64,000 bases of DNA. Origin: Halanaerobium praevalens DSM 2228 (lineage in GTDB: Bacteria > Bacillota > Halanaerobiia > Halanaerobiales > Halanaerobiaceae). Position 1 is the stretch's first letter. Every line of letters begins with the position of its first letter. Shown here one piece after another: positions 1 to 64,000 of the stretch. The stretch is taken from NCBI RefSeq assembly GCF_000165465.1, contig NC_017455.1, forward strand, positions 1,054,001-1,118,000. Reading direction: 5' to 3'. The position numbers and the translations under genes are program-made. Below the pieces are notes generated by a model that ran no database searches, was not told where the DNA came from, and worked only from the letters and a program-made list of their open reading frames with translations.

Positions 1-2183
1 CTAAAGATGATTTAAAAGAGATAAATAAAAAAATATATAAATTAGGACAAGAACTTGATAAACCTGTAGTTGCAACTACAGATGCTCATTTTTTGGATCC
101 TAAAGACAGTATTTTTCGAGAAATTTTACAGACTGGTCAGGGCTTTAATGATGCTGATCAACAACCACCAATTTATTATAGAACTACAAATGAAATGTTA
201 TCTGAATTTGCATATTTTGGTAAAAAAATAGCAAAAGAAATTGTAATTGATAACCCAAACCAAATTGCAGATCGAATTGAAAAAATAAAACCGATTCCAG
301 ATGGACTTTTTACTCCTGAAATTGAAGGTGCTGAAGCAGAAATTAGAGAGATGTCATATAATCGAGCCCATAAATTTTATGGAGAAAAATTGCCCCAACT
401 GGTTATTGATCGTTTGGAGAAAGAACTTTCTTCAATTATTGAAAATGGTTTTGCAGTTATTTATTTAATTGCCCATAAACTAGTTAAAAAATCATTAGAA
501 GATGGCTATTTAGTAGGTTCACGAGGATCAGTTGGATCTTCGTTTGTAGCAACAATGACCGAAATAACTGAGGTTAATCCACTACCTCCACATTATCGTT
601 GCCCTAAGTGTTCTAAGCATGAGTTTATTACGGATGGCTCAATTGGAACTGGGGTGGATTTACCAGATAAGAAATGTCCTGATTGTGGAACTGAATATAT
701 TAAAGACGGTTTTGATATACCTTTTGAAGTTTTTATGGGGTTTAAGGGAGATAAAGTTCCGGATATTGATTTAAACTTTTCTGGTGAATACCAAGGCAAA
801 ATTCACAAATATACAGAAGAATTTTTTGGTAGAGACTATGTTTATAAAGCAGGTACTATTTCGACCATTGCTGATCGAACAGCTTTTGGCTTTGTTAAAA
901 ATTACCTTGATGAAAAAGGAATGGATGTTAAAAGAGCAGAAATTGATCGTTTAGTTGCTGGTTGTACTGGAGTTCGTCGGACTACTGGTCAGCATCCAGG
1001 TGGTTTAATGATTGTTCCTAAATCAAATAGTATTTTTGATTTTAGTCCAATTCAGCATCCTGCCAATGATCAAGATACAGATATTAGAACAACTCATTTT
1101 GATTATCATTCCATTAGTGGTCGTATTTTAAAATTAGATTTACTGGGGCATGATGATCCAACTTCTTTAAGGCTTTTGCAGGATATGACAGGAATAGAAC
1201 CAAAGGATATTCCGCTTGATGACCCAGATACAATGAGTATTTTTTCAAGTACAGATATATTGGAAGTTGAGGCTGATTTATTAGGTACTGATATAGGTAC
1301 TTTAGGTATCCCAGAATTTGGAACTTCTTTTGTTCAGCAAATGCTTAGAGATACTAGGCCAACAACTTTTGCTGAATTAGTCCGAATTAGTGGTCTTTCT
1401 CATGGGACTGATGTCTGGATTAATAATGCTCAAAGTTTAATTAGAAATGGCAAAGCTGAATTAGCAGAAGTTATTTCTGTAAGAGATGATATTATGAATT
1501 ACCTTTTACAAAAAGGTGTAGAACCATCTCAAGCTTTCTGGATTATGGAACATGTGCGTAAAGGTAAAGGTCTAACAGCTGAAGAAGAAGAGGCGATGAG
1601 GGAAAACCAGGTGCCAAATTGGTATATTGATTCTTGTAAAAAGATTAAATATATGTTTCCAAAGGCACATGCTGCAGCTTATGTAACAATGGCTTATCGG
1701 ATTGCATATTTTAAAGTTCATTATCCAGCTGCTTTTTATACTGCTTATTTTTCTATTAAAGCAGGAGATTTTGATGCTCAGCTAGCTTGTAATGGCCGCC
1801 AGGTTGTTATTGATAAAATTGAAGAGCTGGAGGCTTTAGGAAATGATATGACTGCTAAAGAAAGTGGAACTCTTACTGTTTTAAGAATTGTACTGGAAGC
1901 TATGATGCGTGGTATAGAGTTTATGCCAGTTGACATTTATGAGTCAGCAGCAAATCATTTTATTAAAAAAGAAGAAAATAAACTTTTAGCCCCTTTAATT
2001 AGTTTACAGGGGCTTGGTGGCAGTGCAGCTGAAAGTGTAGTCGTTGAGAGACAAAAGTCAGACTTCACTTCAATAGAAGAGCTATCAAATCGAACTTCAC
2101 TGACTTCAACTGTAATTGAAATCTTGAGAGAACATGGATCTCTAGCTGGAATGCCAGAACGAAATCAACTCTCTTTATTTTAA
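1..2183 (+). CDS. polC: DNA polymerase III alpha subunit PolC-type, C-terminal part (5' end outside window)
   Basis: Replicative DNA polymerase of Gram-positive bacteria. The frame is open from base 3, so the gene begins upstream; about 726 residues are visible of the roughly 1400 usual in the family. Seen: a PHP-region remnant (TTDAHFLDP, near nt 75-101), the GSRGSVGSS loop of the polymerase core, a four-cysteine zinc set (CPKC then CPDC, nt 600-690), the palm acidic motif [10 protein letters not shown] (nt 759-788), and a C-terminal QLSLF that fits the sliding-clamp binding motif. The 3'-5' exonuclease domain would lie in the missing part. It ends with TAA and is followed by a promoter for the next operon. 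Confidence 0.97.
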
Positions 2184-2186
2184 AAC

Positions 2187-2215
2187 TTGCAACTCTAAAA
2201 AAGCTATGATAGAAT
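2187..2215 (+). promoter_or_regulatory. Probable sigma-A promoter of the rimP-nusA operon
   Basis: TTGCAA, a 17-bp spacer and TAGAAT lie just after the polC stop. Transcription would start near 2222 and produce a leader of about 115 nt before rimP that contains the hairpin at 2258-2284. Assigned by eye only. Confidence 0.6.
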
Positions 2216-2257
2216 TATAAAGGAAAGAGTTCTGATAAATACTATTGTTGATTTTAG

Positions 2258-2284
2258 GAGTGGGGATGTCTTCCCACTCTTTTA
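2258..2284 (+). terminator. Intrinsic terminator or attenuator in the rimP-nusA leader
   Basis: GAGTGGG pairs with CCCACTC around an 8-nt loop and is followed by TTTTATTA. It could end polC transcripts, but it also lies downstream of the promoter at 2187-2215, so rimP-nusA transcripts must read through it. The U-tract is interrupted, which is the kind of weak terminator whose efficiency depends on NusA. Confidence 0.7.
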
Positions 2285-2337
2285 TTATAGTTTAAGTAAA
2301 TTAAAAATTAAATATTTGAGAAAGTGGGGTGTTTTAT

Positions 2338-2796
2338 TTGGGAAAAGTTGCTGAAACAGTAACAGATTTTGTGCTTCCAATTGCCCAGAGTGAAAATCTT
2401 AATTTGATTGATGTTGAATTTTTAAAAGAAGGTAGTGATTGGATACTGCGAATTTTTTTAGAAAATAAAAATGGTGAATTAACAATAGAAGAATGTGAAA
2501 AAGTAAGTAGATCTTTAAGTATGATTTTAGATGAAGAAGATCCAATTGATAAAAGTTATATTTTAGAAGTTTCTTCACCAGGTTTAGAAAGACCCCTTAA
2601 AACTGAAGAGGATTTTGAACGTTTTAAGGGAGAACTAATAGCAGTTAAAACTTTTAAAAAAATTGAAGGACAAAAAGAATTTGTAGGAATCTTAAAAGAT
2701 TTTAATGTTGATAAAATAACTTTAGAAATTGATAATAATAAATTAGAAATTGATTATAGCTTAGTTGCAAGAGCTAATTTGACTTTTGAAATTTAA
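2338..2796 (+). CDS. rimP: Ribosome maturation factor RimP
   Basis: Cytoplasmic factor for assembly of the 30S subunit. About 152 residues, the usual size, with the family signature SSPGLERPL near the middle and a C-terminal SH3-like beta domain. I place the start at the TTG at 2338 because GTGGGGTG lies 7 nt upstream; a GTG at 2329 is the alternative and adds three residues. First gene of the operon rimP-nusA-ylxR-infB-rbfA-nrnA-truB-ribF, with an 18-nt gap before nusA. This order is conserved across many bacteria. Confidence 0.93.
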   Translation: MGKVAETVTDFVLPIAQSENLNLIDVEFLKEGSDWILRIFLENKNGELTIEECEKVSRSLSMILDEEDPIDKSYILEVSSPGLERPLKTEEDFERFKGELIAVKTFKKIEGQKEFVGILKDFNVDKITLEIDNNKLEIDYSLVARANLTFEI

Positions 2797-2814
2797 AATT
2801 AAGGGGGGAATAAC

Positions 2815-4041
2815 ATGAATATAGAATTCATTCAGGCCCTGGATGATATAGAAAAAGATAAAGGTATTTCTAAAGAAGTATTATTAGATGCTATAGAAAC
2901 AGCTTTAGTTTCTGCTTATAAAAAAGATTTTGGTTCTAAAGATAATGTTAGAATAGAAATTTCTGCAGAAGCAGGAGAAGTAAAAGTCTTTTCCCGTAAA
3001 GAAGTTGTAGAAGAAGTAGAAAATAAAAATAGCGAAATATCTTTAATTGAAGCTGAAAATATTGATAGTAAATATACTATTGGAGACATTGTAGAGATTG
3101 AGGTTACTCCAGCTAATTTTGGCCGGATTGCAGCTCAAACTGCTAAACAAGTAGTTATGCAGCGAATCAGAGAGGCTGAAAGAGATGTTATTTTTGATCA
3201 ATATAAAGAAAAAGAAGATGAACTAATAACAGGTACCATCCAGCGTTTTCATAATGATAATATCTTAATTGATATGGGTAAGACAGAAGCTTTATTACCA
3301 CCTTCTGAACAAATTGCTGGTGAAAGATATGAAATTGGAGAAAGAATTAAACTTTATGTAGTTGAAGTAAGTACAACTAATAAGGGACCTCGTATTTTAG
3401 TCTCTAGAACTCATCCTGGATTATTAAAAAGACTTTTTGAAATTGAAGTTCCAGAAATTTTCCAAGGACTTGTAGAAATAAAAGAAGTAGCTAGAGAAGC
3501 TGGCCAAAGATCTAAAATGGCTGTTAGTAGTACAGAAAAGCAGGTTGATCCTGTTGGTTCCTGTGTTGGACCAAAAGGAATGAGAGTTCAGGCAGTTGTA
3601 GATCAATTAAATAATGAAAAAATTGATATTGTTAAATGGGATGAAGATCCAGAAGTATTTGTTGCTAATGCTTTAAATCCCGCTGAAGTAATTAGTGTTG
3701 ATATTAACAAATCAGAAAAAATTGCTAGAGTAGTTGTTCCAGATTTCCAACTTTCGCTTGCTATTGGTAAAGAAGGACAGAATGCACGTCTTGCTGCTAA
3801 ATTAACAGGCTGGAAAGTTGATATAAAAAAAGAATCTGAAATTGAAGCAGAGATCGAAAAAAAGAAAATTGAAAAAAATGCTTCTGAGCTTGCTAAAAGT
3901 TTAGATAAGTTTGAAGAAAACATTGAAGCAGAAATGGAAACAGATAATTTAGAAGCAGCTGAAAAAGTAAATGAAAATTTAATTGACAAGATGGAAAATG
4001 ATTTAGATGAACAGACAGAAGATCTTGAAAATCTTGATTAA
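2815..4041 (+). CDS. nusA: Transcription termination/antitermination factor NusA
   Basis: RNA polymerase-associated factor that promotes pausing and intrinsic termination. 408 residues: an N-terminal polymerase-binding domain, an S1 domain (ELITGTIQRFHNDN onwards, about residues 135-200), then KH domains with GPKGMRVQAV (near 250) and IGKEGQNARLAAK (near 315). A glutamate-rich tail of about 55 residues replaces the acidic repeat domains of the Escherichia coli protein, as is common in Firmicutes. ATG start behind AAGGGGGG. It may regulate its own operon through the hairpin at 2258-2284 (inference). Confidence 0.97.
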   Translation: MNIEFIQALDDIEKDKGISKEVLLDAIETALVSAYKKDFGSKDNVRIEISAEAGEVKVFSRKEVVEEVENKNSEISLIEAENIDSKYTIGDIVEIEVTPANFGRIAAQTAKQVVMQRIREAERDVIFDQYKEKEDELITGTIQRFHNDNILIDMGKTEALLPPSEQIAGERYEIGERIKLYVVEVSTTNKGPRILVSRTHPGLLKRLFEIEVPEIFQGLVEIKEVAREAGQRSKMAVSSTEKQVDPVGSCVGPKGMRVQAVVDQLNNEKIDIVKWDEDPEVFVANALNPAEVISVDINKSEKIARVVVPDFQLSLAIGKEGQNARLAAKLTGWKVDIKKESEIEAEIEKKKIEKNASELAKSLDKFEENIEAEMETDNLEAAEKVNENLIDKMENDLDEQTEDLENLD

Positions 4042-4081
4042 TAATACTAACTATTAATTAAAATCTTAAGGAGGATTGAGA

Positions 4082-4342
4082 TTGCAGAGCAGAAGTCCTA
4101 TTCGTAAATGTGTAGGTTGTGGTGCCAGAAGAGACAAGATTGAACTTTTAAGAGTGGTAAATAACAAAGGAGATATTTTAGTTGATCCAGGAGGAAGAAC
4201 TCCTGGTAGAGGTGCTTATCTCTGTCCAAATCTTGATTGTTTAGATCAAGCAATAGAAAAAGGTGCACTTAAAAAAGCACTTAGAAAAGAGATTTCCGAT
4301 GAAATTTATACTAAAATTTCGGAGGAGATTAAACATGGTTAA
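4082..4342 (+). CDS. ylxR: YlxR family RNA-binding protein (RnpM)
   Basis: Small nucleic-acid-binding protein of the nusA-infB operon; the Bacillus subtilis member modulates RNase P. About 86 residues with the family motif RKCVGCGARRDK and the GRGAYLCPN segment. The start is taken as the TTG at 4082, six nt after AAGGAGGA; the TTG at 4076 abuts the SD and is unlikely. The ribosomal L7Ae-like gene (ylxQ) often found between ylxR and infB is absent here; infB follows after 30 nt. Confidence 0.9.
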   Translation: MQSRSPIRKCVGCGARRDKIELLRVVNNKGDILVDPGGRTPGRGAYLCPNLDCLDQAIEKGALKKALRKEISDEIYTKISEEIKHG

Positions 4343-4372
4343 CTAACAGTAGAATATTTTGGAGGTGCAAGT

Positions 4373-6370
4373 ATGGCAAAAATTAGAGTATATAATCTAG
4401 CACATGAGCTAGATATGGATAGTAAAGAGGTAATTGAAATATTAAATGATCTTGATATCGAGGTATCAAGTCATATGAGTACAATAACAGACGAAACAGC
4501 AGAACTTGTAAAAGGAATCTATGCTGAAAATCAGAAAGCGGAAGCTAAAACTGATACAGCTACAGAAGAATTAGAAGTAGAACAAAATTTAACAGAAACA
4601 GAAGCTAAAACAAATGCTTTAGAGATTGAAACACCAATCACAGTCAAAGAATTTGCAGAAAAGATTGATGAGGCTCCTAATAATTTAATTGTAGAGTTAA
4701 TGAATATGGGAGTTATGGCTAATGTTAACCAAAGTCTAGATGAAGACACTTTGGAATTGTTAGCTGAAGAATTGGGAGTAAATATTGAATTTAAATCTGA
4801 AGCTAAAGAGCAAGCTTCTTTAAGAGTAGGTCCTGAAATTGAAGATAAAGAAGAGGATCTAGAATTTCGTCCACCAATTGTAACAGTTATGGGTCATGTT
4901 GATCATGGTAAAACAACCTTGCTTGATTCAATTAGAGAAAGTAGGGTAGCTGGTAGCGAAGCTGGAGGAATTACTCAGCATATTGGTGCTTATCAGGCTG
5001 AAGTTGATAATAAAAAAATTACTTTTATTGATACACCAGGTCATGAAGCTTTTACAGCTATGAGAGCTCGTGGAGCTCAACTAACTGATATTGCAATTTT
5101 AGTTGTAGCTGCTGATGATGGAATTATGCCCCAAACTGAAGAGGCAATTAACCATGCTAAAGCAGCAGGAATTCCAATTATTGTGGCAGTTAATAAAATT
5201 GACAAAGCAAATGCTCAACCAGATAGAGTTAAACAGGAATTAACTGAATATGGTTTAGTGCCTGAAGACTGGGGTGGAAACACAATTTGTGTTAATGTTT
5301 CTGCACTACAGCAGCAAAATATTGATGAACTTTTAGAGATGATTATTTTAGTTTCAGAAATGGAAGAACTAAAAGCTAATCCTAATCGTTTAGCTGAGGG
5401 AGTAGTTATTGAAGCTGAATTAGATAAAGGTAGAGGTCCAGTTGCTACTCTATTAGTTAAAAATGGTACTTTAAAAGTAGGAGATCCAATTTTAGCTGGT
5501 TTAACATCTGGTCGAGTTAGAGCTATGTTTAATGAATTTGGTGAGTCTTTAGCTGAAGCTGGACCATCAGCTGCAGTAGAGGTACTTGGTTTTAATGAAG
5601 TTCCTGCAGCAGGTGACTTTGTTCAGGTCTTAGAAGATGAAAGACAGGCTAGAGATGTAGCTTCTGATAGGCAAGATGAAAAAAGACAATCTGAATTAAA
5701 ATCTGATGCTAAAGTTTCTTTAGATGATCTTTATAAGCAGATTCAGGAAGGTGAAGTTAAAGAATTAAATATTATTATTAAAGCTGATGTTCAAGGTTCA
5801 ATCGAAGCTTTAAAAGCTTCACTGCTGAGATTAGGTACAGATGAGGTAACGGTTAATGTTATTCATACTGGTGTTGGAGGAGTAAATGAAACTGATGTTA
5901 ACTTAGCAAGTGCTTCTAATGCTATAATTATTGGTTTTAATGTTCGACCTGATAATAAGACTATTAAAGCAGCTGAAAAAGAAAAAGTTGATATTAGAAC
6001 TTATAGAGTAATTTATAAAGCTATAGAAGATATTAAAAATGCAATGGCTGGTTTGCTTGATCCAGAACTTAAAGAAGAAGTTACTGGTAGAGCAGAAGTT
6101 AGAGATACCTTTAAAGTTCCTGATGTTGGAATTATAGCAGGTGCCTATATTACTGATGGCCATGTAAATCGTAACTATGATGCTCGTTTAATTAGAGACG
6201 GAGTAGTTATCCATGAAGGAACTATTTCTTCACTTAAAAGATTTGAAAATGATGTTAGAGAAGTAAAATCTGGTTATGAATGTGGAATTGGAATCGAGAA
6301 TTATAATGATCTCAAAGTTGGAGATATTATTGAATTCTATACTTATAGGGAAATCAAAAGGTCCTTATAG
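4373..6370 (+). CDS. infB: Translation initiation factor IF-2
   Basis: GTPase that brings initiator tRNA to the ribosome. 665 residues. Two IF2_N repeats occupy the N-terminus (residues about 1-50 and 87-140) separated by a short glutamate-rich linker, so the N-terminal extension is short. The G domain has G1 GHVDHGKT (174-181), G3 DTPGHEAF and G4 NKID. Domains II-IV follow, including the initiator tRNA-binding C2 region. ATG start behind GGAGGTG. Stop TAG; rbfA begins 16 nt later. Confidence 0.98.
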
Positions 6371-6386
6371 ATAGAGGTGAGAAAAA

Positions 6387-6770
6387 ATGTCAAATAAACG
6401 TGCAGTACGAGTTGGAGAATTATTAAAAGAAGAAATAAGTCAGATTGTATTAAGAGAAATGAAAGATCCAAGAATCGGTTTTGTTTCAATAACTGATGTT
6501 GAAGTCAGTGGTGATTTAAGACATGCTAAAGTATTTATTAGTGTTTATGGTACTGAAAAAGAAAAAGAAGAAACTTTAGCAGGTTTACAACAGGCTCAGG
6601 GTTTTGTACGTAAATTGGTAGGAGAAAGAGTTAAAATTCACCATACACCAGAGATTATTTTCCGTTATGATGATTCTATAGAAAATGGTGTTCATATTTC
6701 AAATATCATTAAAGATCTTAAGCAATCAGGAGAGATAAAGGAGTCTGACTCTGATGCAGAAAAACATTAA
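6387..6770 (+). CDS. rbfA: Ribosome-binding factor A
   Basis: KH-fold factor needed for late maturation of the 30S subunit. 127 residues with the typical start RAVRVGELLKEEIS, the DPRIGFVSITDVEVS strand region and the C-terminal HTPEIIFRYDDSIE motif. SD AGAGGTGAG precedes the ATG. Its last 17 nt overlap the start of nrnA, which suggests translational coupling. Confidence 0.97.
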   Translation: MSNKRAVRVGELLKEEISQIVLREMKDPRIGFVSITDVEVSGDLRHAKVFISVYGTEKEKEETLAGLQQAQGFVRKLVGERVKIHHTPEIIFRYDDSIENGVHISNIIKDLKQSGEIKESDSDAEKH

Positions 6771-7731
6771 AGAAATTATAGAGCTTATAAATCAAAAGCA
6801 GAACTTTGTAGTTGTTGGCCATGTTGGTGCAGATGGAGATAGTATTGGTTCAGTAACTGCTTTAACTCGCTTATTAGATTTGAAAGGAAAAAAAGTCAGA
6901 GCTTATCTTAATCGTGATACTCTGGCTCCCTTTTCTTTTTTAGAAGTTCAAGCAGATATGTTTTATACAGACTTAGGTCAATTAAAAAAAGAGCTAAGTA
7001 ATGAAGAATATATTCTAATAACTCTTGATTCTGGTAGTTTAGAAAGAGTTGATTTAAGCCCAGAAATAATTGATTCAGCTCAACTAATCATTAATATCGA
7101 TCACCATGAAGATAATACTCATTTTGGGCAAATAAATTTGGTTCAATCTGATAGAGCAGCAGTTGGTGAAATTATTTATGATTTTGCTAGTCAGATGCTT
7201 AAAGAAAAAATTCCATTAAAAATTGCTAATCCTTTAGCTACTGGAATTATAACTGATACAGGAGCTTTAAGATATGAAAATACAACTTCTAGAGTCTTGA
7301 GAATTTTGGCTGAATTAATGGAAGCTGGAGTTAATATTTATAAAATCAATAAAAAGGTATTTGGAAGTTTAAGTTATAAATCCTTAATTTTAAAAGGAAT
7401 GGCTCTTGCTACTTTATCTAGAAGTGAAGACGGTAAAATAGCTTGGATATATGTTAGTCGAGAAATGATGCATGAAGCACAGACTGACTATACAGAAGGT
7501 TTAGTAAACCTTGCTCGGGATATTGAAGGAGTAGAAATAGGTATTTTGTTCACTGAAGAAGAAAAAAAAGAAATTAAAGTTAGTTTAAGATCTAATTTTT
7601 ATGCTAAAGTAAATCAATTAGCTGCTGATTTTAATGGTGGTGGCCACCCTAGAGCAGCTGGAGCTACAGTAAATAAAACTTTAAAGCAAACTATTGATTT
7701 GGTAGTAGAGGCTGCTAAAGAATATGTTTAA
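6754..7731 (+). CDS. nrnA: DHH-family nanoRNase/pAp phosphatase NrnA
   Basis: Degrades short oligoribonucleotides and dephosphorylates pAp. 325 residues. DHH phosphoesterase motifs: GADGDS (25-30), the acidic TLDSG segment (near 90), DHH (116-118), and the DHHA1 substrate-binding motif GGGHPRAAGA (295-304). The SD for its ATG is inside rbfA. It overlaps truB by 8 nt (ATGTTTAA). Its position between rbfA and truB is the usual Firmicutes order. Confidence 0.96.
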   Translation: MQKNIKEIIELINQKQNFVVVGHVGADGDSIGSVTALTRLLDLKGKKVRAYLNRDTLAPFSFLEVQADMFYTDLGQLKKELSNEEYILITLDSGSLERVDLSPEIIDSAQLIINIDHHEDNTHFGQINLVQSDRAAVGEIIYDFASQMLKEKIPLKIANPLATGIITDTGALRYENTTSRVLRILAELMEAGVNIYKINKKVFGSLSYKSLILKGMALATLSRSEDGKIAWIYVSREMMHEAQTDYTEGLVNLARDIEGVEIGILFTEEEKKEIKVSLRSNFYAKVNQLAADFNGGGHPRAAGATVNKTLKQTIDLVVEAAKEYV

Positions 7732-8617
7732 TGGTACAGCTAATATTTTAAAACCACCAGGTATTTCTTCTTTTGCCTTAATTAAAAAATTGCGTCATCT
7801 TTTAGATGAAAAAAAAGTTGGTCATACAGGAACATTGGATCCAGCTGCAGCTGGAGTTTTGGGAGTATGTTTTGGTAAAGCTACCAAAACTATTCCCTTT
7901 TTAGATGATAAGCAGAAAGAATATATTTGTGAGTTGAAGCTTGGTCTAAGAACTGATACCCTTGATTTAGAAGGTGAAATTATAGCTCAAGATTCAAATT
8001 GGGAAAAATTAACAAAAAAGAAAGTGGAAGCTGCTATTTTAAATTTTAAGGGAAAACAAGAACAAATACCTCCAATGTATTCTGCTTTACACCATGAAGG
8101 GCGAAGACTTTATCAACTTGCTCGGCAAGGGATTAAAGTTGAACGTGAAAGTAGAGAAATTGAAATTTTAGATTTAGAAATTATAGAAATTAAACTACCT
8201 TTAGTCAGATTTAGAGTTGAAGTAACAAGAGGAACTTATATTCGTTCTTTAGTTCGCGATATTGGAGACAAACTAGCTACAAATTCAGTAATGACTTTTC
8301 TTTTAAGGACTAAATCAGGTCCTTTTAGACTAGCAGATTCGGTGAGTTATGAAGATATTGCAGCTCAAGGTAGTCAGATTTTATTAAAAACTTATGAACC
8401 ACTAAAATTACCAGCTTATACAATAAAAGATCAAGAATATGAGCGTGCTAAAAATGGTAATTATTTAATTAAAGAAAACATGGTAGAAACTGAAATAAAT
8501 TTGAATATTGGTGATAAATTTCTTGTTTTTTCAGAAGCAGGAGATTTTATGGCTATTAGCCAATACCAATTAGTAGATGATTATCCTATTTATCAACCAC
8601 TTAAAGTGTTCATTTAA
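7724..8617 (+). CDS. truB: tRNA pseudouridine(55) synthase TruB
   Basis: Makes pseudouridine 55 in the T-loop of tRNAs. 297 residues with the catalytic motif GHTGTLDPAAAG (Asp39 nucleophile), the YSALHHEGRRLYQLARQG segment and RGTYIRSLVRDIG. A C-terminal extension carries a PUA-like or TruB C-terminal domain. The ATG lies inside the last codons of nrnA; the two genes share 8 nt. Confidence 0.97.
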   Translation: MFNGTANILKPPGISSFALIKKLRHLLDEKKVGHTGTLDPAAAGVLGVCFGKATKTIPFLDDKQKEYICELKLGLRTDTLDLEGEIIAQDSNWEKLTKKKVEAAILNFKGKQEQIPPMYSALHHEGRRLYQLARQGIKVERESREIEILDLEIIEIKLPLVRFRVEVTRGTYIRSLVRDIGDKLATNSVMTFLLRTKSGPFRLADSVSYEDIAAQGSQILLKTYEPLKLPAYTIKDQEYERAKNGNYLIKENMVETEINLNIGDKFLVFSEAGDFMAISQYQLVDDYPIYQPLKVFI

Positions 8618-8634
8618 TGATGGAGGAAATTTAT

Positions 8635-9558
8635 ATGCAGGTTATAACTAGTAAAGATTATAATAGCTTTAAAAGTGATAATACATGTCTTGCAATTGGA
8701 GCTTTTGATGGTCTGCATAAAGGTCATCAATTAATTATTAAAAGAGCTATTAAAATTGCAAGAAAAAATAATTATCCTGCTGCAGTTTTATCTTTCCATC
8801 CCCATCCATTAAAAATCATAGCTGGTAAAAATCCTCCTCCAGCAGTAGTTTCCCGTCACCAAAAAATTTCTCTTTTAGAAGAAATGGGAGTTGACTATTA
8901 TTTTGAGCAAGAATTTAATCAAGAATTTGCTCATTTGCGAGCGGAAGATTTTATAAATAATATTTTAATTGATAAAATAAAAGTTAATACAATAGTAGTT
9001 GGAGATGATTTTCGTTTTGCTTATAAAAATGAGGGTAATGTTGACATTTTAAGAGAAATGGGAAAAATCCATAATTTTAAAGCTGAAATAATTTCTCAAC
9101 TACATGCCAGTGATGATAGGATTTCTAGCACAAGGATTCGTAACTTATTAAAAGCAGGAGAGCTTAAGCAGGCTAAAAAACTTTTGGGAAGACCATATCA
9201 GATTTGTGGAGAAGTTATTCATGGTAAAAAAAGAGGTAGGAAAATGGGATTTCCAACTGCAAATTTGAAATTAGAAACAAATTATGCCCTACCTCCTGAA
9301 GGTGTATATGCTGTAAAAGTTAATATTGATCAGCAAGAATATATAGGAGCAGCTAATTTAGGCTATAATCCTACTTTTAATAATCAAGAAATTTCTTTTG
9401 AAGTTTATCTTTTAGATTTCAAAAAAGATATTTATGGAAAAAGACTTTGTGTTGATTTGATAGAATTTATTCGGGGAGAAAGACAATTTAAAAGTAAAGA
9501 AGAATTAATTGAGCAGATGCAGCAAGATATTCTTTACACGCGTCAACTTTTATGTTAA
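8635..9558 (+). CDS. ribF: Bifunctional riboflavin kinase/FAD synthetase RibF
   Basis: Converts riboflavin to FMN and FAD. About 307 residues: N-terminal FMN adenylyltransferase with the nucleotidyl-transferase motif FDGLHKGHQ and the STRIRNLL segment; C-terminal riboflavin kinase with GRKMGFPTANL. The start is the ATG at 8635, 7 nt after TGGAGGAA; upstream ATGs at 8617 and 8620 overlap that SD and are unlikely. Last gene of the rimP operon; the rpsO promoter lies in its 3' end. Confidence 0.95.
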   Translation: MQVITSKDYNSFKSDNTCLAIGAFDGLHKGHQLIIKRAIKIARKNNYPAAVLSFHPHPLKIIAGKNPPPAVVSRHQKISLLEEMGVDYYFEQEFNQEFAHLRAEDFINNILIDKIKVNTIVVGDDFRFAYKNEGNVDILREMGKIHNFKAEIISQLHASDDRISSTRIRNLLKAGELKQAKKLLGRPYQICGEVIHGKKRGRKMGFPTANLKLETNYALPPEGVYAVKVNIDQQEYIGAANLGYNPTFNNQEISFEVYLLDFKKDIYGKRLCVDLIEFIRGERQFKSKEELIEQMQQDILYTRQLLC

Positions 9559-9561
9559 AAT
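9533..9561 (+). promoter_or_regulatory. Probable promoter of rpsO
   Basis: TTTACA, a 17-bp spacer and TAAAAT, overlapping the ribF stop codon. It would start a leader of about 90 nt that includes the structured element at 9589-9621. Visual match only. Confidence 0.5.
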
Positions 9562-9588
9562 TATAAAGAAAGTTTTAAATTACCATTT

Positions 9589-9657
9589 GCTAGGATTGCG
9601 AGTCTCCAACGTTATCTTGGCTTGTGGCGAATTAATTTTACAGGAGGTGAGTTATCA
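9589..9657 (+). promoter_or_regulatory. Putative S15 autoregulatory leader of rpsO
   Basis: GCTAGGAT (9589-9596) pairs with ATCTTGGC (9614-9621), and the inner GCG/CGT can extend the helix around AGTCTCCAA. The hairpin lies just upstream of the rpsO SD (CAGGAGGTGAG). Ribosomal protein S15 represses its own synthesis through structured leaders in several bacterial groups; the position and the GC-rich pairing in an AT-rich genome fit that, but the exact class was not tested. Confidence 0.5.
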
Positions 9658-9924
9658 ATGTTAAGTAAAGAAAAAAAGCAAGAAATTATTGAGGAATACC
9701 AATTAGAAGAAGGAGATACAGGTTCTTCTGAAGTACAGGTTGCTCTCTTAACAGCAAGAATTGCTGATTTAACTGAACATTTAAAAGACCATAAAAATGA
9801 TCATCATTCAAGAAGAGGATTATTAAAAATGGTTGGACAGAGAAGAAAGTTGCTTAGATACTTAAAAAATAATGATGTTCTGCGTTATCGTGAACTAATT
9901 TCAAAATTAAAAATTCGCGGTTAA
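9658..9924 (+). CDS. rpsO: 30S ribosomal protein S15
   Basis: Primary 16S rRNA-binding protein of the 30S platform. 88 residues, the standard length, with the family segments [32 protein letters not shown] and [10 protein letters not shown]. The start is ATG 9658, 8 nt after GGAGGTG, which fits the conserved N-terminus. It stands as its own unit between a leader and a strong terminator, immediately upstream of pnp, the usual arrangement. Confidence 0.98.
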
Positions 9925-9936
9925 TAATGCATACTA

Positions 9937-9966
9937 AAAGAGCGGGGCAATCCCCGCTCTTTATTT
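9937..9966 (+). terminator. Strong intrinsic terminator after rpsO
   Basis: AGAGCGGGG and CCCCGCTCT form a GC-rich stem around a short CAAT loop, followed by TTATTT. It separates rpsO from pnp. Confidence 0.9.
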
Positions 9967-9985
9967 GAATAAGGAGGAAAAAAAT

Positions 9986-12076
9986 ATGAAAGAATGGACA
10001 ATCGATTATGCTGGTGACCAATTTAATTTTCAAACTGGTAAATTGGCCAAACAAGCAAATGGTTCTGTAGTAGTCCGCTGTGGTGATTCTCAGGTTTTAG
10101 TAACAGCAGTAATGGATGAACCAAGACCAGGGATGAATTATTTTCCCTTAATGGTTAATTATGAAGAAAGAGTTTATGCTATTGGACAAATTCCAGGTAG
10201 TGTAATGAGAAGAGAAGGAAGACCTAGAGATGAAGCAACTCTAGCTGCTAGAGTTATAGATAGATCAATTAGACCTTTATTTCCAGAAGGGTTTAGACAT
10301 GATGTTCAGATTGTGGCTACAATTTTATCAGTTGATGATGATCATGATCCTGAAGTATTAGCTTTAAATGGTGCTTCAGCAGCCTTAACTTTATCTGATA
10401 TTCCTTTTGCTGGACCAATTGGAGGAGTAAAAGTTGCTTTAGTTGATGAGCAGATTATTATTAATCCAAATGAAGAAGAAAGAGAAAATAGTGATTTAGA
10501 TTTAGTAGTTGCTGGAAGTAAAGATGCAATTATGATGGTAGAAGCAAGTGCTAATGAAGTCAGTGAAGCAACTGTATTAGAAGCAATGAAAGTTGCCCAT
10601 GCAGAAATCAAAAAGATTATTTCTTTACAAGAAGAAATGCGTCAAGAAGCTGGAGAAGATAAATTCCACTTTGAATCACCAACAGTTGACTCAGAAATTC
10701 AAAGTAAAGTAGATGAAATTCTTGGTAATAAATTAAAAGAAGCTATTCAAATTCAGGAAAAACAAGCTAGAAGTGATAAAATAGATGAGCTAAAAGCTGA
10801 ACTTAAAGCAACTATTAATCCAGATGAGGAATCAGAACTTGATTCTCAAATCGGAATGGCTTTTGAAAAGATGCTAAAGAAATCTGTTAAAAGTTTAGTA
10901 GTTGAAGATGGTATTCGTCCTGATGGTAGAGATTATGATGAAATTAGACCTATTTGGGCAGAAGTTGATTTTGTTCCTAGAGCTCATGGTTCAGGAGTCT
11001 TTACCCGTGGTGAAACACAAGCTTTAAGTGTTTTAACTCTTGGTTCTGCTAGAGATGAACAAACTTTATTTGGCTTGGGAGAAAATGAAACTAAGCGTTA
11101 TATGCACCATTATAATTTCCCATCCTTTTGTGTTGGTGAAACATCTCCAATGCGTTCACCAGGTAGAAGAGAAATTGGTCATGGTACTTTAGGAGAAAAA
11201 GCATTGTTACCTGTTATTCCAAGTGAAGAGGAATTTCCTTATACAATCAGAATTGTATCTGAAGTATTAGAATCTAATGGTTCTTCCTCACAGGCAAGTA
11301 TTTGTGGTAGTTCTTTAGCTTTAATGGCTGCTGGAGTACCAATTAAGGCACCTGTTGCTGGAATAGCTATGGGTTTAATGAAAAAAGATGATGATGTTGT
11401 AATTTTATCTGATATTCAGGGCTTTGAAGATTTTAATGGAGATATGGACTTTAAAGTTGCTGGTACTGAAGCAGGGATTACCGCTTTACAGATGGATATT
11501 AAATTAAAAGGATTATCATATGATATCTTAGAAGAAGCATTAGAAAAAGCTAAAAAAGGTAGAATGCATATTATGGGCAAAATGTTAGATGTTATTCCAG
11601 AAGCTCGCCCAGAGCTATCGGAAAATGCACCTGCTATTATAACTATGAATATTGATCCAGAAAAAATTAGATTTGTTATTGGTCCTGGTGGAAAAATGAT
11701 CAATAAGATTATCGATGAAACTGGAGCTAGTATTGATATTGAAGATGATGGCTTAGTTAAAATCATGACAGATGATCAAGAAGGTGGCCAGCAGGCACAA
11801 GAAATGATTGCTCGCTTAACTGAAGAAGTAGAAGTTGGTAAAATATATCAAGGTAAAGTAAAAAGAATTATGAATTTCGGTGCTTTTGTAGAAATTCTGC
11901 CAAATAAAGAAGGTCTTGTTCATATTTCTAAGTTAGCTGATCGTCATGTAAAAGAAGTTGGAGATATTGTTTCCGTAGGAGACGAGATTCCTGTAAAAGT
12001 TATTGAAATAGATAATCAGGATCGAATTAATTTATCTCTAAAAGATGCTAAAAAAGAATTAGAAGCTAAAGAATAA
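9986..12076 (+). CDS. pnp: Polyribonucleotide nucleotidyltransferase (PNPase)
   Basis: Phosphorolytic 3'-5' exoribonuclease of the mRNA decay machinery. 696 residues: two RNase PH-like cores (the second with GETQALSVLTLGSARDEQ and GSSSQASICG), a helical linker, a KH domain (IGPGGKMINKI) and an S1 domain (GKVKRIMNFGAFVEI). The ATG at 9986 is preceded by AAGGAGGA; a TTG at 9965 would overlap the terminator and is rejected. A 74-nt gap without clear signals follows before nfo. Confidence 0.98.
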   Translation: MKEWTIDYAGDQFNFQTGKLAKQANGSVVVRCGDSQVLVTAVMDEPRPGMNYFPLMVNYEERVYAIGQIPGSVMRREGRPRDEATLAARVIDRSIRPLFPEGFRHDVQIVATILSVDDDHDPEVLALNGASAALTLSDIPFAGPIGGVKVALVDEQIIINPNEEERENSDLDLVVAGSKDAIMMVEASANEVSEATVLEAMKVAHAEIKKIISLQEEMRQEAGEDKFHFESPTVDSEIQSKVDEILGNKLKEAIQIQEKQARSDKIDELKAELKATINPDEESELDSQIGMAFEKMLKKSVKSLVVEDGIRPDGRDYDEIRPIWAEVDFVPRAHGSGVFTRGETQALSVLTLGSARDEQTLFGLGENETKRYMHHYNFPSFCVGETSPMRSPGRREIGHGTLGEKALLPVIPSEEEFPYTIRIVSEVLESNGSSSQASICGSSLALMAAGVPIKAPVAGIAMGLMKKDDDVVILSDIQGFEDFNGDMDFKVAGTEAGITALQMDIKLKGLSYDILEEALEKAKKGRMHIMGKMLDVIPEARPELSENAPAIITMNIDPEKIRFVIGPGGKMINKIIDETGASIDIEDDGLVKIMTDDQEGGQQAQEMIARLTEEVEVGKIYQGKVKRIMNFGAFVEILPNKEGLVHISKLADRHVKEVGDIVSVGDEIPVKVIEIDNQDRINLSLKDAKKELEAKE

Positions 12077-12150
12077 GAGAATTGAAAGATATAAAAATAA
12101 CTAGCTTTAATTAATTTAAAGTAATAGTAAAATTTTGAGAGGGGCTTTAA

Positions 12151-12993
12151 ATGATTTTAGGTAAACATGTTTCTATAGCTGGAGGTCTTGAAAAAGCATT
12201 TAAAAGAGCAGCTGATATTGGCTGTAATTCAATGCAAATTTTTGTTAAAAATCCACGCGGCTGGAAAATGCGTGTAGTTGATAATACAGAAATAGCAAGA
12301 TTTAAGAGAGCTAGAAAAAAGTATAAATTAAAACCAGTGATAGTTCATGCTGCTTATTTAATTAATTTAGCTTCTCCAAAAGATGAATTGTGGGAAAAAT
12401 CAATTTCAGCTCTTAAGTCTGAATATAAACGTTGTGACAGGCTCGGAGCTGAATACCTGATTTTTCATCCAGGTAGTCATACTGGTTCTGGTTTAAAAAA
12501 TGGTATTAAAAGAATTGTTCAGGCCTTAAATATAGTTTTAGCTGAAGTAGAAAATGAAACTATGATTCTTTTAGAAAATACAGCTGGGGCTGGAACAAGT
12601 ATTGGTCAAAAATTTTCTGTTTTACAAGAAATTATAGAGCAAGTTGACCAATCAGCAAGATTAGGAGTTTGTATTGATACCTGCCATGCCTTTGCAGCCT
12701 GCTATAATTTAAGCAAAAAACAAGGTTTGGAAAATTTGATTAGTGATTTTGATAAGCTAATAGGACTTGATAAGTTAAAAGTTATTCATCTTAATGATTC
12801 TCATTTTGAATGTTGTACAAATAAAGATCAACATGCCCATCTTGGTCAAGGTAAAATAGGAGTAGATGCTTTTCAAAACCTAATTAATCATGCTCAATTA
12901 AAAGCTAAAACTTTTATTTTAGAAACACCACAGTTTGAAAAGCAAAAAGAAGATGATGATATTATTTTATTAAAGCAATTAAGGGAGGACTAA
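12151..12993 (+). CDS. nfo: Endonuclease IV (AP endonuclease)
   Basis: Zinc-dependent base-excision repair enzyme that cuts at abasic sites. 280 residues. AP_endonuc_2 family motifs: HVSIAGG at the N-terminus, FHPGSHTG, LLENTAGAGTSIG, CIDTCHAFAA, HLNDS and DQHAHLGQGKIG, which together supply the histidine, aspartate and glutamate metal ligands. ATG start behind GAGAGGGG. The DinG-like helicase gene follows after 2 nt, so the two are probably co-transcribed DNA-repair functions. Confidence 0.97.
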   Translation: MILGKHVSIAGGLEKAFKRAADIGCNSMQIFVKNPRGWKMRVVDNTEIARFKRARKKYKLKPVIVHAAYLINLASPKDELWEKSISALKSEYKRCDRLGAEYLIFHPGSHTGSGLKNGIKRIVQALNIVLAEVENETMILLENTAGAGTSIGQKFSVLQEIIEQVDQSARLGVCIDTCHAFAACYNLSKKQGLENLISDFDKLIGLDKLKVIHLNDSHFECCTNKDQHAHLGQGKIGVDAFQNLINHAQLKAKTFILETPQFEKQKEDDDIILLKQLRED

Positions 12994-12995
12994 AG

Positions 12996-15446
12996 TTGTC
13001 TGCTAGTGCTGAAATCTTATTAGAAGTTGGAGAAAATTTAAAAAAAGAAATAGAAAAAGCTTCCGGGAATGAAATATTTGTTAGAGCAAAATTAAATAAT
13101 AAAAAAATTATTAAAGAAATCGAAGTTTTAGCAAGAGGAAATAGTTATTCAGCTCCAGCTGTACTTAATGATTTAATGGCAGGAGAAATGATTATTCATA
13201 ACCATCCGTCTGGAGATTTAACTCCTTCAGCAGCAGACATTAGTTTAGCAGCTAAAATGGCAGCTAGAGAAGTTGGTTTTGCTATTATAAATAATGCAGC
13301 TGATCAAATATATGTAGTGGTTGAGGCTGGTAAAACGAAAGAAACTAAAAAATTAGATCAAATAGAAATTTTAAATTATTTTAAAAAAGAGGGAAAATTA
13401 GCAAATAAATTAAATAATTTCTCAGAAAGAAAAGAACAGCTGGTTACTGCTCAAGCTATTATTGAATCGTTTAATAAAAGTCAATTTAATTTTATTGAAG
13501 CAGGAACAGGAACTGGTAAATCTTTTGCTTATTTAATACCTGCTCTTTTTTATAATAATTTAAATCAAAGTAGAATAGTTATTTCTACTAATACAATTAA
13601 TTTACAGGAACAATTAATCAATAAAGATTTATTAACTTTAAAACGAGTTTTAGATTTTGATTTTAATGCTGTATTAGTCAAAGGGAGAAATAATTATCTT
13701 TGTTTAAGAAAGTTTAAAAACTTTGAAAAAAACTTTGAAAATCAAGAATTAGAAATTAAAGAGTCTATTTTTAAAGAATTAAAAAATTGGAAAAAAAATA
13801 CTGATAATGGTGAAAAAACAGAAATAAATTTTCAGTTAAAAAATAAAGTTTGGAATCAAATTGCTGCTGAAAGTGATCTTTGTTTAAAAACTTCTTGTCC
13901 CTTTTATCTTAAATGTCATTTTATGCAGGCTAGGAAGAAAATTTATAAAGCTGATATTTTAATAGTTAATCACCATTTATTATTATCTGATGCTAGAGTT
14001 AAATCTGATACTGGTTCAGTTGATAAAGGTATTTTACCAAATTTTAATCATTTAATTATAGATGAAGCACATAATATTGGTGAGATAGCAACAAATCACC
14101 TTGGGCATCCTCTTTATCAGCCACTTTTAGATAATTGGTTAAAAGGTTTGAGTGGAGAAAAAAATTCTCTTTTAGCAGAAATAAGAGGGGATATAGCTTT
14201 TGCACTTGATTCTGACCAAAAACGTTTAAGAGAAATTCTGGATAAAAAAGTAATTCCGATAACCCAAAAAATTAGAGATTTAATACCTCAATATTTTAAT
14301 GAATTAAAAACTTTAATCTCAGATTATAAGAAAAAGAAAATAACTGTAGATGAGCAGTTAAAAAATAGTCCTAAATGGCAAGAATTTAAGGAGACAGCAG
14401 AAAATTTAGCTGCTTATTTAAAAAATAATTTTTCGTTTTTGCAAATCATTTATGAGAATCTATATTTGGGCTTAGAACTTGAAACTGATGAAAGTGAAAT
14501 GAAAATAAAATCTAGTTTAAACCGCTGTCAAGATCTAATAAAAAGAGTAGAATTTAATTTAAAGGCAGCAGATACTGACTATGTTTTTTGGTTAGAATCT
14601 AGCTATTATCGTGGTTCTGAACAAGTTGTACAAAAGTCAGCTCCAATTGATGCAGGTAAATTTTTGCCAGATTTGCTCTGGTCTAAATTAAGTAATTTGA
14701 TTTTTACTTCAGCGACAATTACTGCTGATAATTCTTTTGATTATTTTTATCGAGAAACTGGGATTAAAAAAGCTGAAGAATTAAAAGTAGATTCTCCTTT
14801 TGATTATTCTAAACAAGCTGAACTTTTGATCCCTTTAGATTTTCCTGACCCAGCTAATAATAACTTTTTAAAAGAGTTAGTTATTAACCTAAAAAAAATA
14901 ATTATTAAAACAAAAGGTTCAACAATGGTTTTATTCACTTCTTATAAAATGTTAAGTTATTGTTATAATAATCTAAAAGATGAATTAGAAAAGCAAGGGA
15001 TTAGAATTTTATCACAATCAAAATTATCTCGAAATTTTATAATGCAAGAATTTAAGGTTGAAACAAAAACAATTATTTTTGGAACTTCAAGTTTTTGGGA
15101 AGGGGTAGATTTACCAGGTGATTTACTTAAATATTTAATTGTAGTTAAGCTTCCTTTTCCAGTTCCAGGTGAGCCATTATATAAGGCTAAAGAAGATTTG
15201 TTAAAAGCCGAAGGTTTAAATCCCTTTTATAATTTAGCTTTACCACAGGCAGTTATTAAATTCAGGCAGGGGTTTGGGCGTCTAATTAGATCTAAAAAAG
15301 ACTCAGGTTTAATCATTCTATTTGACAGAAGAGTTAAATCTAGATCATATGGTTCTAAATTTTTACAATCTTTACCTAAAGAATGTCCAGTTTTAGAAAT
15401 TGATTCTAAAACTATAATTGCTAAAATACAAGAAAATGGAGTTTAA
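12996..15446 (+). CDS. DinG/XPD-family helicase with N-terminal RadC-like JAMM domain
   Basis: 816 residues. Residues about 20-115 resemble a RadC/JAB metalloprotease-fold domain with a JAMM-like set HNHPSG (His68, His70) and Asp81 in the pattern HxHPSGxxxPSxxD. From about 145 it is a superfamily 2 helicase: Walker A AGTGTGKS (169-176), DEAH (356-359), and four cysteines (236, 296, 301, 307) placed like the FeS cluster of XPD/DinG. A C-terminal motif VI (KFRQGFGRLIRS) is present. The DnaQ exonuclease domain of Bacillus DinG is absent. TTG start after AGGGAGGAC. Probably unwinds DNA or RNA-DNA structures during repair; the role of the JAMM domain is unknown. Confidence 0.88.
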   Translation: MSASAEILLEVGENLKKEIEKASGNEIFVRAKLNNKKIIKEIEVLARGNSYSAPAVLNDLMAGEMIIHNHPSGDLTPSAADISLAAKMAAREVGFAIINNAADQIYVVVEAGKTKETKKLDQIEILNYFKKEGKLANKLNNFSERKEQLVTAQAIIESFNKSQFNFIEAGTGTGKSFAYLIPALFYNNLNQSRIVISTNTINLQEQLINKDLLTLKRVLDFDFNAVLVKGRNNYLCLRKFKNFEKNFENQELEIKESIFKELKNWKKNTDNGEKTEINFQLKNKVWNQIAAESDLCLKTSCPFYLKCHFMQARKKIYKADILIVNHHLLLSDARVKSDTGSVDKGILPNFNHLIIDEAHNIGEIATNHLGHPLYQPLLDNWLKGLSGEKNSLLAEIRGDIAFALDSDQKRLREILDKKVIPITQKIRDLIPQYFNELKTLISDYKKKKITVDEQLKNSPKWQEFKETAENLAAYLKNNFSFLQIIYENLYLGLELETDESEMKIKSSLNRCQDLIKRVEFNLKAADTDYVFWLESSYYRGSEQVVQKSAPIDAGKFLPDLLWSKLSNLIFTSATITADNSFDYFYRETGIKKAEELKVDSPFDYSKQAELLIPLDFPDPANNNFLKELVINLKKIIIKTKGSTMVLFTSYKMLSYCYNNLKDELEKQGIRILSQSKLSRNFIMQEFKVETKTIIFGTSSFWEGVDLPGDLLKYLIVVKLPFPVPGEPLYKAKEDLLKAEGLNPFYNLALPQAVIKFRQGFGRLIRSKKDSGLIILFDRRVKSRSYGSKFLQSLPKECPVLEIDSKTIIAKIQENGV

Positions 15447-15448
15447 AA

Positions 15449-16375
15449 ATGACTAGAATTAAAATTATGGTATGTTTTTTTATAGGTTTTTTAATTATTT
15501 TAGGAACAACAACAATCTATGCTGCTCCTAATTTAAGTTTGATTTATGTAATTCAGCAAGGAGACACTCTTTCTGAAATTATAGAAGAATATAATATTAA
15601 TCTGGATAAACTAAAAAAAGCAAATAATATTTCAAATATAGCAAATATAAAAATGGGTGATGAGCTGATCATACCCCTCACTAATGAGCAGACAAATAAA
15701 TTGAATAGTTCTGATAAATTATTTAGTCAATATACAAATAAAAAAGAAGAACTTTCTCTTACTATCAATACTCATTATGCAGCTAGAATAAATCCTGGTC
15801 AAGAAATTCCAGATATTAAAAATATTCCCCAAAACAAAATTATTAATTATTATGTTGGGCCTGGAGATACTCTTTATGATCTAGCTAGAGATTTTAGCAC
15901 TTCAATTGGTATAATTCTGGCTTTAAATAATAAAGAAAATAATTTTATTCGTCAAGGTGAACGTTTAAAACTACCAGTTCATAATTTAACTGATCATCAA
16001 ATTTTAAATAAAAGAGTTAGTAAACAAGAATTAAACCTACTAGCCAGAGCTATTCATGGTGAAGCAAGGGGAGAACCTTATTTAGGGCAGGTGGCTGTAG
16101 CTGCAGTAATTATCAATAGAGTTTTAAGTTATCAATTTCCAAACACTTTTGCTCAGGTGATATATCAAAGAGGGCAATTTTCAGCGGTGGGAGATGGTCA
16201 AATTAATTTAAGACCAAATCAAACTGCTTATCGAGCTGCTAGAGAAGCTTTAAATGGTAATGATCCTACAAATGGAGCTTTATATTTCTATAACCCTAAG
16301 ACAGCTACTAGAGTTAGTTTTTTTCGAGGCAGAAGAGTTATTACAAAAATAGGAAACCATCTTTTTGTAGAATAA
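15449..16375 (+). CDS. LysM-containing cell-wall hydrolase, SleB/CwlJ type
   Basis: Exported peptidoglycan hydrolase. 308 residues: signal peptide (1-26, ending IYAA), a LysM domain (about 33-75: YVIQQGDTLSEI), a second LysM (about 131-175: YYVGPGDTLYDLARD), and a Hydrolase_2 (SleB-like) domain from about 192 to the end with the catalytic region IHGEARGE and the GQFSAVGDG motif. The family includes spore-cortex lytic enzymes, but LysM-bearing members also occur in vegetative cells. The ATG lies 2 nt after the helicase stop. Confidence 0.9.
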   Translation: MTRIKIMVCFFIGFLIILGTTTIYAAPNLSLIYVIQQGDTLSEIIEEYNINLDKLKKANNISNIANIKMGDELIIPLTNEQTNKLNSSDKLFSQYTNKKEELSLTINTHYAARINPGQEIPDIKNIPQNKIINYYVGPGDTLYDLARDFSTSIGIILALNNKENNFIRQGERLKLPVHNLTDHQILNKRVSKQELNLLARAIHGEARGEPYLGQVAVAAVIINRVLSYQFPNTFAQVIYQRGQFSAVGDGQINLRPNQTAYRAAREALNGNDPTNGALYFYNPKTATRVSFFRGRRVITKIGNHLFVE

Positions 16376-16397
16376 AATGTTTTTTTATAGTTATGAT

Positions 16398-16430
16398 AAA
16401 ATCCAGCTTTTTTAAGCTGGTTTATTTTTT
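16398..16430 (+). terminator. Intrinsic terminator after the cell-wall hydrolase
   Basis: CCAGCTT/AAGCTGG stem with a TTTT loop, followed by TTTATTTTTT. Confidence 0.88.
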
Positions 16431-16483
16431 AATTACTGGAAATAAAAATTATTAAATATTATATCAAATAAAGGATGATTTAA

Positions 16484-16933
16484 ATGAAAATTAAAGTTGA
16501 AAGAGTTAATAAAAAAATAGAACTGCCTCAATATCAACATTATGGTGAAGATGCAGGACTTGATCTTCATTCGGCTGAAGAACTAACAATTAAAAGTGGA
16601 GAATATAAATTGATTAAAACAGGTTTGAAAATTGCTGTACCACAAGGATATGCAGCTTTTGTTTATCCACGCAGTGGTTTGGCTTTAAAAAAAGGAGTTA
16701 CTGTTTTAAATGCTGATGGAGTTATAGATTCTGGTTATCGTGGAGAAGTAGGTGTAATTTTAATTAATCATGGAGAAAATAATTTTGAAATTAACGTTAA
16801 TGACCGGATAGCCCAATTAATAATTCAAAAAGTAAATATCATTGAATGGGAAGAAGTAGAAAATCTTACTGAAAGCCAGCGTGGTGAAGGTGGATTTGGT
16901 CATACTGGAGTTAAACATAGTAAAGAAAAATAA
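16484..16933 (+). CDS. dut: dUTP diphosphatase
   Basis: Hydrolyses dUTP to dUMP and keeps uracil out of DNA. 149 residues, trimeric dUTPase family, with the five motifs in order: DAGLDLHS, PRSGLALK, NADGVIDSGYRGE, DRIAQLII and RGEGGFGHTG. The last motif is the mobile C-terminal arm, so the gene is complete. ATG start behind AAAGGATGA. It stands alone between a terminator and a promoter-like sequence. Confidence 0.97.
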   Translation: MKIKVERVNKKIELPQYQHYGEDAGLDLHSAEELTIKSGEYKLIKTGLKIAVPQGYAAFVYPRSGLALKKGVTVLNADGVIDSGYRGEVGVILINHGENNFEINVNDRIAQLIIQKVNIIEWEEVENLTESQRGEGGFGHTGVKHSKEK

Positions 16934-16977
16934 AAAGGTTTTAGCTTATATTATTAATTTAAATCATAAAATTTTTA

Positions 16978-17005
16978 TTGCAATAACAACTATAATTATT
17001 ATAAA
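16978..17005 (+). promoter_or_regulatory. Possible promoter of the homoserine dehydrogenase-like gene
   Basis: TTGCAA, a 16-bp spacer and TATAAA in the AT-rich gap between dut and the next gene. The leader that follows contains a weak inverted repeat (TTGAAGAA/TTTTTCAA). No lysine riboswitch-like sequence was recognised. Confidence 0.35.
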
Positions 17006-17088
17006 ATAGATGTTGAAGAAGATTTTTTCAATAGTTGCTTAGACTTCAATTAAAATAGTTTAAGAGTTTAAATGAGGAGATATTTAAA

Positions 17089-18369
17089 ATGCTAAATTTA
17101 GCTTTAATAGTTAAGCAAAAATCTTTAAATTCATTTTATAGCTTTTTTGAAACTAAAAAAGATGAAATCAGAAGTTTAATTAAGCAAAAAGTAAAGATAG
17201 ATTATATTTATTCTGAAAATGAAAATTTATTCAATAATAGTTTAATCAAAGATAAATCAATTCAAATAACTAAAAACTACAAACAAATTTTATTAGACCA
17301 GAAAATTGATCTGATTTTAGAGCTGAATAAAAGTGAAAAATCATTATTTTTTATAAAAGAGGCTTTAAAAAATAAAAAGGATTTTATTAGTACAAATGCA
17401 GAAGTTTTAGCTAATAATTATTCTGTAATTAAAAAAATAGAAAAAGAAAATCAAGGTCAAGTCTATTTTTCTGCTTTATTTTCACCTTTACCTATAGCTA
17501 ATTTAATTAATTATTGTTATCCTTTAGCTAAGTTAAAACAATTAACTGCTATTATAAATCCAAATACTAATTATATTTTAGCCAAAATGGGTGAAAATAC
17601 TGTGAGTATGAAAGAAACGGTAGCAGATTTTAAAAAAACAGAAAAAATTAGCGAAAATCAAGAATTAGATTTAGAAGGTGCTAATAGTTTTTATAAAACT
17701 ATATTATTGGCGAATTTAATTTATGGAATTAGTTTAAGTCCTAAAGAATTTAAGTTAAATGGAATTAAAGGTATTACAAGTTATGATTTGATTTATGCAG
17801 ATGAATTAGGTTATAAAATAAAATTAATTTCAATGATTAAAAGAAAAAATAAAAATTTATATTTAAGTATTAGGCCTCATTTAGTAGCAAAAAATAGTTT
17901 ATTTGCTACTAATAATAAGACAAATAGCCTATTTGAATTTGTTTTTCAACCAGATAATAGAGTGGTTTTTGAAGCTGAAAAAAATAGTAATGATTTTTAT
18001 GATTTGTTATTTTTAGATATTATTAATGCTGCTAAAAATTCTAAACAAAAAAATGAATTAAATTTAACTAATCAAATTCAAGTTGCTGATCATTATGATT
18101 TTTATGATTATCAAGCAAATAAATTTTATCTTAGATTGCAGCTGGAAAAAAATAAAGATATAATTAAGCAAATAAAAGATATTTTTTCCGAAAAAAATTT
18201 AGCAGAACTTATTTTGCATGATAATTTAACTGAAACTCCATTAATGCCTGTAGTTATTATAACCAAAAACATCCAAGAAAAGAAATTGAAGAAAATTTTA
18301 GAAGAAGTAGAGAAATTAGAAGGTGTTTTAACAGTTAATAATATTATTCCAATCCAGGTAAAACAATAA
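17089..18369 (+). CDS. Degenerate homoserine dehydrogenase-like protein with C-terminal ACT domain
   Basis: 426 residues, aligned by eye to homoserine dehydrogenase. The N-terminal Rossmann segment starts NLALIVKQKSLNSF and lacks the GxGxxG loop. The usual TANK motif reads STNAEVLA, so its lysine is missing, and NGTTNYIL reads NPNTNYIL. The DxEGxxxxxK segment (DLEGANSFYK) and GITSYDLIYADELGYKIKL are kept, and the last 75 residues look like an ACT domain. It directly precedes aspartokinase (31-nt gap), so it belongs to that pathway by context. It may be a divergent enzyme or a regulatory pseudoenzyme; the frame is intact and low in GC like its neighbours. Confidence 0.75.
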   Translation: MLNLALIVKQKSLNSFYSFFETKKDEIRSLIKQKVKIDYIYSENENLFNNSLIKDKSIQITKNYKQILLDQKIDLILELNKSEKSLFFIKEALKNKKDFISTNAEVLANNYSVIKKIEKENQGQVYFSALFSPLPIANLINYCYPLAKLKQLTAIINPNTNYILAKMGENTVSMKETVADFKKTEKISENQELDLEGANSFYKTILLANLIYGISLSPKEFKLNGIKGITSYDLIYADELGYKIKLISMIKRKNKNLYLSIRPHLVAKNSLFATNNKTNSLFEFVFQPDNRVVFEAEKNSNDFYDLLFLDIINAAKNSKQKNELNLTNQIQVADHYDFYDYQANKFYLRLQLEKNKDIIKQIKDIFSEKNLAELILHDNLTETPLMPVVIITKNIQEKKLKKILEEVEKLEGVLTVNNIIPIQVKQ

Positions 18370-18400
18370 TAAGATAATTTACAATAGGAAGGTGAAATAG

Positions 18401-19624
18401 GTGTCACTAATTGTACAAAAATATGGAGGAAGCTCAGTAGCTAATCCTGATTTAATCAAAAATGTTGCTAAAAGAATAGTTGAGAGCTATAAGCAAGGCA
18501 ATCAAATGATTGTTGTAGTTTCTGCTATGGGAAATACAACTGATCATTTAATAGATTTGATGGGTAATATTACTGATAATCCAGATCCAAGAGAAGTAGA
18601 TATGCTCTTAACAACAGGAGAGCAAGTTTCAATTGCTCTTTTAACAATGGCAATTCAGGCTGATGGTTATCCTGCTATTTCTTTAACCGGGAGTCAATTA
18701 AAAATAAAAACTAATGAGCAGTATAATCAGGCTGTAATTAAAGATGTAGATACTACTCGTTTAAAAAAAGAATTAGCTGAAAACAAAATTGTTATTGTAG
18801 CTGGTTTTCAAGGTGTAAATGATAACAATGATTTTACAACTTTAGGTAGAGGTGGATCTGATACTACAGCAGTAGCAGTAGCAGCTGCTGTTAATGCAGA
18901 TCGTTGTGAAATTTATTCAGATGTAGCAGGTGTTTATACAGCTGATCCACAGCTTGTAAAAAGTGCTAGCAAACTAGACTATATTTCATATGAAGAAATG
19001 TTAGAATTAGCTAATTTAGGAGCAAATGTCCTACATCCTAGAGCAGTAGAATTAGCTAATAAATATAAATTGAGTTTATATATTGCTTCAAGCTTTAATC
19101 AGTTAAAAGGTACCATTGTTAGAGGAGATGCACAAATGGAAACAAAAAAGGATGTAATTGGAGCTGCAAGTGATGTAGGAGAAATAAAAATTACAGTAGA
19201 AAAAATACCTGATGAGCCTGGTATTGCAGGCAAGTTATTTACTCCTTTAGCAACTGCTGGAGTTAATGTAGATATGATTATTCAAAATCTACAGCATAAT
19301 GGCTTAAATGATATAACTTTTACTATTAATTATGAACAAGAAAAATTAGCAATTTCTGTTTTAGAAAAATTGAAAGCTAAACTTAATTTTAAAACTTATA
19401 ATGTTGATCAACATGTAGCAAAAATTTCAATAGTAGGTGCAGGAATGATTGCAACTCCTGGTATTGCTGCTAGAATGTTTACAGCTTTGGGGAATAACAA
19501 TATAAATATTGAAATGATAACTACTTCTGAGATAAAAGTTTCTTGTTTGATAAATAAGGATTATGCTGTTAAAGCTTTAAATGTTATACATAAAGAGTTC
19601 GATTTAGATAAAATTAATAATTAA
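18401..19624 (+). CDS. lysC: Aspartate kinase
   Basis: Phosphorylates aspartate, the first step toward lysine, threonine and methionine. 407 residues: an amino-acid kinase domain starting VQKYGGSSVA, with the TTGEQVS and TLGRGGSDTTAVA substrate and nucleotide loops, then two ACT domains from about residue 265 (ITVEKIPDEPGIAGKLF, ISIVGAGMIATPGIAARMF) expected to bind feedback inhibitors. GTG start after GGAAGGTGA. Partner of the upstream homoserine dehydrogenase-like gene; asd lies 17 kb away. Confidence 0.97.
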   Translation: MSLIVQKYGGSSVANPDLIKNVAKRIVESYKQGNQMIVVVSAMGNTTDHLIDLMGNITDNPDPREVDMLLTTGEQVSIALLTMAIQADGYPAISLTGSQLKIKTNEQYNQAVIKDVDTTRLKKELAENKIVIVAGFQGVNDNNDFTTLGRGGSDTTAVAVAAAVNADRCEIYSDVAGVYTADPQLVKSASKLDYISYEEMLELANLGANVLHPRAVELANKYKLSLYIASSFNQLKGTIVRGDAQMETKKDVIGAASDVGEIKITVEKIPDEPGIAGKLFTPLATAGVNVDMIIQNLQHNGLNDITFTINYEQEKLAISVLEKLKAKLNFKTYNVDQHVAKISIVGAGMIATPGIAARMFTALGNNNINIEMITTSEIKVSCLINKDYAVKALNVIHKEFDLDKINN

Positions 19625-19735
19625 ATATTGAAAAAAAAGGAGCTTTAACATATAATTTAATTAGTTACTTATTTTAAAAGAGTAAAATATTCATTTTCAA
19701 ACTCAATTTTAATTTAAAAGGAGGTAATTGATAAG

Positions 19736-19861
19736 ATGAATGTTAAAGAAAAGGGAGAAGTTTATCGCTGTGAAATCTGCGGTAATGTAGTTGAGGTTAA
19801 AGAAGTTGGCGGTGGAGAATTAGTTTGTTGTGGTGAACCAATGAAGTTAGAAGAAAAGTAA
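19736..19861 (+). CDS. Desulforedoxin-like small iron-binding protein
   Basis: A 41-residue reading frame with GGAGGT upstream and a terminator immediately downstream, so it is a real monocistronic gene. The cysteine pattern CEICG...LVCCGEPM matches the desulforedoxin fold, also the N-terminal domain of desulfoferrodoxin (Fe bound by four cysteines as C-x2-C and CC). In anaerobes such rubredoxin-like proteins act as electron carriers, often in oxygen or superoxide defence. No superoxide reductase domain is attached. Cytoplasmic; partners unknown. Confidence 0.88.
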
Positions 19862-19871
19862 CAAATTGTCT

Positions 19872-19897
19872 CCCGGAGTTTTTGCTCCGGGTTTTTA
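19872..19897 (+). terminator. Intrinsic terminator after the desulforedoxin gene
   Basis: CCCGGAG/CTCCGGG stem with a TTTTTG loop, followed by TTTTT. Confidence 0.92.
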
Positions 19898-19997
19898 ATT
19901 TTTTAAGATAAATTAAGTATTTTATAAAGGATTTAAAACTAATTACTAGAAATATATATATTAGAGAAAATTTATATATTAGAGGGAGGAAATAAAG

Positions 19998-21389
19998 ATG
20001 AATTATTTTGCAAAAGAAAAAATAAAAGATATATTAAGTGATAAAATTGAGAGTTATCAAGATGTTATTGTTATGGGGTGGGTGAGAACTAAAAGAGTAT
20101 CTAAAAACATTGCTTTTATAGAAATGAATGATGGCACAACTTTAGAAAATTTACAATTAGTGATTTTAGATCCAGATAAACACCCTTTAGCTGATATAAA
20201 TACTGGAGCCAGTATTAAAGTTACAGGTTATATAGATAAAGTAGAAGGTAGAGAACAAGATGTAGAAATGAAAGCAGAAAATATTGAAATTATAGGTGAA
20301 GCTCCTGAAGATTTTATTCTACAGAAAAAAAGACATAGTTTTGAATTTTTAAGAGAAATTGCTCATTTAAGAGCTCGTACTAATACTTTTGGAGTTGTTA
20401 ATCGTTTTCGCAGTAAAATGTCTTATGCAATCCATAATTATTTTTATGAAGAAGATTTTAAATATATTCATACTCCAATTATTACTTCAGGTGATGCAGA
20501 AGGTGCAGGAGAAGTATTTAAGGTATCAACTTTAGATTTGGATAACCCACCTAAAACAGAAGCAGGAAAGATTGATTATAGTCAAGACTTTTTTGGAGAA
20601 GAAACAGGTTTAACTGTAAGTGGCCAGTTAGAAGCTGAATTATTAGCAACTGCTTTGGGTGATGTTTATACTTTTGGTCCTACTTTTAGAGCTGAAAATT
20701 CAAATACATCTCGTCATGCTTCAGAATTTTGGATGATTGAACCTGAAATGGCTTTTTGTAATTTAGATGAGATGATGACTTTAATGGAAGATTTCATTAA
20801 AAATTTATTTAATTTTGCTCTTAATGAAGCAGAAGAAGAAATGGACTTTTTTAATCAGTGGATTGATGAAGGTAGAAGAGAAATGATTGAAGAAATTATT
20901 CAATCTGATTTTGGTAGAATTACTTATACAGAGGCTATAGATATTTTAGAAAATAGTGATCATGATTTTGAATTTCCGGTTAGCTGGGGAATTGACTTAC
21001 AGTCTGAACACGAAAGATATTTAACTGAAAAGCATTTTGAAAAACCAATTATGGTTTATAATTATCCTAAAGAAATTAAAGCTTTTTACATGCGTCAAAA
21101 TGATGATGAAAAAACAGTTGCCGCTGTTGATTGTTTAGTGCCTGGGGTTGGAGAAATAGTTGGTGGTAGTCAGCGTGAAGAAAGATATGATAAGTTAAAA
21201 AATAGAATGGAAGAATTAGATATGGATTTAGAAAAATATGAATGGTTTTTAGATATTAGAAAATATGGTTCAGTTCCCCATTCTGGTTTTGGACTTGGTT
21301 TTGAAAGATTACTAATGTATTTATCAGGTATGCAAAATATTAGAGATGTCATCTCTTTCCCTCGTACTCCTGGTAGTGCTAAATTTTAA
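19998..21389 (+). CDS. asnS: Asparagine--tRNA ligase
   Basis: Charges tRNA-Asn. 463 residues, class IIb synthetase: N-terminal OB-fold anticodon-binding domain (VMGWVRTKRVSKNIAF), motif 2 around FRAENSNTSRHASEFWMIEPE, and motif 3 GFGLGFERLLMYL with the family ending FPRTPGSAKF. The sequence favours AsnRS over AspRS because of its length and the lack of an AspRS GAD insertion. ATG start after AGGGAGGA. No T-box leader was recognised in the 100-nt gap upstream. Confidence 0.96.
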   Translation: MNYFAKEKIKDILSDKIESYQDVIVMGWVRTKRVSKNIAFIEMNDGTTLENLQLVILDPDKHPLADINTGASIKVTGYIDKVEGREQDVEMKAENIEIIGEAPEDFILQKKRHSFEFLREIAHLRARTNTFGVVNRFRSKMSYAIHNYFYEEDFKYIHTPIITSGDAEGAGEVFKVSTLDLDNPPKTEAGKIDYSQDFFGEETGLTVSGQLEAELLATALGDVYTFGPTFRAENSNTSRHASEFWMIEPEMAFCNLDEMMTLMEDFIKNLFNFALNEAEEEMDFFNQWIDEGRREMIEEIIQSDFGRITYTEAIDILENSDHDFEFPVSWGIDLQSEHERYLTEKHFEKPIMVYNYPKEIKAFYMRQNDDEKTVAAVDCLVPGVGEIVGGSQREERYDKLKNRMEELDMDLEKYEWFLDIRKYGSVPHSGFGLGFERLLMYLSGMQNIRDVISFPRTPGSAKF

Positions 21390-21416
21390 GAAAATTATTT
21401 AATGAGGAGCAGATAA

Positions 21417-23267
21417 ATGTTAAATAGAAAAAGTTTGATTTTAAATATTTCTATAATTTTCGTCCTGCTATTATTTATTAGTTTAAATACTACAGCTTTA
21501 GCTCAAAGCAAAAGTGACTTAATAGTTTTTTCCGCTGAGCCAGAAGGTGTAACAGCTGCAGTAGCAGCTGCTAGAGAGGGTAAGGAAGTTATATTATTAA
21601 TGAACAGAAAAAAACCAGGAGGATTAATGACTTATGCTGCTTTGAATTTTCTTGATTTAAATTATGATAGCAGATCTAGAAATATTAACCATGGAATTTT
21701 TTCTGAGTGGCATCAAAAAGTTGGTTCTTCTATTTCTTTTGCTCCTCAAAAAGCTGAAAAAGTATTTGCTAAAATGTTGGCAGCAGAAAAAAATATTAAA
21801 ATAATAAATTCAGCTAAATTAAAAAGTATTAAGCTTAAGGCAAATAATATTGATTATTTAGAAATTGAAAAAAATGGAGAAATCCAAAAATTAAAAGCAA
21901 AATTTTATCTTGATGCTTCTCAAGATGGAGATTTAGCAGCTTTGGCTGGAGAAGATTATTTTGTTGGAACAGCAGATATCAATTTAGCAAATAGCTGGAT
22001 GGCCTCAACTCAAATTTTGAAATTTTCAGGAGTTGAGCCAGCTCAATTAAAAAAAGCAGTAAAAAAGGGTAAATATCAAAATAGTTATTTTAAAAATGAT
22101 CACGCTTGGGGCTTTTCTAAATTTGGCAAAAGTTATCAACCCCAAAATAAAAATCTTCGCTTAAGGGGATTAAATATTGTCTTTATTCCTAAAGCTGGAG
22201 AATATGAAGCCTATATTAATGCTTTACTGCTGTTTAATGTAGATCCTTTAGCAGCTAAGTCAATTGCTGAAGCAAAAAAAGAAGCAAAAAAGGAAGCTGA
22301 GTTTATTTTAGAATATTTTCAGGCTAACTTAGCAGGCTTTAAAAAAGCTAAATTGGAAAAACTACCAACAGAACTTTATCGCAGAGAAAGCAGACATTTT
22401 TTAACTGAATATCAACTTAAAACTGAAGACCTATTTAGACAAAAAATATTTAATGATGCTATTAGCTTAGCTTCATATCCTTTAGATTATCAGGCTGCTG
22501 ATTCAGATTATCCTGGTTTTGTCTTATTTAATCCAGAATATTATTCAATTCCTTTAAGGGCTTTAATTGCTCGCAAAAACGAAAATTTAATGATTGTAGG
22601 TCGCAGTAGTGGTTATAGTTCTTTAGCTGCAGCCAGTGCTCGTGTTTTACCAGTTGGGATGAATACAGCTCAAGCAGCAGCTATTGCTATTTCAGAAGCT
22701 ATTAAAAAAGATAAAAATCTACTTCAAATTGCAGCTGATCAAAAAAGTATAAATTTAATTCAGTCTCATTTAAATCTTAATTTAGATAAGTATCCAGAAC
22801 AAAAACCAATTGTGAAAGACCCACAAGTTTTTCCTAGTTTGGAAAAATTGCTTGCTTGGGGAATTACAATTGGAGGTTATAATAATAATTTTAAATTAGA
22901 TAAATTCCCAAATGAAAAAGAATTTATTGCAATTATTTTAAAAATCATGCAGAAAAAAGAAGCTGAAAATCTTTATCATTGGGTACCTGGTAGTTTAGAA
23001 ACCTTAAGTTCTGATCAGGATTTAACTACTATTAATGTCCTTAAATTATTACTTGCAGCTGAAAGTAAACCTGTTTTACAAATAGCAGAAAAAGATTATT
23101 ATCAAAAGGCTTTAAATTTAGATTTGATTCCACCAAAATTAATTTTAGTTTTGGCTGAAAAAAGAAAACTTAGTCGAAAAGAAATGATTATTTTAGCTGC
23201 TCATTATTTAGACCATTTTGAAACACCAGCTTACTTAAAATCCATTAGAGGTGAAAATATTGAATAA
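21417..23267 (+). CDS. Exported FAD-dependent oxidoreductase-like protein
   Basis: 616 residues with a Sec signal peptide (1-29, ending ALAQ) and no lipobox cysteine. It resembles the FAD_oxidored family: a Rossmann-like start DLIVFSAEPEGVTAAVAAAREGK, the RRESRHFLTEYQLKTEDL motif typical of the family, and a later SAAAASARVLPVGMNTAQA-like FAD region (LAAASARVLPVGMN). The canonical GxGxxG is replaced by SAEPEG, so FAD binding is uncertain. Residues about 480-530 (LAWGITIGGYNNNFKLDKFP) recall an S-layer homology repeat, but weakly. The substrate is unknown. Its stop overlaps the next start by 8 nt. Confidence 0.75.
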   Translation: MLNRKSLILNISIIFVLLLFISLNTTALAQSKSDLIVFSAEPEGVTAAVAAAREGKEVILLMNRKKPGGLMTYAALNFLDLNYDSRSRNINHGIFSEWHQKVGSSISFAPQKAEKVFAKMLAAEKNIKIINSAKLKSIKLKANNIDYLEIEKNGEIQKLKAKFYLDASQDGDLAALAGEDYFVGTADINLANSWMASTQILKFSGVEPAQLKKAVKKGKYQNSYFKNDHAWGFSKFGKSYQPQNKNLRLRGLNIVFIPKAGEYEAYINALLLFNVDPLAAKSIAEAKKEAKKEAEFILEYFQANLAGFKKAKLEKLPTELYRRESRHFLTEYQLKTEDLFRQKIFNDAISLASYPLDYQAADSDYPGFVLFNPEYYSIPLRALIARKNENLMIVGRSSGYSSLAAASARVLPVGMNTAQAAAIAISEAIKKDKNLLQIAADQKSINLIQSHLNLNLDKYPEQKPIVKDPQVFPSLEKLLAWGITIGGYNNNFKLDKFPNEKEFIAIILKIMQKKEAENLYHWVPGSLETLSSDQDLTTINVLKLLLAAESKPVLQIAEKDYYQKALNLDLIPPKLILVLAEKRKLSRKEMIILAAHYLDHFETPAYLKSIRGENIE

Positions 23268-23790
23268 TAAAAGTTATTATACATATTATCCTTCACCAAT
23301 GGGCATTTTGAAAATTGAATTTAACAATCAAGCTTTATTAAAAGTAGAATTTGATGATCATTTAAGAGAAGTTAAAAATAATTGTCAAGAAAATTTTTAT
23401 CAAGATCCCAAAATTTTAAATATATATAATTTAATTTTTGATCAATTAAATCAATATTTTTTGGGTACTAGAACTAAATTTGAAATTCCAATCTCTTTAG
23501 CTGGCAGTGAGTTTGACTTAAAAGTTTGGAATTATCTTAAAGAGATTCCTTATGGTCAAACTTATTCTTATCAAGAAGTTGCGGCAGCTCTTTCTAAACC
23601 TAAGGCTGCTCAAGCTGTTGGGCAGGCAAATTCGCGTAATCCAATTGCAATAATAATACCTTGTCATCGAGTTATTGGGGCAAATGGTGCTCTTAACGGT
23701 TATGCTGGTGGAGTTTGGCGCAAAAAATGGTTATTGAATCATGAAAATAATAAAAGTAATAAACTAGAAAGGAAGATTTCTTTTGCCTAA
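23260..23790 (+). CDS. ogt: Methylated-DNA--protein-cysteine S-methyltransferase
   Basis: Suicide repair protein that removes methyl groups from O6-methylguanine. About 176 residues, with the DNA-binding helix segment (VGQANSRNPIAIIIPCHRV) containing the acceptor cysteine in PCHRV and the following GYAGG. The start is taken as the TTG at 23260, 7 nt after AGAGGTG; a GTG at 23251 overlaps that SD. It overlaps both neighbours by 8 nt (TTGAATAA upstream, TTGCCTAA downstream), so translation is probably coupled. Confidence 0.95.
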   Translation: MNNKSYYTYYPSPMGILKIEFNNQALLKVEFDDHLREVKNNCQENFYQDPKILNIYNLIFDQLNQYFLGTRTKFEIPISLAGSEFDLKVWNYLKEIPYGQTYSYQEVAAALSKPKAAQAVGQANSRNPIAIIIPCHRVIGANGALNGYAGGVWRKKWLLNHENNKSNKLERKISFA

Positions 23791-25579
23791 AGAATTAAAA
23801 ACTAGAGAAGAAATTGATGCAAAATATAAATGGAATTTGACTGATATATATGAAACTGATTCTCAATTCGAGTCAGAACTAAAAGCTGTTTTAACAGAAA
23901 TTAAAGAGATTAAAGCTTTAAAAGAAAATTTTACAAGTAGTGCTGAGTATTTAATTAATTCTTTAAACAAAATTATTAAAATTGAAGAAAAAACTGCTAG
24001 GCTATATGCTTATGCCCACCTTAAATATGATCAAAATACTAAAAACAATAAATATCAAAATTATAAAAATAAGGCTTTAACAGCTTATAATAAATTATCT
24101 AATTCTACTTCTTTTATGGTTCCTGCTATTATAAAATTAGGAACTACTAAATTAGAAGATTATAAAAAAGAAAATGAAAAATTAGAATTTTTTAATCATT
24201 TTTTTGATAATATTTTAAGAGAAAAAGAACATTATCTTTCTGCAGCTGAAGAAAAAGTACTTGCTTTAGCAGGTGAAGTTACTCAAAGCTCAGAAAACAT
24301 TTTTAGTATGTTAAATAATGCAGATTTAGAATTCCCACTAATTGAAGATGAAAACAAAGAAGAATTGCGTTTGACTCATGGTCGCTATATTGATTTATTA
24401 AAAAATGAAGATCGTCGAGTTAGAAAAGATGCTTTTAAAGCTATGCACGGAGAATATAAAAATTCAGAAAATACTTTTGCTGCAGTACTTGATAGTTCAG
24501 TTAAAGGAGATGTTTTCTATGCTCGATCTAGAAAATATAAGAGTTCTTTAGCATCAGCTTTGGCTAGTGATAATATTAGTACCGATGTTTATAATAATCT
24601 AATCGAAACAGTTTCTAATAATTTAGAGCCTTTACATCAATATATGGAGTTAAAAAAAGAAATTCTTAATTTAGATGAACTTCATATTTATGATACTTAT
24701 ACTCCTTTAATCAAAGAAATTGAGCTTAAATTTGAATATGACAAAACAAAAGAAATAATTAAAAAAGCAGTTGCTCCTTTAGGTGAGGACTATGTAGAAA
24801 CAGTAGAAAGTGGTTTTAATTCTGGTTGGATAGATGTTTATGAAAATAAAGGTAAACGTTCAGGTGCTTATTCGAGCGGCTGTTATGGTGTACATCCTTA
24901 TATCTTAATGAATTATACCCAAGATATTAGTAATTTATTTACTTTAAGTCATGAAATGGGACATGCAATGCATAGTTACTATGCTAATCAAAACCAGCCT
25001 TATTTATACGCTGATTATAAGATTTTTGTAGCAGAAGTAGCTTCAACTTTAAATGAAAATTTATTGCTTGATTATATGCTTGAAAATGCCCAGACTAAAG
25101 AAGAGAAACTGTATCTTTTAAATTATTTTTTAGAAGGATTTAGAGGTACTGTTTATAGACAAACTATGTTTGCAGAGTTTGAAAAAATGATTCACCAAAA
25201 TGTTGAGAATGGAGAAAGCTTAACTTCTCAGTCTCTAAAAACTATGTATAGAAAATTAAATAAAAAATATTTTGGTAAAGCTTTAGTAATTGACCAAGAA
25301 CTTGATTATGAATGGGCTAGAATTCCCCATTTTTATTATAATTTCTATGTTTATAAATATGCTACAGGTTATTCAGCAGCAGCAGCTCTAGCTGAAAAAA
25401 TAAAAAATCAAGGACCAGAGGCTGCAGCTAATTATCTTGAATTTCTAAAAGCAGGTGGCAGTGATTACCCACTTAATATTTTAAAGAAAGCTGGAGTTAA
25501 TATGGAAAAACCAGCTGTAATTGAAAATTCTACTGCTAAATTTAAAAAGTATTTAAAACAACTACAAGATTTAATTTAA
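23783..25579 (+). CDS. pepF: Oligoendopeptidase F
   Basis: Cytoplasmic zinc metallopeptidase of family M3 that cleaves short peptides. 598 residues, the usual size, with the HExxH zinc motif LSHEMGHAMHS near residue 392 and the downstream glutamate ligand in VAEVASTLNE. TTG start inside the end of ogt, with AAGGAAG upstream. Faces a convergent esterase gene; the two share a terminator-like stem. Confidence 0.97.
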   Translation: MPKELKTREEIDAKYKWNLTDIYETDSQFESELKAVLTEIKEIKALKENFTSSAEYLINSLNKIIKIEEKTARLYAYAHLKYDQNTKNNKYQNYKNKALTAYNKLSNSTSFMVPAIIKLGTTKLEDYKKENEKLEFFNHFFDNILREKEHYLSAAEEKVLALAGEVTQSSENIFSMLNNADLEFPLIEDENKEELRLTHGRYIDLLKNEDRRVRKDAFKAMHGEYKNSENTFAAVLDSSVKGDVFYARSRKYKSSLASALASDNISTDVYNNLIETVSNNLEPLHQYMELKKEILNLDELHIYDTYTPLIKEIELKFEYDKTKEIIKKAVAPLGEDYVETVESGFNSGWIDVYENKGKRSGAYSSGCYGVHPYILMNYTQDISNLFTLSHEMGHAMHSYYANQNQPYLYADYKIFVAEVASTLNENLLLDYMLENAQTKEEKLYLLNYFLEGFRGTVYRQTMFAEFEKMIHQNVENGESLTSQSLKTMYRKLNKKYFGKALVIDQELDYEWARIPHFYYNFYVYKYATGYSAAAALAEKIKNQGPEAAANYLEFLKAGGSDYPLNILKKAGVNMEKPAVIENSTAKFKKYLKQLQDLI

Positions 25580-25588
25580 AGACTTTTA

Positions 25589-25613
25589 AATTTATTTGTT
25601 AATCAAATAAAAA
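25589..25613. terminator. Bidirectional terminator-like stem between pepF and the esterase gene
   Basis: TTTATTTG (25591-25598) pairs with CAAATAAA (25604-25611) around TTAAT; A-runs and T-runs flank both sides. It overlaps the stop of the minus-strand gene. AT-only pairing makes it weak. Confidence 0.5.
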
Positions 25614-26393
25614 GTTTATTATAGCCTGAGTACAAGCTTCTTTTTTAAGATCATTAATAATAACATGGGATGATTTTTGATAGGTCTTTTGATCTACTAA
25701 AAATCTTCCCATTTTTTTATTTAAAAAGTCATTAATTTTTGGAGTTGCTACTTGCTCATCAGTTTTAGATAAAATTAACTGAGTTGGAGTTTTAATTTTA
25801 GTTATTGATTTTCTCCCCTGCTGCATTAATTTATATAGTTCTGCTAGAGCTTGAGGATAATAATAACAACTATAATTTTGATGGAAATCAATTTCCAATT
25901 TATTTAAATTTTCTTTTTCTAGTTTAAAATCATTATCTATTTTTTTAATGAAATATTTAAGATAAGGAGCAAAAACAATATTTTGGTTAACAGTGAAAAA
26001 AGCAGGAGCAACTAAAGATAATTTTTCTGGCTTAAATTTGGCAGCAAGTATAGCTGCTAAAAGCCCTCCCATTGAAAATCCAGCTAAATATATTTGAGGA
26101 TAACTACTAGCTAAATATAAATAACTATCTACTGCTTTTCGCAGCCACTGGTCTGCATTGCTATTTAAAAAATCTTCGGTATTAGTAGCATGGCCTGGTA
26201 AGCGAGGAACATAAATTGGAATCTTCATTTTTTGATATATTTTTTGAGCAGCATAATTCCAATTACTACTTCGACCACCAAAACCATGTAATAAAAGGAC
26301 TGCCTTATTTTGATTTTTATTAGCAAAACCTAATCTTATTTCTTGACCTAAAGGATTAATTTTGGTATCAGACTTAATTTTATTTAATTTCAT
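25599..26393 (-). CDS. Alpha/beta hydrolase (carboxylesterase or acylglycerol lipase type)
   Basis: 264 residues. The oxyanion strand LLHGFGG (near residue 35), nucleophile elbow GFSMGG (serine near 106), an acid in LSKTDEQV (near 211) and a histidine in SSHVI (near 243) form a complete catalytic triad. The YVPRLPGHATNTEDF segment resembles the Est30-type carboxylesterases of bacilli. No signal peptide, so probably cytoplasmic. SD AAGGAG precedes the ATG on the minus strand. The natural substrate is unknown. Confidence 0.88.
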   Translation of the reverse strand: MKLNKIKSDTKINPLGQEIRLGFANKNQNKAVLLLHGFGGRSSNWNYAAQKIYQKMKIPIYVPRLPGHATNTEDFLNSNADQWLRKAVDSYLYLASSYPQIYLAGFSMGGLLAAILAAKFKPEKLSLVAPAFFTVNQNIVFAPYLKYFIKKIDNDFKLEKENLNKLEIDFHQNYSCYYYPQALAELYKLMQQGRKSITKIKTPTQLILSKTDEQVATPKINDFLNKKMGRFLVDQKTYQKSSHVIINDLKKEACTQAIINFLFD

Positions 26394-26540
26394 TGAAACA
26401 ACTCCTTAATTTACTTTAGTTTACTATAATTTGAATTTAATTTCAAAATATAAATTTTAATCTGGATCTTTAAAGCTTATTATTTTAAATTTATAAATAA
26501 AAGTGATAGAATAAAATAAAAGAGTAAGTTAAAATCATAA

Positions 26541-26581
26541 TAGGAGGTGAATGTTTAATAGTTTAAACTATTAAACTAAAT
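26541..26581 (+). promoter_or_regulatory. pepV leader: SD, 24-bp perfect palindrome, start codon
   Basis: AGGAGGTG (26542-26549) is followed by GTTTAATAGTTT and its exact reverse complement (26553-26576), then ATG at 26582. The SD-to-start distance is about 33 nt in linear form but only about 9 nt if the palindrome folds into a hairpin. An ATG at 26551 opens a 7-codon frame but sits only 3 nt from GGAGG. The element could be a structured spacer, an operator, or both. Confidence 0.7.
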
Positions 26582-27991
26582 ATGAAAAAAGAAATATTAA
26601 AAAGAGCAGAAGCATTAAGAGAAAATATGATTTTAAGCACCCAAGAATTGGTAAAAATACCGAGTGTAAAACAAGAAGCTACAGCAGAATATCCCTATGG
26701 TGAACCTGTTTATCAAGCTTTGGCAAAAGCTTTAGAAATTTCAACAGCTATGGGATTTAAAACTAAAAATATAGATAATCAAGCTGCACATGTAGAAATT
26801 GGAGCTGGAGAAGAAGTTTTAGCCTTACTTTGTCACTTAGATGTAGTACCTGAAGGTAGTGATTGGACTTATCCCCCTTATGCAGCTGAAATTCATGCTG
26901 ATAAAATATATGGACGAGGTACTATAGATGATAAAGGGCCAACAGTAGCAGCCTTATACGCCTTAAAAATAGTAGATGATCTAGGAATTGAATTAAATAA
27001 AAGAGTTCGTTTAATTTTAGGTACTAATGAAGAAACTGGTATGGCTTCTTTAGATCATTATTTTAAAAAAGAAAAAATGCCAGATTTAGCTTTTAGTCCT
27101 GATGCTACTTTCCCTGCTATTCATGCTGAAAAAGGAATTTTAGATCTTAAATTTAAAGTAGAGTTAGATGGAGCTCCAAAAGAAGGACTTAAATTAGAAA
27201 AACTTGCAGGTGGAAATGCAACTAATATGGTTCCTGATTCTGCAGAAGCAGTTTTAAGTGGAATTACAAGAGATGAATTAGATGAGCTTTTAGCAGGAGT
27301 TGATTATCAAAAAGAAGATTTAACGATTAAAGCTGAAAATAATAATTTTAAATTATTATATCAAGGAATTTCAGCTCATGGAAGTATGCCTGAAAATGGG
27401 AAAAATGCTATTTCTTATTTAATAAATATTTTAGCTGAACTTCCTTTTGCTAACCACAAATTAAAGAAATTTTTAGAATTTTATCAAAGTAAAATTGGAC
27501 TTGAATATGACGGCCAGTCAATAGGATGTAAGGATCAAGATGAGATTCCAACTAAATTAACTTTTAATACTGGAATTATTAAAGCTGAGCAAAAAGAAGT
27601 AGTTTTTTTAGTAAATATTAGATATCCAGTTAAATCTAGTGCTCAAAAAGTAATAGCTGATATCAAAACAGAAATAGATAATGATTTGATAGAGCTTGAA
27701 ACTATTAAAAATGCTAAACCACTTTATATTCCAAAAGATGATCCTTTTATTCAAAAATTAATGAATGCTTATCAGGAGTTTACTAATGATCTAAGTCAAC
27801 CAGTAGCTATTGGTGGAGGGACTTATGCTCGTAAAGTAGAAAAAGGAGTAGCTTTTGGTCCACTTTTTCCTGGTCAAGCTGAGTTAGCTCACCAAAAAGA
27901 TGAATTTATTGCTATTTCTGATTTAGTTAAAAGTACAGCAATTTATGCAAAAGCAATTATAGATATAGCGGGAGTGAAAAATAATGCATAA
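26582..27991 (+). CDS. pepV: Dipeptidase PepV (M20 family)
   Basis: Zinc-dependent dipeptidase that hydrolyses short peptides in the cytoplasm. 469 residues. M20 motifs: LLCHLDVVPEG (metal ligand His and catalytic Asp), YGRGTIDDKGP (bridging Asp), GTNEETGM (catalytic and ligand Glu), FSPDATFP and the C-terminal ligand His in LAHQKDE. The region between 200 and 330 is the dimerisation/lid domain. The start ATG lies behind an unusual palindrome rather than directly after the SD. It overlaps the next peptidase gene by 8 nt. Confidence 0.95.
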   Translation: MKKEILKRAEALRENMILSTQELVKIPSVKQEATAEYPYGEPVYQALAKALEISTAMGFKTKNIDNQAAHVEIGAGEEVLALLCHLDVVPEGSDWTYPPYAAEIHADKIYGRGTIDDKGPTVAALYALKIVDDLGIELNKRVRLILGTNEETGMASLDHYFKKEKMPDLAFSPDATFPAIHAEKGILDLKFKVELDGAPKEGLKLEKLAGGNATNMVPDSAEAVLSGITRDELDELLAGVDYQKEDLTIKAENNNFKLLYQGISAHGSMPENGKNAISYLINILAELPFANHKLKKFLEFYQSKIGLEYDGQSIGCKDQDEIPTKLTFNTGIIKAEQKEVVFLVNIRYPVKSSAQKVIADIKTEIDNDLIELETIKNAKPLYIPKDDPFIQKLMNAYQEFTNDLSQPVAIGGGTYARKVEKGVAFGPLFPGQAELAHQKDEFIAISDLVKSTAIYAKAIIDIAGVKNNA

Positions 27992-29294
27992 AGAAGCCCA
28001 AGAACTAATAGATTTTATTAATAATTCTCCAACAGCTTTTCATGCTACTCAAAATTTGGAAACTGAACTTTCAGCAAATGGTTTTATAAAATTAGATCCC
28101 AGTCAAAAATGGGATTTAAAAATTGGAGAAAAATATTTTGTAAGTCGTAATGATTCTGCACTAATTGCTTTTATTCCAGGTCAAGATTTTTTAGATCATG
28201 GTTTTAGAATTATTTCTGCCCATACTGATAGTCCAGCTCTTAAAATAAAGCCAGATCCATTAATTGAAAATGAAGGTCAGCTTGTTTTAAATACAGAAAT
28301 TTATGGTGGCCCGATTCTAAATACCTGGTATGATAGAGAACTCTCAATTGCTGGTAAAATTGTTTTAAAGTCTGAAAAATCTTTTGAATTAAAAGAAGAG
28401 TTGATTGATTTAGAAAAAAATATTGCTATTATTCCTAATTTAGCAATTCACTTAAATAGAGAGATTAATCAAAAAGCTAAAATAAATAAAAAGAAGGGCT
28501 TAAGAGCTCTAATAACCCAAACAAAAGCAAAAGAAAATAATTTAGCAGAAAAAGATGAATTAGATTTCAGTTTAAATAAGTTAATTACTCAAAATACTGA
28601 GTATGAGTTGACAGAGATTGTAGAAAGTGAATTATACCTTTATCCAAGTCAAAGAGCTCAATTTTTAGGAGCTGAAGCTGAATATATAGCCGCTAGAGCG
28701 CAAGATAATCTTTCGATGACTCATGCAGCTTTAAAAGCAATTAAAAGCTCTAAAACACATAAATGGACCCAGATGACTATTTTTTATGATAATGAAGAAA
28801 TAGGTAGTCAGACTCCTCAAGGAGCAGATTCACCTTTTGTCTCAAATTTGATTGAAAGAATAATTTATAATTTAGGAGCAAATAAAGAAGATTATTATAC
28901 AATTCTTGAAAAATCTTTTTTAGTTTCAGCTGATATGGCACATGCTGTTCATCCTAATTTTGGAGAAGAATCTGCTCAAAATAATAGAGCATTTTTAAAT
29001 CAAGGACCAGTTATTAAATATAATGCTAATTTAAAATATACGACTCATGCTACTACAGCTGGTGTCTTAATTGATTTAATGGATAAAAATGATATTTCTT
29101 ATCAAATTTATACTAATCGCAGTGACAAAAAAGGTGGTTCTACAATTGGCCCTATTGCTGCAACTCAGTTAGGAATTAAAAGCATAGATCTAGGTAATCC
29201 ACTTTTAGCTATGCACTCTAGTAGGGAATTAGGTGGAAGTTTAGATCACAAACAAATGATAAAATTAATGAAATTATTTTTAAAAGAAGATTAA
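27984..29294 (+). CDS. M18 family aminopeptidase
   Basis: Zinc aminopeptidase of the aspartyl aminopeptidase type. 436 residues, matching bacterial ApeB-like proteins: the HTDSPALKIKP ligand region near 81, YDNEEIGSQTPQGA near 265, SADMAHAVHPNF near 316, and the C-terminal MHSSRELGGSLDHKQM with a histidine ligand. The ATG lies inside the end of pepV (overlap ATGCATAA) with GGGAG upstream. The two genes form a peptide-degradation pair. Confidence 0.95.
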   Translation: MHKEAQELIDFINNSPTAFHATQNLETELSANGFIKLDPSQKWDLKIGEKYFVSRNDSALIAFIPGQDFLDHGFRIISAHTDSPALKIKPDPLIENEGQLVLNTEIYGGPILNTWYDRELSIAGKIVLKSEKSFELKEELIDLEKNIAIIPNLAIHLNREINQKAKINKKKGLRALITQTKAKENNLAEKDELDFSLNKLITQNTEYELTEIVESELYLYPSQRAQFLGAEAEYIAARAQDNLSMTHAALKAIKSSKTHKWTQMTIFYDNEEIGSQTPQGADSPFVSNLIERIIYNLGANKEDYYTILEKSFLVSADMAHAVHPNFGEESAQNNRAFLNQGPVIKYNANLKYTTHATTAGVLIDLMDKNDISYQIYTNRSDKKGGSTIGPIAATQLGIKSIDLGNPLLAMHSSRELGGSLDHKQMIKLMKLFLKED

Positions 29295-29297
29295 GCT

Positions 29298-29341
29298 AAA
29301 CTTTAGTGGCTGATACTTACAGTATCAGCCCTAGTTTTAAT
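29298..29341 (+). terminator. Intrinsic terminator after the M18 peptidase
   Basis: GGCTGATACT (29308-29317) pairs with AGTATCAGCC (29321-29330) around TAC, followed by a T-rich stretch. Confidence 0.85.
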
Positions 29342-29370
29342 TAATTTTTTTAAAAAGAAAGGAGAAAAAA

Positions 29371-30591
29371 ATGAATAGCTTTAACTTTTCTAAACTAGAA
29401 AATCGCCAAAACACTATGTCAATTAAATGGGATAAAAGAGAGGCTATTTTTGGGAATAAAGATATTCTACCACTTTGGGTTGCAGATTCTGACTGGCAAA
29501 CAGCACCTTTAATTAAAGCTGAATTAATTAAAAGAGCCCAAACTGGAATTTTTGGTTATAGTTTTCCTAATCAAAGTATTAAAACCACTATTTACAATTG
29601 GTTAAAAAATAGATTTGATTTAGAAATAGAAAAAGAATGGCTTGTTTTTGGAACAGGTGTTGTTCCAGCAATTAATTTTGCTTTAAAAACGATTACTAAA
29701 GCAAATGAGGCTGTAATTATTCAACCACCTGTTTATAGGCCATTTTTTGAAGCAGTTAAAAATAATAATTGTCAACTTATTAAAAATAATCTAGTCAAAA
29801 AAAATAATTATTATCAAATGGACTTAGTTCAGCTTAAAAAACAAATAAAAGCTCATAAAAAAAAGGGAATCAAAGTCAAAGCTTTAATTTTTTGCAGTCC
29901 TCATAATCCAGTAGGGAGGGTTTGGAAGAAAAAAGAGTTACTTGCTTTATTACGTTTATTAAAAAAAGAAGATATTTATCTTTTAAGTGATGAAATTCAT
30001 GCTGATTTAGTTTATTCTAATTATCAACACCAGCCATTACTTAAACTTTTATTAGCAAAAGCTGAATTTAAAGAGTATCGAAAAAAAGTGATTTCTTTTA
30101 TGTCAGCCAGTAAAACTTTTAATATAGCAGGTTTACATACTTCCTATACTCTAATTGAAGCAAAAGAGTTAAGAAAAGCTTATCAAAAAACAAAAGCAGG
30201 TTTTGCAACATCTAATAGTCCTTTTGGTCTATTAGCTCTAAAAACAGCCTATAATGAAGGTGAAAAGTGGCTGGAAGCACAGCTTAAATATTTAGAAGCA
30301 AATTATAGGTTTTTGCAAAAATATATTAAAGAAAATATTAAAGAAATTAAAGTTAGCAAAGCAGAAGGAACTTATTTAGTTTGGCTAGACTGTAGTCAAT
30401 TAGGTTTTACAAGTGATCAAAAATTAATTGAGTTTATGAATCAAAAAGCAGGAGTCGGCCTTAATCCTGGAATTTGGTTTGGAAAAGAGTCAGGTTCAAT
30501 GCATTTGCGTTTAAATTTAGCCTGTCCTCAAGCTAGATTAAAAAAGGCTTTAACTAAAATAAAGAAAGCAGTTAAAAATCGATCTAAATAA
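29371..30591 (+). CDS. PatB/MalY-type PLP-dependent C-S lyase (cystathionine beta-lyase-like)
   Basis: Fold-type I aminotransferase-family enzyme, probably cleaving C-S bonds of cystathionine or cysteine. 406 residues. Family signature LPLWVADSDWQ at the N-terminus, the SPHNPVGRVW motif with the PLP-contacting Asn, LLSDEIHADLVY with the PLP Asp, and SASKTFNIAG with the Schiff-base Lys. ATG start behind AAAGGAG after a terminator, so it begins a new unit. Substrate preference cannot be read from the sequence. Confidence 0.92.
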   Translation: MNSFNFSKLENRQNTMSIKWDKREAIFGNKDILPLWVADSDWQTAPLIKAELIKRAQTGIFGYSFPNQSIKTTIYNWLKNRFDLEIEKEWLVFGTGVVPAINFALKTITKANEAVIIQPPVYRPFFEAVKNNNCQLIKNNLVKKNNYYQMDLVQLKKQIKAHKKKGIKVKALIFCSPHNPVGRVWKKKELLALLRLLKKEDIYLLSDEIHADLVYSNYQHQPLLKLLLAKAEFKEYRKKVISFMSASKTFNIAGLHTSYTLIEAKELRKAYQKTKAGFATSNSPFGLLALKTAYNEGEKWLEAQLKYLEANYRFLQKYIKENIKEIKVSKAEGTYLVWLDCSQLGFTSDQKLIEFMNQKAGVGLNPGIWFGKESGSMHLRLNLACPQARLKKALTKIKKAVKNRSK

Positions 30592-30617
30592 TTAATTTTA
30601 AGGAAGGAAGTTGTATT

Positions 30618-31832
30618 TTGGCAAAAGTTATTATTATTGGTGGTGGCCCAGCAGGTATGATGGCTGCTTTAAGAGCTGCTAAAAATCAAAATGAAGTTTT
30701 TTTAATTGAAAAAAATAAAAATTTAGGTAAAAAATTATTAATCACAGGTAAAGGGCGCTGTAATTTAACCAATTATTCTGATTTGAATAATCATATAAAA
30801 AATATAGTTGATCAGCCTGAGTTTATGTATAGTTCATTAGCAGAATTTGATGCTTATCGACTTTATTATTTTTTTGAGGGACTAGGTTTAAAACTTAAAA
30901 TAGAAAGAGGAGACAGAGTTTTTCCAAAATCAAATCGTTCTCAATCAGTTTTAAGAGTTTTACAAAAAGAATTATATAAAAATGAAGTTAAAATAATTAC
31001 AGATCAAGTTATTGAAATTTTGACTGAAGCTCAGACAGCAGTTGGGGTTAAATTGAAATTTGGAGGCCAACTAAAAGCAGATAAAATAATTTTGGCAGCA
31101 GGTGGAGCTTCTTATCCTCAAACTGGTTCAGATGGGAGTGGTTTTAAATTAGCTAAAGCTTTAGGCCATCAAATAACTAAGCCGGAACCTGGCCTTTGTG
31201 GTTTAAAAACAAAAAACAAGTTAATTTATGAAGCTGAATCTTTAAAATTAAAGTATATTGAACTTAAATTATTAAAGAATGAAAAAGAAATCTATAGTGT
31301 TTTTGGAGACTTAAATATTAGAGAAGATTATTTAGATGGCCCTTTAGTTATTTCTGCTTCAATGTTTATTGATCAAAATCCAGCTGATTATCAATTAGAA
31401 ATCGATTTAAAACCTGCTTTAGACTATCAAAGCCTTGATCAAAGAATTTTAAGAGATTTTGAGAAATATGCAAATAAATTTTTTGCTAATAGTTTAGGAG
31501 ACTTATTACCCCAAAAATTAATTCCCGTAATTATTAAAAGTTCTTCTATTGCTTATAATAAAACAGTAAACCAGATTACTGCAGCTGAAAGGGAAGAACT
31601 GTTATCCTTATTAAAGAGTTTTAAAATTGAAATTAAGGCTAAAAAAGGATTTAAAAGGTCAATTGTAACCAGAGGTGGAGTAAATACTGCAGAAATTAAT
31701 CCTAAAACTTTGGCATCCAAATTAATTGAAAACTTATATTTTGCGGGAGAGGTAATTGATGTAGCAGCTTTAACTGGGGGCTATAACTTACAAATAGCTT
31801 TTGCTACTGGTTATAAAGCAGGTAGTAATTAA
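30618..31832 (+). CDS. BaiN/HI0933-like FAD flavoprotein
   Basis: 404 residues. N-terminal FAD Rossmann motif IIGGGPAGMMAA, the family hallmark KKLLITGKGRCNLTNYSD, an internal domain with GDLNIREDYLDGP, and the C-terminal FAGEVIDVAALTGGYNLQIAFATG FAD-contact segment split around the loop. This widespread family includes the bile-acid enzyme BaiN, but most members have no known substrate. TTG start behind AAGGAAGGAAG, 27 nt after the C-S lyase gene, so probably in the same transcript. Confidence 0.92.
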   Translation: MAKVIIIGGGPAGMMAALRAAKNQNEVFLIEKNKNLGKKLLITGKGRCNLTNYSDLNNHIKNIVDQPEFMYSSLAEFDAYRLYYFFEGLGLKLKIERGDRVFPKSNRSQSVLRVLQKELYKNEVKIITDQVIEILTEAQTAVGVKLKFGGQLKADKIILAAGGASYPQTGSDGSGFKLAKALGHQITKPEPGLCGLKTKNKLIYEAESLKLKYIELKLLKNEKEIYSVFGDLNIREDYLDGPLVISASMFIDQNPADYQLEIDLKPALDYQSLDQRILRDFEKYANKFFANSLGDLLPQKLIPVIIKSSSIAYNKTVNQITAAEREELLSLLKSFKIEIKAKKGFKRSIVTRGGVNTAEINPKTLASKLIENLYFAGEVIDVAALTGGYNLQIAFATGYKAGSN

Positions 31833-31836
31833 ATAA

Positions 31837-31870
31837 AAAAACCGCAGCCAGCTGACTGCGGTTATCTTTT
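31837..31870. terminator. Terminator between the flavoprotein gene and convergent ylbF
   Basis: AACCGCAG (31840-31847) pairs with CTGCGGTT (31856-31863). It has A-runs before and a T-rich tail after, so it can act in both directions. Confidence 0.85.
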
Positions 31871-31890
31871 CTTTCAAATTTTATAAATAA

Positions 31891-32238
31891 TTACTCAGCG
31901 TCTTCATCTTTGCCTTGAAGTTTGTGAGTTATTACCTGATTTACAGAATTCATTAATTGGTTAAAGTGATTTTGAGCTTCATAGAATTCAGAGATTTTTT
32001 CATTTTTCTTCATTTTTTGTTCCATCATCTGTAATTCTTGTTTTTTCTCATCACTAATCTGCTTACCGTTTTGCTGCATCATTTGAACTTGCTGATACTT
32101 AGCATTCAAATTATCAAGCATTGATTTTGCATCTTCATCTGCAACCATAGTTGCTTCTTTTTCTTTTAATTCTTGAAATTCTTGTGATTCAACAATTGCT
32201 TCTGCAAGATTTTCCGCATATTCCATAACTGTTGCCAT
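31891..32238 (-). CDS. YlbF/YmcA family regulator
   Basis: 115 residues, all helical, rich in Glu, Gln, Lys and Met, with the Com_YlbF-type start YAENLAEAIVESQEFQELKEKE and internal MLDNLNAKYQQVQ. In Bacillus subtilis YlbF, YmcA and YaaT form a complex that steers RNase Y cleavage; RNase Y is encoded at 61.4 kb in this window. SD GAGGTG precedes the ATG on the minus strand. Whether it is orthologous to YlbF or YmcA cannot be decided by eye. It is a single minus-strand gene between plus-strand units. Confidence 0.85.
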   Translation of the reverse strand: MATVMEYAENLAEAIVESQEFQELKEKEATMVADEDAKSMLDNLNAKYQQVQMMQQNGKQISDEKKQELQMMEQKMKKNEKISEFYEAQNHFNQLMNSVNQVITHKLQGKDEDAE

Positions 32239-32347
32239 TTAATTTCACCTCATATTTAGATTTCTGTTATTTTCTAACAACCATATTTATGTTAACATTC
32301 ACTAGAACTTATGTCAAATGGCTCTAATTTAAGAAGGAGGATTTATT

Positions 32348-33535
32348 ATGTCAAAAGTATTAAAAATTGAAGTTTATTCTAAAGATTGGTGTCCTTATTG
32401 TAAAAAGGCTAAAGCTTTTTTGAAAAGTAAAAATTTAGATTTTCAAGAAATTGATATTAAAAAAGAAAATAATTATGAGGTGATGAAAAAAAGAACAAAT
32501 AATAAAACTGTTCCTCAAATTATTATTAATAACCAAAGTTTAGGTGGTTATGATGACTTAATCGAATTAGAAAAAACGGGGGAATTAAATAAAATTTTGG
32601 GAGTGAAAACAAAAGATTTATCGCAAACAGAATGGGAATTAATCATTTTAGGAGCTGGGCCAGCAGCTTTAAATGCAGCTCTATATGCTGCTCGCAAAGG
32701 AATTAAACTTTTAGTTTTAACTCAAGATATAGGTGGTCAGGTGATTACAACTAATGAGATTGATAATTATTTAGGTAAAGCAGGAACTAATGGAGCTGAT
32801 TTAATTGCTGATTTTTGGGATCATCTTGCTAAATATGAAGTTAAAACAGTAATTGGAGAAGAAGTAATAGCAATTAAAGAAAAAGCAAATAAAAAAATAA
32901 TTGAAACTAATAATAAGAAAAAATATTCAAGTCAAGCAGTAATTATTGCAACTGGAGCTAAAAAAAGACATTTAGGTTTAAAACAAGAATATGTTTTAAC
33001 TGGTAAAGGAGTTCATTATTGTGCTAGTTGTGATGCTTTTTTATATAAAGAACAACCAGTAGCTGTAGTTGGTGGGGGTAACTCTGGTTTAGAAGCAGCA
33101 CTTGATTTAGCCAATATTGGCTCAGAAGTTGATTTAATTGAGTTAGAGTCTAAATTAATGGGAGATCAATATTTACAAAATAAGGTTAAAGCAAATAAAA
33201 ATATAAGAGTACACACTGAAACTACTGTAGATCAAATAATTGGGGAAGAAAAATTAGAATCGATTATTATAAAAAACGCTAAAGATCAAAGTACTAAAGA
33301 ATTAAATGTGAATGCTTTATTTATTGAAATTGGTTTGATTGCTAATAGTAGTTTTGCTAAAAACTTAGTTGAAACTAATAAGCAGCAAGAAATTATTATT
33401 GATCAGCAAAATCAAACAGCTGCTAAAGGAATTTGGGCTGCAGGGGATGTAACTAATATTATTGATAAACAAATAATTATTTCAGCAGCTGAAGGAGCTA
33501 AGGCAGCTCTTAGAGTTAATCAATATTTAGCTTAA
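32348..33535 (+). CDS. Glutaredoxin-thioredoxin reductase fusion
   Basis: 395 residues. Residues 5-84 form a glutaredoxin domain with the CPYC active site (Cys15, Cys18) and the TVPQIII cis-Pro motif. Residues 97-395 form a thioredoxin reductase: FAD motif GAGPAA (102-107), redox pair CASC (Cys225, Cys228), NAD(P)H-binding VVGGGNSGLEAA, and C-terminal AAGDVTN. The fusion would let the reductase pass electrons to its own glutaredoxin. ATG start behind AAGAAGGAGG. Followed by a strong terminator, so it is monocistronic. Confidence 0.93.
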   Translation: MSKVLKIEVYSKDWCPYCKKAKAFLKSKNLDFQEIDIKKENNYEVMKKRTNNKTVPQIIINNQSLGGYDDLIELEKTGELNKILGVKTKDLSQTEWELIILGAGPAALNAALYAARKGIKLLVLTQDIGGQVITTNEIDNYLGKAGTNGADLIADFWDHLAKYEVKTVIGEEVIAIKEKANKKIIETNNKKKYSSQAVIIATGAKKRHLGLKQEYVLTGKGVHYCASCDAFLYKEQPVAVVGGGNSGLEAALDLANIGSEVDLIELESKLMGDQYLQNKVKANKNIRVHTETTVDQIIGEEKLESIIIKNAKDQSTKELNVNALFIEIGLIANSSFAKNLVETNKQQEIIIDQQNQTAAKGIWAAGDVTNIIDKQIIISAAEGAKAALRVNQYLA

Positions 33536-33579
33536 ATTTGGGCTTTAAGTTTATAATTATTAAATATTGTATTTTATTT

Positions 33580-33615
33580 AAAAGGCCATTTCTAAAATTG
33601 AAATGGCCTTTTAAA
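33580..33615 (+). terminator. Intrinsic terminator after the glutaredoxin-reductase fusion
   Basis: AAAAGGCCATTTC (33580-33592) pairs exactly with GAAATGGCCTTTT (33600-33612). Confidence 0.88.
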
Positions 33616-33634
33616 AAGTTTAACTTAAAGAAAT

Positions 33635-33663
33635 TTGCCAGATATTATAATCATCTGTATAAT
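33635..33663 (+). promoter_or_regulatory. Probable sigma-A promoter of acyP
   Basis: TTGCCA, a 17-bp spacer and a perfect TATAAT. The start site would be only about 15 nt before the acylphosphatase SD, giving a very short leader. Confidence 0.65.
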
Positions 33664-33686
33664 GTAAACAGACGGAGGTGTTAGTA

Positions 33687-33968
33687 ATGACTGTCAAAAA
33701 AGTTCAAAAACAAATATTTATTTCAGGTAGAGTGCAGGGAGTAGGTTTTAGAGCTTTTTGTCAAAAACAAGCATCTGCTTTAAAAATTAAAGGTTGGGTT
33801 AAAAATCTTAAAGATAGTCGAGTAGAAGCTGTGATTGAAGGAAAGGAAACTAATATTAGGCAGATGATTAAGAAATTAAAAAAAGGGCCATCATTTGCTA
33901 GAGTAGATAATCTTAAAATTATAGACAGAGATTTAACTGGTTTTAATAATTTTGAAATAAAATATTAA
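33687..33968 (+). CDS. acyP: Acylphosphatase
   Basis: Hydrolyses acyl phosphates. 93 residues, the standard size, with the signature GRVQGVGFRAF (active-site Arg) and GWVKNLKDSRVEAVIEG (catalytic Asn). The start is ATG 33687, 7 nt after GGAGGTG; a GTG at 33678 overlaps the SD and is rejected. The nicotinamidase gene follows 39 nt later. Confidence 0.96.
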   Translation: MTVKKVQKQIFISGRVQGVGFRAFCQKQASALKIKGWVKNLKDSRVEAVIEGKETNIRQMIKKLKKGPSFARVDNLKIIDRDLTGFNNFEIKY

Positions 33969-34007
33969 TTTTCTTTTAATAATTTAATTAAATCAGAGGT
34001 GAAAAAA

Positions 34008-34604
34008 ATGAACAAAGCTTTAATTGCGGTTGATTTACAAAATGATTTTTATGAAAATGGTAATTTAGGAGTAAAAGAAGCCTCTAAGATTAATCAAACA
34101 GTTAATAGATATTTAGCAGCAAAGGAATATAAACTAATTGTAGCTTCACAAGATTGGCATCCAGAATCTCATTTAAGTTTTGCAGTTAATCATAATCAAA
34201 AACCATATACCCCTTATAATGAGCAGAAAGGACTCGGACCTCTATTATGGCCTAAACATTGTGTGCAAAATTCTGAAGGAGCTGAGTTCCAAGCTGATAT
34301 AGAAACTAAATACTTTGATTATATATTAAGAAAAGGTAGTTTAAAGAAAGTAGATAGTTATTCTGCTTTTTATGATAATGATGGGAGTGATTTGGGTTTA
34401 GCCGGCTTATTAAAGTCTTTAGCAGTTAAAGAAGTAGATATTTTAGGTTTAGCATTTGATTATTGTGTTAAATTTACTGCTTTAGATAGTATTAAAAATG
34501 ATTTTAAAACAAATATTATTTTAAAGGCAACTAAAGCTGTCAATAAAGAAAATGTAGCTGAGGTTAAAGCAGAATTAAAAGAGGCAGGAGTCAACTTTAA
34601 ATAA
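34008..34604 (+). CDS. pncA: Nicotinamidase-like cysteine hydrolase
   Basis: Isochorismatase-fold amidase that probably converts nicotinamide to nicotinate in NAD salvage. About 198 residues with the triad Asp in VDLQNDF, Lys in RKGSLKKVDSYSAF, and Cys in LAFDYCVKFTALD. The metal-site DWHPESHLSF and WPKHCVQNSEGAEF are typical of PncA rather than generic isochorismatases. The start is ATG 34008 behind AGAGGTG. A weak AT-rich hairpin follows the gene. Confidence 0.92.
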   Translation: MNKALIAVDLQNDFYENGNLGVKEASKINQTVNRYLAAKEYKLIVASQDWHPESHLSFAVNHNQKPYTPYNEQKGLGPLLWPKHCVQNSEGAEFQADIETKYFDYILRKGSLKKVDSYSAFYDNDGSDLGLAGLLKSLAVKEVDILGLAFDYCVKFTALDSIKNDFKTNIILKATKAVNKENVAEVKAELKEAGVNFK

Positions 34605-34622
34605 AGTCTGAACTTTATTTAA
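34599..34622 (+). terminator. Weak AT-rich hairpin at the end of pncA
   Basis: AAATAAAGT pairs with ACTTTATTT around CTGA, overlapping the stop codon. No clear T-run follows, so it may only partly terminate. Confidence 0.4.
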
Positions 34623-34673
34623 GGTTAAAGTTTGAAATTAAAATAAAATAATAAGTAAAAAGGAGAGATTTAT

Positions 34674-35813
34674 TTGCAAAAGATAGAAATTATGGCAACA
34701 AGTACTTTTGGTATGGAAGCCTTAGTCAAAAAAGAAGTAAAAAAATTGGGATATGAAATTACCGAAGTGAAAAATGGAAGAGTTACTTTTATCGGTGATT
34801 TGGAAGCAATAGCAAGGGCAAATTTATGGTTAAGAACAGCTGAAAGAGTTCTAGTTAAAATTGGAGAGTTTAAAGCCAGAGACTTTGATCAGCTTTATGA
34901 GGGAGTTAAAGCTTTAGATTGGCCGCAGTGGTTACCTGAAAATGCAGAATTTCCAGTTAGTGCTAAATCGATCGATTCTAAATTAAGTAGTGTTCCAACT
35001 TGTCAATCTGTTACTAAAAAGGCAGTTGTTGATAATTTAAAAGCAGAATATGGAATTAGTTGGTTTGATGAAGATGGCCCACTTTATCCAATTGAACTTG
35101 CTTTATATAAGGATAGGGCCATTTTGACTATTGATAGTTCAGGTAGTGGACTGCATAAAAGAGGCTATAGAGAATTATCAGTTACTGCACCTATCCAAGA
35201 AACTATAGCAGCTGGTCTTGTTTATTTAAGTCGTTGGGATCAAGATAGAATTTTAATTGATCCTTTTTGTGGTTCAGGTACTATTTTAATTGAAGCAGCT
35301 ATGATGGCTAAAAATCAGGCTCCAGGTTTAAAAAGAAAATTTAATTCTGAAAAATGGCCTATTTTTAAGGACTTTGAATGGCCCCGGGCGCGTGTAGAAG
35401 CTAAAAAAGCTAAAAAAATCAATGTTGAGCCTCGCTTAATTATGGGTTATGATTATGATCCAGAAGCAATAAGCATTGCACGTTACCATGCCCAACAAGC
35501 AGGAGTAGAAGAAATTATTCATTTTCAAGAACAAGATTTTAAAGAGTTCTCTACTAATCGAAAATATGGTTATGTGATTACTAATCCTCCTTATGGAGAG
35601 AGAATGGGAGAAAAAGAAGAAGTAGAGGATTTATATAAATTAATGGGAGAAAAGTTTTTAGAATTAGAAACTTGGTCTTATTATATTATTACTTCTCACT
35701 CTAAATTTGAAAAAGTATTTGGTAAAGAAGCAAGTAAAAGAAGGAAGCTTTATAATGGGGGAGTAGAAACTCAGTATTATCAATATTATGGACCTTGGCC
35801 ACCAAAGAATTAG
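34674..35813 (+). CDS. THUMP-domain class I rRNA/tRNA methyltransferase (RlmL/YpsC type)
   Basis: 379 residues. N-terminal ferredoxin-like and THUMP RNA-binding regions (about 1-160), then a Rossmann methyltransferase with the SAM site DPFCGSGTILIEAA near 200 and the amino-methylation motif TNPPYGERMG near 302, indicating N2-guanine methylation. It matches the Bacillus YpsC group, predicted to methylate 23S rRNA. TTG start behind AAAAGGAGAG. Cytoplasmic. The target nucleotide is inferred, not shown. Confidence 0.9.
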   Translation: MQKIEIMATSTFGMEALVKKEVKKLGYEITEVKNGRVTFIGDLEAIARANLWLRTAERVLVKIGEFKARDFDQLYEGVKALDWPQWLPENAEFPVSAKSIDSKLSSVPTCQSVTKKAVVDNLKAEYGISWFDEDGPLYPIELALYKDRAILTIDSSGSGLHKRGYRELSVTAPIQETIAAGLVYLSRWDQDRILIDPFCGSGTILIEAAMMAKNQAPGLKRKFNSEKWPIFKDFEWPRARVEAKKAKKINVEPRLIMGYDYDPEAISIARYHAQQAGVEEIIHFQEQDFKEFSTNRKYGYVITNPPYGERMGEKEEVEDLYKLMGEKFLELETWSYYIITSHSKFEKVFGKEASKRRKLYNGGVETQYYQYYGPWPPKN

Positions 35814-35836
35814 TTAGAGAAAAGTGAGTGATAAAA

Positions 35837-36772
35837 ATGTTTAGACTAAGAGAGTATTTTCCTTATTTAGCTGGTTTAACTTTCAGTTTAGTTTTTGGAT
35901 TTTCATTTTTATTCATCAAGGAGGGATTGGAGTTAATGACTCCATTCCACTTACTTGGTTTTCGTTTTGCTATAGCATTTTTGTGTTTAAGCTTATTAAG
36001 ACTCTTAGGCTTAATAGAAATTAATTTAAAAAACAAGAATTTAAAAAAATTGTTTTTATTATCTTTATTTCAACCAGGTATTTATTTTATCTTTGAAACT
36101 ACTGGTATGTTATATACTAATTCTTCTGAAGCAGGAATGATGATTGCTTTAACTCCAATTGCAGTAACCATTTTAGCTATTTTTATTTTAAATGAAAAAC
36201 CGAGTATCAAGCAGAGTTTTTTTATAGTTTTATCAGTTATTGGAGTTTTTTTTATTATTTTCAATCGAGGTACAAGTAATATTGAAGGAAATTATTTAGG
36301 TTTAATTTTATTAGGAGTAGCTGTTATTGCAGCTGCTTTTTATAATATTATTTCTAGACAGTTATCATTAGAGTTTAAACCTGTAGAAATTACATATGTG
36401 ATGATGGGCTTTGGTGCTTTATTATTTAATAGTGTGGCTCTTTTTAGACAAGGTTTTGCTTTAGAAAGTTATTTTAGTTTGTTGGCAAATAAGAGTGTTT
36501 TAATTTCAGTAATTTATTTAGGAGTTTTTTCTTCAGTAGTTGCTTTTTTTATGATGAATTATACTCTTTCTAAGATTACTGCTGCTGAATCGGCAGTTTT
36601 TGCTAATTTAACAACAGTTGTTTCAATATTTGCTGGAGTAGTATTTAGAAATGAATCATTTTTTAAATTCCAACTAGTAGGAGCTATTTTAATAATAATT
36701 GGAGTCTGGGGAACAAACTATTTTGCTAAGGCTGTAATTAAGAAAGGAGAAGATATATATGAGAAAGTATAA
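35837..36772 (+). CDS. EamA family (drug/metabolite) transporter
   Basis: About 311 residues with ten predicted membrane segments in two EamA repeats, the first starting YLAGLTFSLVFGFSFLFIKEG and the second near residue 155. Members export amino acids or other metabolites; the substrate cannot be read here. The start is placed at ATG 35837; a GTG at 35828 is a possible alternative. Its end overlaps asd by 14 nt, which suggests coupling with aspartate-family metabolism. Confidence 0.88.
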   Translation: MFRLREYFPYLAGLTFSLVFGFSFLFIKEGLELMTPFHLLGFRFAIAFLCLSLLRLLGLIEINLKNKNLKKLFLLSLFQPGIYFIFETTGMLYTNSSEAGMMIALTPIAVTILAIFILNEKPSIKQSFFIVLSVIGVFFIIFNRGTSNIEGNYLGLILLGVAVIAAAFYNIISRQLSLEFKPVEITYVMMGFGALLFNSVALFRQGFALESYFSLLANKSVLISVIYLGVFSSVVAFFMMNYTLSKITAAESAVFANLTTVVSIFAGVVFRNESFFKFQLVGAILIIIGVWGTNYFAKAVIKKGEDIYEKV

Positions 36773-37772
36773 TCTAGCAGTAGTAGGAGCTACTGGTCTA
36801 GTAGGAAGAGAAATACTTAAAATTTTAGTAGAAAGAGATTTTCCTATTAAAAAAATTAAAGTAATTGCCTCTGAAAATTCAGCTGGCAAGAAAATAGAAT
36901 TTAAAGATCAAAAGTTAGAAGTTATAACTGCAACTAAGGGGGTTTTTAAAGAAATAGATATTGCTTTATTTTCTGCAGGCACTGAAGTAGCTAAAAAGTT
37001 AGCTCCTCAAGCTAAGAAAGAGGGAGCTATAGTAATAGACAATAGCAATGCTTTTAGAATGGATAAAAAAATACCTTTAGTAGTCCCAGAAGTAAATGCA
37101 GTTGATTTAAAAATTCATCAAAAAATTATTGCTAATCCTAATTGTTCTACTATCCAAATGGTAATGCTTTTAAAACCACTTGCCCAAAAATATGGTTTAA
37201 AAAGAGTAGTTGTTAATACTTATCAAGCTGTTTCAGGAGCTGGAAAAAAAGCGGTTGATGAAATGTTAGAGCAAACAAAAGCTTATTTGAAAGAAGAAAA
37301 AATAGAAAATAAACATTTTAAACATCAAATTGCTTTTAATGCTATTCCACAAATAGATACTTTTATGGATAATGATTATACTAAAGAAGAAATGAAAATG
37401 ATAAATGAAACTCGTAAAATATTAGCAAAACCTAAATTAGCTATTACAGCTACTTGTGTTCGGATACCTGTTATTTTTGGGCATGGAGAAGTATTAAATA
37501 TTGAATTAAAAAGTTCTTATAAAATTGAAGCTCTAAAATCTTTAATTAAAAAAAGCCCTAATATAGAGTTAATAGATGATCCACTTAATTATAGATATCC
37601 TCTACAGACTGATACTGAAACTAATGATAATGTATTAGTGGGTAGAGTAAGGAGAGATAATTCTTTAAAAAATGGGATAAATTTATGGTTAACAGCAAAT
37701 AATTTACGTAAGGGAGCTGCCTTAAATGCAGTTCAAATTGCAGAAAATTTAATCACTAACAATTTAGTGTAA
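36759..37772 (+). CDS. asd: Aspartate-semialdehyde dehydrogenase
   Basis: Reduces aspartyl phosphate to the semialdehyde, the step after aspartokinase. 337 residues: NADP-binding VVGATGLVGREIL at the N-terminus, catalytic Cys in NPNCSTIQM near 130, the SGAGKKAVDE loop near 160, and the C-terminal active-site region with RIPVIFGHGE (His near 245). ATG start behind AAAGGAGA, inside the end of the transporter gene. lysC lies 17 kb upstream. Confidence 0.96.
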   Translation: MRKYNLAVVGATGLVGREILKILVERDFPIKKIKVIASENSAGKKIEFKDQKLEVITATKGVFKEIDIALFSAGTEVAKKLAPQAKKEGAIVIDNSNAFRMDKKIPLVVPEVNAVDLKIHQKIIANPNCSTIQMVMLLKPLAQKYGLKRVVVNTYQAVSGAGKKAVDEMLEQTKAYLKEEKIENKHFKHQIAFNAIPQIDTFMDNDYTKEEMKMINETRKILAKPKLAITATCVRIPVIFGHGEVLNIELKSSYKIEALKSLIKKSPNIELIDDPLNYRYPLQTDTETNDNVLVGRVRRDNSLKNGINLWLTANNLRKGAALNAVQIAENLITNNLV

Positions 37773-37795
37773 AAATTATAAATGTTTAATTTTGC

Positions 37796-37824
37796 TTGTT
37801 TTTTATTTGAATAATATGTATAAT
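37796..37824 (+). promoter_or_regulatory. Probable promoter of rnj
   Basis: TTGTTT, a 17-bp spacer and a perfect TATAAT. It lies about 180 nt before the RNase J gene, so the transcript has a long AT-rich 5' untranslated region in which I see no other clear element. Confidence 0.6.
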
Positions 37825-38003
37825 AATATTAACGCTTTGGATCGGGTTGTTTTAATTTTTGATTTATAAGATATAATTAATAGTTTTTGTGTGTAATTCT
37901 AAATTAGAATATTTTAAGTTTAAGTTAAACTTTTAGTTAGATTAAAAATAAAGAGTTAGAAAGATTAAGTTTTAAAATACTATGGAGGTGTTTTGTTTTT
38001 TAA

Positions 38004-39680
38004 ATGAAGGATAACAATAAAATAAAAGATGTTTCAATGACTACACTTGGTGGAGTCGGAGAAATTGGAAAGAACATGTGGGTTCTGGAAATTGGTGACG
38101 AAATGTTGATAATTGATTCGGGAGTTAAATTTCCAGAAAATGATTTACTTGGAATAGACTTAGTAATTCCTGATTTTGATTATGTGATTAAAAACAAGGA
38201 CAAGATTAATGGGATTGTATTAACACATGGTCATTTAGATCATATAGGGGCTTTACCATATTTGCTAAAAGAAATTAATGCTCCAATTTATGGTACTAAA
38301 TTGACTTTAGGACTTTTGGAAGGTAATTTAAAAGAACATCGTTTGCTCAAAGATACTAGATTAAAAGTAGTAAACTCCGGTAAAAAATATCAAGTTGGTA
38401 GTTTCGAGGTTGAGTTTATAAGGGTTAATCATAGTATAGCTGATACTTGTGCACTTGCTATTCATACACCTTTAGGACCTATTGTTTATGCCAGTGACTT
38501 TAAGTTTGATCAAACTCCTATTGATGGACAAGTTGCTGATTTTCATAAATTAGCAGAATTAGGAGATAGTGAAGAAGGGGTGCTGGCCCTTTTTTCAGAT
38601 AGTACTAATGTTGAGCGTGAGGGATACACACTATCAGAAAAAGTTGTAGGAGAAACAGTAGAAGAAATATTTAGAGGTGCTCGGGAAAGAATAATTGTGG
38701 CAACTTTTGCTTCAAATATTCATCGAGTTCAGCAAATTGTCGATGCTGCTTTTAAATATAATCGGAAAATAGCCTTTACTGGTAGAAGTATGATTAATAA
38801 TGTAGATATAGCTCGTCGTTTAGGTTATTTACAAGTTCCAGATGATATGATAGTAGATATTAGAGATTGTTCTGATTTACCTGATAGCAAAGTTACTCTA
38901 CTAACAACTGGAAGTCAAGGTGAACCTTATGCAGCTTTAACTAGGATGGCCCGGGGAGACCATTATCATATTAATATTAAAAAGGGAGATACAGTTATGA
39001 TCTCTGCTTCTGCAATCCCTGGTAATGAAAAATTTGTAGGTCAAACTATTAATAAACTTTATCGTCGAGGCGCAAATGTAATTTATGAAGATGTTTCTGG
39101 AGTTCATGTCTCAGGTCATGCAAGTCAAGAAGAATTAAAATTAATGCTTAATCTGGTAAAACCTAAGTACTTTGTTCCAGTGCATGGTGAATATAGACAC
39201 TTATATAAACATGCAGATTTAGCAGAGAAAAATGGTATACCTAAAGATAATATATATATAGCTGATGTCGGAGACAAGATTAATTTTTCTGAAGACAAAG
39301 TTTCTAAAGCAGAAAAAATTCAATCAGGTGATGTCTTAATTGATGGTCTTGGCATTGGTGATGTCGGAAATATTGTTTTAAGAGATAGAAAATTACTTTC
39401 TGAAGATGGAATTATTATAGTTGTAGTTACAATTGATAAACATGGTAATATTTTAGTAGGTCCAGATATCATTACTAGAGGTTTTGTTTATATTAGAGAA
39501 TCTGAAGAATTAATTGAATCTGCAACAAAGCGAGTAGAAAGAGCTTTAAAAGACTGTGAAGAAAATAATGTGACAGAATGGTCAGTTCTTAAAGATACTA
39601 TTCGGAAATCACTTAATAATTACATTTATCAAAAAATAAAGAGAAATCCAATGATTTTACCTGTAATTATGGAAGTATAG
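38004..39680 (+). CDS. rnj: Ribonuclease J
   Basis: Metallo-beta-lactamase-fold 5'-3' exo- and endoribonuclease of mRNA turnover and rRNA maturation. 558 residues. Zinc motif THGHLDHIGA near 73-82, the beta-CASP region with FSDSTNVEREGYT and ASAIPGNE, the motif VSGHASQEELK near 370, and the C-terminal domain to 558. ATG start with GGAGGTG about 13 nt upstream, a rather long spacing. Only one J paralogue is visible here. Confidence 0.97.
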   Translation: MKDNNKIKDVSMTTLGGVGEIGKNMWVLEIGDEMLIIDSGVKFPENDLLGIDLVIPDFDYVIKNKDKINGIVLTHGHLDHIGALPYLLKEINAPIYGTKLTLGLLEGNLKEHRLLKDTRLKVVNSGKKYQVGSFEVEFIRVNHSIADTCALAIHTPLGPIVYASDFKFDQTPIDGQVADFHKLAELGDSEEGVLALFSDSTNVEREGYTLSEKVVGETVEEIFRGARERIIVATFASNIHRVQQIVDAAFKYNRKIAFTGRSMINNVDIARRLGYLQVPDDMIVDIRDCSDLPDSKVTLLTTGSQGEPYAALTRMARGDHYHINIKKGDTVMISASAIPGNEKFVGQTINKLYRRGANVIYEDVSGVHVSGHASQEELKLMLNLVKPKYFVPVHGEYRHLYKHADLAEKNGIPKDNIYIADVGDKINFSEDKVSKAEKIQSGDVLIDGLGIGDVGNIVLRDRKLLSEDGIIIVVVTIDKHGNILVGPDIITRGFVYIRESEELIESATKRVERALKDCEENNVTEWSVLKDTIRKSLNNYIYQKIKRNPMILPVIMEV

Positions 39681-39694
39681 AAATTAAGTTTAAA

Positions 39695-39728
39695 TTAACC
39701 AGCTGTGTAAAAGCAGCTGGTTTTAAGT
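39695..39728 (+). terminator. Intrinsic terminator after rnj
   Basis: AACCAGCTG (39697-39705) pairs with CAGCTGGTT (39714-39722), followed by TTAAGTTT. Confidence 0.82.
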
Positions 39729-39758
39729 TTGAACATATGTTTATTTTTATGATATAAT
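39729..39758 (+). promoter_or_regulatory. uppP promoter overlapping a LexA-like box
   Basis: TTGAAC, an 18-bp spacer and TATAAT. GAACATATGTTT at 39731-39742 overlaps the -35 and fits the Gram-positive LexA/DinR consensus GAACRNRYGTTY exactly. The recA promoter has a close relative of the same site. Confidence 0.55.
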
Positions 39759-39784
39759 AAAAAGATAAAAGGAGGATTTTAAAA

Positions 39785-40564
39785 TTGAATAGTTTGCAAG
39801 CTATATTTTTGGGTATAATTCAGGGTTTAACAGAATTTATACCAGTTAGCAGTTCAGGTCATCTAGTTATTGCTCAATCTTTTTTAAATATTAAAGAAGA
39901 TCAGATTTTATTTAATGTTATTTTACATATTGGAACTTTAATTCCTATTTTTATTGTTTTTAAGCAAGATATTAAAGATATGATTTTATTTAAAAAAGAA
40001 AAGAGAAAAGAAATTATCTATATCTTATTAGCTATTATTCCAACTGGTATAATTGGAGTTTTATTTGAAGATTTTTTTGCGGAATTGTTTTCTAATTCTT
40101 ATTTAACAGCTCTAATGTTAATTTTAACTGGTTTAATATTATATATTACAGAAAAAATAGAAAGTGGAACTAAAGAAGTAGAAGATTTAAAATTTTGGCA
40201 GCCTTTCTTAGTTGGTTTAGCTCAGGCAGGAGCAATTATTCCAGGTATTTCCCGTTCCGGAACTACAATAGCTGCCTCTTTATTTCAAGGTTTAAATAGA
40301 GAAGCTGCTGCTAGGTTTTCTTTTTTAATGTCTGTACCTGTTATTGGAGGAGCTGGCTTATTACAATTTTTAAATGTTTTAGAAAAAGGATCTTTTGAGC
40401 TTGAAATTAAAATTGTAATTTTAGGTTTTTTAGCAGCTTCGATTTCGGGTTATTTAGCTATTAAAATTTTATTAAAAGTTTTAGCAGAGAAAAAACTAAA
40501 TTATTTTAGTTATTATTGCTGGATTTTAGCTATTTTAGTAATTTTACTTAATTTACTTAAATAA
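39785..40564 (+). CDS. uppP: Undecaprenyl-diphosphatase UppP (BacA)
   Basis: Membrane enzyme that recycles the lipid carrier of peptidoglycan synthesis. 259 residues with about eight hydrophobic segments. Signature motifs: GLTEFIPVSSSGHL near 13-26 (catalytic Glu and Ser) and PGISRSGTTIAASLFQGL near 147-164 (Arg and Ser of the phosphatase site). TTG start behind AAGGAGGA. A candidate LexA box overlaps its promoter. ftsK follows 69 nt later with its own SD. Confidence 0.96.
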   Translation: MNSLQAIFLGIIQGLTEFIPVSSSGHLVIAQSFLNIKEDQILFNVILHIGTLIPIFIVFKQDIKDMILFKKEKRKEIIYILLAIIPTGIIGVLFEDFFAELFSNSYLTALMLILTGLILYITEKIESGTKEVEDLKFWQPFLVGLAQAGAIIPGISRSGTTIAASLFQGLNREAAARFSFLMSVPVIGGAGLLQFLNVLEKGSFELEIKIVILGFLAASISGYLAIKILLKVLAEKKLNYFSYYCWILAILVILLNLLK

Positions 40565-40633
40565 GCTTTGTCAAATTATTATTTATAAATTTTTATTCAA
40601 TCAGAACTTATATTTATTGAAGGAGGAGCAAGG

Positions 40634-42991
40634 ATGAGCAACAAAAAAAATGATTCCCAAATAGAAAAAAGAAAAAATGAAATCTTGGGTTTATTTTTAA
40701 TCACCTTTGCTGCAATTAGTTATTTAGCAATATTTAGTAATTCAGCAGGGCTTTTGGGAAATTACTTAAGTAATGCTTATTATTTTTTAGTAGGTAGTGG
40801 TAGTTATTTTTTTCCACTTTTATTTATTTATTGGGGAATTCAATTTATTCGCTCTCGAGAAATAAAGTTTTCAAGTAGATTTGGTGGTCTTTTAATTGCT
40901 TTTACTGCAATCATTTCAATAATTAACTTAAGTAAAGGTGTTCAAAAGCCTTTAGTTATTAATTTTAATACAGCTGGGGGTATTATTGGTAATACTATTA
41001 GTTATTTTTTAGCCGAATTATTTGCTGTTAATGGAGCTTATATTATTCTTTCTGTTATATTATTGATTGGTCTGCTTTTATTATTTGATTTATTTTTACA
41101 TAATATTTTTAGTAAAGTAAAAATTAAAATTAAAGCAATCAAAGAAAATAGCTTAAATTTTAAAGAAGAATTTAAATCATTTTTTGCTAATTTATCTTTT
41201 GATAAATTTAATTTTTTAAATAAAATAAAAGAAAAGGCAAAGAATAAAAAACAAGAAAAAAAAGAGGTTAAAAAAGAACCAAAAAAAGATAAAGAAAAAG
41301 ATAAAGAAAAAGATGATTCTCAAAAAGATAAGCAAGCTCAAATCATTGAAGATAAAACTCCACCCCAAAAAACAGTTAAAGCTAAAAAAGAGTCTACTAA
41401 TAATAATTCAAATAATGATAAATCAGTTAAAACAAAAAGAAATAATTTTAAAGCTAAACCTAAAGAAGTAAAAGAAGATTTTGATATTAGCAAAGATCAA
41501 TCGAAAAATGTCAATGATCAAGGTAGAAAATATGGTGATTACACTTTTCCTGGTATCTCTCTTTTAAATAATTCTGGAAAAAAGAAAGTTAAATTAGCTA
41601 ATAAAAGTGAATTATTAGAGGAAACTCTGAATAGTTTTGGAGTTGAAGCTAAAGTGATTAATGTTAATCATGGACCAACAATTACTCGCTATGAAATTCA
41701 ACCTGCAACTGGAGTTAAAGTGAGTAAAATTGTTAATTTATCTGATGATATATCTTTAGCTTTAGCAGCCAGAGATGTAAGAATTGAAGCTCCAATCCCA
41801 GGTAAAGCTGCTGTAGGAATTGAAGTTCCACATGGTAATAATATTACTGTTTCATTTAGGGATGTAATTGTTTCAGAAGAATTTCAAAATGCGGAAGATA
41901 AATTAACCTTAGCTTTAGGCAAAGGAATAGATGGTGATACTGCAGTCTTTAACTTAGCCAAAATGCCTCATTTATTAGTTGCTGGTGCTACTGGATCTGG
42001 AAAAAGTGTTTGTATTAACACTTTAATTAGTAGTATCTTATATAGAGCAACACCTGCAGAAGTAAAATTATTATTAGTTGATCCCAAAAAAGTAGAATTA
42101 AATATTTATCAAGGCTTACCTCATTTAATTACACCTGTAGTTACTGATCCTCAAAAAGCTGCTAATGTACTGAAATTAGTAGTAGAAGAAATGGAAAATA
42201 GATATGATCTTTTTTCAGAAACAGGAAGCAGAGGTATAGAATCTTATAATAAGCAAGTAGAAGATCCAGAAGCTAAAATGCCTTATATAGTTGTAATTAT
42301 TGATGAATTATCAGATTTAATGATGGTTGCTGCAAATGAGGTAGAAGATAACATTTGTCGTTTAGCTCAGATGTCAAGAGCTGCTGGTATCCATTTAATA
42401 ATTGCTACTCAAAGACCATCTGTAGATGTAATTACTGGTTTAATTAAAGCTAATATTCCAAGTCGCATTTCTTTTGCAGTTTCCTCAGCTACAGATTCTC
42501 GTACTATTTTAGATATGGGTGGAGCTGAAAAATTATTAGGTAAAGGAGATATGCTTTTTTCCCCAGTTGGAATGCAAAAACCTCAAAGAATCCAGGGATC
42601 TTTTTTAACTGATCAAGAAATATCGGAAATAACTTCTTTTGTTAAAAGTCAAGCAACTGCTGACTATAAGATTGAAAAAGATGATATTAAAGAGGTAGAA
42701 TTATCAATTGATGATGAACAAGATGAATTATACGAGGAAGCAGTCAAGTTAGTTGTTAAATATCGTGCTTCAATATCTATGCTGCAGAGAAGACTACATA
42801 TTGGTCATTCTCGAGCAGCGAGATTAATTGATTCAATGGAAGAAGATGGAATTGTTGGTCCATATGCTGGTAGTAAACCTCGAGAAGTTTTAGTAGAAGA
42901 AAGTGATTTAGAAGCAGTTCTTAATGGTGAAAGCTCAGATGAAACTGAAAAATCTGAAGTCAAAAATCTTGACAAAAAAATTGAATTGTGA
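40634..42991 (+). CDS. ftsK: DNA translocase FtsK/SpoIIIE
   Basis: Septal DNA pump that clears chromosomes from the division site. 785 residues: four N-terminal membrane segments (to about 160), a charged Lys/Glu/Asp-rich linker (about 195-300), the motor domain with Walker A GATGSGKS near 452, Walker B VVIIDELSDL, and a C-terminal gamma winged-helix domain (about 700-765) for reading orienting sequences. ATG start behind GGAGGAG. The promoter for the next gene lies over its stop (TGA). Confidence 0.96.
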   Translation: MSNKKNDSQIEKRKNEILGLFLITFAAISYLAIFSNSAGLLGNYLSNAYYFLVGSGSYFFPLLFIYWGIQFIRSREIKFSSRFGGLLIAFTAIISIINLSKGVQKPLVINFNTAGGIIGNTISYFLAELFAVNGAYIILSVILLIGLLLLFDLFLHNIFSKVKIKIKAIKENSLNFKEEFKSFFANLSFDKFNFLNKIKEKAKNKKQEKKEVKKEPKKDKEKDKEKDDSQKDKQAQIIEDKTPPQKTVKAKKESTNNNSNNDKSVKTKRNNFKAKPKEVKEDFDISKDQSKNVNDQGRKYGDYTFPGISLLNNSGKKKVKLANKSELLEETLNSFGVEAKVINVNHGPTITRYEIQPATGVKVSKIVNLSDDISLALAARDVRIEAPIPGKAAVGIEVPHGNNITVSFRDVIVSEEFQNAEDKLTLALGKGIDGDTAVFNLAKMPHLLVAGATGSGKSVCINTLISSILYRATPAEVKLLLVDPKKVELNIYQGLPHLITPVVTDPQKAANVLKLVVEEMENRYDLFSETGSRGIESYNKQVEDPEAKMPYIVVIIDELSDLMMVAANEVEDNICRLAQMSRAAGIHLIIATQRPSVDVITGLIKANIPSRISFAVSSATDSRTILDMGGAEKLLGKGDMLFSPVGMQKPQRIQGSFLTDQEISEITSFVKSQATADYKIEKDDIKEVELSIDDEQDELYEEAVKLVVKYRASISMLQRRLHIGHSRAARLIDSMEEDGIVGPYAGSKPREVLVEESDLEAVLNGESSDETEKSEVKNLDKKIEL

Positions 42992-42997
42992 TACTAT
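42969..42997 (+). promoter_or_regulatory. Strong sigma-A promoter of the GntR gene
   Basis: Perfect TTGACA, a 17-bp spacer and TACTAT, placed over the last codons of ftsK. Confidence 0.75.
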
Positions 42998-43005
42998 TAA
43001 AACAG

Positions 43006-43033
43006 TTGTCAGACAGGTAAGACGTCTGAACAA
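43006..43033 (+). promoter_or_regulatory. Probable operator upstream of the GntR gene
   Basis: TCAGAC (43009-43014) and GTCTGA (43024-43029) form an inverted repeat with a 9-bp centre, extended by TTG and CAA outside. It covers the expected transcription start, so it could serve as an autoregulatory GntR site. Confidence 0.55.
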
Positions 43034-43049
43034 AAAAGGAGGGAGTTAA

Positions 43050-43781
43050 GTGGACTTTTTAAAACAAGATAAAAGACCTTTATACTTAAAAATTAAAGAA
43101 CATATTGAAAATTTAATTGAACAAGAAATTTATAAAGCTGGTGATAAACTCCCCTCTGAAACTACTTTTGCCAAAAAATTAGATGTAAGCAGAGCCAGTT
43201 TAAGAGAAGCTCTGAGGGTTTTAGAAAAAGAAGGAAAAATTATTAAAAGTCAAGGTGTTGGAACTTTTGTTTCAAAACCTATTCCTCGTTTTAAAAAAGG
43301 AATTGAAGAATTATTTAGTGTAACTGATACCATAAAAAATGAAGGTTTTACACCTGGGACGAAAGGCTTAGATATAAAAAAAGAGCAAGCAGATAAATCT
43401 TTAGCTGCCAAAATGAAGCTCAAAAAAAATAAAAAGATTTTAAAAATCGAGAGAATTAGAACAGCGGATGAGAAACCCGTAGTTTTTTGTATTGATTATT
43501 TAAATCATAATTTATTTCCAATTGATAGTGAGTCTGATTTTAAACATTCTATTTTTGATTTATTAGAAAACAAATATAATTTAAATATTAAATATGCTTT
43601 TGCAGAAATAATTCCTGTAACAGCAAATCATTTATTAATAGATAAACTTAATGTTAAAAAAAATGCTCCGATTCTTTGTTTAGAGCAAATGCATTATGAT
43701 AATCAAGAAAGACTTTTTCTCTTTTCTAAGAACTATTTTAGAAGTGATCAATTTCAATTTAAGGTTTTAAGAAAAAGATAA
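43050..43781 (+). CDS. GntR family regulator, HutC/UTRA type
   Basis: 243 residues. N-terminal winged helix-turn-helix (about 8-75: AGDKLPSETTFAKKLDVSRA and LREALRVLEKEGKI) and a C-terminal UTRA effector-binding domain (about 95-240). GTG start behind GGAGGGAG. Located directly upstream of the BMP-type ABC transporter and preceded by its own promoter and an inverted repeat, so it probably represses itself; control of the transporter operon is plausible but that promoter carries a different repeat. Ligand unknown. Confidence 0.9.
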   Translation: MDFLKQDKRPLYLKIKEHIENLIEQEIYKAGDKLPSETTFAKKLDVSRASLREALRVLEKEGKIIKSQGVGTFVSKPIPRFKKGIEELFSVTDTIKNEGFTPGTKGLDIKKEQADKSLAAKMKLKKNKKILKIERIRTADEKPVVFCIDYLNHNLFPIDSESDFKHSIFDLLENKYNLNIKYAFAEIIPVTANHLLIDKLNVKKNAPILCLEQMHYDNQERLFLFSKNYFRSDQFQFKVLRKR

Positions 43782-43845
43782 TTGGTTTTAATTTTTAAAT
43801 AAATTCAAAATTTCGACAATTAATCTTTTTCAGCTTTGTTTTATG

Positions 43846-43881
43846 TTGCAAACACAATATAAAAATGTTATATTGTATTTG
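43846..43881 (+). promoter_or_regulatory. BMP operon promoter with 33-bp inverted repeat
   Basis: TTGCAA (43846-43851), a 17-bp spacer and TATATT (43869-43874). CAAACACAATATAA (43849-43862) and TTATATTGTATTTG (43868-43881) are inverted repeats with one mismatch around AAATG. The repeat covers both promoter boxes, which fits a repressor site. Confidence 0.65.
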
Positions 43882-43931
43882 TGATTCATAAATTTTGGTA
43901 CTATTCAAAAATATATAAGGGGGTTATTATT

Positions 43932-45020
43932 TTGAAAAAAGTTTTAAGTTTATTAATTGTATTAGCTTTTGTGATGATGGTGACATTTGCAGCAGTTCCA
44001 GCAGCTGCTCAAAACACTAGGGTGGGTATTGTTTTATCTACAGGTGGACTTGGAGATTTATCTTTTAATGATTCAGCTTACCGAGGACTACAGAGAGCAG
44101 AAAGAGAGTTGGGAATTGATTTTCAGTATATAGAACCTTCCGATCCTTCTGAAGATGAAACAGCTCTAAGAAGATTTGCCAATAGAGGTTTTGATTTGAT
44201 TATTGGTGTAGGTTTCCAAATGTCTGATACTTTAGAAACTGTTTCTTATGATTATCCTAATGTTAAGTTCTCTCATATCGATCAAGATTTTGGTGAAGAT
44301 ATACCCGATAATATTGTTTCTCTAAATTTTGCTGAATGGGAAGGTTCTTTCCTTGCAGGTGCTTTAGCAGCTTTAGTTAGTGATACTAATGTTGTTGGTT
44401 ATGTAGGTGGAGTTGATTCAGCTTTAATTCAGAGATTTGAAGGTGGATTTTACCAAGGTGCTAAGTATATCAACCCTGATATTGAAGTAGAAAGAAGATA
44501 TGCTGATTCTTTTGGAGATCCAGCTAGAGGTCGTGAAATTGCTTTAGGTATGATTGATGATGGAGCAGATGTTATTTATCATGCAGCTGGAGGTACTGGA
44601 AGTGGAGTTTTCCAAGCAGCTGGTGAAGAAGATATTTATGCAATTGGTGTTGACTCAAACCAAAACTATGTTGAACCAGGTCATGTAATTGCTAGTATGG
44701 TTAAAAAAGTTGATAATGCAGTATTCAATATTGCTAAAGCTGTAGATGAGGGTACTTATGAAGGTGGAGAAAACCTTTACTTTACTCTTGAAGATGGTGG
44801 AGTTATGTTAACAAGCTTAACTGAGATTGAACAGCCTGTATTAGATGCTCATAAAAATGGAACTATTGATGACCAAGATTTAGAAACTATTAAAGAAATG
44901 AAGGCAGAAGTTACTTCCCCATATGCTGAGCGTATTAATGAAATTAAAGAAAAAATTATTAATGGCGAAATTGAAGTTGAAAACTGGGGAATTACAGGCA
45001 GACCTGAAGCTTTAGAATAA
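43932..45020 (+). CDS. BMP family ABC transporter substrate-binding protein
   Basis: Extracytoplasmic receptor of a nucleoside-type ABC importer. About 362 residues. Start at TTG 43932, 8 nt after AAGGGGG, which puts a clean signal peptide (KKVLSLLIVLAF...VPAAAQ) at the N-terminus; earlier in-frame starts would add 17 unlikely residues. BMP motifs follow: GGLGDLSFNDSAYRG, FSHIDQDF and VGVDSNQNYVEPG-like (IGVDSNQNYVEPG). The lipobox cysteine common in this family is absent, so it is predicted to be released or held by other means. Followed by an intercistronic hairpin. Confidence 0.93.
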   Translation: MKKVLSLLIVLAFVMMVTFAAVPAAAQNTRVGIVLSTGGLGDLSFNDSAYRGLQRAERELGIDFQYIEPSDPSEDETALRRFANRGFDLIIGVGFQMSDTLETVSYDYPNVKFSHIDQDFGEDIPDNIVSLNFAEWEGSFLAGALAALVSDTNVVGYVGGVDSALIQRFEGGFYQGAKYINPDIEVERRYADSFGDPARGREIALGMIDDGADVIYHAAGGTGSGVFQAAGEEDIYAIGVDSNQNYVEPGHVIASMVKKVDNAVFNIAKAVDEGTYEGGENLYFTLEDGGVMLTSLTEIEQPVLDAHKNGTIDDQDLETIKEMKAEVTSPYAERINEIKEKIINGEIEVENWGITGRPEALE

Positions 45021-45048
45021 ATATATTTTAATTTTATTATTTAAATTA

Positions 45049-45083
45049 AGGAGGCTCTGCTTATTTTTGCTGCAGAGCCTCTA
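45049..45083 (+). terminator. Intercistronic hairpin between receptor and ABC ATPase genes
   Basis: GAGGCTCTGC (45051-45060) pairs exactly with GCAGAGCCTC (45072-45081). The tail TATTAAATTT is poor in Ts, so it is more likely a partial terminator or 3'-end stabiliser that favours receptor mRNA over the ATPase and permeases. Confidence 0.65.
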
Positions 45084-45116
45084 TTAAATTTGAAATTATT
45101 CCAGGGAGGAATTGAG

Positions 45117-46661
45117 ATGGCCAGGAAAGATAATTATATTTTAGATATGCAGAATATAACTAAAATATTTCCAGGTGTTAAAGCAAATGACAATGTTAAT
45201 TTATCTATTAAAAAAGGAGAAATCCATGCTCTTGTAGGAGAAAATGGAGCAGGTAAAACAACTTTGATGAATGTTTTATATGGTCTTTATGAACCTGAAA
45301 AAGGGAAAGTTTTTTATGAAGGAGAAAGAGTTAATCTAGAAGGTCCTCAAGCAGCAATTGAATTAGGAATTGGAATGGTTCATCAACATTTTATGTTAGT
45401 TGATCCTTTAACAGTAACAGAAAATATAATTTTAGGTAATGAACCCAGACAAGGAATTAAAATTGATCAGAAAAAAGCTAGAAAAGAAGTGGCAAATATT
45501 TCTGAAAAATATGGTCTTTATGTTAATCCTGATGCTAAGATACAGGATATTTCTGTAGGAATGCAGCAAAGAGTAGAAATTATAAAGACTTTATATAGAG
45601 GAGCAGAGCTTTTAATTTTTGATGAGCCAACTGCTGTTTTAACTCCACAAGAAATTGATGAATTATTTGAGATTTTTAGATCTTTAAAAGAACAGGGTAA
45701 AACAATTATTTTTATTACTCATAAATTAAAAGAGGTAACAGAAATTACAGATAGAATAACTGTCTTACGCTCTGGAAAAAGTATAGATACTGTTAATACT
45801 GCTGATGTTAGTGAAGAAGATGTAGCAGAATTAATGGTAGGTAGGCCTGTTTTATTAGAGGTCGAAAAAGAAAAATCAAAACCAGGTGCAGATTTTTTAG
45901 AAATCAAAAATTTAAAAGTAAAAAATAATAGAGATATAGTAGCAGTAAATGGTGTTTCTTTAACAGTTCAAAAAGGAGAAATACTTGGTATTGCTGGAGT
46001 AGAAGGAAATGGACAATCAGAGTTAATCGAAGCTATTACTGGTTTGCGTAAAATTGAGTCTGGTCAAGTTAAAATTAATGGTCAAGATACAACTGATTTT
46101 GATGCTCGCCAAATTAAAAGAAAAAGTGTAGCTCATATTCCCGAAGACAGACAAAAAAGAGGATTAGTAATGAATTTTGATTTGCAGGAAAATATGATTT
46201 TAGGTTATCATGACTTAGAACCTTTTTCTGAAAATGGTATTATGAATTATAATAATATTATTGATTATACAAATGAGTTATTAGAAGAATTTGATGTTAG
46301 AGGTGGAGATGCAAGTACTGAAGCCAAAAGTTTATCTGGAGGAAATCAGCAAAAGGTGATAGTAGCAAGAGAATTTTCTCATAATCCAGAACTTTTAATA
46401 GCTTCTCAACCTACCCGTGGTGTTGACGTAGGGTCAATAGAATTTATTCATAAACAAATAGTAAATAGACGTGATCAAGGTACAGCAGTCTTATTAGTTT
46501 CAGCAGAATTAAGTGAAATTTTATCTTTAAGTGATAGAATTGCAGTTATTTTTGAAGGTGAAATTGTTGATATCTTAGATGTAGAAGATGCTGATGAAAG
46601 AAAATTAGGTAATTTAATGACAGGCTCTAATCCTGAAGCAGGAGGTGAATCGGTTGAATAA
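45117..46661 (+). CDS. Nucleoside-type ABC transporter ATP-binding protein (two cassettes)
   Basis: About 514 residues carrying two ABC domains, as in the sugar and BMP transporters. First cassette: Walker A GENGAGKTT, signature region ISVGMQQRVEI, Walker B LLIFDEPTAVL. Second cassette: degenerate Walker A GVEGNGQSE, signature LSGGNQQKVIVAREF. The start is ATG 45117, 6 nt after AGGGAGGA. Cytoplasmic, paired with the two permeases below. The stop overlaps the first permease start by 8 nt. Confidence 0.95.
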   Translation: MARKDNYILDMQNITKIFPGVKANDNVNLSIKKGEIHALVGENGAGKTTLMNVLYGLYEPEKGKVFYEGERVNLEGPQAAIELGIGMVHQHFMLVDPLTVTENIILGNEPRQGIKIDQKKARKEVANISEKYGLYVNPDAKIQDISVGMQQRVEIIKTLYRGAELLIFDEPTAVLTPQEIDELFEIFRSLKEQGKTIIFITHKLKEVTEITDRITVLRSGKSIDTVNTADVSEEDVAELMVGRPVLLEVEKEKSKPGADFLEIKNLKVKNNRDIVAVNGVSLTVQKGEILGIAGVEGNGQSELIEAITGLRKIESGQVKINGQDTTDFDARQIKRKSVAHIPEDRQKRGLVMNFDLQENMILGYHDLEPFSENGIMNYNNIIDYTNELLEEFDVRGGDASTEAKSLSGGNQQKVIVAREFSHNPELLIASQPTRGVDVGSIEFIHKQIVNRRDQGTAVLLVSAELSEILSLSDRIAVIFEGEIVDILDVEDADERKLGNLMTGSNPEAGGESVE

Positions 46662-47769
46662 TAATAAATTTAGTAATTTGAAATCTTTAATATCTAATAT
46701 AGGAATTTCGGTTTTATCAATAGTAGTTGCTTTAATCTTTGGAGTGTTTTTTATACTATTAACTGAAGAATCTCCTGCGACTGCTTATCAAGCTCTCTAT
46801 TTTGGAGCTTTTGGTAATTTTAGAAATATTTTAAATACACTTTGGCGTTCAACTCCCTTAATTTTAACTGGTCTAGCTTTTGCTTTACCTTATAGAGCAG
46901 GACTAATTAATATTGGAGCTGAAGGACAATTTGTAATGGGTGGATTTGCGGCTGGAGTAGCTGGTTATTATTTTACTTCTTTGCCAGTCTTTATTCATTT
47001 ACCTTTAGCAATTTTAGCTGGTGTTTTAGCTGGTGCTCTTTGGGCTGGTTTATCAGGTTGGTTAAAAGCAAAAATGAATGTAAATGAAGTTATTTCAACC
47101 ATTATGTTAAACCATATTGCAATTGCTTTAACTATTAATTATGGTATTAATAAACTAAGGACTTCAACTAGAATGGCTACTCCAAGAATTATGGATTCAG
47201 CTAAATTAATTAGATTTAAAGATATGGCTAGCAGTAGTTTTTGGTCTAAATTACCTTTTGTTGAACTTTTTGCAGATCCTGGGATTAGACTGCATTTTAA
47301 CTTTATTTTAACTTTAATTGTGGCAGTAGTTCTTTGGTATGTACTCTTTAAAACCACAATTGGTTATGAATTTAGAGCAGTAGGATCTAATCCATCTGCA
47401 GCCGAATATGGTGGTATTAAAGCTGATAAAACAATTATTTGGACAATGTTAATTGGTGGAGCTGTAGCTGGTTTAGCTGGAGCTGGAGAGGCTTTAGGAA
47501 CTCACTTTAGTTTTATGGCAGGTATGGATGCTGGTTATGGTTTTACTGGGATAGCAGTTGGTTTAATTGGACAGGCACATCCACTAGGAGTGATATTTGG
47601 TGGTTTGCTTTTTGGAGCTTTAAATCAAGGTGGTTTGGAAATGCAGTTTGCAGGTGTTCCATCTGAGATTGTTAATATTATTCAAGCATTAGTAATTTTC
47701 TTTGTTGCTAGTTTACAAATTCTTAAAGTATTTATCAAAAATAAAAAAGAAAAAGAGGGGGTTGAATAA
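46654..47769 (+). CDS. ABC transporter permease, BMP/nucleoside type (first)
   Basis: About 371 residues, BPD_transp_2 family with about nine membrane segments. The motif GLINIGAEGQFVMGGF near residue 85 and the EAA-like region GSNPSAAEYGGIKAD near 245 are typical. I choose the TTG at 46654, 6 nt after GGAGGTG, over the GTG at 46645 that overlaps the SD. It overlaps the ATPase gene by 8 nt and the second permease by 1 nt (TAATG). Confidence 0.93.
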   Translation: MNNNKFSNLKSLISNIGISVLSIVVALIFGVFFILLTEESPATAYQALYFGAFGNFRNILNTLWRSTPLILTGLAFALPYRAGLINIGAEGQFVMGGFAAGVAGYYFTSLPVFIHLPLAILAGVLAGALWAGLSGWLKAKMNVNEVISTIMLNHIAIALTINYGINKLRTSTRMATPRIMDSAKLIRFKDMASSSFWSKLPFVELFADPGIRLHFNFILTLIVAVVLWYVLFKTTIGYEFRAVGSNPSAAEYGGIKADKTIIWTMLIGGAVAGLAGAGEALGTHFSFMAGMDAGYGFTGIAVGLIGQAHPLGVIFGGLLFGALNQGGLEMQFAGVPSEIVNIIQALVIFFVASLQILKVFIKNKKEKEGVE

Positions 47770-48668
47770 TGGATACTTTATTAGAATTAATATCACTTCC
47801 TCTAATCTTATCAAGTTTTAGATTTGCAACCCCATTAATTTTGGCTGCACTTGGAGGAATTTTTTCTGAGAAGTCGGGCGTTATTAATATTGCCTTAGAA
47901 GGTATTATGTTATTTGGAGCATTTGCAGCAGTTTTAGGTAGTTCTCAAACTGGTAGTCCTTGGATGGGATTAGTTTATGCAATGATTGGTGGAGTTTTAT
48001 TTGCAGCAATTTTAGCAGTAGTTTGTATACTTTTTAGAGCTGATCAAATTGTTGTAGGTACAGGTATTAATATTTTTGCTTCTGGTTTAACCATCTTTTT
48101 ATTGCAAATTTTCTTTAATGTTAAAGGTACTTCTCCTCAAGTAACAAGATTACCTTTTTTAAGAATATTTGATGTTAGGTTTAGTGTTTTAACATATGTT
48201 GCAGTTATTTTAGTGCCTATAGTTTACTATTTTTTCTTTAAAACTCATTGGGGTTTAAGAATTCGATCTATAGGAGAACATCCTGCAGCAGCTGATACTC
48301 TAGGTATTAATGTCAATCGCTGGCGATTTATTAGTGTCTTAATGAGTGGTGTTTTAGCTGGTTTAGCAGGAGCACATTTATCAATCGGTGACGGAAGTGC
48401 TTTTGTTAGAGAAATGTCTGCTGGGCGTGGATTTATTGCTTTAGCAGCTATGATCTTTGGTAAATGGCATCCTTATAAGGCTTTCGGAGCAGCTATGCTG
48501 TTTGGTTATGCTGAGGCTGTTGCTGTCAGAGTAGATTTTGCTTTTATTCCTTCAGAATTAATTAGTGCTATTCCATATGTAGTTACTATTATAGTTCTAG
48601 CTGGGTTTATTAGTAAAGCAGTTGGTCCAGCCGCCTCTGGAAAACCATATATTAAAGGTGAAAGATAA
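47769..48668 (+). CDS. ABC transporter permease, BMP/nucleoside type (second)
   Basis: 299 residues, the shorter permease of the pair, with about eight membrane segments. Family motif EKSGVINIALEGIMLFGAF near residue 35 and GEHPAAADTLGINV near 175. Its ATG shares one base with the preceding stop (TAATG), so the two permeases are translationally coupled in equal amounts. A good terminator follows, ending the operon. Confidence 0.94.
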   Translation: MDTLLELISLPLILSSFRFATPLILAALGGIFSEKSGVINIALEGIMLFGAFAAVLGSSQTGSPWMGLVYAMIGGVLFAAILAVVCILFRADQIVVGTGINIFASGLTIFLLQIFFNVKGTSPQVTRLPFLRIFDVRFSVLTYVAVILVPIVYYFFFKTHWGLRIRSIGEHPAAADTLGINVNRWRFISVLMSGVLAGLAGAHLSIGDGSAFVREMSAGRGFIALAAMIFGKWHPYKAFGAAMLFGYAEAVAVRVDFAFIPSELISAIPYVVTIIVLAGFISKAVGPAASGKPYIKGER

Positions 48669-48682
48669 AGTAAGTATTTTAG

Positions 48683-48720
48683 ACTAAAGGCAGCTTTAAG
48701 CTGTCTTTAGTTATTTATTT
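48683..48720 (+). terminator. Intrinsic terminator of the BMP transporter operon
   Basis: ACTAAAGGCAGCT pairs with AGCTGTCTTTAGT (one G-U pair) around TTA, followed by TATTTATTT. Confidence 0.85.
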
Positions 48721-48887
48721 AGATTTTAGTAAATATTTAGATTTATTTTATTTTAAAGAAAAGTATTAAGAAAAAATATTAAATTAATCTTTAAAGTATG
48801 TTATAATAAAAAATAGTATTTATTAAAATCTAAAATTGATAAATGAAGCTATAAATTTTAGTATGAATTATTAAGGAGGTTAATAAG

Positions 48888-50000
48888 TTGGAAGATTTAG
48901 AATTAGGGTCATTATTAAAAAAAGCAAGGGAAGAAAAAGGCTTAAGTCTTGCTGATATACAAGAGGAAACAAAGATAAGAGAAAAATATTTAAGAGCAAT
49001 AGAAAAAAATGAGTTTGATTTATTACCAGCTAAGGTTTATCTAAAAGTTTTTATTAAAGGATATGCTAGAGAAGTTGGTTTAGATTATCAAGAGCTATTA
49101 AAAAAATATGAAGTTTTAAATATTGAAGAAAAAAAAGAAAGCAATTTAGAAAAAGATTATTTAGGTGGCACAAAAGTTCCAACTAGAACTAAGAAGAAAA
49201 ACAAATTTGGATTTTTAAAAATAATTTTAATTAGTTTATTGATTATAGTTTTAGCAGCAGTTGGAATTTATACATATCAATATCTTAATAATTCAGAAAT
49301 TAGATTACTAAATCAAAAAAACAATTCAGCAAATACACTTGAGGAAAATTCCCAAGTTTTAGAAGTTGAAGATTCAAAAAAAGAGCAAACAAAAACAAAA
49401 TCAGAAATTAAAGATTTGGATGCAAAAGAAAAAGCAGATTCTGTTTTTTTAAAAAATGAAAAAGAAGATAAGATGGATTCATTAAAAAATTTAAATTCAG
49501 ATCAAATAAAAAATGATTCAACAATAGCTGAAAATGAACTTGATCAACTAGAAAATTTAAAAACAGATGCTCAAACTGAAATAAGTATTACTGAGCCTAA
49601 CCCTAAGCAAAAGGAGAAAAAAATTGAAAAAGATGAAAATCAATTAAAGGAAAATGAAAGTTCTGCTTTAGAAAATAATACTAAAACTGAAATAAATATT
49701 AATAATGAAAGCAAATTCGCCAAAAAAATAGAGACTAAAGTTAATTTAGCAGCAGCAGAAAAGGTTTGGCTTCAAGTTAGTTTAGATGGAAATAGAGTTT
49801 TTAGTGGTATTTTAGCTAAAGATACTAAAAAAGAGTATAATTTTAAAGATAGATTATATTTAAAAATTGGCAATGGTAGTGCTCTTAAGGTAAAAATTGG
49901 AGATAAATCATATGGTCCCTGGGCAGCTAAAGGTGAAATTGCCGAAATTGAATTTTTAAAAAAAGAAGAAGAAATAGTTGTTAATAATTTAAGAAAGTAA
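48888..50000 (+). CDS. rodZ: RodZ-like helix-turn-helix membrane protein
   Basis: 370 residues with the RodZ architecture: an N-terminal HTH_25 domain (about 6-75), a positively charged stretch then one membrane helix (109-129), a long Lys/Glu/Asn-rich low-complexity linker (about 135-285), and a C-terminal DUF4115 beta domain (about 290-360: EKVWLQVSLDGNRVFSG). RodZ links MreB to the cell envelope. TTG start behind AAGGAGG. In many Firmicutes it adjoins pgsA; here pgsA is 6 kb further on. Function by homology only. Confidence 0.87.
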   Translation: MEDLELGSLLKKAREEKGLSLADIQEETKIREKYLRAIEKNEFDLLPAKVYLKVFIKGYAREVGLDYQELLKKYEVLNIEEKKESNLEKDYLGGTKVPTRTKKKNKFGFLKIILISLLIIVLAAVGIYTYQYLNNSEIRLLNQKNNSANTLEENSQVLEVEDSKKEQTKTKSEIKDLDAKEKADSVFLKNEKEDKMDSLKNLNSDQIKNDSTIAENELDQLENLKTDAQTEISITEPNPKQKEKKIEKDENQLKENESSALENNTKTEININNESKFAKKIETKVNLAAAEKVWLQVSLDGNRVFSGILAKDTKKEYNFKDRLYLKIGNGSALKVKIGDKSYGPWAAKGEIAEIEFLKKEEEIVVNNLRK

Positions 50001-50019
50001 AAAAACAATATTCAAACTA

Positions 50020-50050
50020 AAAAAACACCCATTAATGGGTGTTTTAAATA
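50020..50050. terminator. Bidirectional terminator between rodZ and the tRNAs
   Basis: AAAACACCC (50022-50030) pairs with GGGTGTTTT (50037-50045) around ATTAAT. It can serve rodZ on plus and the tRNA pair on minus. Confidence 0.87.
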
Positions 50051-50060
50051 TTTAAAATTA

Positions 50061-50145
50061 TGGTGGAGGGAAAAGGATTTGAACCTTTGTAGGCATCGCC
50101 GGCAGATTTACAGTCTGCTCCCTTTAACCACTCGGGCATCCCTCC
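50061..50145 (-). tRNA. tRNA-Tyr (GTA)
   Basis: 85 nt with CCA encoded. The anticodon arm reads GCAGACTGTAAATCTGC on the minus strand, giving GTA. A long class II variable arm, seven paired acceptor bases (GGAGGGA/TCCCTCC) and GGTTCAAATCC in the T-arm are present. Second gene of a tRNA-Glu/tRNA-Tyr pair. Confidence 0.96.
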
Positions 50146-50197
50146 GTTAAAATTATAAATGCTAAGAAATAATTTTTTTAGTTATAATTAATAAAAA

Positions 50198-50273
50198 TGG
50201 TACCCTCAAGGGGATTCGAACCCCTGCCGCTAGGATGAAAACCTAGTGTCCTGGACCCCTAGACGATGAGGGC
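50198..50273 (-). tRNA. tRNA-Glu (TTC)
   Basis: 76 nt with CCA encoded. Anticodon arm CTAGGTTTTCATCCTAG gives TTC. The T-arm is GGGGTTCGAATCCCC. The acceptor begins with a G-U pair (GCCCTCA/TGAGGGT). A good promoter lies just upstream on the minus strand. Confidence 0.95.
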
Positions 50274-50300
50274 AGATATAATTTCTTAAGCACATTTAAT

Positions 50301-50329
50301 AGTATATAATAATGTTGATTTAAGGTCAA
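50301..50329 (-). promoter_or_regulatory. Promoter of the tRNA-Glu/tRNA-Tyr pair
   Basis: On the minus strand TTGACC, a 17-bp spacer and TATACT, about 28 bp before the tRNA-Glu gene. Confidence 0.75.
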
Positions 50330-50536
50330 TTTTATAAAATTAGTCTGACAAGTCTTTATAATAAATTAAATCATTAATACTTTGTTTTTTTATTATTTGC
50401 TCAATTTTAAATTATAATTTGGATTAAGTTATTAAAAAATATTTTTTGAATAAAATATTTGTACTGATTAAATAAATATTCTATAATATAAATGAGTCTA
50501 AAATTTAAATATTTTCCTAGTTTGGAGGTCGAAATA

Positions 50537-50950
50537 TTGCAAAAAATAATTTGGCGTGGTTTAAAAAAAGCTTGGACTACTTTTTTAGAATTAATTAAAA
50601 TTTTAATACCAGTTTATATTTTTGTAACTTTTTTGAAATATACAGGAGTTATTAAAATTATTTCAGATTTATTTAGGCCTTTAATGAGCTATATTGGACT
50701 ACCAGGTGAAGCTGTCTTAGCTCTTTTAACATCATATTTATTAAATATTTATGCTGGGATAGCAGTAATTAGTAGTTTAAAACTTGGAGTTAGAGAAATT
50801 ACAATTTTGGGAGCAATGATTGGTATTGCTCATAGTTTAATAATTGAATCTGCTGTTTTTAAAAAAATAAAAATCAATCTAATTTATATAAATTTATTAA
50901 GACTTTCAATGTCGATTCTAGCTGGAATTTTATTGAATCTTGTTTTATAG
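50537..50950 (+). CDS. Gate/nucleoside recognition domain membrane protein (first of pair)
   Basis: About 137 residues, mostly hydrophobic, with about four membrane segments and the Gate-domain style pattern FVTFLKYTGVIKIISDLFRP then LPGEAVLALLTSYL. Such half-size Gate proteins occur in pairs, as in SpmA/SpmB. TTG start at 50537, 7 nt after GGAGGTC; an upstream ATG at 50492 lacks an SD. Its partner begins 14 nt after its stop. Substrate unknown; the general family is linked to transport. Confidence 0.82.
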   Translation: MQKIIWRGLKKAWTTFLELIKILIPVYIFVTFLKYTGVIKIISDLFRPLMSYIGLPGEAVLALLTSYLLNIYAGIAVISSLKLGVREITILGAMIGIAHSLIIESAVFKKIKINLIYINLLRLSMSILAGILLNLVL

Positions 50951-50964
50951 AAAGGAGATTTTTT

Positions 50965-51429
50965 GTGGATTGGAACGCTTTCTTTTATGATTCTTTATTT
51001 GGCATTATAGGGATGGTTAAACAGCTTGCTTTAATTGTTTTTCCACTTTTTGTAGGTGTAGAAATAATAGATCATTTAGGTGTTTTAAGGAAAATTTCTA
51101 GATTTTTTCAAAAAGTTTTATCAATTTTTGAACTGCCAAAAGAAGCTAGCTTGCCATTAATTATTGCTCAAGCATTTGGTCTTCTTTATGGTTCAGGACT
51201 TATTATTCAAGCTACTAAAGATGACAATTTAAGTTTAGGTGATATTAGGTCTATTTCTGTTTTCTTTGCTTTATGTCATGCTGTTTTCGAAGATACACTT
51301 TTATTTGCAGCTATAGGTGGTAATGCTATTATTATTTTAGCTGTAAGAATTTCTTTAGCTTTAATCAGTACTTATTTTTATGGGATCTACAGAAGAAAAA
51401 ATAAAAAAGTTTTAAATAATTCTTATTAA
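50965..51429 (+). CDS. Gate/nucleoside recognition domain membrane protein (second of pair)
   Basis: 154 residues with about four membrane segments. Similar plan to its upstream neighbour: MVKQLALIVFPLFVGVEII, then LPKEASLPLIIAQAFG, and HAVFEDTLLF near residue 110 where the partner has HSLIIESAVF. The shared H-x5-E/D-x3-F spacing suggests the two are diverged copies forming one transporter. GTG start behind AAAGGAGA. A basic C-terminal tail follows the last helix. Confidence 0.82.
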   Translation: MDWNAFFYDSLFGIIGMVKQLALIVFPLFVGVEIIDHLGVLRKISRFFQKVLSIFELPKEASLPLIIAQAFGLLYGSGLIIQATKDDNLSLGDIRSISVFFALCHAVFEDTLLFAAIGGNAIIILAVRISLALISTYFYGIYRRKNKKVLNNSY

Positions 51430-51470
51430 AAGTTTTAATTAATAATTTTAAAAAGAGGAGGAGATGTTAT

Positions 51471-52043
51471 TTGAAGAATAAAGATTTTTTAAATGCAGTT
51501 GCTTATTCTCATATTTTATTAGAAAATAATATAGATGAGGGTGATTTAGTAATTGATGCAACAGCTGGGAATGGTTATGACACTAAATTTTTAGCAGAAT
51601 TAGTAAAAAAGAAAGGCAAAGTTTATGCTTTTGATCTTCAGGCTAAAGCAATAGAAAATACTAATAAATTATTAAAAGAACATAATTTATTAGAGAGAGT
51701 AGAACTTTTTCAAACAGGGCATCAAAATTTGGATCAATATCTAAACAAAAAAATTAAGGCGGTTATATTTAATTTGGGTTATTTACCTGGAGGAGATAAA
51801 GCTCTAATTACTAAAGCCGAAAGTACTATTTTAGCTCTTGAACATTCACTAAAATTATTAAAAAAAATGGGGATTATTATTTTAGTAATTTATAGTGGTC
51901 ATTTGGGTGGAGAAAAAGAAAAGAGAGCAATTTTTGATTTTGTAAATAATTTAGACTCTAAAAGGTATAATGTCTTAAATTATAGATTTTTGAATCAACC
52001 AGGTATTCCACCTGAGATAGTAGCTATTAAAAAAAGAAAATAA
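51471..52043 (+). CDS. mnmM: Class I methyltransferase, MnmM/YtqB type
   Basis: 190 residues, formerly annotated as an rRNA methylase. SAM site DATAGNGYDTKFLAE near residue 25-40, acidic strand end YAFDLQAKA, and FNLGYLPGGDK near 100, a motif of the YtqB group that methylates the 5-aminomethyl-2-thiouridine at tRNA position 34. The C-terminal ends PGIPPEIVAIKKR as in the family. TTG start behind GAGGAGGAG. tRNA genes are close by on both sides. The assignment to MnmM is by motif only. Confidence 0.85.
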   Translation: MKNKDFLNAVAYSHILLENNIDEGDLVIDATAGNGYDTKFLAELVKKKGKVYAFDLQAKAIENTNKLLKEHNLLERVELFQTGHQNLDQYLNKKIKAVIFNLGYLPGGDKALITKAESTILALEHSLKLLKKMGIIILVIYSGHLGGEKEKRAIFDFVNNLDSKRYNVLNYRFLNQPGIPPEIVAIKKRK

Positions 52044-52045
52044 AA

Positions 52046-52090
52046 AGAGCAACTTAACTAAGTCAATCAATAGCTAAGTTGCTGTTTTTT
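52046..52090. terminator. Bidirectional terminator between mnmM and the disulfide oxidoreductase
   Basis: AGCAACTTA (52048-52056) pairs with TAAGTTGCT (52075-52083) and is followed by GTTTTTTT; A-runs precede it. Confidence 0.82.
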
Positions 52091-53493
52091 TAAATTAATT
52101 TTTTAGCCAATTTTGGAATCCAACCTGAGTTGGTTTTATTCATCATCCATTTTTCTGCTACTCTTTTATTCATTAGAGATATTGTAGGGAAAGAGTGTTG
52201 AGTCATCATCAGATCAAACATTGAAATATCATGTTGGATTGCTAAAACCCATTCATGAATTAATTCGCTTGCCTGTTCACCAACAATTGTAGCTCCAAAT
52301 ATTTTTCCTTTATTATTAGTAATAACTTTGACAAAACCTTCAGTTTTTCCATCTGCAATTGCTCTACCATAATTTGCGTACTCTTCTTTTACTATTTGAT
52401 AATTCATTCCTTTTTCTTTAGCTTCCTTTTCTGTGATTCCAGCTTGAGCAATTTCGGGTTTAGTGAATACAGACCAAGGAACTAAATAATCATTATAGTG
52501 AAACTTTTTAATGGGAGTTGGATTGATAGCATTCATTAAAGCAAGCATGCCTTGATGCATTGCAGCATGAGATAGCAAAGCTTTACCATTGCAGTCTCCA
52601 ACTGCATATACCCCCTTTATATTAGTCTCAAGCTGATTATTTATTTCAATTCCCGTCTTATTATAGTTAATTCCTGCATTATCTAATTTAAGAGGCTCTA
52701 AAATTGCTTTTCTACCTGTAGCAACTAAAATTTTATCTGCTTTAAAGACCCCAAGTTCTGTTGTAGTTAAAATTTTATTATTTTTTTCTTCAACTTTATT
52801 TATTTTAATATTATTATAAACTCCAATACCTTCTTTTTTAAATTTTTCTTCTAATACTTTGCCAGCTTCTTTATCACCTGAAGGTACTAAGTGATCATCA
52901 ATTTGAAAAATATTGACTTTTGTTCCTAAATGAGAAAAAGCTTGAGCCATTTCTGAACCAATAGCCCCCCCACCAATAATTGTTAAACTTTCAGGGATAT
53001 CTTTTTGGGCAAAAATATTTAAATTAGTTAAACGTGACACATCTTTTAGGCCAGGTATTGGCGGTATCAAAGGTTCTGTTCCAGTAGCGATAAATATTTT
53101 ATCAGCAGAATATTTTTTACCAGCAACTTTTATTACTTTTTTATCAATAAATTCTGCTGCCCCTTGATCTACAATTAATTTTGCTCTTTTAAAAGCTTTC
53201 ATTGTTTTATTACCACTAATTTCTCCTATTTTAGCTCTTACAATTTCTAAAGGATTTTCAACTTCAGTTTTACCACTAAGTTTAATTCCAAATTCTTTTA
53301 AATTTTTAGTTATTTGATTAGCTTCTCCAGATTTGAGCAAGGCTTTACTGGGAATACAGCCATAATTTAAACATTCGCCCCCAACTTTATGTTTTTCTAT
53401 AGCCAAAACATCTAAGCCCATATTTGCAGCCATGGCAGTTACTGCCATACCAGCTGGACCCATTCCAATCACAATCAAGTCGTGTTTTTCCAT
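52090..53493 (-). CDS. Pyridine nucleotide-disulfide oxidoreductase (dihydrolipoamide dehydrogenase-like)
   Basis: About 467 residues. FAD motif VIGMGPAGMAV, redox disulfide GGECLNYGCIPSK, NAD(P) site IIGGGAIGSEMAQAF, central FAD motif GVYAVGDCNGKALL, and a C-terminal dimer domain. The lipoamide dehydrogenase active-site pattern HxxPTxSE reads HSFPTISLM, so the usual Glu partner of the His is missing; a lipoamide role is therefore doubtful. The start is ATG at 53493 (minus), 7 nt after GAGGTG. It stands alone, with no acyltransferase or E1 genes nearby. Confidence 0.88.
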   Translation of the reverse strand: MEKHDLIVIGMGPAGMAVTAMAANMGLDVLAIEKHKVGGECLNYGCIPSKALLKSGEANQITKNLKEFGIKLSGKTEVENPLEIVRAKIGEISGNKTMKAFKRAKLIVDQGAAEFIDKKVIKVAGKKYSADKIFIATGTEPLIPPIPGLKDVSRLTNLNIFAQKDIPESLTIIGGGAIGSEMAQAFSHLGTKVNIFQIDDHLVPSGDKEAGKVLEEKFKKEGIGVYNNIKINKVEEKNNKILTTTELGVFKADKILVATGRKAILEPLKLDNAGINYNKTGIEINNQLETNIKGVYAVGDCNGKALLSHAAMHQGMLALMNAINPTPIKKFHYNDYLVPWSVFTKPEIAQAGITEKEAKEKGMNYQIVKEEYANYGRAIADGKTEGFVKVITNNKGKIFGATIVGEQASELIHEWVLAIQHDISMFDLMMTQHSFPTISLMNKRVAEKWMMNKTNSGWIPKLAKKLI

Positions 53494-53537
53494 TATTAAC
53501 CACCTCATATAACATTATATTTATTATTTACGATATA

Positions 53538-53566
53538 ATGATAATATATTTATTTATTAAATTCAA
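53538..53566 (-). promoter_or_regulatory. Possible promoter of the disulfide oxidoreductase gene
   Basis: On the minus strand TTGAAT, a 17-bp spacer and TATCAT, about 45 bp before the start codon. Confidence 0.45.
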
Positions 53567-53760
53567 GCTATTTTGAACTAGATTAACAACTAATAAGTAA
53601 ATTGTATTCTAGTTAACATTAAATATAGTACAAAATGTAATTATTAGAATTTTTAAACAATATAACTAATAAAATATAATGAAATTTAATGTATATTTAA
53701 GTATTTAAAAGTTAGATAGCAATAAAACGTGCTAAAGCATCATAATTAAGCTTAGAAGAC
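53567..53760. other. AT-rich intergenic stretch without a recognised gene
   Basis: Between the divergent oxidoreductase promoter and the tRNA promoter. It holds scattered short AT-rich repeats and one weak inverted pair (CTAAAGC/GCTTAG near 53734-53755). No reading frame with an SD, no RNA family and no strong terminator were seen. Confidence 0.6.
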
Positions 53761-53789
53761 TTGACCCAGAGCCCCAACTCCCTTATAAT
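53761..53789 (+). promoter_or_regulatory. Promoter of the tRNA Trp-Thr cluster
   Basis: TTGACC, a 17-bp spacer and a perfect TATAAT, 35 bp upstream of the first tRNA-Trp. The spacer is unusually GC-rich for this genome. Confidence 0.8.
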
Positions 53790-53824
53790 AGATATTGCTT
53801 GATTGAAACACGCCTCTTTTCTTT

Positions 53825-53900
53825 AGGGGAGTAGCTCAATTGGCAGAGTAGTGGACTCCAAATCCATTGGTTGCAGGTTCAATTCCTGTCTCCCCTGCCA
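53825..53900 (+). tRNA. tRNA-Trp (CCA), copy 1
   Basis: 76 nt with encoded CCA. Acceptor AGGGGAG/CTCCCCT, anticodon arm GGACTCCAAATCC giving CCA, T-arm CAGGTTCAATTCCTG. Nearly identical to the copy 177 bp downstream; the D-loop reads CAATTGG here. Confidence 0.96.
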
Positions 53901-53921
53901 TTTTAATTTAATATGATATAC

Positions 53922-53997
53922 GCTGATGTAGCTCAATTGGTAGAGCAGCTCACTTGTAATGAGCAGGTTACCAGTTCAAGTCTGGTCATCAGCTCCA
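53922..53997 (+). tRNA. tRNA-Thr (TGT), copy 1
   Basis: 76 nt with encoded CCA. Acceptor GCTGATG/CATCAGC, anticodon arm CTCACTTGTAATGAG giving TGT. T-arm ACCAG-TTCAAGT-CTGGT, which differs completely from the stem of copy 2. Confidence 0.96.
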
Positions 53998-54001
53998 TTT
54001 T

Positions 54002-54077
54002 AGGGGAGTAGCTCAACTGGCAGAGTAGTGGACTCCAAATCCATTGGTTGCAGGTTCAATTCCTGTCTCCCCTGCCA
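54002..54077 (+). tRNA. tRNA-Trp (CCA), copy 2
   Basis: 76 nt, same arms as copy 1 with D-loop CAACTGG. Anticodon CCA, encoded CCA end. Confidence 0.96.
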
Positions 54078-54098
54078 TTTTAATTTAATATGATATAT

Positions 54099-54174
54099 GC
54101 TGATGTAGCTCAATTGGTAGAGCAGCTCACTTGTAATGAGCAGGTTGAAGGTTCAAGTCCTTTCATCAGCTCCA
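54099..54174 (+). tRNA. tRNA-Thr (TGT), copy 2
   Basis: 76 nt, same acceptor, D and anticodon arms as copy 1. T-arm GAAGG-TTCAAGT-CCTTT, a different but fully paired stem (one G-U). Confidence 0.96.
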
Positions 54175-54182
54175 TTATTATT

Positions 54183-54213
54183 TGGAAAGTCAATTAGGAC
54201 TTTCTTTTTTTTA
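54183..54213 (+). terminator. Intrinsic terminator of the tRNA cluster
   Basis: GAAAGTC (54185-54191) pairs with GACTTTC (54198-54204) around AATTAG, followed by eight Ts. Confidence 0.9.
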
Positions 54214-54278
54214 TACTTAAATATTATTTCGGTAGTAGTCATTTTCCAATTTTATAATAAATTAAGGATGTGGTTTAA

Positions 54279-54572
54279 TTGGCTAATAAATATCGGCAAA
54301 ATAAGATTAAACAAGAACATACTATTATAGAGGATATTTTACCACTACTTGAAGATATAGCTTTATCTAAATTGATTAAAAGTATTATTCCTGGTAGAAT
54401 AAATAGGAGAAAAGGAAGTGGAACTCCTGCTTATATACAGTTAAAGTATAATACTCAAAGTGGAATTAAGTTAATTGCTAAAAATAGTGATTCACTTCAA
54501 GAAATTTTTGTAGTAACAGATTATCCTGATCGAACAATGACTTATTTAAAAAAATTAGATTATACTAAATAA
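54279..54572 (+). CDS. DUF2103-like small protein
   Basis: 97 residues. The pattern EHTIIEDILPLLEDIA, then IIPGRINRRKGSG, GIKLIAKNS and QEIFVVTDYP, resembles DUF2103, a family described as possibly metal-binding and known mainly from archaea and cyanobacteria. I recognise it from memory of the family, not from a search. Basic N-terminal half; no membrane segment. TTG start with AAGGATGTGG upstream. It sits between tRNA genes; an overlapping frame starting at 54136 runs through a tRNA and is not real. Confidence 0.7.
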   Translation: MANKYRQNKIKQEHTIIEDILPLLEDIALSKLIKSIIPGRINRRKGSGTPAYIQLKYNTQSGIKLIAKNSDSLQEIFVVTDYPDRTMTYLKKLDYTK

Positions 54573-54587
54573 ATCGACAAATAATAT

Positions 54588-54616
54588 TTGACAAAGACTT
54601 TTAATTTATATATAAT
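54588..54616 (+). promoter_or_regulatory. Promoter of tRNA-Pro
   Basis: Perfect TTGACA, a 17-bp spacer and perfect TATAAT, 15 bp before the tRNA-Pro gene: a full consensus promoter. Confidence 0.88.
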
Positions 54617-54631
54617 ATTTCTTGTTGGCAA

Positions 54632-54708
54632 CGGGCTATGGCGCAGCTTGGTAGCGCGCTACACTGGGGGTGTAGAGGTCTCCGGTTCAAATCCGGATAG
54701 CCCGACCA
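54632..54708 (+). tRNA. tRNA-Pro (GGG)
   Basis: 77 nt with encoded CCA. Acceptor CGGGCTA/TAGCCCG, anticodon arm CTACACTGGGGGTGTAG giving GGG, T-arm CCGGTTCAAATCCGG. A single-gene unit with its own promoter and terminator. Confidence 0.96.
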
Positions 54709-54717
54709 TTTGTTTAT

Positions 54718-54741
54718 AAAAGCCCTTTTAGGGCTTTTTTG
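54718..54741 (+). terminator. Intrinsic terminator after tRNA-Pro
   Basis: AAAAGCCC pairs with GGGCTTTT around TTTTA, followed by TT. Confidence 0.9.
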
Positions 54742-54813
54742 TAGTTATATAGCTTTAAAAATATGGAATAAAATAATTTAATTGATAAATTATGACATTA
54801 TAAAGGAGAAAAA

Positions 54814-56151
54814 ATGATAAAATATTCTTTAATGACTTTAGGCTGTCCTAAAAATGAAGTAGACAGCCAACATATGAATGGTTTTTTAAGAGGAGACAAA
54901 GGATTTAAATATACTTCTGAATTTAAAGAAGCCGAAGTAATTATAATTAATACTTGTGGTTTTATTCAAGATGCCAAAGAAGAGTCCATAGAAACTATCT
55001 TAACTGCTTTAGAGTATAAAAAAGAGTATAATTGTAAGTCAGTTATAGTTACAGGATGTTTAACTCAGCGTTATAGTGAAGAATTAAAAAAAGATATTCC
55101 CGAAATTGATGCTATTTTAGGTACATCTAATTTTGATCAAATAGTAGATGTTATTAAAGAAACATTAGCTGGAATAGAAACTGGTGGAATAACAAAAGCT
55201 GGTTTTGATTATAGTTCTTCTTTACCACGTGAATTAGATAATAATGTCTATGCTTATTTAAAGATTGCAGAAGGTTGTAATAACAATTGTACTTATTGTA
55301 GTATACCTCAAATTAGAGGACCAATTAAAAGCAGGTCAATAGCTGATATTGTTGCAGAAGCTAAGGAAATTGCAGAAAGTGGGATTAAAGAATTAATTAT
55401 AATTGCTCAAGATACAACTCAATATGGAGTTGATATCTATGAAAGATCAGCCTTAGCACCTCTGTTAAAAAAATTAGCAGAAATTGAAGAGCTTAAGTGG
55501 ATTAGAGTTTTATATAGTTATCCAGAATTTATAACAGATGAAATAATAGATGTTTTTGCTGAAGAAGAAAAAATTTGTAATTATTTTGATTTGCCAATTC
55601 AACATTCTTCTAAAAAAATAAGAAAATTAATGAATCGTAAAGGAAATCAAGAAGATATCGCTAATATTATAAATAAGATTAGAAATAAAATACCTGATGC
55701 TAAATTAAGAACTTCTTTGATTACAGGTTTTCCTGGTGAAACTGAATCAGATTTTGAAAACTTAAAAAAATTCATAAAAAAATATAAGTTTGATCGTTTA
55801 GGAGCTTTTGAGTTTTCCAGAGAAGAAGGAACTGCTGCTTACAAGCTAGATAATCGAGTTCCTGCAGCTGTCAAAGCCGAAAGAAAAGAAGAAATTATGC
55901 AATTACAGCAGGAAATTTCTTTAGCTAAAAACAAAGAACTAATTGGTCGTAAGCTTGAAGTTATTATTGAAGATTATGATCAAGAAAATTATTTAGCTCG
56001 TTCTCGCTATGATTCACCAGAAATTGATAATCAAATTTATATTCCAATTAAAAAGCAAAAATTAGAAATTGGAGAAATTTATCAGGCTGAAATAAAAGAA
56101 GCCTTCCATTATGATCTAATAGGAGAGATAGAGGATGAATCTGCCAAATAA
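54814..56151 (+). CDS. rimO: Ribosomal protein S12 methylthiotransferase RimO
   Basis: Radical SAM enzyme that adds a methylthio group to an Asp of ribosomal protein S12. 445 residues: N-terminal UPF0004 domain beginning LMTLGCPKNEVDSQ with three FeS cysteines, radical SAM motif CNNNCTYCSIP near residue 147, and a C-terminal TRAM domain from about 375. The LGCPKNxVDSE-type start separates RimO from MiaB and MtaB. ATG start behind AAAGGAG. Overlaps pgsA by 17 nt. Confidence 0.96.
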   Translation: MIKYSLMTLGCPKNEVDSQHMNGFLRGDKGFKYTSEFKEAEVIIINTCGFIQDAKEESIETILTALEYKKEYNCKSVIVTGCLTQRYSEELKKDIPEIDAILGTSNFDQIVDVIKETLAGIETGGITKAGFDYSSSLPRELDNNVYAYLKIAEGCNNNCTYCSIPQIRGPIKSRSIADIVAEAKEIAESGIKELIIIAQDTTQYGVDIYERSALAPLLKKLAEIEELKWIRVLYSYPEFITDEIIDVFAEEEKICNYFDLPIQHSSKKIRKLMNRKGNQEDIANIINKIRNKIPDAKLRTSLITGFPGETESDFENLKKFIKKYKFDRLGAFEFSREEGTAAYKLDNRVPAAVKAERKEEIMQLQQEISLAKNKELIGRKLEVIIEDYDQENYLARSRYDSPEIDNQIYIPIKKQKLEIGEIYQAEIKEAFHYDLIGEIEDESAK

Positions 56152-56665
56152 ATTATCATTTTTAAGAATTTTATTGGTCCCAGTTATAATTTATTTACTT
56201 TTAGTTAATTCTTTTGCTGCTAGTATTGGAGCTCTTTTAGTTTTTGTTTTAGCTGCTTTAACAGATAAATATGATGGTCAATATGCTCGTAAACATAATT
56301 TGATTACTACTTTAGGTAAAATTCTTGATCCTCTAGCAGATAAATTATTAATTATTGGAGTTTTTACAGCTTTTGTTAAACTAGATGTTTTATCAATCTG
56401 GCCTTTGTTGATTATTATTACTAGAGAATTGGCTGTAACAGGTTTAAGAGTTGTAGCAGCAGATCAAGGATCTGTGATTGCAGCTAATATTTGGGGTAAA
56501 ACTAAAACAACTATTCAGATGTTAACAGCTATTGTTTTAATAATTAATCCTTTAATTTTTGATTTACCAGTTTTATTAACAGAAACTTTAATCTGGCTAA
56601 CAGTCATTATTACTATTTATTCAGGCTATACTTATTTTGCTGGAGCAGATGTTGATTATTCTTAG
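56135..56665 (+). CDS. pgsA: CDP-diacylglycerol--glycerol-3-phosphate 3-phosphatidyltransferase
   Basis: Membrane enzyme that makes phosphatidylglycerol phosphate. 176 residues with about five membrane helices. CDP-alcohol phosphotransferase motif DKYDGQYARKHN...GKILDPLADK, with the expected pattern DGxxAR-x8-GxxxDxxxD. ATG start inside rimO. The next gene, pgpA, encodes the phosphatase for its product 9 nt downstream. Confidence 0.96.
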   Translation: MNLPNKLSFLRILLVPVIIYLLLVNSFAASIGALLVFVLAALTDKYDGQYARKHNLITTLGKILDPLADKLLIIGVFTAFVKLDVLSIWPLLIIITRELAVTGLRVVAADQGSVIAANIWGKTKTTIQMLTAIVLIINPLIFDLPVLLTETLIWLTVIITIYSGYTYFAGADVDYS

Positions 56666-56674
56666 GAGGAATTT

Positions 56675-57115
56675 ATGTTAAAAAAAATAAATAATTTTTT
56701 AGCAACTGGCTTTTATAGTGGTTATCTTCCAGTAGCACCTGGAACTTGGGGTTCACTTTTAACAGTATTACTGCTTTTTTTCTTTCCTAACTTAAATAAT
56801 ATATATTTGCTATCAGCACTTTGTTTAGGTGGAATTGCAATTTCTAATTTTGAAGAAAAGCAAACTGGAATCAAAGATGATAGTAAAATAGTAATTGATG
56901 AGATGGCAGGTCAATTATTAGTTTTTTTTAGTTTAGAATTGACTCTTCCAATTTTAATTAGTGGTTTTATTCTCTTTAGAATTTTTGATATTACTAAACC
57001 ATGGTTAATAGATAAAGTTCAAAATTTACCTTCAGGCTGGGGAGTTATGTTAGATGATATCTTAGCTGGATTAATATCTTTAATCATTTTAAAAGTAATT
57101 TTATTTTTAATTTAA
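56675..57115 (+). CDS. pgpA: Phosphatidylglycerophosphatase A
   Basis: Dephosphorylates phosphatidylglycerol phosphate to phosphatidylglycerol. 146 residues with three or four hydrophobic segments. PgpA motifs: APGTWGSLLTVLL near 24, VIDEMAGQLL near 72 and WGVMLDDILAGL near 123, which supply the acidic metal-binding residues. ATG start behind TAGGAGG. Functionally paired with pgsA. A terminator follows. Confidence 0.94.
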   Translation: MLKKINNFLATGFYSGYLPVAPGTWGSLLTVLLLFFFPNLNNIYLLSALCLGGIAISNFEEKQTGIKDDSKIVIDEMAGQLLVFFSLELTLPILISGFILFRIFDITKPWLIDKVQNLPSGWGVMLDDILAGLISLIILKVILFLI

Positions 57116-57138
57116 TAATTTTAATTAGATTCTAATTT

Positions 57139-57170
57139 AATCGACCTTAATCAGGTCGATTTTTTGTTTT
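57139..57170 (+). terminator. Intrinsic terminator after pgpA
   Basis: AATCGACCT pairs with AGGTCGATT around TAATC, followed by TTTTGTTTTT. Confidence 0.9.
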
Positions 57171-57204
57171 TGAACTGATATAATTAGTTTGAGGTGAGTA
57201 AATA

Positions 57205-58455
57205 TTGAAAACAGCAATTGTTGCAACAGGTTCTGAATTAATTAGAGGTTTTGTTCAAGATATAAATTCAAGATTTTTAGCCAGAAATTTAACTGAGTTA
57301 GGTTTTGAAAATCAAAATATATTTATTTGTGGAGATCAAAAAGAAACTATAAAAGAAAGTATATTGAGAGCAGCTAAAATAGCTGATTTAATTTTTATAA
57401 CAGGTGGTTTAGGGCCAACTAAAGATGATCAAACTAAAAATGCTTTTGCAGAAGCCTTAGACTTAGAATTAGAGTATTCAACAAAAATTGAGAAAAATTT
57501 AACTAAAATATTTAAAAGCTCAAACTTAAATCAAAATAATTTATCTCAAGCTTATATTCCTCAAGGGGCTAAAGTGATTAATAATAATTTTGGTACAGCT
57601 CCTGCTCTAAAATTAAAAAATAAAAATAATTGTTTTTATTTATTACCAGGTGTTCCTTCAGAGTTGAAATATCTTTTTAGAGAAAAAATTATTTCTGATT
57701 TAAAAAGTTTAAGTCAAAACAAATTTTTAGTTAAAGAATTAAATTTCATTGGGATTGGAGAAGCAAATTTAGCTGCAAAAGTTGAAAATTTAGCTTTAAA
57801 TCCAGCATTAGAAATTAGTTATCAAGCTGGACAAGCTGAAGTTAAACTTAGAATTAAAGTTAATTCTGCATCTCAAAAAAGTTTTAAGCAAAAAAATGAA
57901 ATTGTTAATAAAGCCAGGAATAAATTAAAAAAAGAATTTAGTTGTTTTATTTATGGAGAAGATAATGAAAGTCTTGAAGCTAAAATAAAAAAAATATTAA
58001 TCAAGAAAAAATTAAAAGTGGCAACAGCAGAATCATTTACTGGAGGATTATTGGCTAAAAGATTAACTAAGCTGCCTGGAAGTTCAGAATATTTTTTAGG
58101 CTCCATTGTAGCTTATAATCAAGAAATAAAAGAAAAATTATTAAAGCTTAAACAAAGTTTCCTTAAAAAATATGGTGTAGTTAGTCAAGAATGTGTTGAA
58201 GCAATGGCGGTTAGTGCAGCAAATATTTTTAGTTCAGATCTAGCTCTTGCAAGTTCTGGAGCTGCTGGTCCAGCTGCTCATGCTGATCAAAAAGCAGGGA
58301 TAATGTTTATTAGTATTTTTTATCAAGGTCAAAGCAAAACTTTTAAAATTGAAAAAAATTATGGCCGTGCTGCTAATACATTTTATGCTTCCCAAATTGC
58401 ATTATTTGAATTATATAAGCTGATTGCTCAAAAGAGGAATGATTTAAATGCTTAA
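57205..58455 (+). CDS. cinA: CinA family protein (nicotinamide-nucleotide amidohydrolase)
   Basis: 416 residues with the full two-domain layout: an N-terminal MoCF-like domain (GSELIRGFVQDINSRF, TGGLGPTKDDQTK) and a C-terminal PncC deamidase domain from about 255 (ATAESFTGGLLAKRL, SSGAAGP). It recycles nicotinamide mononucleotide and is often next to recA. TTG start behind GAGGTGAG. It overlaps the TPR gene by 8 nt. Confidence 0.95.
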   Translation: MKTAIVATGSELIRGFVQDINSRFLARNLTELGFENQNIFICGDQKETIKESILRAAKIADLIFITGGLGPTKDDQTKNAFAEALDLELEYSTKIEKNLTKIFKSSNLNQNNLSQAYIPQGAKVINNNFGTAPALKLKNKNNCFYLLPGVPSELKYLFREKIISDLKSLSQNKFLVKELNFIGIGEANLAAKVENLALNPALEISYQAGQAEVKLRIKVNSASQKSFKQKNEIVNKARNKLKKEFSCFIYGEDNESLEAKIKKILIKKKLKVATAESFTGGLLAKRLTKLPGSSEYFLGSIVAYNQEIKEKLLKLKQSFLKKYGVVSQECVEAMAVSAANIFSSDLALASSGAAGPAAHADQKAGIMFISIFYQGQSKTFKIEKNYGRAANTFYASQIALFELYKLIAQKRNDLNA

Positions 58456-59659
58456 AAAACTAATGTATTTAATAGTAATTTCTTTATTCTTAATATCTCT
58501 TTCTAATTCAGTTTTAGCTGCTGAAAATAGCGATTTAAATTCTAAAAATTTAAATCAACTTTTTTTGAGTGGCTTAAAAGATTATAAGGCAGAAAATTAT
58601 GCTTTAGCAGAACAAAAATTTATTAAACTTTTAGCAAATGATAATTTGGATTCTGGTTTAGAATTTAGTTCTCTTTATTATTCTACTAAAACAGCAATTT
58701 ACCGTAATCAAATAGCTAAAGCTGTTAATTATTTAAAGCAAATGGATCAAATAGGTTATCAAAGTGCTAATTTAAATTGGGAAATAGCAAAATTATATTT
58801 AAATCAAAAAAATCAATATGATAGTGCTGATTTCAAAATGGCCTTAGAATATTTAAAAAAGGCTAATGATTTAGGAATTAATCAAATTGAATTTAAACGT
58901 GATTTAGCCTATGGATATTTAGAAAATAATAAATTTAAAAAAGCAGAAAAGTTGTATAAAGAAATAATAGAAGTTAAAGCTCAAGCTTCTGATTATTTAG
59001 CTTTAGCAAAAATAAAAGAGCAAAATAAAAAATTTAAAAAAGCAATTAATTATTATGAAAATGCTTTAAAATTGAATGACTCTGAGTCTTCATTATATTT
59101 AAACTTAGCTAAACTGTATCAAAAAACAAATAATAACAAAGCAGCTATTTTAACCTTTAAAAAGGGTATAAACCAAAAAGCTGATTTTACTCCCTATTAT
59201 ATTGGCTTAGCTGAAAGTTATTTTGAACTTCAAAATTATAATGAAGCTGAAAAATATTTAAAAAAAGCAATTGAATTAAATAACAACTCTTATTATGGTT
59301 ATTTTTTATTAGCAGAAGTAGAAGTAGAGCAGGGAAGATTAAATTTAGCTTTAAGTAATTATAATCAAGCTTTAAAATATAATCCAAATTATGTAGAAGC
59401 ATATTTAGCAGAAGGTAAAATTTATTTAAAAGAAAAAGATTATTATCGAGCTATTTCTTCTTTTTCTATAGCAGTAGAAAAAAACAAAGATCATGCAGCA
59501 AGTCGTTACTATTTAGCTAAGGCTTATTATCAAGCGGAAATGTTAGAGGCTGCAAGAGCAGAAATAAAAAAAGCTCTTCATCTTGATAATAATTATCCAA
59601 AAGCAAGAGAGTTTTTAGAACAAATAGAAGCAGATTTAAATTTAGATAAAAATATTTAG
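58448..59659 (+). CDS. Exported tetratricopeptide-repeat protein
   Basis: 403 residues with a Sec signal peptide (1-25, ending VLAAE, no lipobox) and about nine TPR units across residues 40-395, for example YDSADFKMALEYLKKANDLG and YNEAEKYLKKAIELN. TPRs mediate protein-protein contacts; the partner is unknown. It lies between cinA and recA, a slot that varies between species. ATG inside the cinA end. Base composition matches its neighbours. Confidence 0.88.
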   Translation: MLKKLMYLIVISLFLISLSNSVLAAENSDLNSKNLNQLFLSGLKDYKAENYALAEQKFIKLLANDNLDSGLEFSSLYYSTKTAIYRNQIAKAVNYLKQMDQIGYQSANLNWEIAKLYLNQKNQYDSADFKMALEYLKKANDLGINQIEFKRDLAYGYLENNKFKKAEKLYKEIIEVKAQASDYLALAKIKEQNKKFKKAINYYENALKLNDSESSLYLNLAKLYQKTNNNKAAILTFKKGINQKADFTPYYIGLAESYFELQNYNEAEKYLKKAIELNNNSYYGYFLLAEVEVEQGRLNLALSNYNQALKYNPNYVEAYLAEGKIYLKEKDYYRAISSFSIAVEKNKDHAASRYYLAKAYYQAEMLEAARAEIKKALHLDNNYPKAREFLEQIEADLNLDKNI

Positions 59660-59718
59660 TATAACTCATTTAAATAAAAGAATATTTTTAAATATTTACC
59701 AATTAATAGAAAATATTC

Positions 59719-59747
59719 TTGCAATTATTAAACATCTGTTCTATAAT
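59719..59747 (+). promoter_or_regulatory. recA promoter with LexA-like box
   Basis: TTGCAA, a 17-bp spacer and perfect TATAAT. AAACATCTGTTC (59730-59741) lies in the spacer and abuts the -10; it matches the GAAC-N4-GTTC LexA box with one outer mismatch. Confidence 0.72.
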
Positions 59748-59799
59748 ATAAACAAAGACAAAAATTGCAGTTAAAATAAACTTTAGGAGGACGATAAAT

Positions 59800-60846
59800 T
59801 TGGCAACTAGTGATAAAGAAAAAGCGCTTGATAAAGCGGTAAAAAGAATTGAAAAACAGTTTGGTAAAGGATCAATTATGCGACTTGGAGATTCACAAAA
59901 GTTAAATGTAGAAGCAATTCCTACAGGTGCTTTACCCTTAGATTTAGCTTTAGGTATAGGTGGTATTCCTAAAGGAAGAATAATTGAGTTATATGGTAAT
60001 GAATCATCTGGTAAAACTACTTTAGCTCTCCATATCATTGCAGAAGCTCAAAAATTAGATGGAATTGCAGCTTTTATTGATGCTGAACATGCTTTAGATC
60101 CTAAATATGCCAAAAATTTAGGAGTAAATATTGATAATTTGTTAATTTCACAGCCTGATAGTGGAGAAGAGGCTTTGGAAATTGGAGAAGCTCTTGTTCG
60201 CAGTAATGCAGTTGATTTAGTAGTTATTGACTCAGTTGCAGCTTTAGTACCTAAAGCAGAATTAGAAGGTGATATGGGTGATTCTCATATGGGTTTACAA
60301 GCACGCTTAATGTCACAGGCTATGCGTAAATTATCTGGAGCAATTAGTAAATCCAAAGCAGCAGTTATTTTCATTAATCAAATTAGAGAAAAAATTGGAG
60401 TAATGTTTGGTAATCCTGAAACTACTCCTGGAGGAAGAGCACTTAAGTTCTATTCTTCTGTTAGAATAGAAATGAGAAGGTCACAAACAATTAAAGATGG
60501 AGATAAATTAATTGGAAGTACAGCTAAGGTAAAAGTTGTAAAAAATAAGGTGGCAGCTCCATTTAGAAATTGTCAATTTGATATAATGTATGGAACTGGT
60601 ATTTCTCAATCAGGTTGTATCATTGACTTAGGAGAAGAAACAGGAATTGTAGATAGAGCTGGATCCTGGTATTCTTATGGAGATGTTCGTTTAGGCCAAG
60701 GTAGACAAAATTCGAAAGAGTTTTTACAAGATAATCCAGAAATAATGGAAGAAATTGATGATAAAATTAGAATTAAAATTGGTCTAAAAGAAGGAGAAAT
60801 TGAAGAAGATAAAAAAGAAGCTGAAAAAGCAGAGGAGAAGGAATAA
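59800..60846 (+). CDS. recA: Recombinase RecA
   Basis: DNA strand-exchange ATPase and activator of LexA cleavage. 348 residues. Walker [13 protein letters not shown] near 66-77, Walker [15 protein letters not shown], the loop L2 region [22 protein letters not shown], and an acidic C-terminal tail rich in Glu and Lys. TTG start behind AGGAGGA. Its own promoter carries an SOS-type site. recX follows 6 nt later. Confidence 0.98.
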
Positions 60847-60852
60847 TTCTCC

Positions 60853-61314
60853 ATGGATCAAACAAATAAAAAAGAATTTTCAAAAGCAAGAAATAAAGCT
60901 TTTAAATTATTAAGTTATAGAGAAAGAACAATCAAAGAAATTGAAGATCGTTTAAGAAAAAAAGATTTTACTGAAGAAGTTATTAAAGCAGTAGTTGATT
61001 ATCTTTTAGAAAATGATTATTTAAATGAAGAGCGTTTTGCTGAAATGTGGATTAGATCCAGAAAAAACCATCATCCACGCGGACGAAAATTAATTTATAA
61101 AGAATTAAAAAATAAAGGTGTTAATCAGAGAATAATTAATACTGCTTTAAATCAGTATTTAAGTCAAGAAGATGAATTAAAAATGGCAGAATATCTAATG
61201 ACTAAATGGTTAAGACGCCGCAAAAAAGAAGATAGTTCTAGTTATAAATTAAAAAATTATTTAGCTAACAAAGGTTTTAGTTATAATTTAGTTTATCAAG
61301 TAACAGATAAGTAA
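60853..61314 (+). CDS. recX: Regulatory protein RecX
   Basis: Modulates RecA filament activity. 153 residues of helical repeats with the family pattern ARNKAFKLLSYRERTIKEIEDRL, split here over the first repeat, YLNEERFAEMWIRSR, and GRKLIYKELKNKGV. ATG start with GGAGAAGGA in the recA end. Co-transcribed with recA, as usual, and closed by a terminator. Confidence 0.94.
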   Translation: MDQTNKKEFSKARNKAFKLLSYRERTIKEIEDRLRKKDFTEEVIKAVVDYLLENDYLNEERFAEMWIRSRKNHHPRGRKLIYKELKNKGVNQRIINTALNQYLSQEDELKMAEYLMTKWLRRRKKEDSSSYKLKNYLANKGFSYNLVYQVTDK

Positions 61315-61340
61315 AAGTCTGCTATAAGCAGGCTTTTTAC
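61313..61340 (+). terminator. Intrinsic terminator after recX
   Basis: AAGTCTGC (61315-61322) pairs with GCAGGCTT (61328-61335, with a G-U pair), followed by TTT. Confidence 0.85.
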
Positions 61341-61366
61341 TTTATTTACCAAATTGTCGGCTTTTC

Positions 61367-61395
61367 TTGACATCTAGATTGAAAAAAGTTAAAAT
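61367..61395 (+). promoter_or_regulatory. Promoter of rny
   Basis: Perfect TTGACA, a 17-bp spacer and TAAAAT, about 50 bp before the rny translation start. Confidence 0.75.
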
Positions 61396-61444
61396 ATTAT
61401 TAGAAATGTAAATATAAAATTAAAAATTGAATATAGAACAGGGG

Positions 61445-62989
61445 GTGAATATTATTACTGGAGGTGTATTTTATTTTATAATAGCCCTACCTCTCGGAAT
61501 TGTAATCGGGTATTTAACGAGAAAATATATTGCAAAAGCACGGATGCAATCTGCTGAAGAAGAAGCAGATAAAATACTCAAAGATGCAGTAAGGGATGCC
61601 AAGGCAAAGAAAAAAGAAATTACTCTGGAAGCTAAAGAAAATGCTCATCAAATTCGTGAAGAGGCTAATAAAGAATGTCAAAAGCGAAGAGATGAATTAC
61701 AAAAATTAGAAAATAGATTAATGCGTAAAGAAGAAAATCTTGATCGTAAATCTGAAAATCTAGACAGAAAAGAACAAAGTTTAAAAGATCGAGATAATAA
61801 TCTAAATAAAGCTGAAGAGAAAATTGAAAAAATGAAAAAAGAGCAAAAAGAAAAATTAGAAATGATAGCAAGCTTTTCTGAAAAAGAAGCTAAAGATTAT
61901 TTATTAAATAAAGTTGAATCTGAGCTAGATCATGAGTATGCAAAAATGATTAAAGCAAAAGAAGCTGAAGCAAAAGAAAAGTCTGAGAAAAAAGCTAGAG
62001 AAATTATTTCACTTGCTATCCAAAGATCTGCAGCAGACCATGTTACAGAATCTACAGTCTCTGTAGTTAATCTTCCAAATGATGATATGAAGGGAAGAAT
62101 CATTGGACGTGAAGGTAGAAATATTAGGACTTTAGAAAGCTTAACAGGAATTGATTTAATTATTGATGATACTCCTGAGGCAGTTGTGATTTCTGGTTTT
62201 GATCCAATTAGAAGAGAAATTGCCAGAATTGCTTTAGAAAAATTAATTATTGATGGTAGAATTCATCCAGCTAGAATTGAAGAAATGGTTGAAAAAGCTG
62301 AAAAAGAATTAGACCAGCATATTAAGGAAATAGGAGAACAGGCAACTTTTGATTCAGGTGTTCATGGTTTAGATTCTGAATTAGTTCAATTACTTGGAAG
62401 ACTTAAATTTAGAACTAGCTATGGTCAGAATGTATTACAACATTCTATAGAAGTTTCCTATTTAGCAAGCATTATGGCAGCAGAATTAGGAGCAGATGTT
62501 ACTCTTGCAAGAAGGGGTGGACTGCTACATGATATTGGTAAAGCAATAGATCATGATATGGAAGGTACCCATGTTAATTTAGGTGTTGATACAGCTAGAA
62601 AACATGGTGAAAGTGAAAAAGTTATTCATACTATTGAAGCTCATCATAATGATGTTGAATTTAAGTCAGTTGAAGCTGTTTTAGTTGCAGCTGCTGATGC
62701 TATTTCAGCCGCAAGACCTGGAGCTAGAAAAGAGACCTTAGATTCTTATATTAAGAGACTTGAAGAATTAGAAGAAATTGGTGAGTCTTTTGAAGGTGTC
62801 GAAAAGGCTTATGCTATCCAAGCAGGAAGAGAAATTAGAATCATGGTTGAACCCGATAAAATTAATGATGTTACAAGTACCAAAATGGTTAGAGATATTA
62901 CTAAGAAAATTGAAAATAATCTTGACTATCCGGGACAAATTAAAGTTGTAATTATTCGGGAAACAAGAGTAGTAGATTATGCTAAATAA
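61445..62989 (+). CDS. rny: Ribonuclease Y
   Basis: Membrane-anchored endoribonuclease that initiates mRNA decay. About 514 residues: one N-terminal membrane helix ([16 protein letters not shown]), a long coiled coil (about 40-200), a KH domain ([15 protein letters not shown]), and an HD domain ([11 protein letters not shown]). The start is unclear. GTG 61445 is used here, but AGGGGGTGA overlaps it; the best-spaced codon is ATT 61454, while TTG 61427 lacks an SD. The order recA-recX-rny-ymdB-spoVS is conserved in many Firmicutes. Confidence 0.94.
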
Positions 62990-63013
62990 AAAATAACTAA
63001 TTTTGAAATTAAT

Positions 63014-63040
63014 AGGCTCCTCTTTGAGGAGCCTTTTATA
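63014..63040 (+). terminator. Intrinsic terminator after rny
   Basis: AGGCTCCTC pairs exactly with GAGGAGCCT around TTT, followed by TTTATAAATTT. It lies only 30 nt before ymdB, so ymdB either relies on readthrough or has its own weak promoter. Confidence 0.9.
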
Positions 63041-63069
63041 AATTTATTATATAAAGTGGGAGATCTAAA

Positions 63070-63846
63070 ATGAATATTTTATTTATAGGTGATATTGTAG
63101 GAAGAGCAGGTAGACGAGCTGTTAGACTTTTTTTAGATAAAATAAAAAAAGAAAATAAAGTAGATTTTATAATTGCAAATGGTGAAAATTCAGCTGGTGG
63201 TTTTGGTATAACTAAAAAAGTGGCTAAAGAACTAGTTGACTATGGTATAGATTTTTTTACGATGGGAAATCATACTTGGGATAACAAAGATATTTTTAAA
63301 TTTATTGATGAAAAAGATAATTTGATTCGCCCTTTAAATTTTCCTGAAAATAATCCAGGCCAAGGTTGGAAAACTATAGAAATTAATTCTAAAAAAGTTA
63401 CTATAATAAATTTAATTGGTCAAGTATTTATGCAAAGTTGTGATTCACCTTATCATAAATTTATAGAGCTTTATCCTCAAATTAGAGATTCAGATATTAT
63501 TTTAGTTGATTTTCATGCAGAAGCAACAGGAGAAAAAATGGCCTTTGCTAGAGCTGTTGATGGAATGGTCACTGCAGTTATTGGGACTCATACCCATGTT
63601 CAAACAAATGATGCTCAAATTTTGCCTCAAAAAACAGCTTATATTACTGATGCAGGTTTAACAGGAGCGGTTGATTCTATTTTAGGTATGAAAGCTGATA
63701 AAATGGTCCAAAAAATGAAAGACTCACTTCCAGTTCGATATGAAGTAGCAACTGGTGAAGTTAAATTAGAAGCTGTTTTAGTTAAAATTGGAAACAAAAA
63801 TAATCAAGCTACAGCAATTGAAACAATTAATAAAAATAATCTCTAA
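63070..63846 (+). CDS. ymdB: YmdB-like metallophosphoesterase
   Basis: 258 residues, TIGR00282 family; the Bacillus member is a cyclic nucleotide phosphodiesterase that affects biofilm and motility choice. Metal ligands in FIGDIVGRAGR, IANGENSAGG, MGNHTWDNKD, VDFHAEATGEK and GTHTHVQTND are all present. ATG start behind AGTGGGAG. Cytoplasmic. Its position after rny and before spoVS matches the Bacillus order. Confidence 0.95.
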   Translation: MNILFIGDIVGRAGRRAVRLFLDKIKKENKVDFIIANGENSAGGFGITKKVAKELVDYGIDFFTMGNHTWDNKDIFKFIDEKDNLIRPLNFPENNPGQGWKTIEINSKKVTIINLIGQVFMQSCDSPYHKFIELYPQIRDSDIILVDFHAEATGEKMAFARAVDGMVTAVIGTHTHVQTNDAQILPQKTAYITDAGLTGAVDSILGMKADKMVQKMKDSLPVRYEVATGEVKLEAVLVKIGNKNNQATAIETINKNNL

Positions 63847-63861
63847 TAATTTGTTCAAAAA

Positions 63862-63891
63862 GCAGGAATTTATTTCATTGATGTCTAATAT
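63862..63891 (+). promoter_or_regulatory. Possible sigma-H-like promoter of spoVS
   Basis: GCAGGAATT, a 12-bp spacer and GTCTAATAT match the sigma-H pattern RNAGGAWWW / RNNGAATWW with one mismatch in the -10. Tentative. Confidence 0.3.
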
Positions 63892-63945
63892 GTATTATAT
63901 AAGCATATGTGATATTTTATTCATATAGGGAGGTAATAGACAAAA

Positions 63946-64000
63946 ATGGAAATTTTAAAAGTATCATCAAATTCAAGTCCAAATAAAGTAGCTGGAGCTT
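63946..64000 (+). CDS. spoVS: Stage V sporulation protein S, N-terminal fragment
   Basis: Only 18 codons lie inside the window. They read MEILKVSSNSSPNKVAGA, which closely follows the SpoVS N-terminus, a small Alba-like protein of about 86 residues. GGGAGGT lies upstream of the ATG. SpoVS affects sporulation in Bacillus but also occurs in bacteria that do not sporulate. The 3' end is cut by the window. Confidence 0.9.
   Translation, partial: MEILKVSSNSSPNKVAGA

Follow-up and report, generated by a model that had tools for sequence, protein, structure and literature searches.

The closest described counterparts of the leader presented here are those of bacteriophage T4, in which a hairpin between the Shine-Dalgarno sequence (SD) and the AUG shortens their distance from 27 to 11 nt for gene 25, and from 22 to 5 nt for gene 38 (PMC3014915). 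In both genes, destabilised hairpins lower translation, and it is experimentally proven that the hairpin promotes initiation (PMC3014915). The split ribosome-binding site (RBS) of gene 25, at the gene 26-25 junction, is documented in Nivinskas 1999 and in Malys and Nivinskas 2009 (reviewed in PMC3014915); only close T-even relatives share this arrangement (PMC3014915). In the polyamine modulon of E. coli (oppA, fis, rmf and others) the SD is also distant, and a structure of the 5'UTR governs its approach to the AUG; for rmf, SD1 lies at 11 nt and the hairpin is bulged and includes the SD (PMC7177335). In the library of papers searched, nothing was found that bears on such leaders in Halanaerobium.

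The window, i.e. the whole stretch of 64,000 nucleotides of Halanaerobium praevalens DSM 2228 that was analysed (NC_017455.1, positions 1,054,001 to 1,118,000), carries the gene of a dipeptidase PepV of the M20 family, 469 aa long (NCBIfam NF005591, 5e-161, above cut-off), within the order pepF, alpha/beta-hydrolase (on the reverse strand), pepV, apeB. The pepV coding sequence spans 26582..27991 (+ strand); its N-terminus is conserved from the ATG at 26582, and this start is backed by the orthologues of sister genera, which share the same first residue. The sole strong SD upstream of pepV is AGGAGGTGA (26542..26550, +; GGAGG at 26543-26547), and 34 nt separate GGAGG from the ATG. They contain the palindrome GTTTAATAGTTTAAACTATTAAAC (26553..26576, +), 24 nt made of 12+12 nt with 100% complementarity, and then the 5-nt linker TAAAT (26577..26581, +; 5-8 nt in the orthologues). 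The earlier note on this DNA had described the succession of an SD, a perfect 24-bp palindrome and the pepV ATG, with an SD too far from the start: direct reading confirms the succession, and the long distance holds as well, the 33 nt then given reflecting a slightly different counting edge. Such a spacing is abnormal because, in the own genome (G000), the distance from GGAGG to the first ATG peaks at 5-9 nt, with a mode of 7. Further upstream, a consensus scan (match 26484-26512, with TG) points to an extended -10-like promoter box, AGTGATAGAAT (26502..26512, +).

Perfect palindromes of at least 24 bp are in excess in this genome, 32 in 2.31 Mb for about 0.8 expected from base composition, and many terminator-like ones contribute to this excess; the longest found, of 54 bp, is at L160:9939 (G000:C1:349939). 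The palindrome of pepV is present as a single copy in its own genome, even at 3 mismatches. The features by which it goes beyond chance are its place and its conservation, not its mere presence. Folded as RNA, it reaches -8.7 kcal/mol (z -2.9), and one out of 200 shuffles is equally stable.

Twelve congeneric genomes were searched (H. saccharolyticum and H. congolense being the named relatives), and the leaders were compared for the 11 Halanaerobium pepV genes with their 5' end present. The same layout appears in all 11: GGAGG, 4-6 nt, GTTTAATAG, 6 or 7 variable nt, CTATTAAAC, 5-8 nt and ATG, for a linear GGAGG-ATG spacing of 34-37 nt. GGAGGTG is kept ahead of the hairpin in every one of these species, and both 9-nt stem arms (26553-26561 and 26568-26576, +, in the window) are identical throughout; the loop varies in sequence, and its length is altered once (7 nt instead of 6, in G005). 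In the same genomes, invariance is limited to 1 of the 82 fourfold-degenerate sites of pepV, and invariant runs in the whole coding sequence reach 9 nt at most; as so few fourfold sites are invariant, the arms must be under strong purifying selection. The distant SD serves no other conserved frame. Besides, 10 of the 11 species have no SD closer to the ATG, the exception being G002, with a weak AGGA near it.

Folding predictions give the hairpin in all of these species, with a P(stem) of 0.96-1.00 and -6.9 to -8.4 kcal/mol at 37 C; in the window the prediction gives 10 bp and a 4-nt loop (26553..26576, +), placed as a structured spacer between the SD and the start codon. When folded, it is predicted to cut the GGAGG-ATG gap to 10-13 nt in the 11 species. 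The earlier note had suggested such a spacer and proposed to align the upstream regions of the orthologues; both the layout and this folded distance prove constant in 11/11 species, which supports the suggestion. A longer outer stem around the hairpin (26529-26539 with 26626-26636) was rejected, its 5' arm being not conserved.

We thus consider it likely that the pepV palindrome is a hairpin-split (accommodated) RBS, and that other Halanaerobium genes have such sites. The 30S subunit would bind the strong SD of the pepV mRNA, and the intervening 24 nt would fold into a hairpin of 9-10 bp, which would bring the linear gap of 34 nt to about 10 nt; the AUG could then enter the P site because the hairpin has shrunk its distance to the SD. 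We infer that the mRNA folds in this way in vivo, that translation of pepV needs the hairpin, and that regulation, if any, could pass through it. The variable sequence and length of the loop are tolerable for a hairpin. The upstream sequences point in the same direction: the AGTGATAGAAT box, found in 9 of the 11 orthologous regions (it was not found in G002, and the G010 region ends at a contig end), is probably the pepV promoter, and it lies 37-76 nt from the hairpin depending on the species, while the distances to the SD and to the ATG are nearly fixed. A hairpin whose position follows the SD and ATG rather than the promoter box is what is expected for a translational role.

Outside Halanaerobium, the palindrome is absent from the pepV loci of two sister genera and from 17 loci of the rest of the order, and most of these loci have an ordinarily placed SD. 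The earlier note held that orthologues with a normal SD and no palindrome would speak against a structured spacer; they do exist, but only outside the genus, and none is seen among the 11 Halanaerobium species. They date the arrangement rather than refute the spacer: with the layout in all 11 Halanaerobium species and the palindrome absent from the other loci read, the arrangement is most simply seen as an innovation of the genus.

The scan of the own genome, read in stretches, looked for long frames that lack a close SD but have one farther away, separated from them by a hairpin. A shuffle control within this single genome gave no general excess of such hairpins, 15 vs 14.4 at -4 kcal/mol and 10 vs 5.5 at -6 kcal/mol; candidates from a single genome therefore mean little, and the best ones were tested in orthologues. 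The layout SD, hairpin, ATG was found, with unrelated hairpin sequences, at nusG, tyrS, a zinc-ribbon gene and a permease-like gene. The linear SD-ATG distances of the Halanaerobium genes with this layout are 27-40 nt, and the folded gaps of all five genes come to 9-13 nt in the own genome if the SD is kept from pairing. In the alignments of the other genes (A2-A4) identical rows were merged, and one of the 11 tyrS rows, a duplicate over the stretch, was left out.

For nusG (G000:C1:1860184-1860750, -; L221:184-750; orthologues L250-L261) the leader reads GAGGAGGTGA-GGATTC...GAATCC-TTAAAT-ATG in 12/12 Halanaerobium genomes, with a variable loop and a nearly invariant stem. The permease-like gene (G000:C1:1404842-1405318, +; L206:4842) has, in the own genome, a 12-bp A+U hairpin that separates the SD from the ATG; the stem is found in three further species (9-12 bp in 4/4 close orthologues) and the more distant homologues have a normal SD. 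The zinc-ribbon-like gene encodes 210 aa, with no family above cut-off (G000:C1:2174454-2175083, -; L134:14454-15083; orthologues L190-L200), and its leader, TTAAGGAGGTGAAGA-CCTGGCCT...AGGCCGGG followed by 6-8 nt and ATG, is present in 11/11 genomes. Its stem displays a compensatory GC-to-AU change in G002 and G004; in G001 and G011 it has GU or UG wobbles. We also observe that the 5' arm of this leader (ACCU) could pair with the SD (AGGU).

The leader of tyrS (G000:C1:925305-926522, +; L180:5305; orthologues L222-L232) is likewise kept in 11/11 genomes, as ACAGGAGGTGAA..ACCTGT...ACAGGT-GTTTTTT-ATG, i.e. a 7-bp hairpin and then U6. Its stem shows a compensatory AU-to-GC change in G002 and G004, and its innermost pair is U-G, U-A or C-G. 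Since a U run follows the stem, attenuation is here a rival to the spacer hairpin; a fold masking the SD lies about 1.4 kcal/mol above the minimum. The tyrS leader looks able to alternate between the SD-masking fold and the hairpin spacer, or to work as an attenuator. The tyrS frame is open upstream in several species; G009 has a stop, however, and G004 a shift of one base, both of which argue against an N-terminal extension. The compensatory changes are few; their covariation score is reached by 43 of 500 shuffles for the zinc-ribbon gene and by 10 of 500 for tyrS, and at each of the two genes the changes are probably one event, in the G002/G004 lineage. Folding of the RNA may repeatedly take part in the start signals of Halanaerobium genes.

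Other candidates of the scan were discarded: L099 lies inside a coding frame, the ABC gene at window 45048 has its own close SD and ATG, and L119 and L160 seem either to be in coding sequence or to possess a nearer SD. Separately, a frame at L163:7200-7265 (G000:C1:467200-467265, +), with a hydrophobic N-terminus, seemingly starts at an ATA or ATT just after GAGGAGGTG, a possible non-canonical start.

Like T4 gene 25, pepV associates a strong distant SD with a hairpin, here predicted, that shortens the gap, and the arrangement is kept in close relatives and absent further out. On the other hand, gene 25 is a phage intercistronic junction with experimental proof, whereas in Halanaerobium the genes are chromosomal; the proposed case differs further by concerning several genes of one genus and by the invariant stem of pepV. 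Gene 38 is comparable in that a hairpin shortens its SD-AUG distance, but its gap is shorter and it is a single phage gene. The polyamine modulon shares with pepV the distant SD on bacterial chromosomal mRNAs; the distance there is much shorter, where given, and no perfect hairpin is looped out. The anatomy supports well that pepV works like the T4 type, of which it would by function be a candidate member.

One feature of pepV is not accounted for by its layout: the stem shows no covariation, 9/9 pairs being invariant in the 11 species. A pure spacer should tolerate compensatory changes, so that pairing alone does not explain this invariance; either a protein reads the sequence of the stem, or some other constraint acts on it. 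The lack of covariation thus leaves room for a sequence-specific binding protein, and a structured spacer of which the fixed arms GTTTAATAG/CTATTAAAC are also read by an RNA- or DNA-binding regulator, controlling pepV, is a possible though doubtful reading. It would fit with the invariance of 18/18 arm positions while neutral sites are near saturation, as indicated above, and with the contrast between the stems: of the 15 pairs in the tyrS and zinc-ribbon stems taken together, 6 are variable, vs 0 of 9 in pepV (Fisher p 0.05). However, the nusG stem is almost as invariant, so that a low variation may not need a protein. Moreover no regulator gene adjoins pepV, whose neighbours are pepF, a hydrolase and apeB; no second exact site occurs in any Halanaerobium genome listed, and in a draw of 398 genomes of the phylum there is one stray exact site, outside the genus (G169), with near matches at the control level. 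The search for a regulon sharing a DNA site ended alike, the exact pepV motif occurring once per genome and the near matches staying at control level.

An invariant stem with a variable loop is also what a dimeric DNA-binding protein would leave. The palindrome would then be a plain DNA operator, with a bound repressor acting as a roadblock downstream of the promoter, and it would lie between SD and ATG by accident. The perfect dyad, with invariant half-sites and a free centre, is in keeping with this, as is the variable distance to the promoter, which a roadblock can accommodate. We find it unlikely nevertheless: an operator leaves unexplained both the sole strong SD, which stays at 34-37 nt from the ATG in every species, and the nearly fixed distances from SD to hairpin and from hairpin to ATG, its half-site spacing would shift by 1 bp in G005 (7-nt vs 6-nt centre), there is one site per genome, and pepV has no regulator gene beside it. 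In G004, a palindrome ATTTAATAGTAGCTACTATTAAAT (L090:1047-1070, G004:C11:295446-295469) is found upstream of a PRD/Mga-type regulator, and shares 22 bp with the pepV palindrome of that genome. This regulator was rejected as that of pepV, and the similarity does not help the operator: the palindrome is degenerate in the orthologues, and G000, G006 and G008 all lack a close orthologue of the regulator.

A leader-peptide control, in which the SD drives a 7-codon frame (ATG..TAA, 26551..26574, +) before re-initiation at pepV, seems very improbable: the ATG of this frame, pointed out in the earlier note, does lie 3 nt past GGAGG in the window, but it is absent in G001, G002, G003, G004, G007, G009 and G010, and the frame has merely 2-4 codons in G005 and G006, so that the SD and hairpin persist where it is lost or shortened; we do not consider it functional. 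It is just as hard to believe that a chance palindrome has no function in AT-rich intergenic DNA, with an SD-less translation of pepV through a 5'UTR AT-rich and otherwise open, for while the 32 perfect palindromes of the genome might suggest it, the arms and GGAGGTG are invariant in 11 species vs near-saturated neutral sites.

More familiar elements do not apply either. The pepV hairpin is A+U-rich and without a U run on either strand, which discards an intrinsic terminator, and the consensus scan does not list it as one; an Rfam search matched no riboswitch or other curated cis element there, and relatives of the pepV region were searched in phages and none found. Elsewhere in the genome, a c-di-GMP-I riboswitch (Rfam RF01051) is present at L180:17363-17448 (G000:C1:937363, + strand).

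Coming back to the hairpin-split RBS, a wider reading may be put forward tentatively: such sites would recur on the chromosome, at the core genes nusG and tyrS too, initiation would depend on folding, and the pepV stem would in addition be the target of a protein. As a speculation within this joint reading, temperature, ions, osmotic state or a protein would act on initiation through the folding. The SD spacing is normally taken as a linear count, and gene finders or RBS calculators would call genes with a split RBS SD-less, or would mis-start them. If true, the Halanaerobium leaders would offer a natural set for testing whether temperature, salt or a ligand acts on translation through folding, and ordinary cellular genes, including nusG and tyrS, would use a solution of the T4 type.
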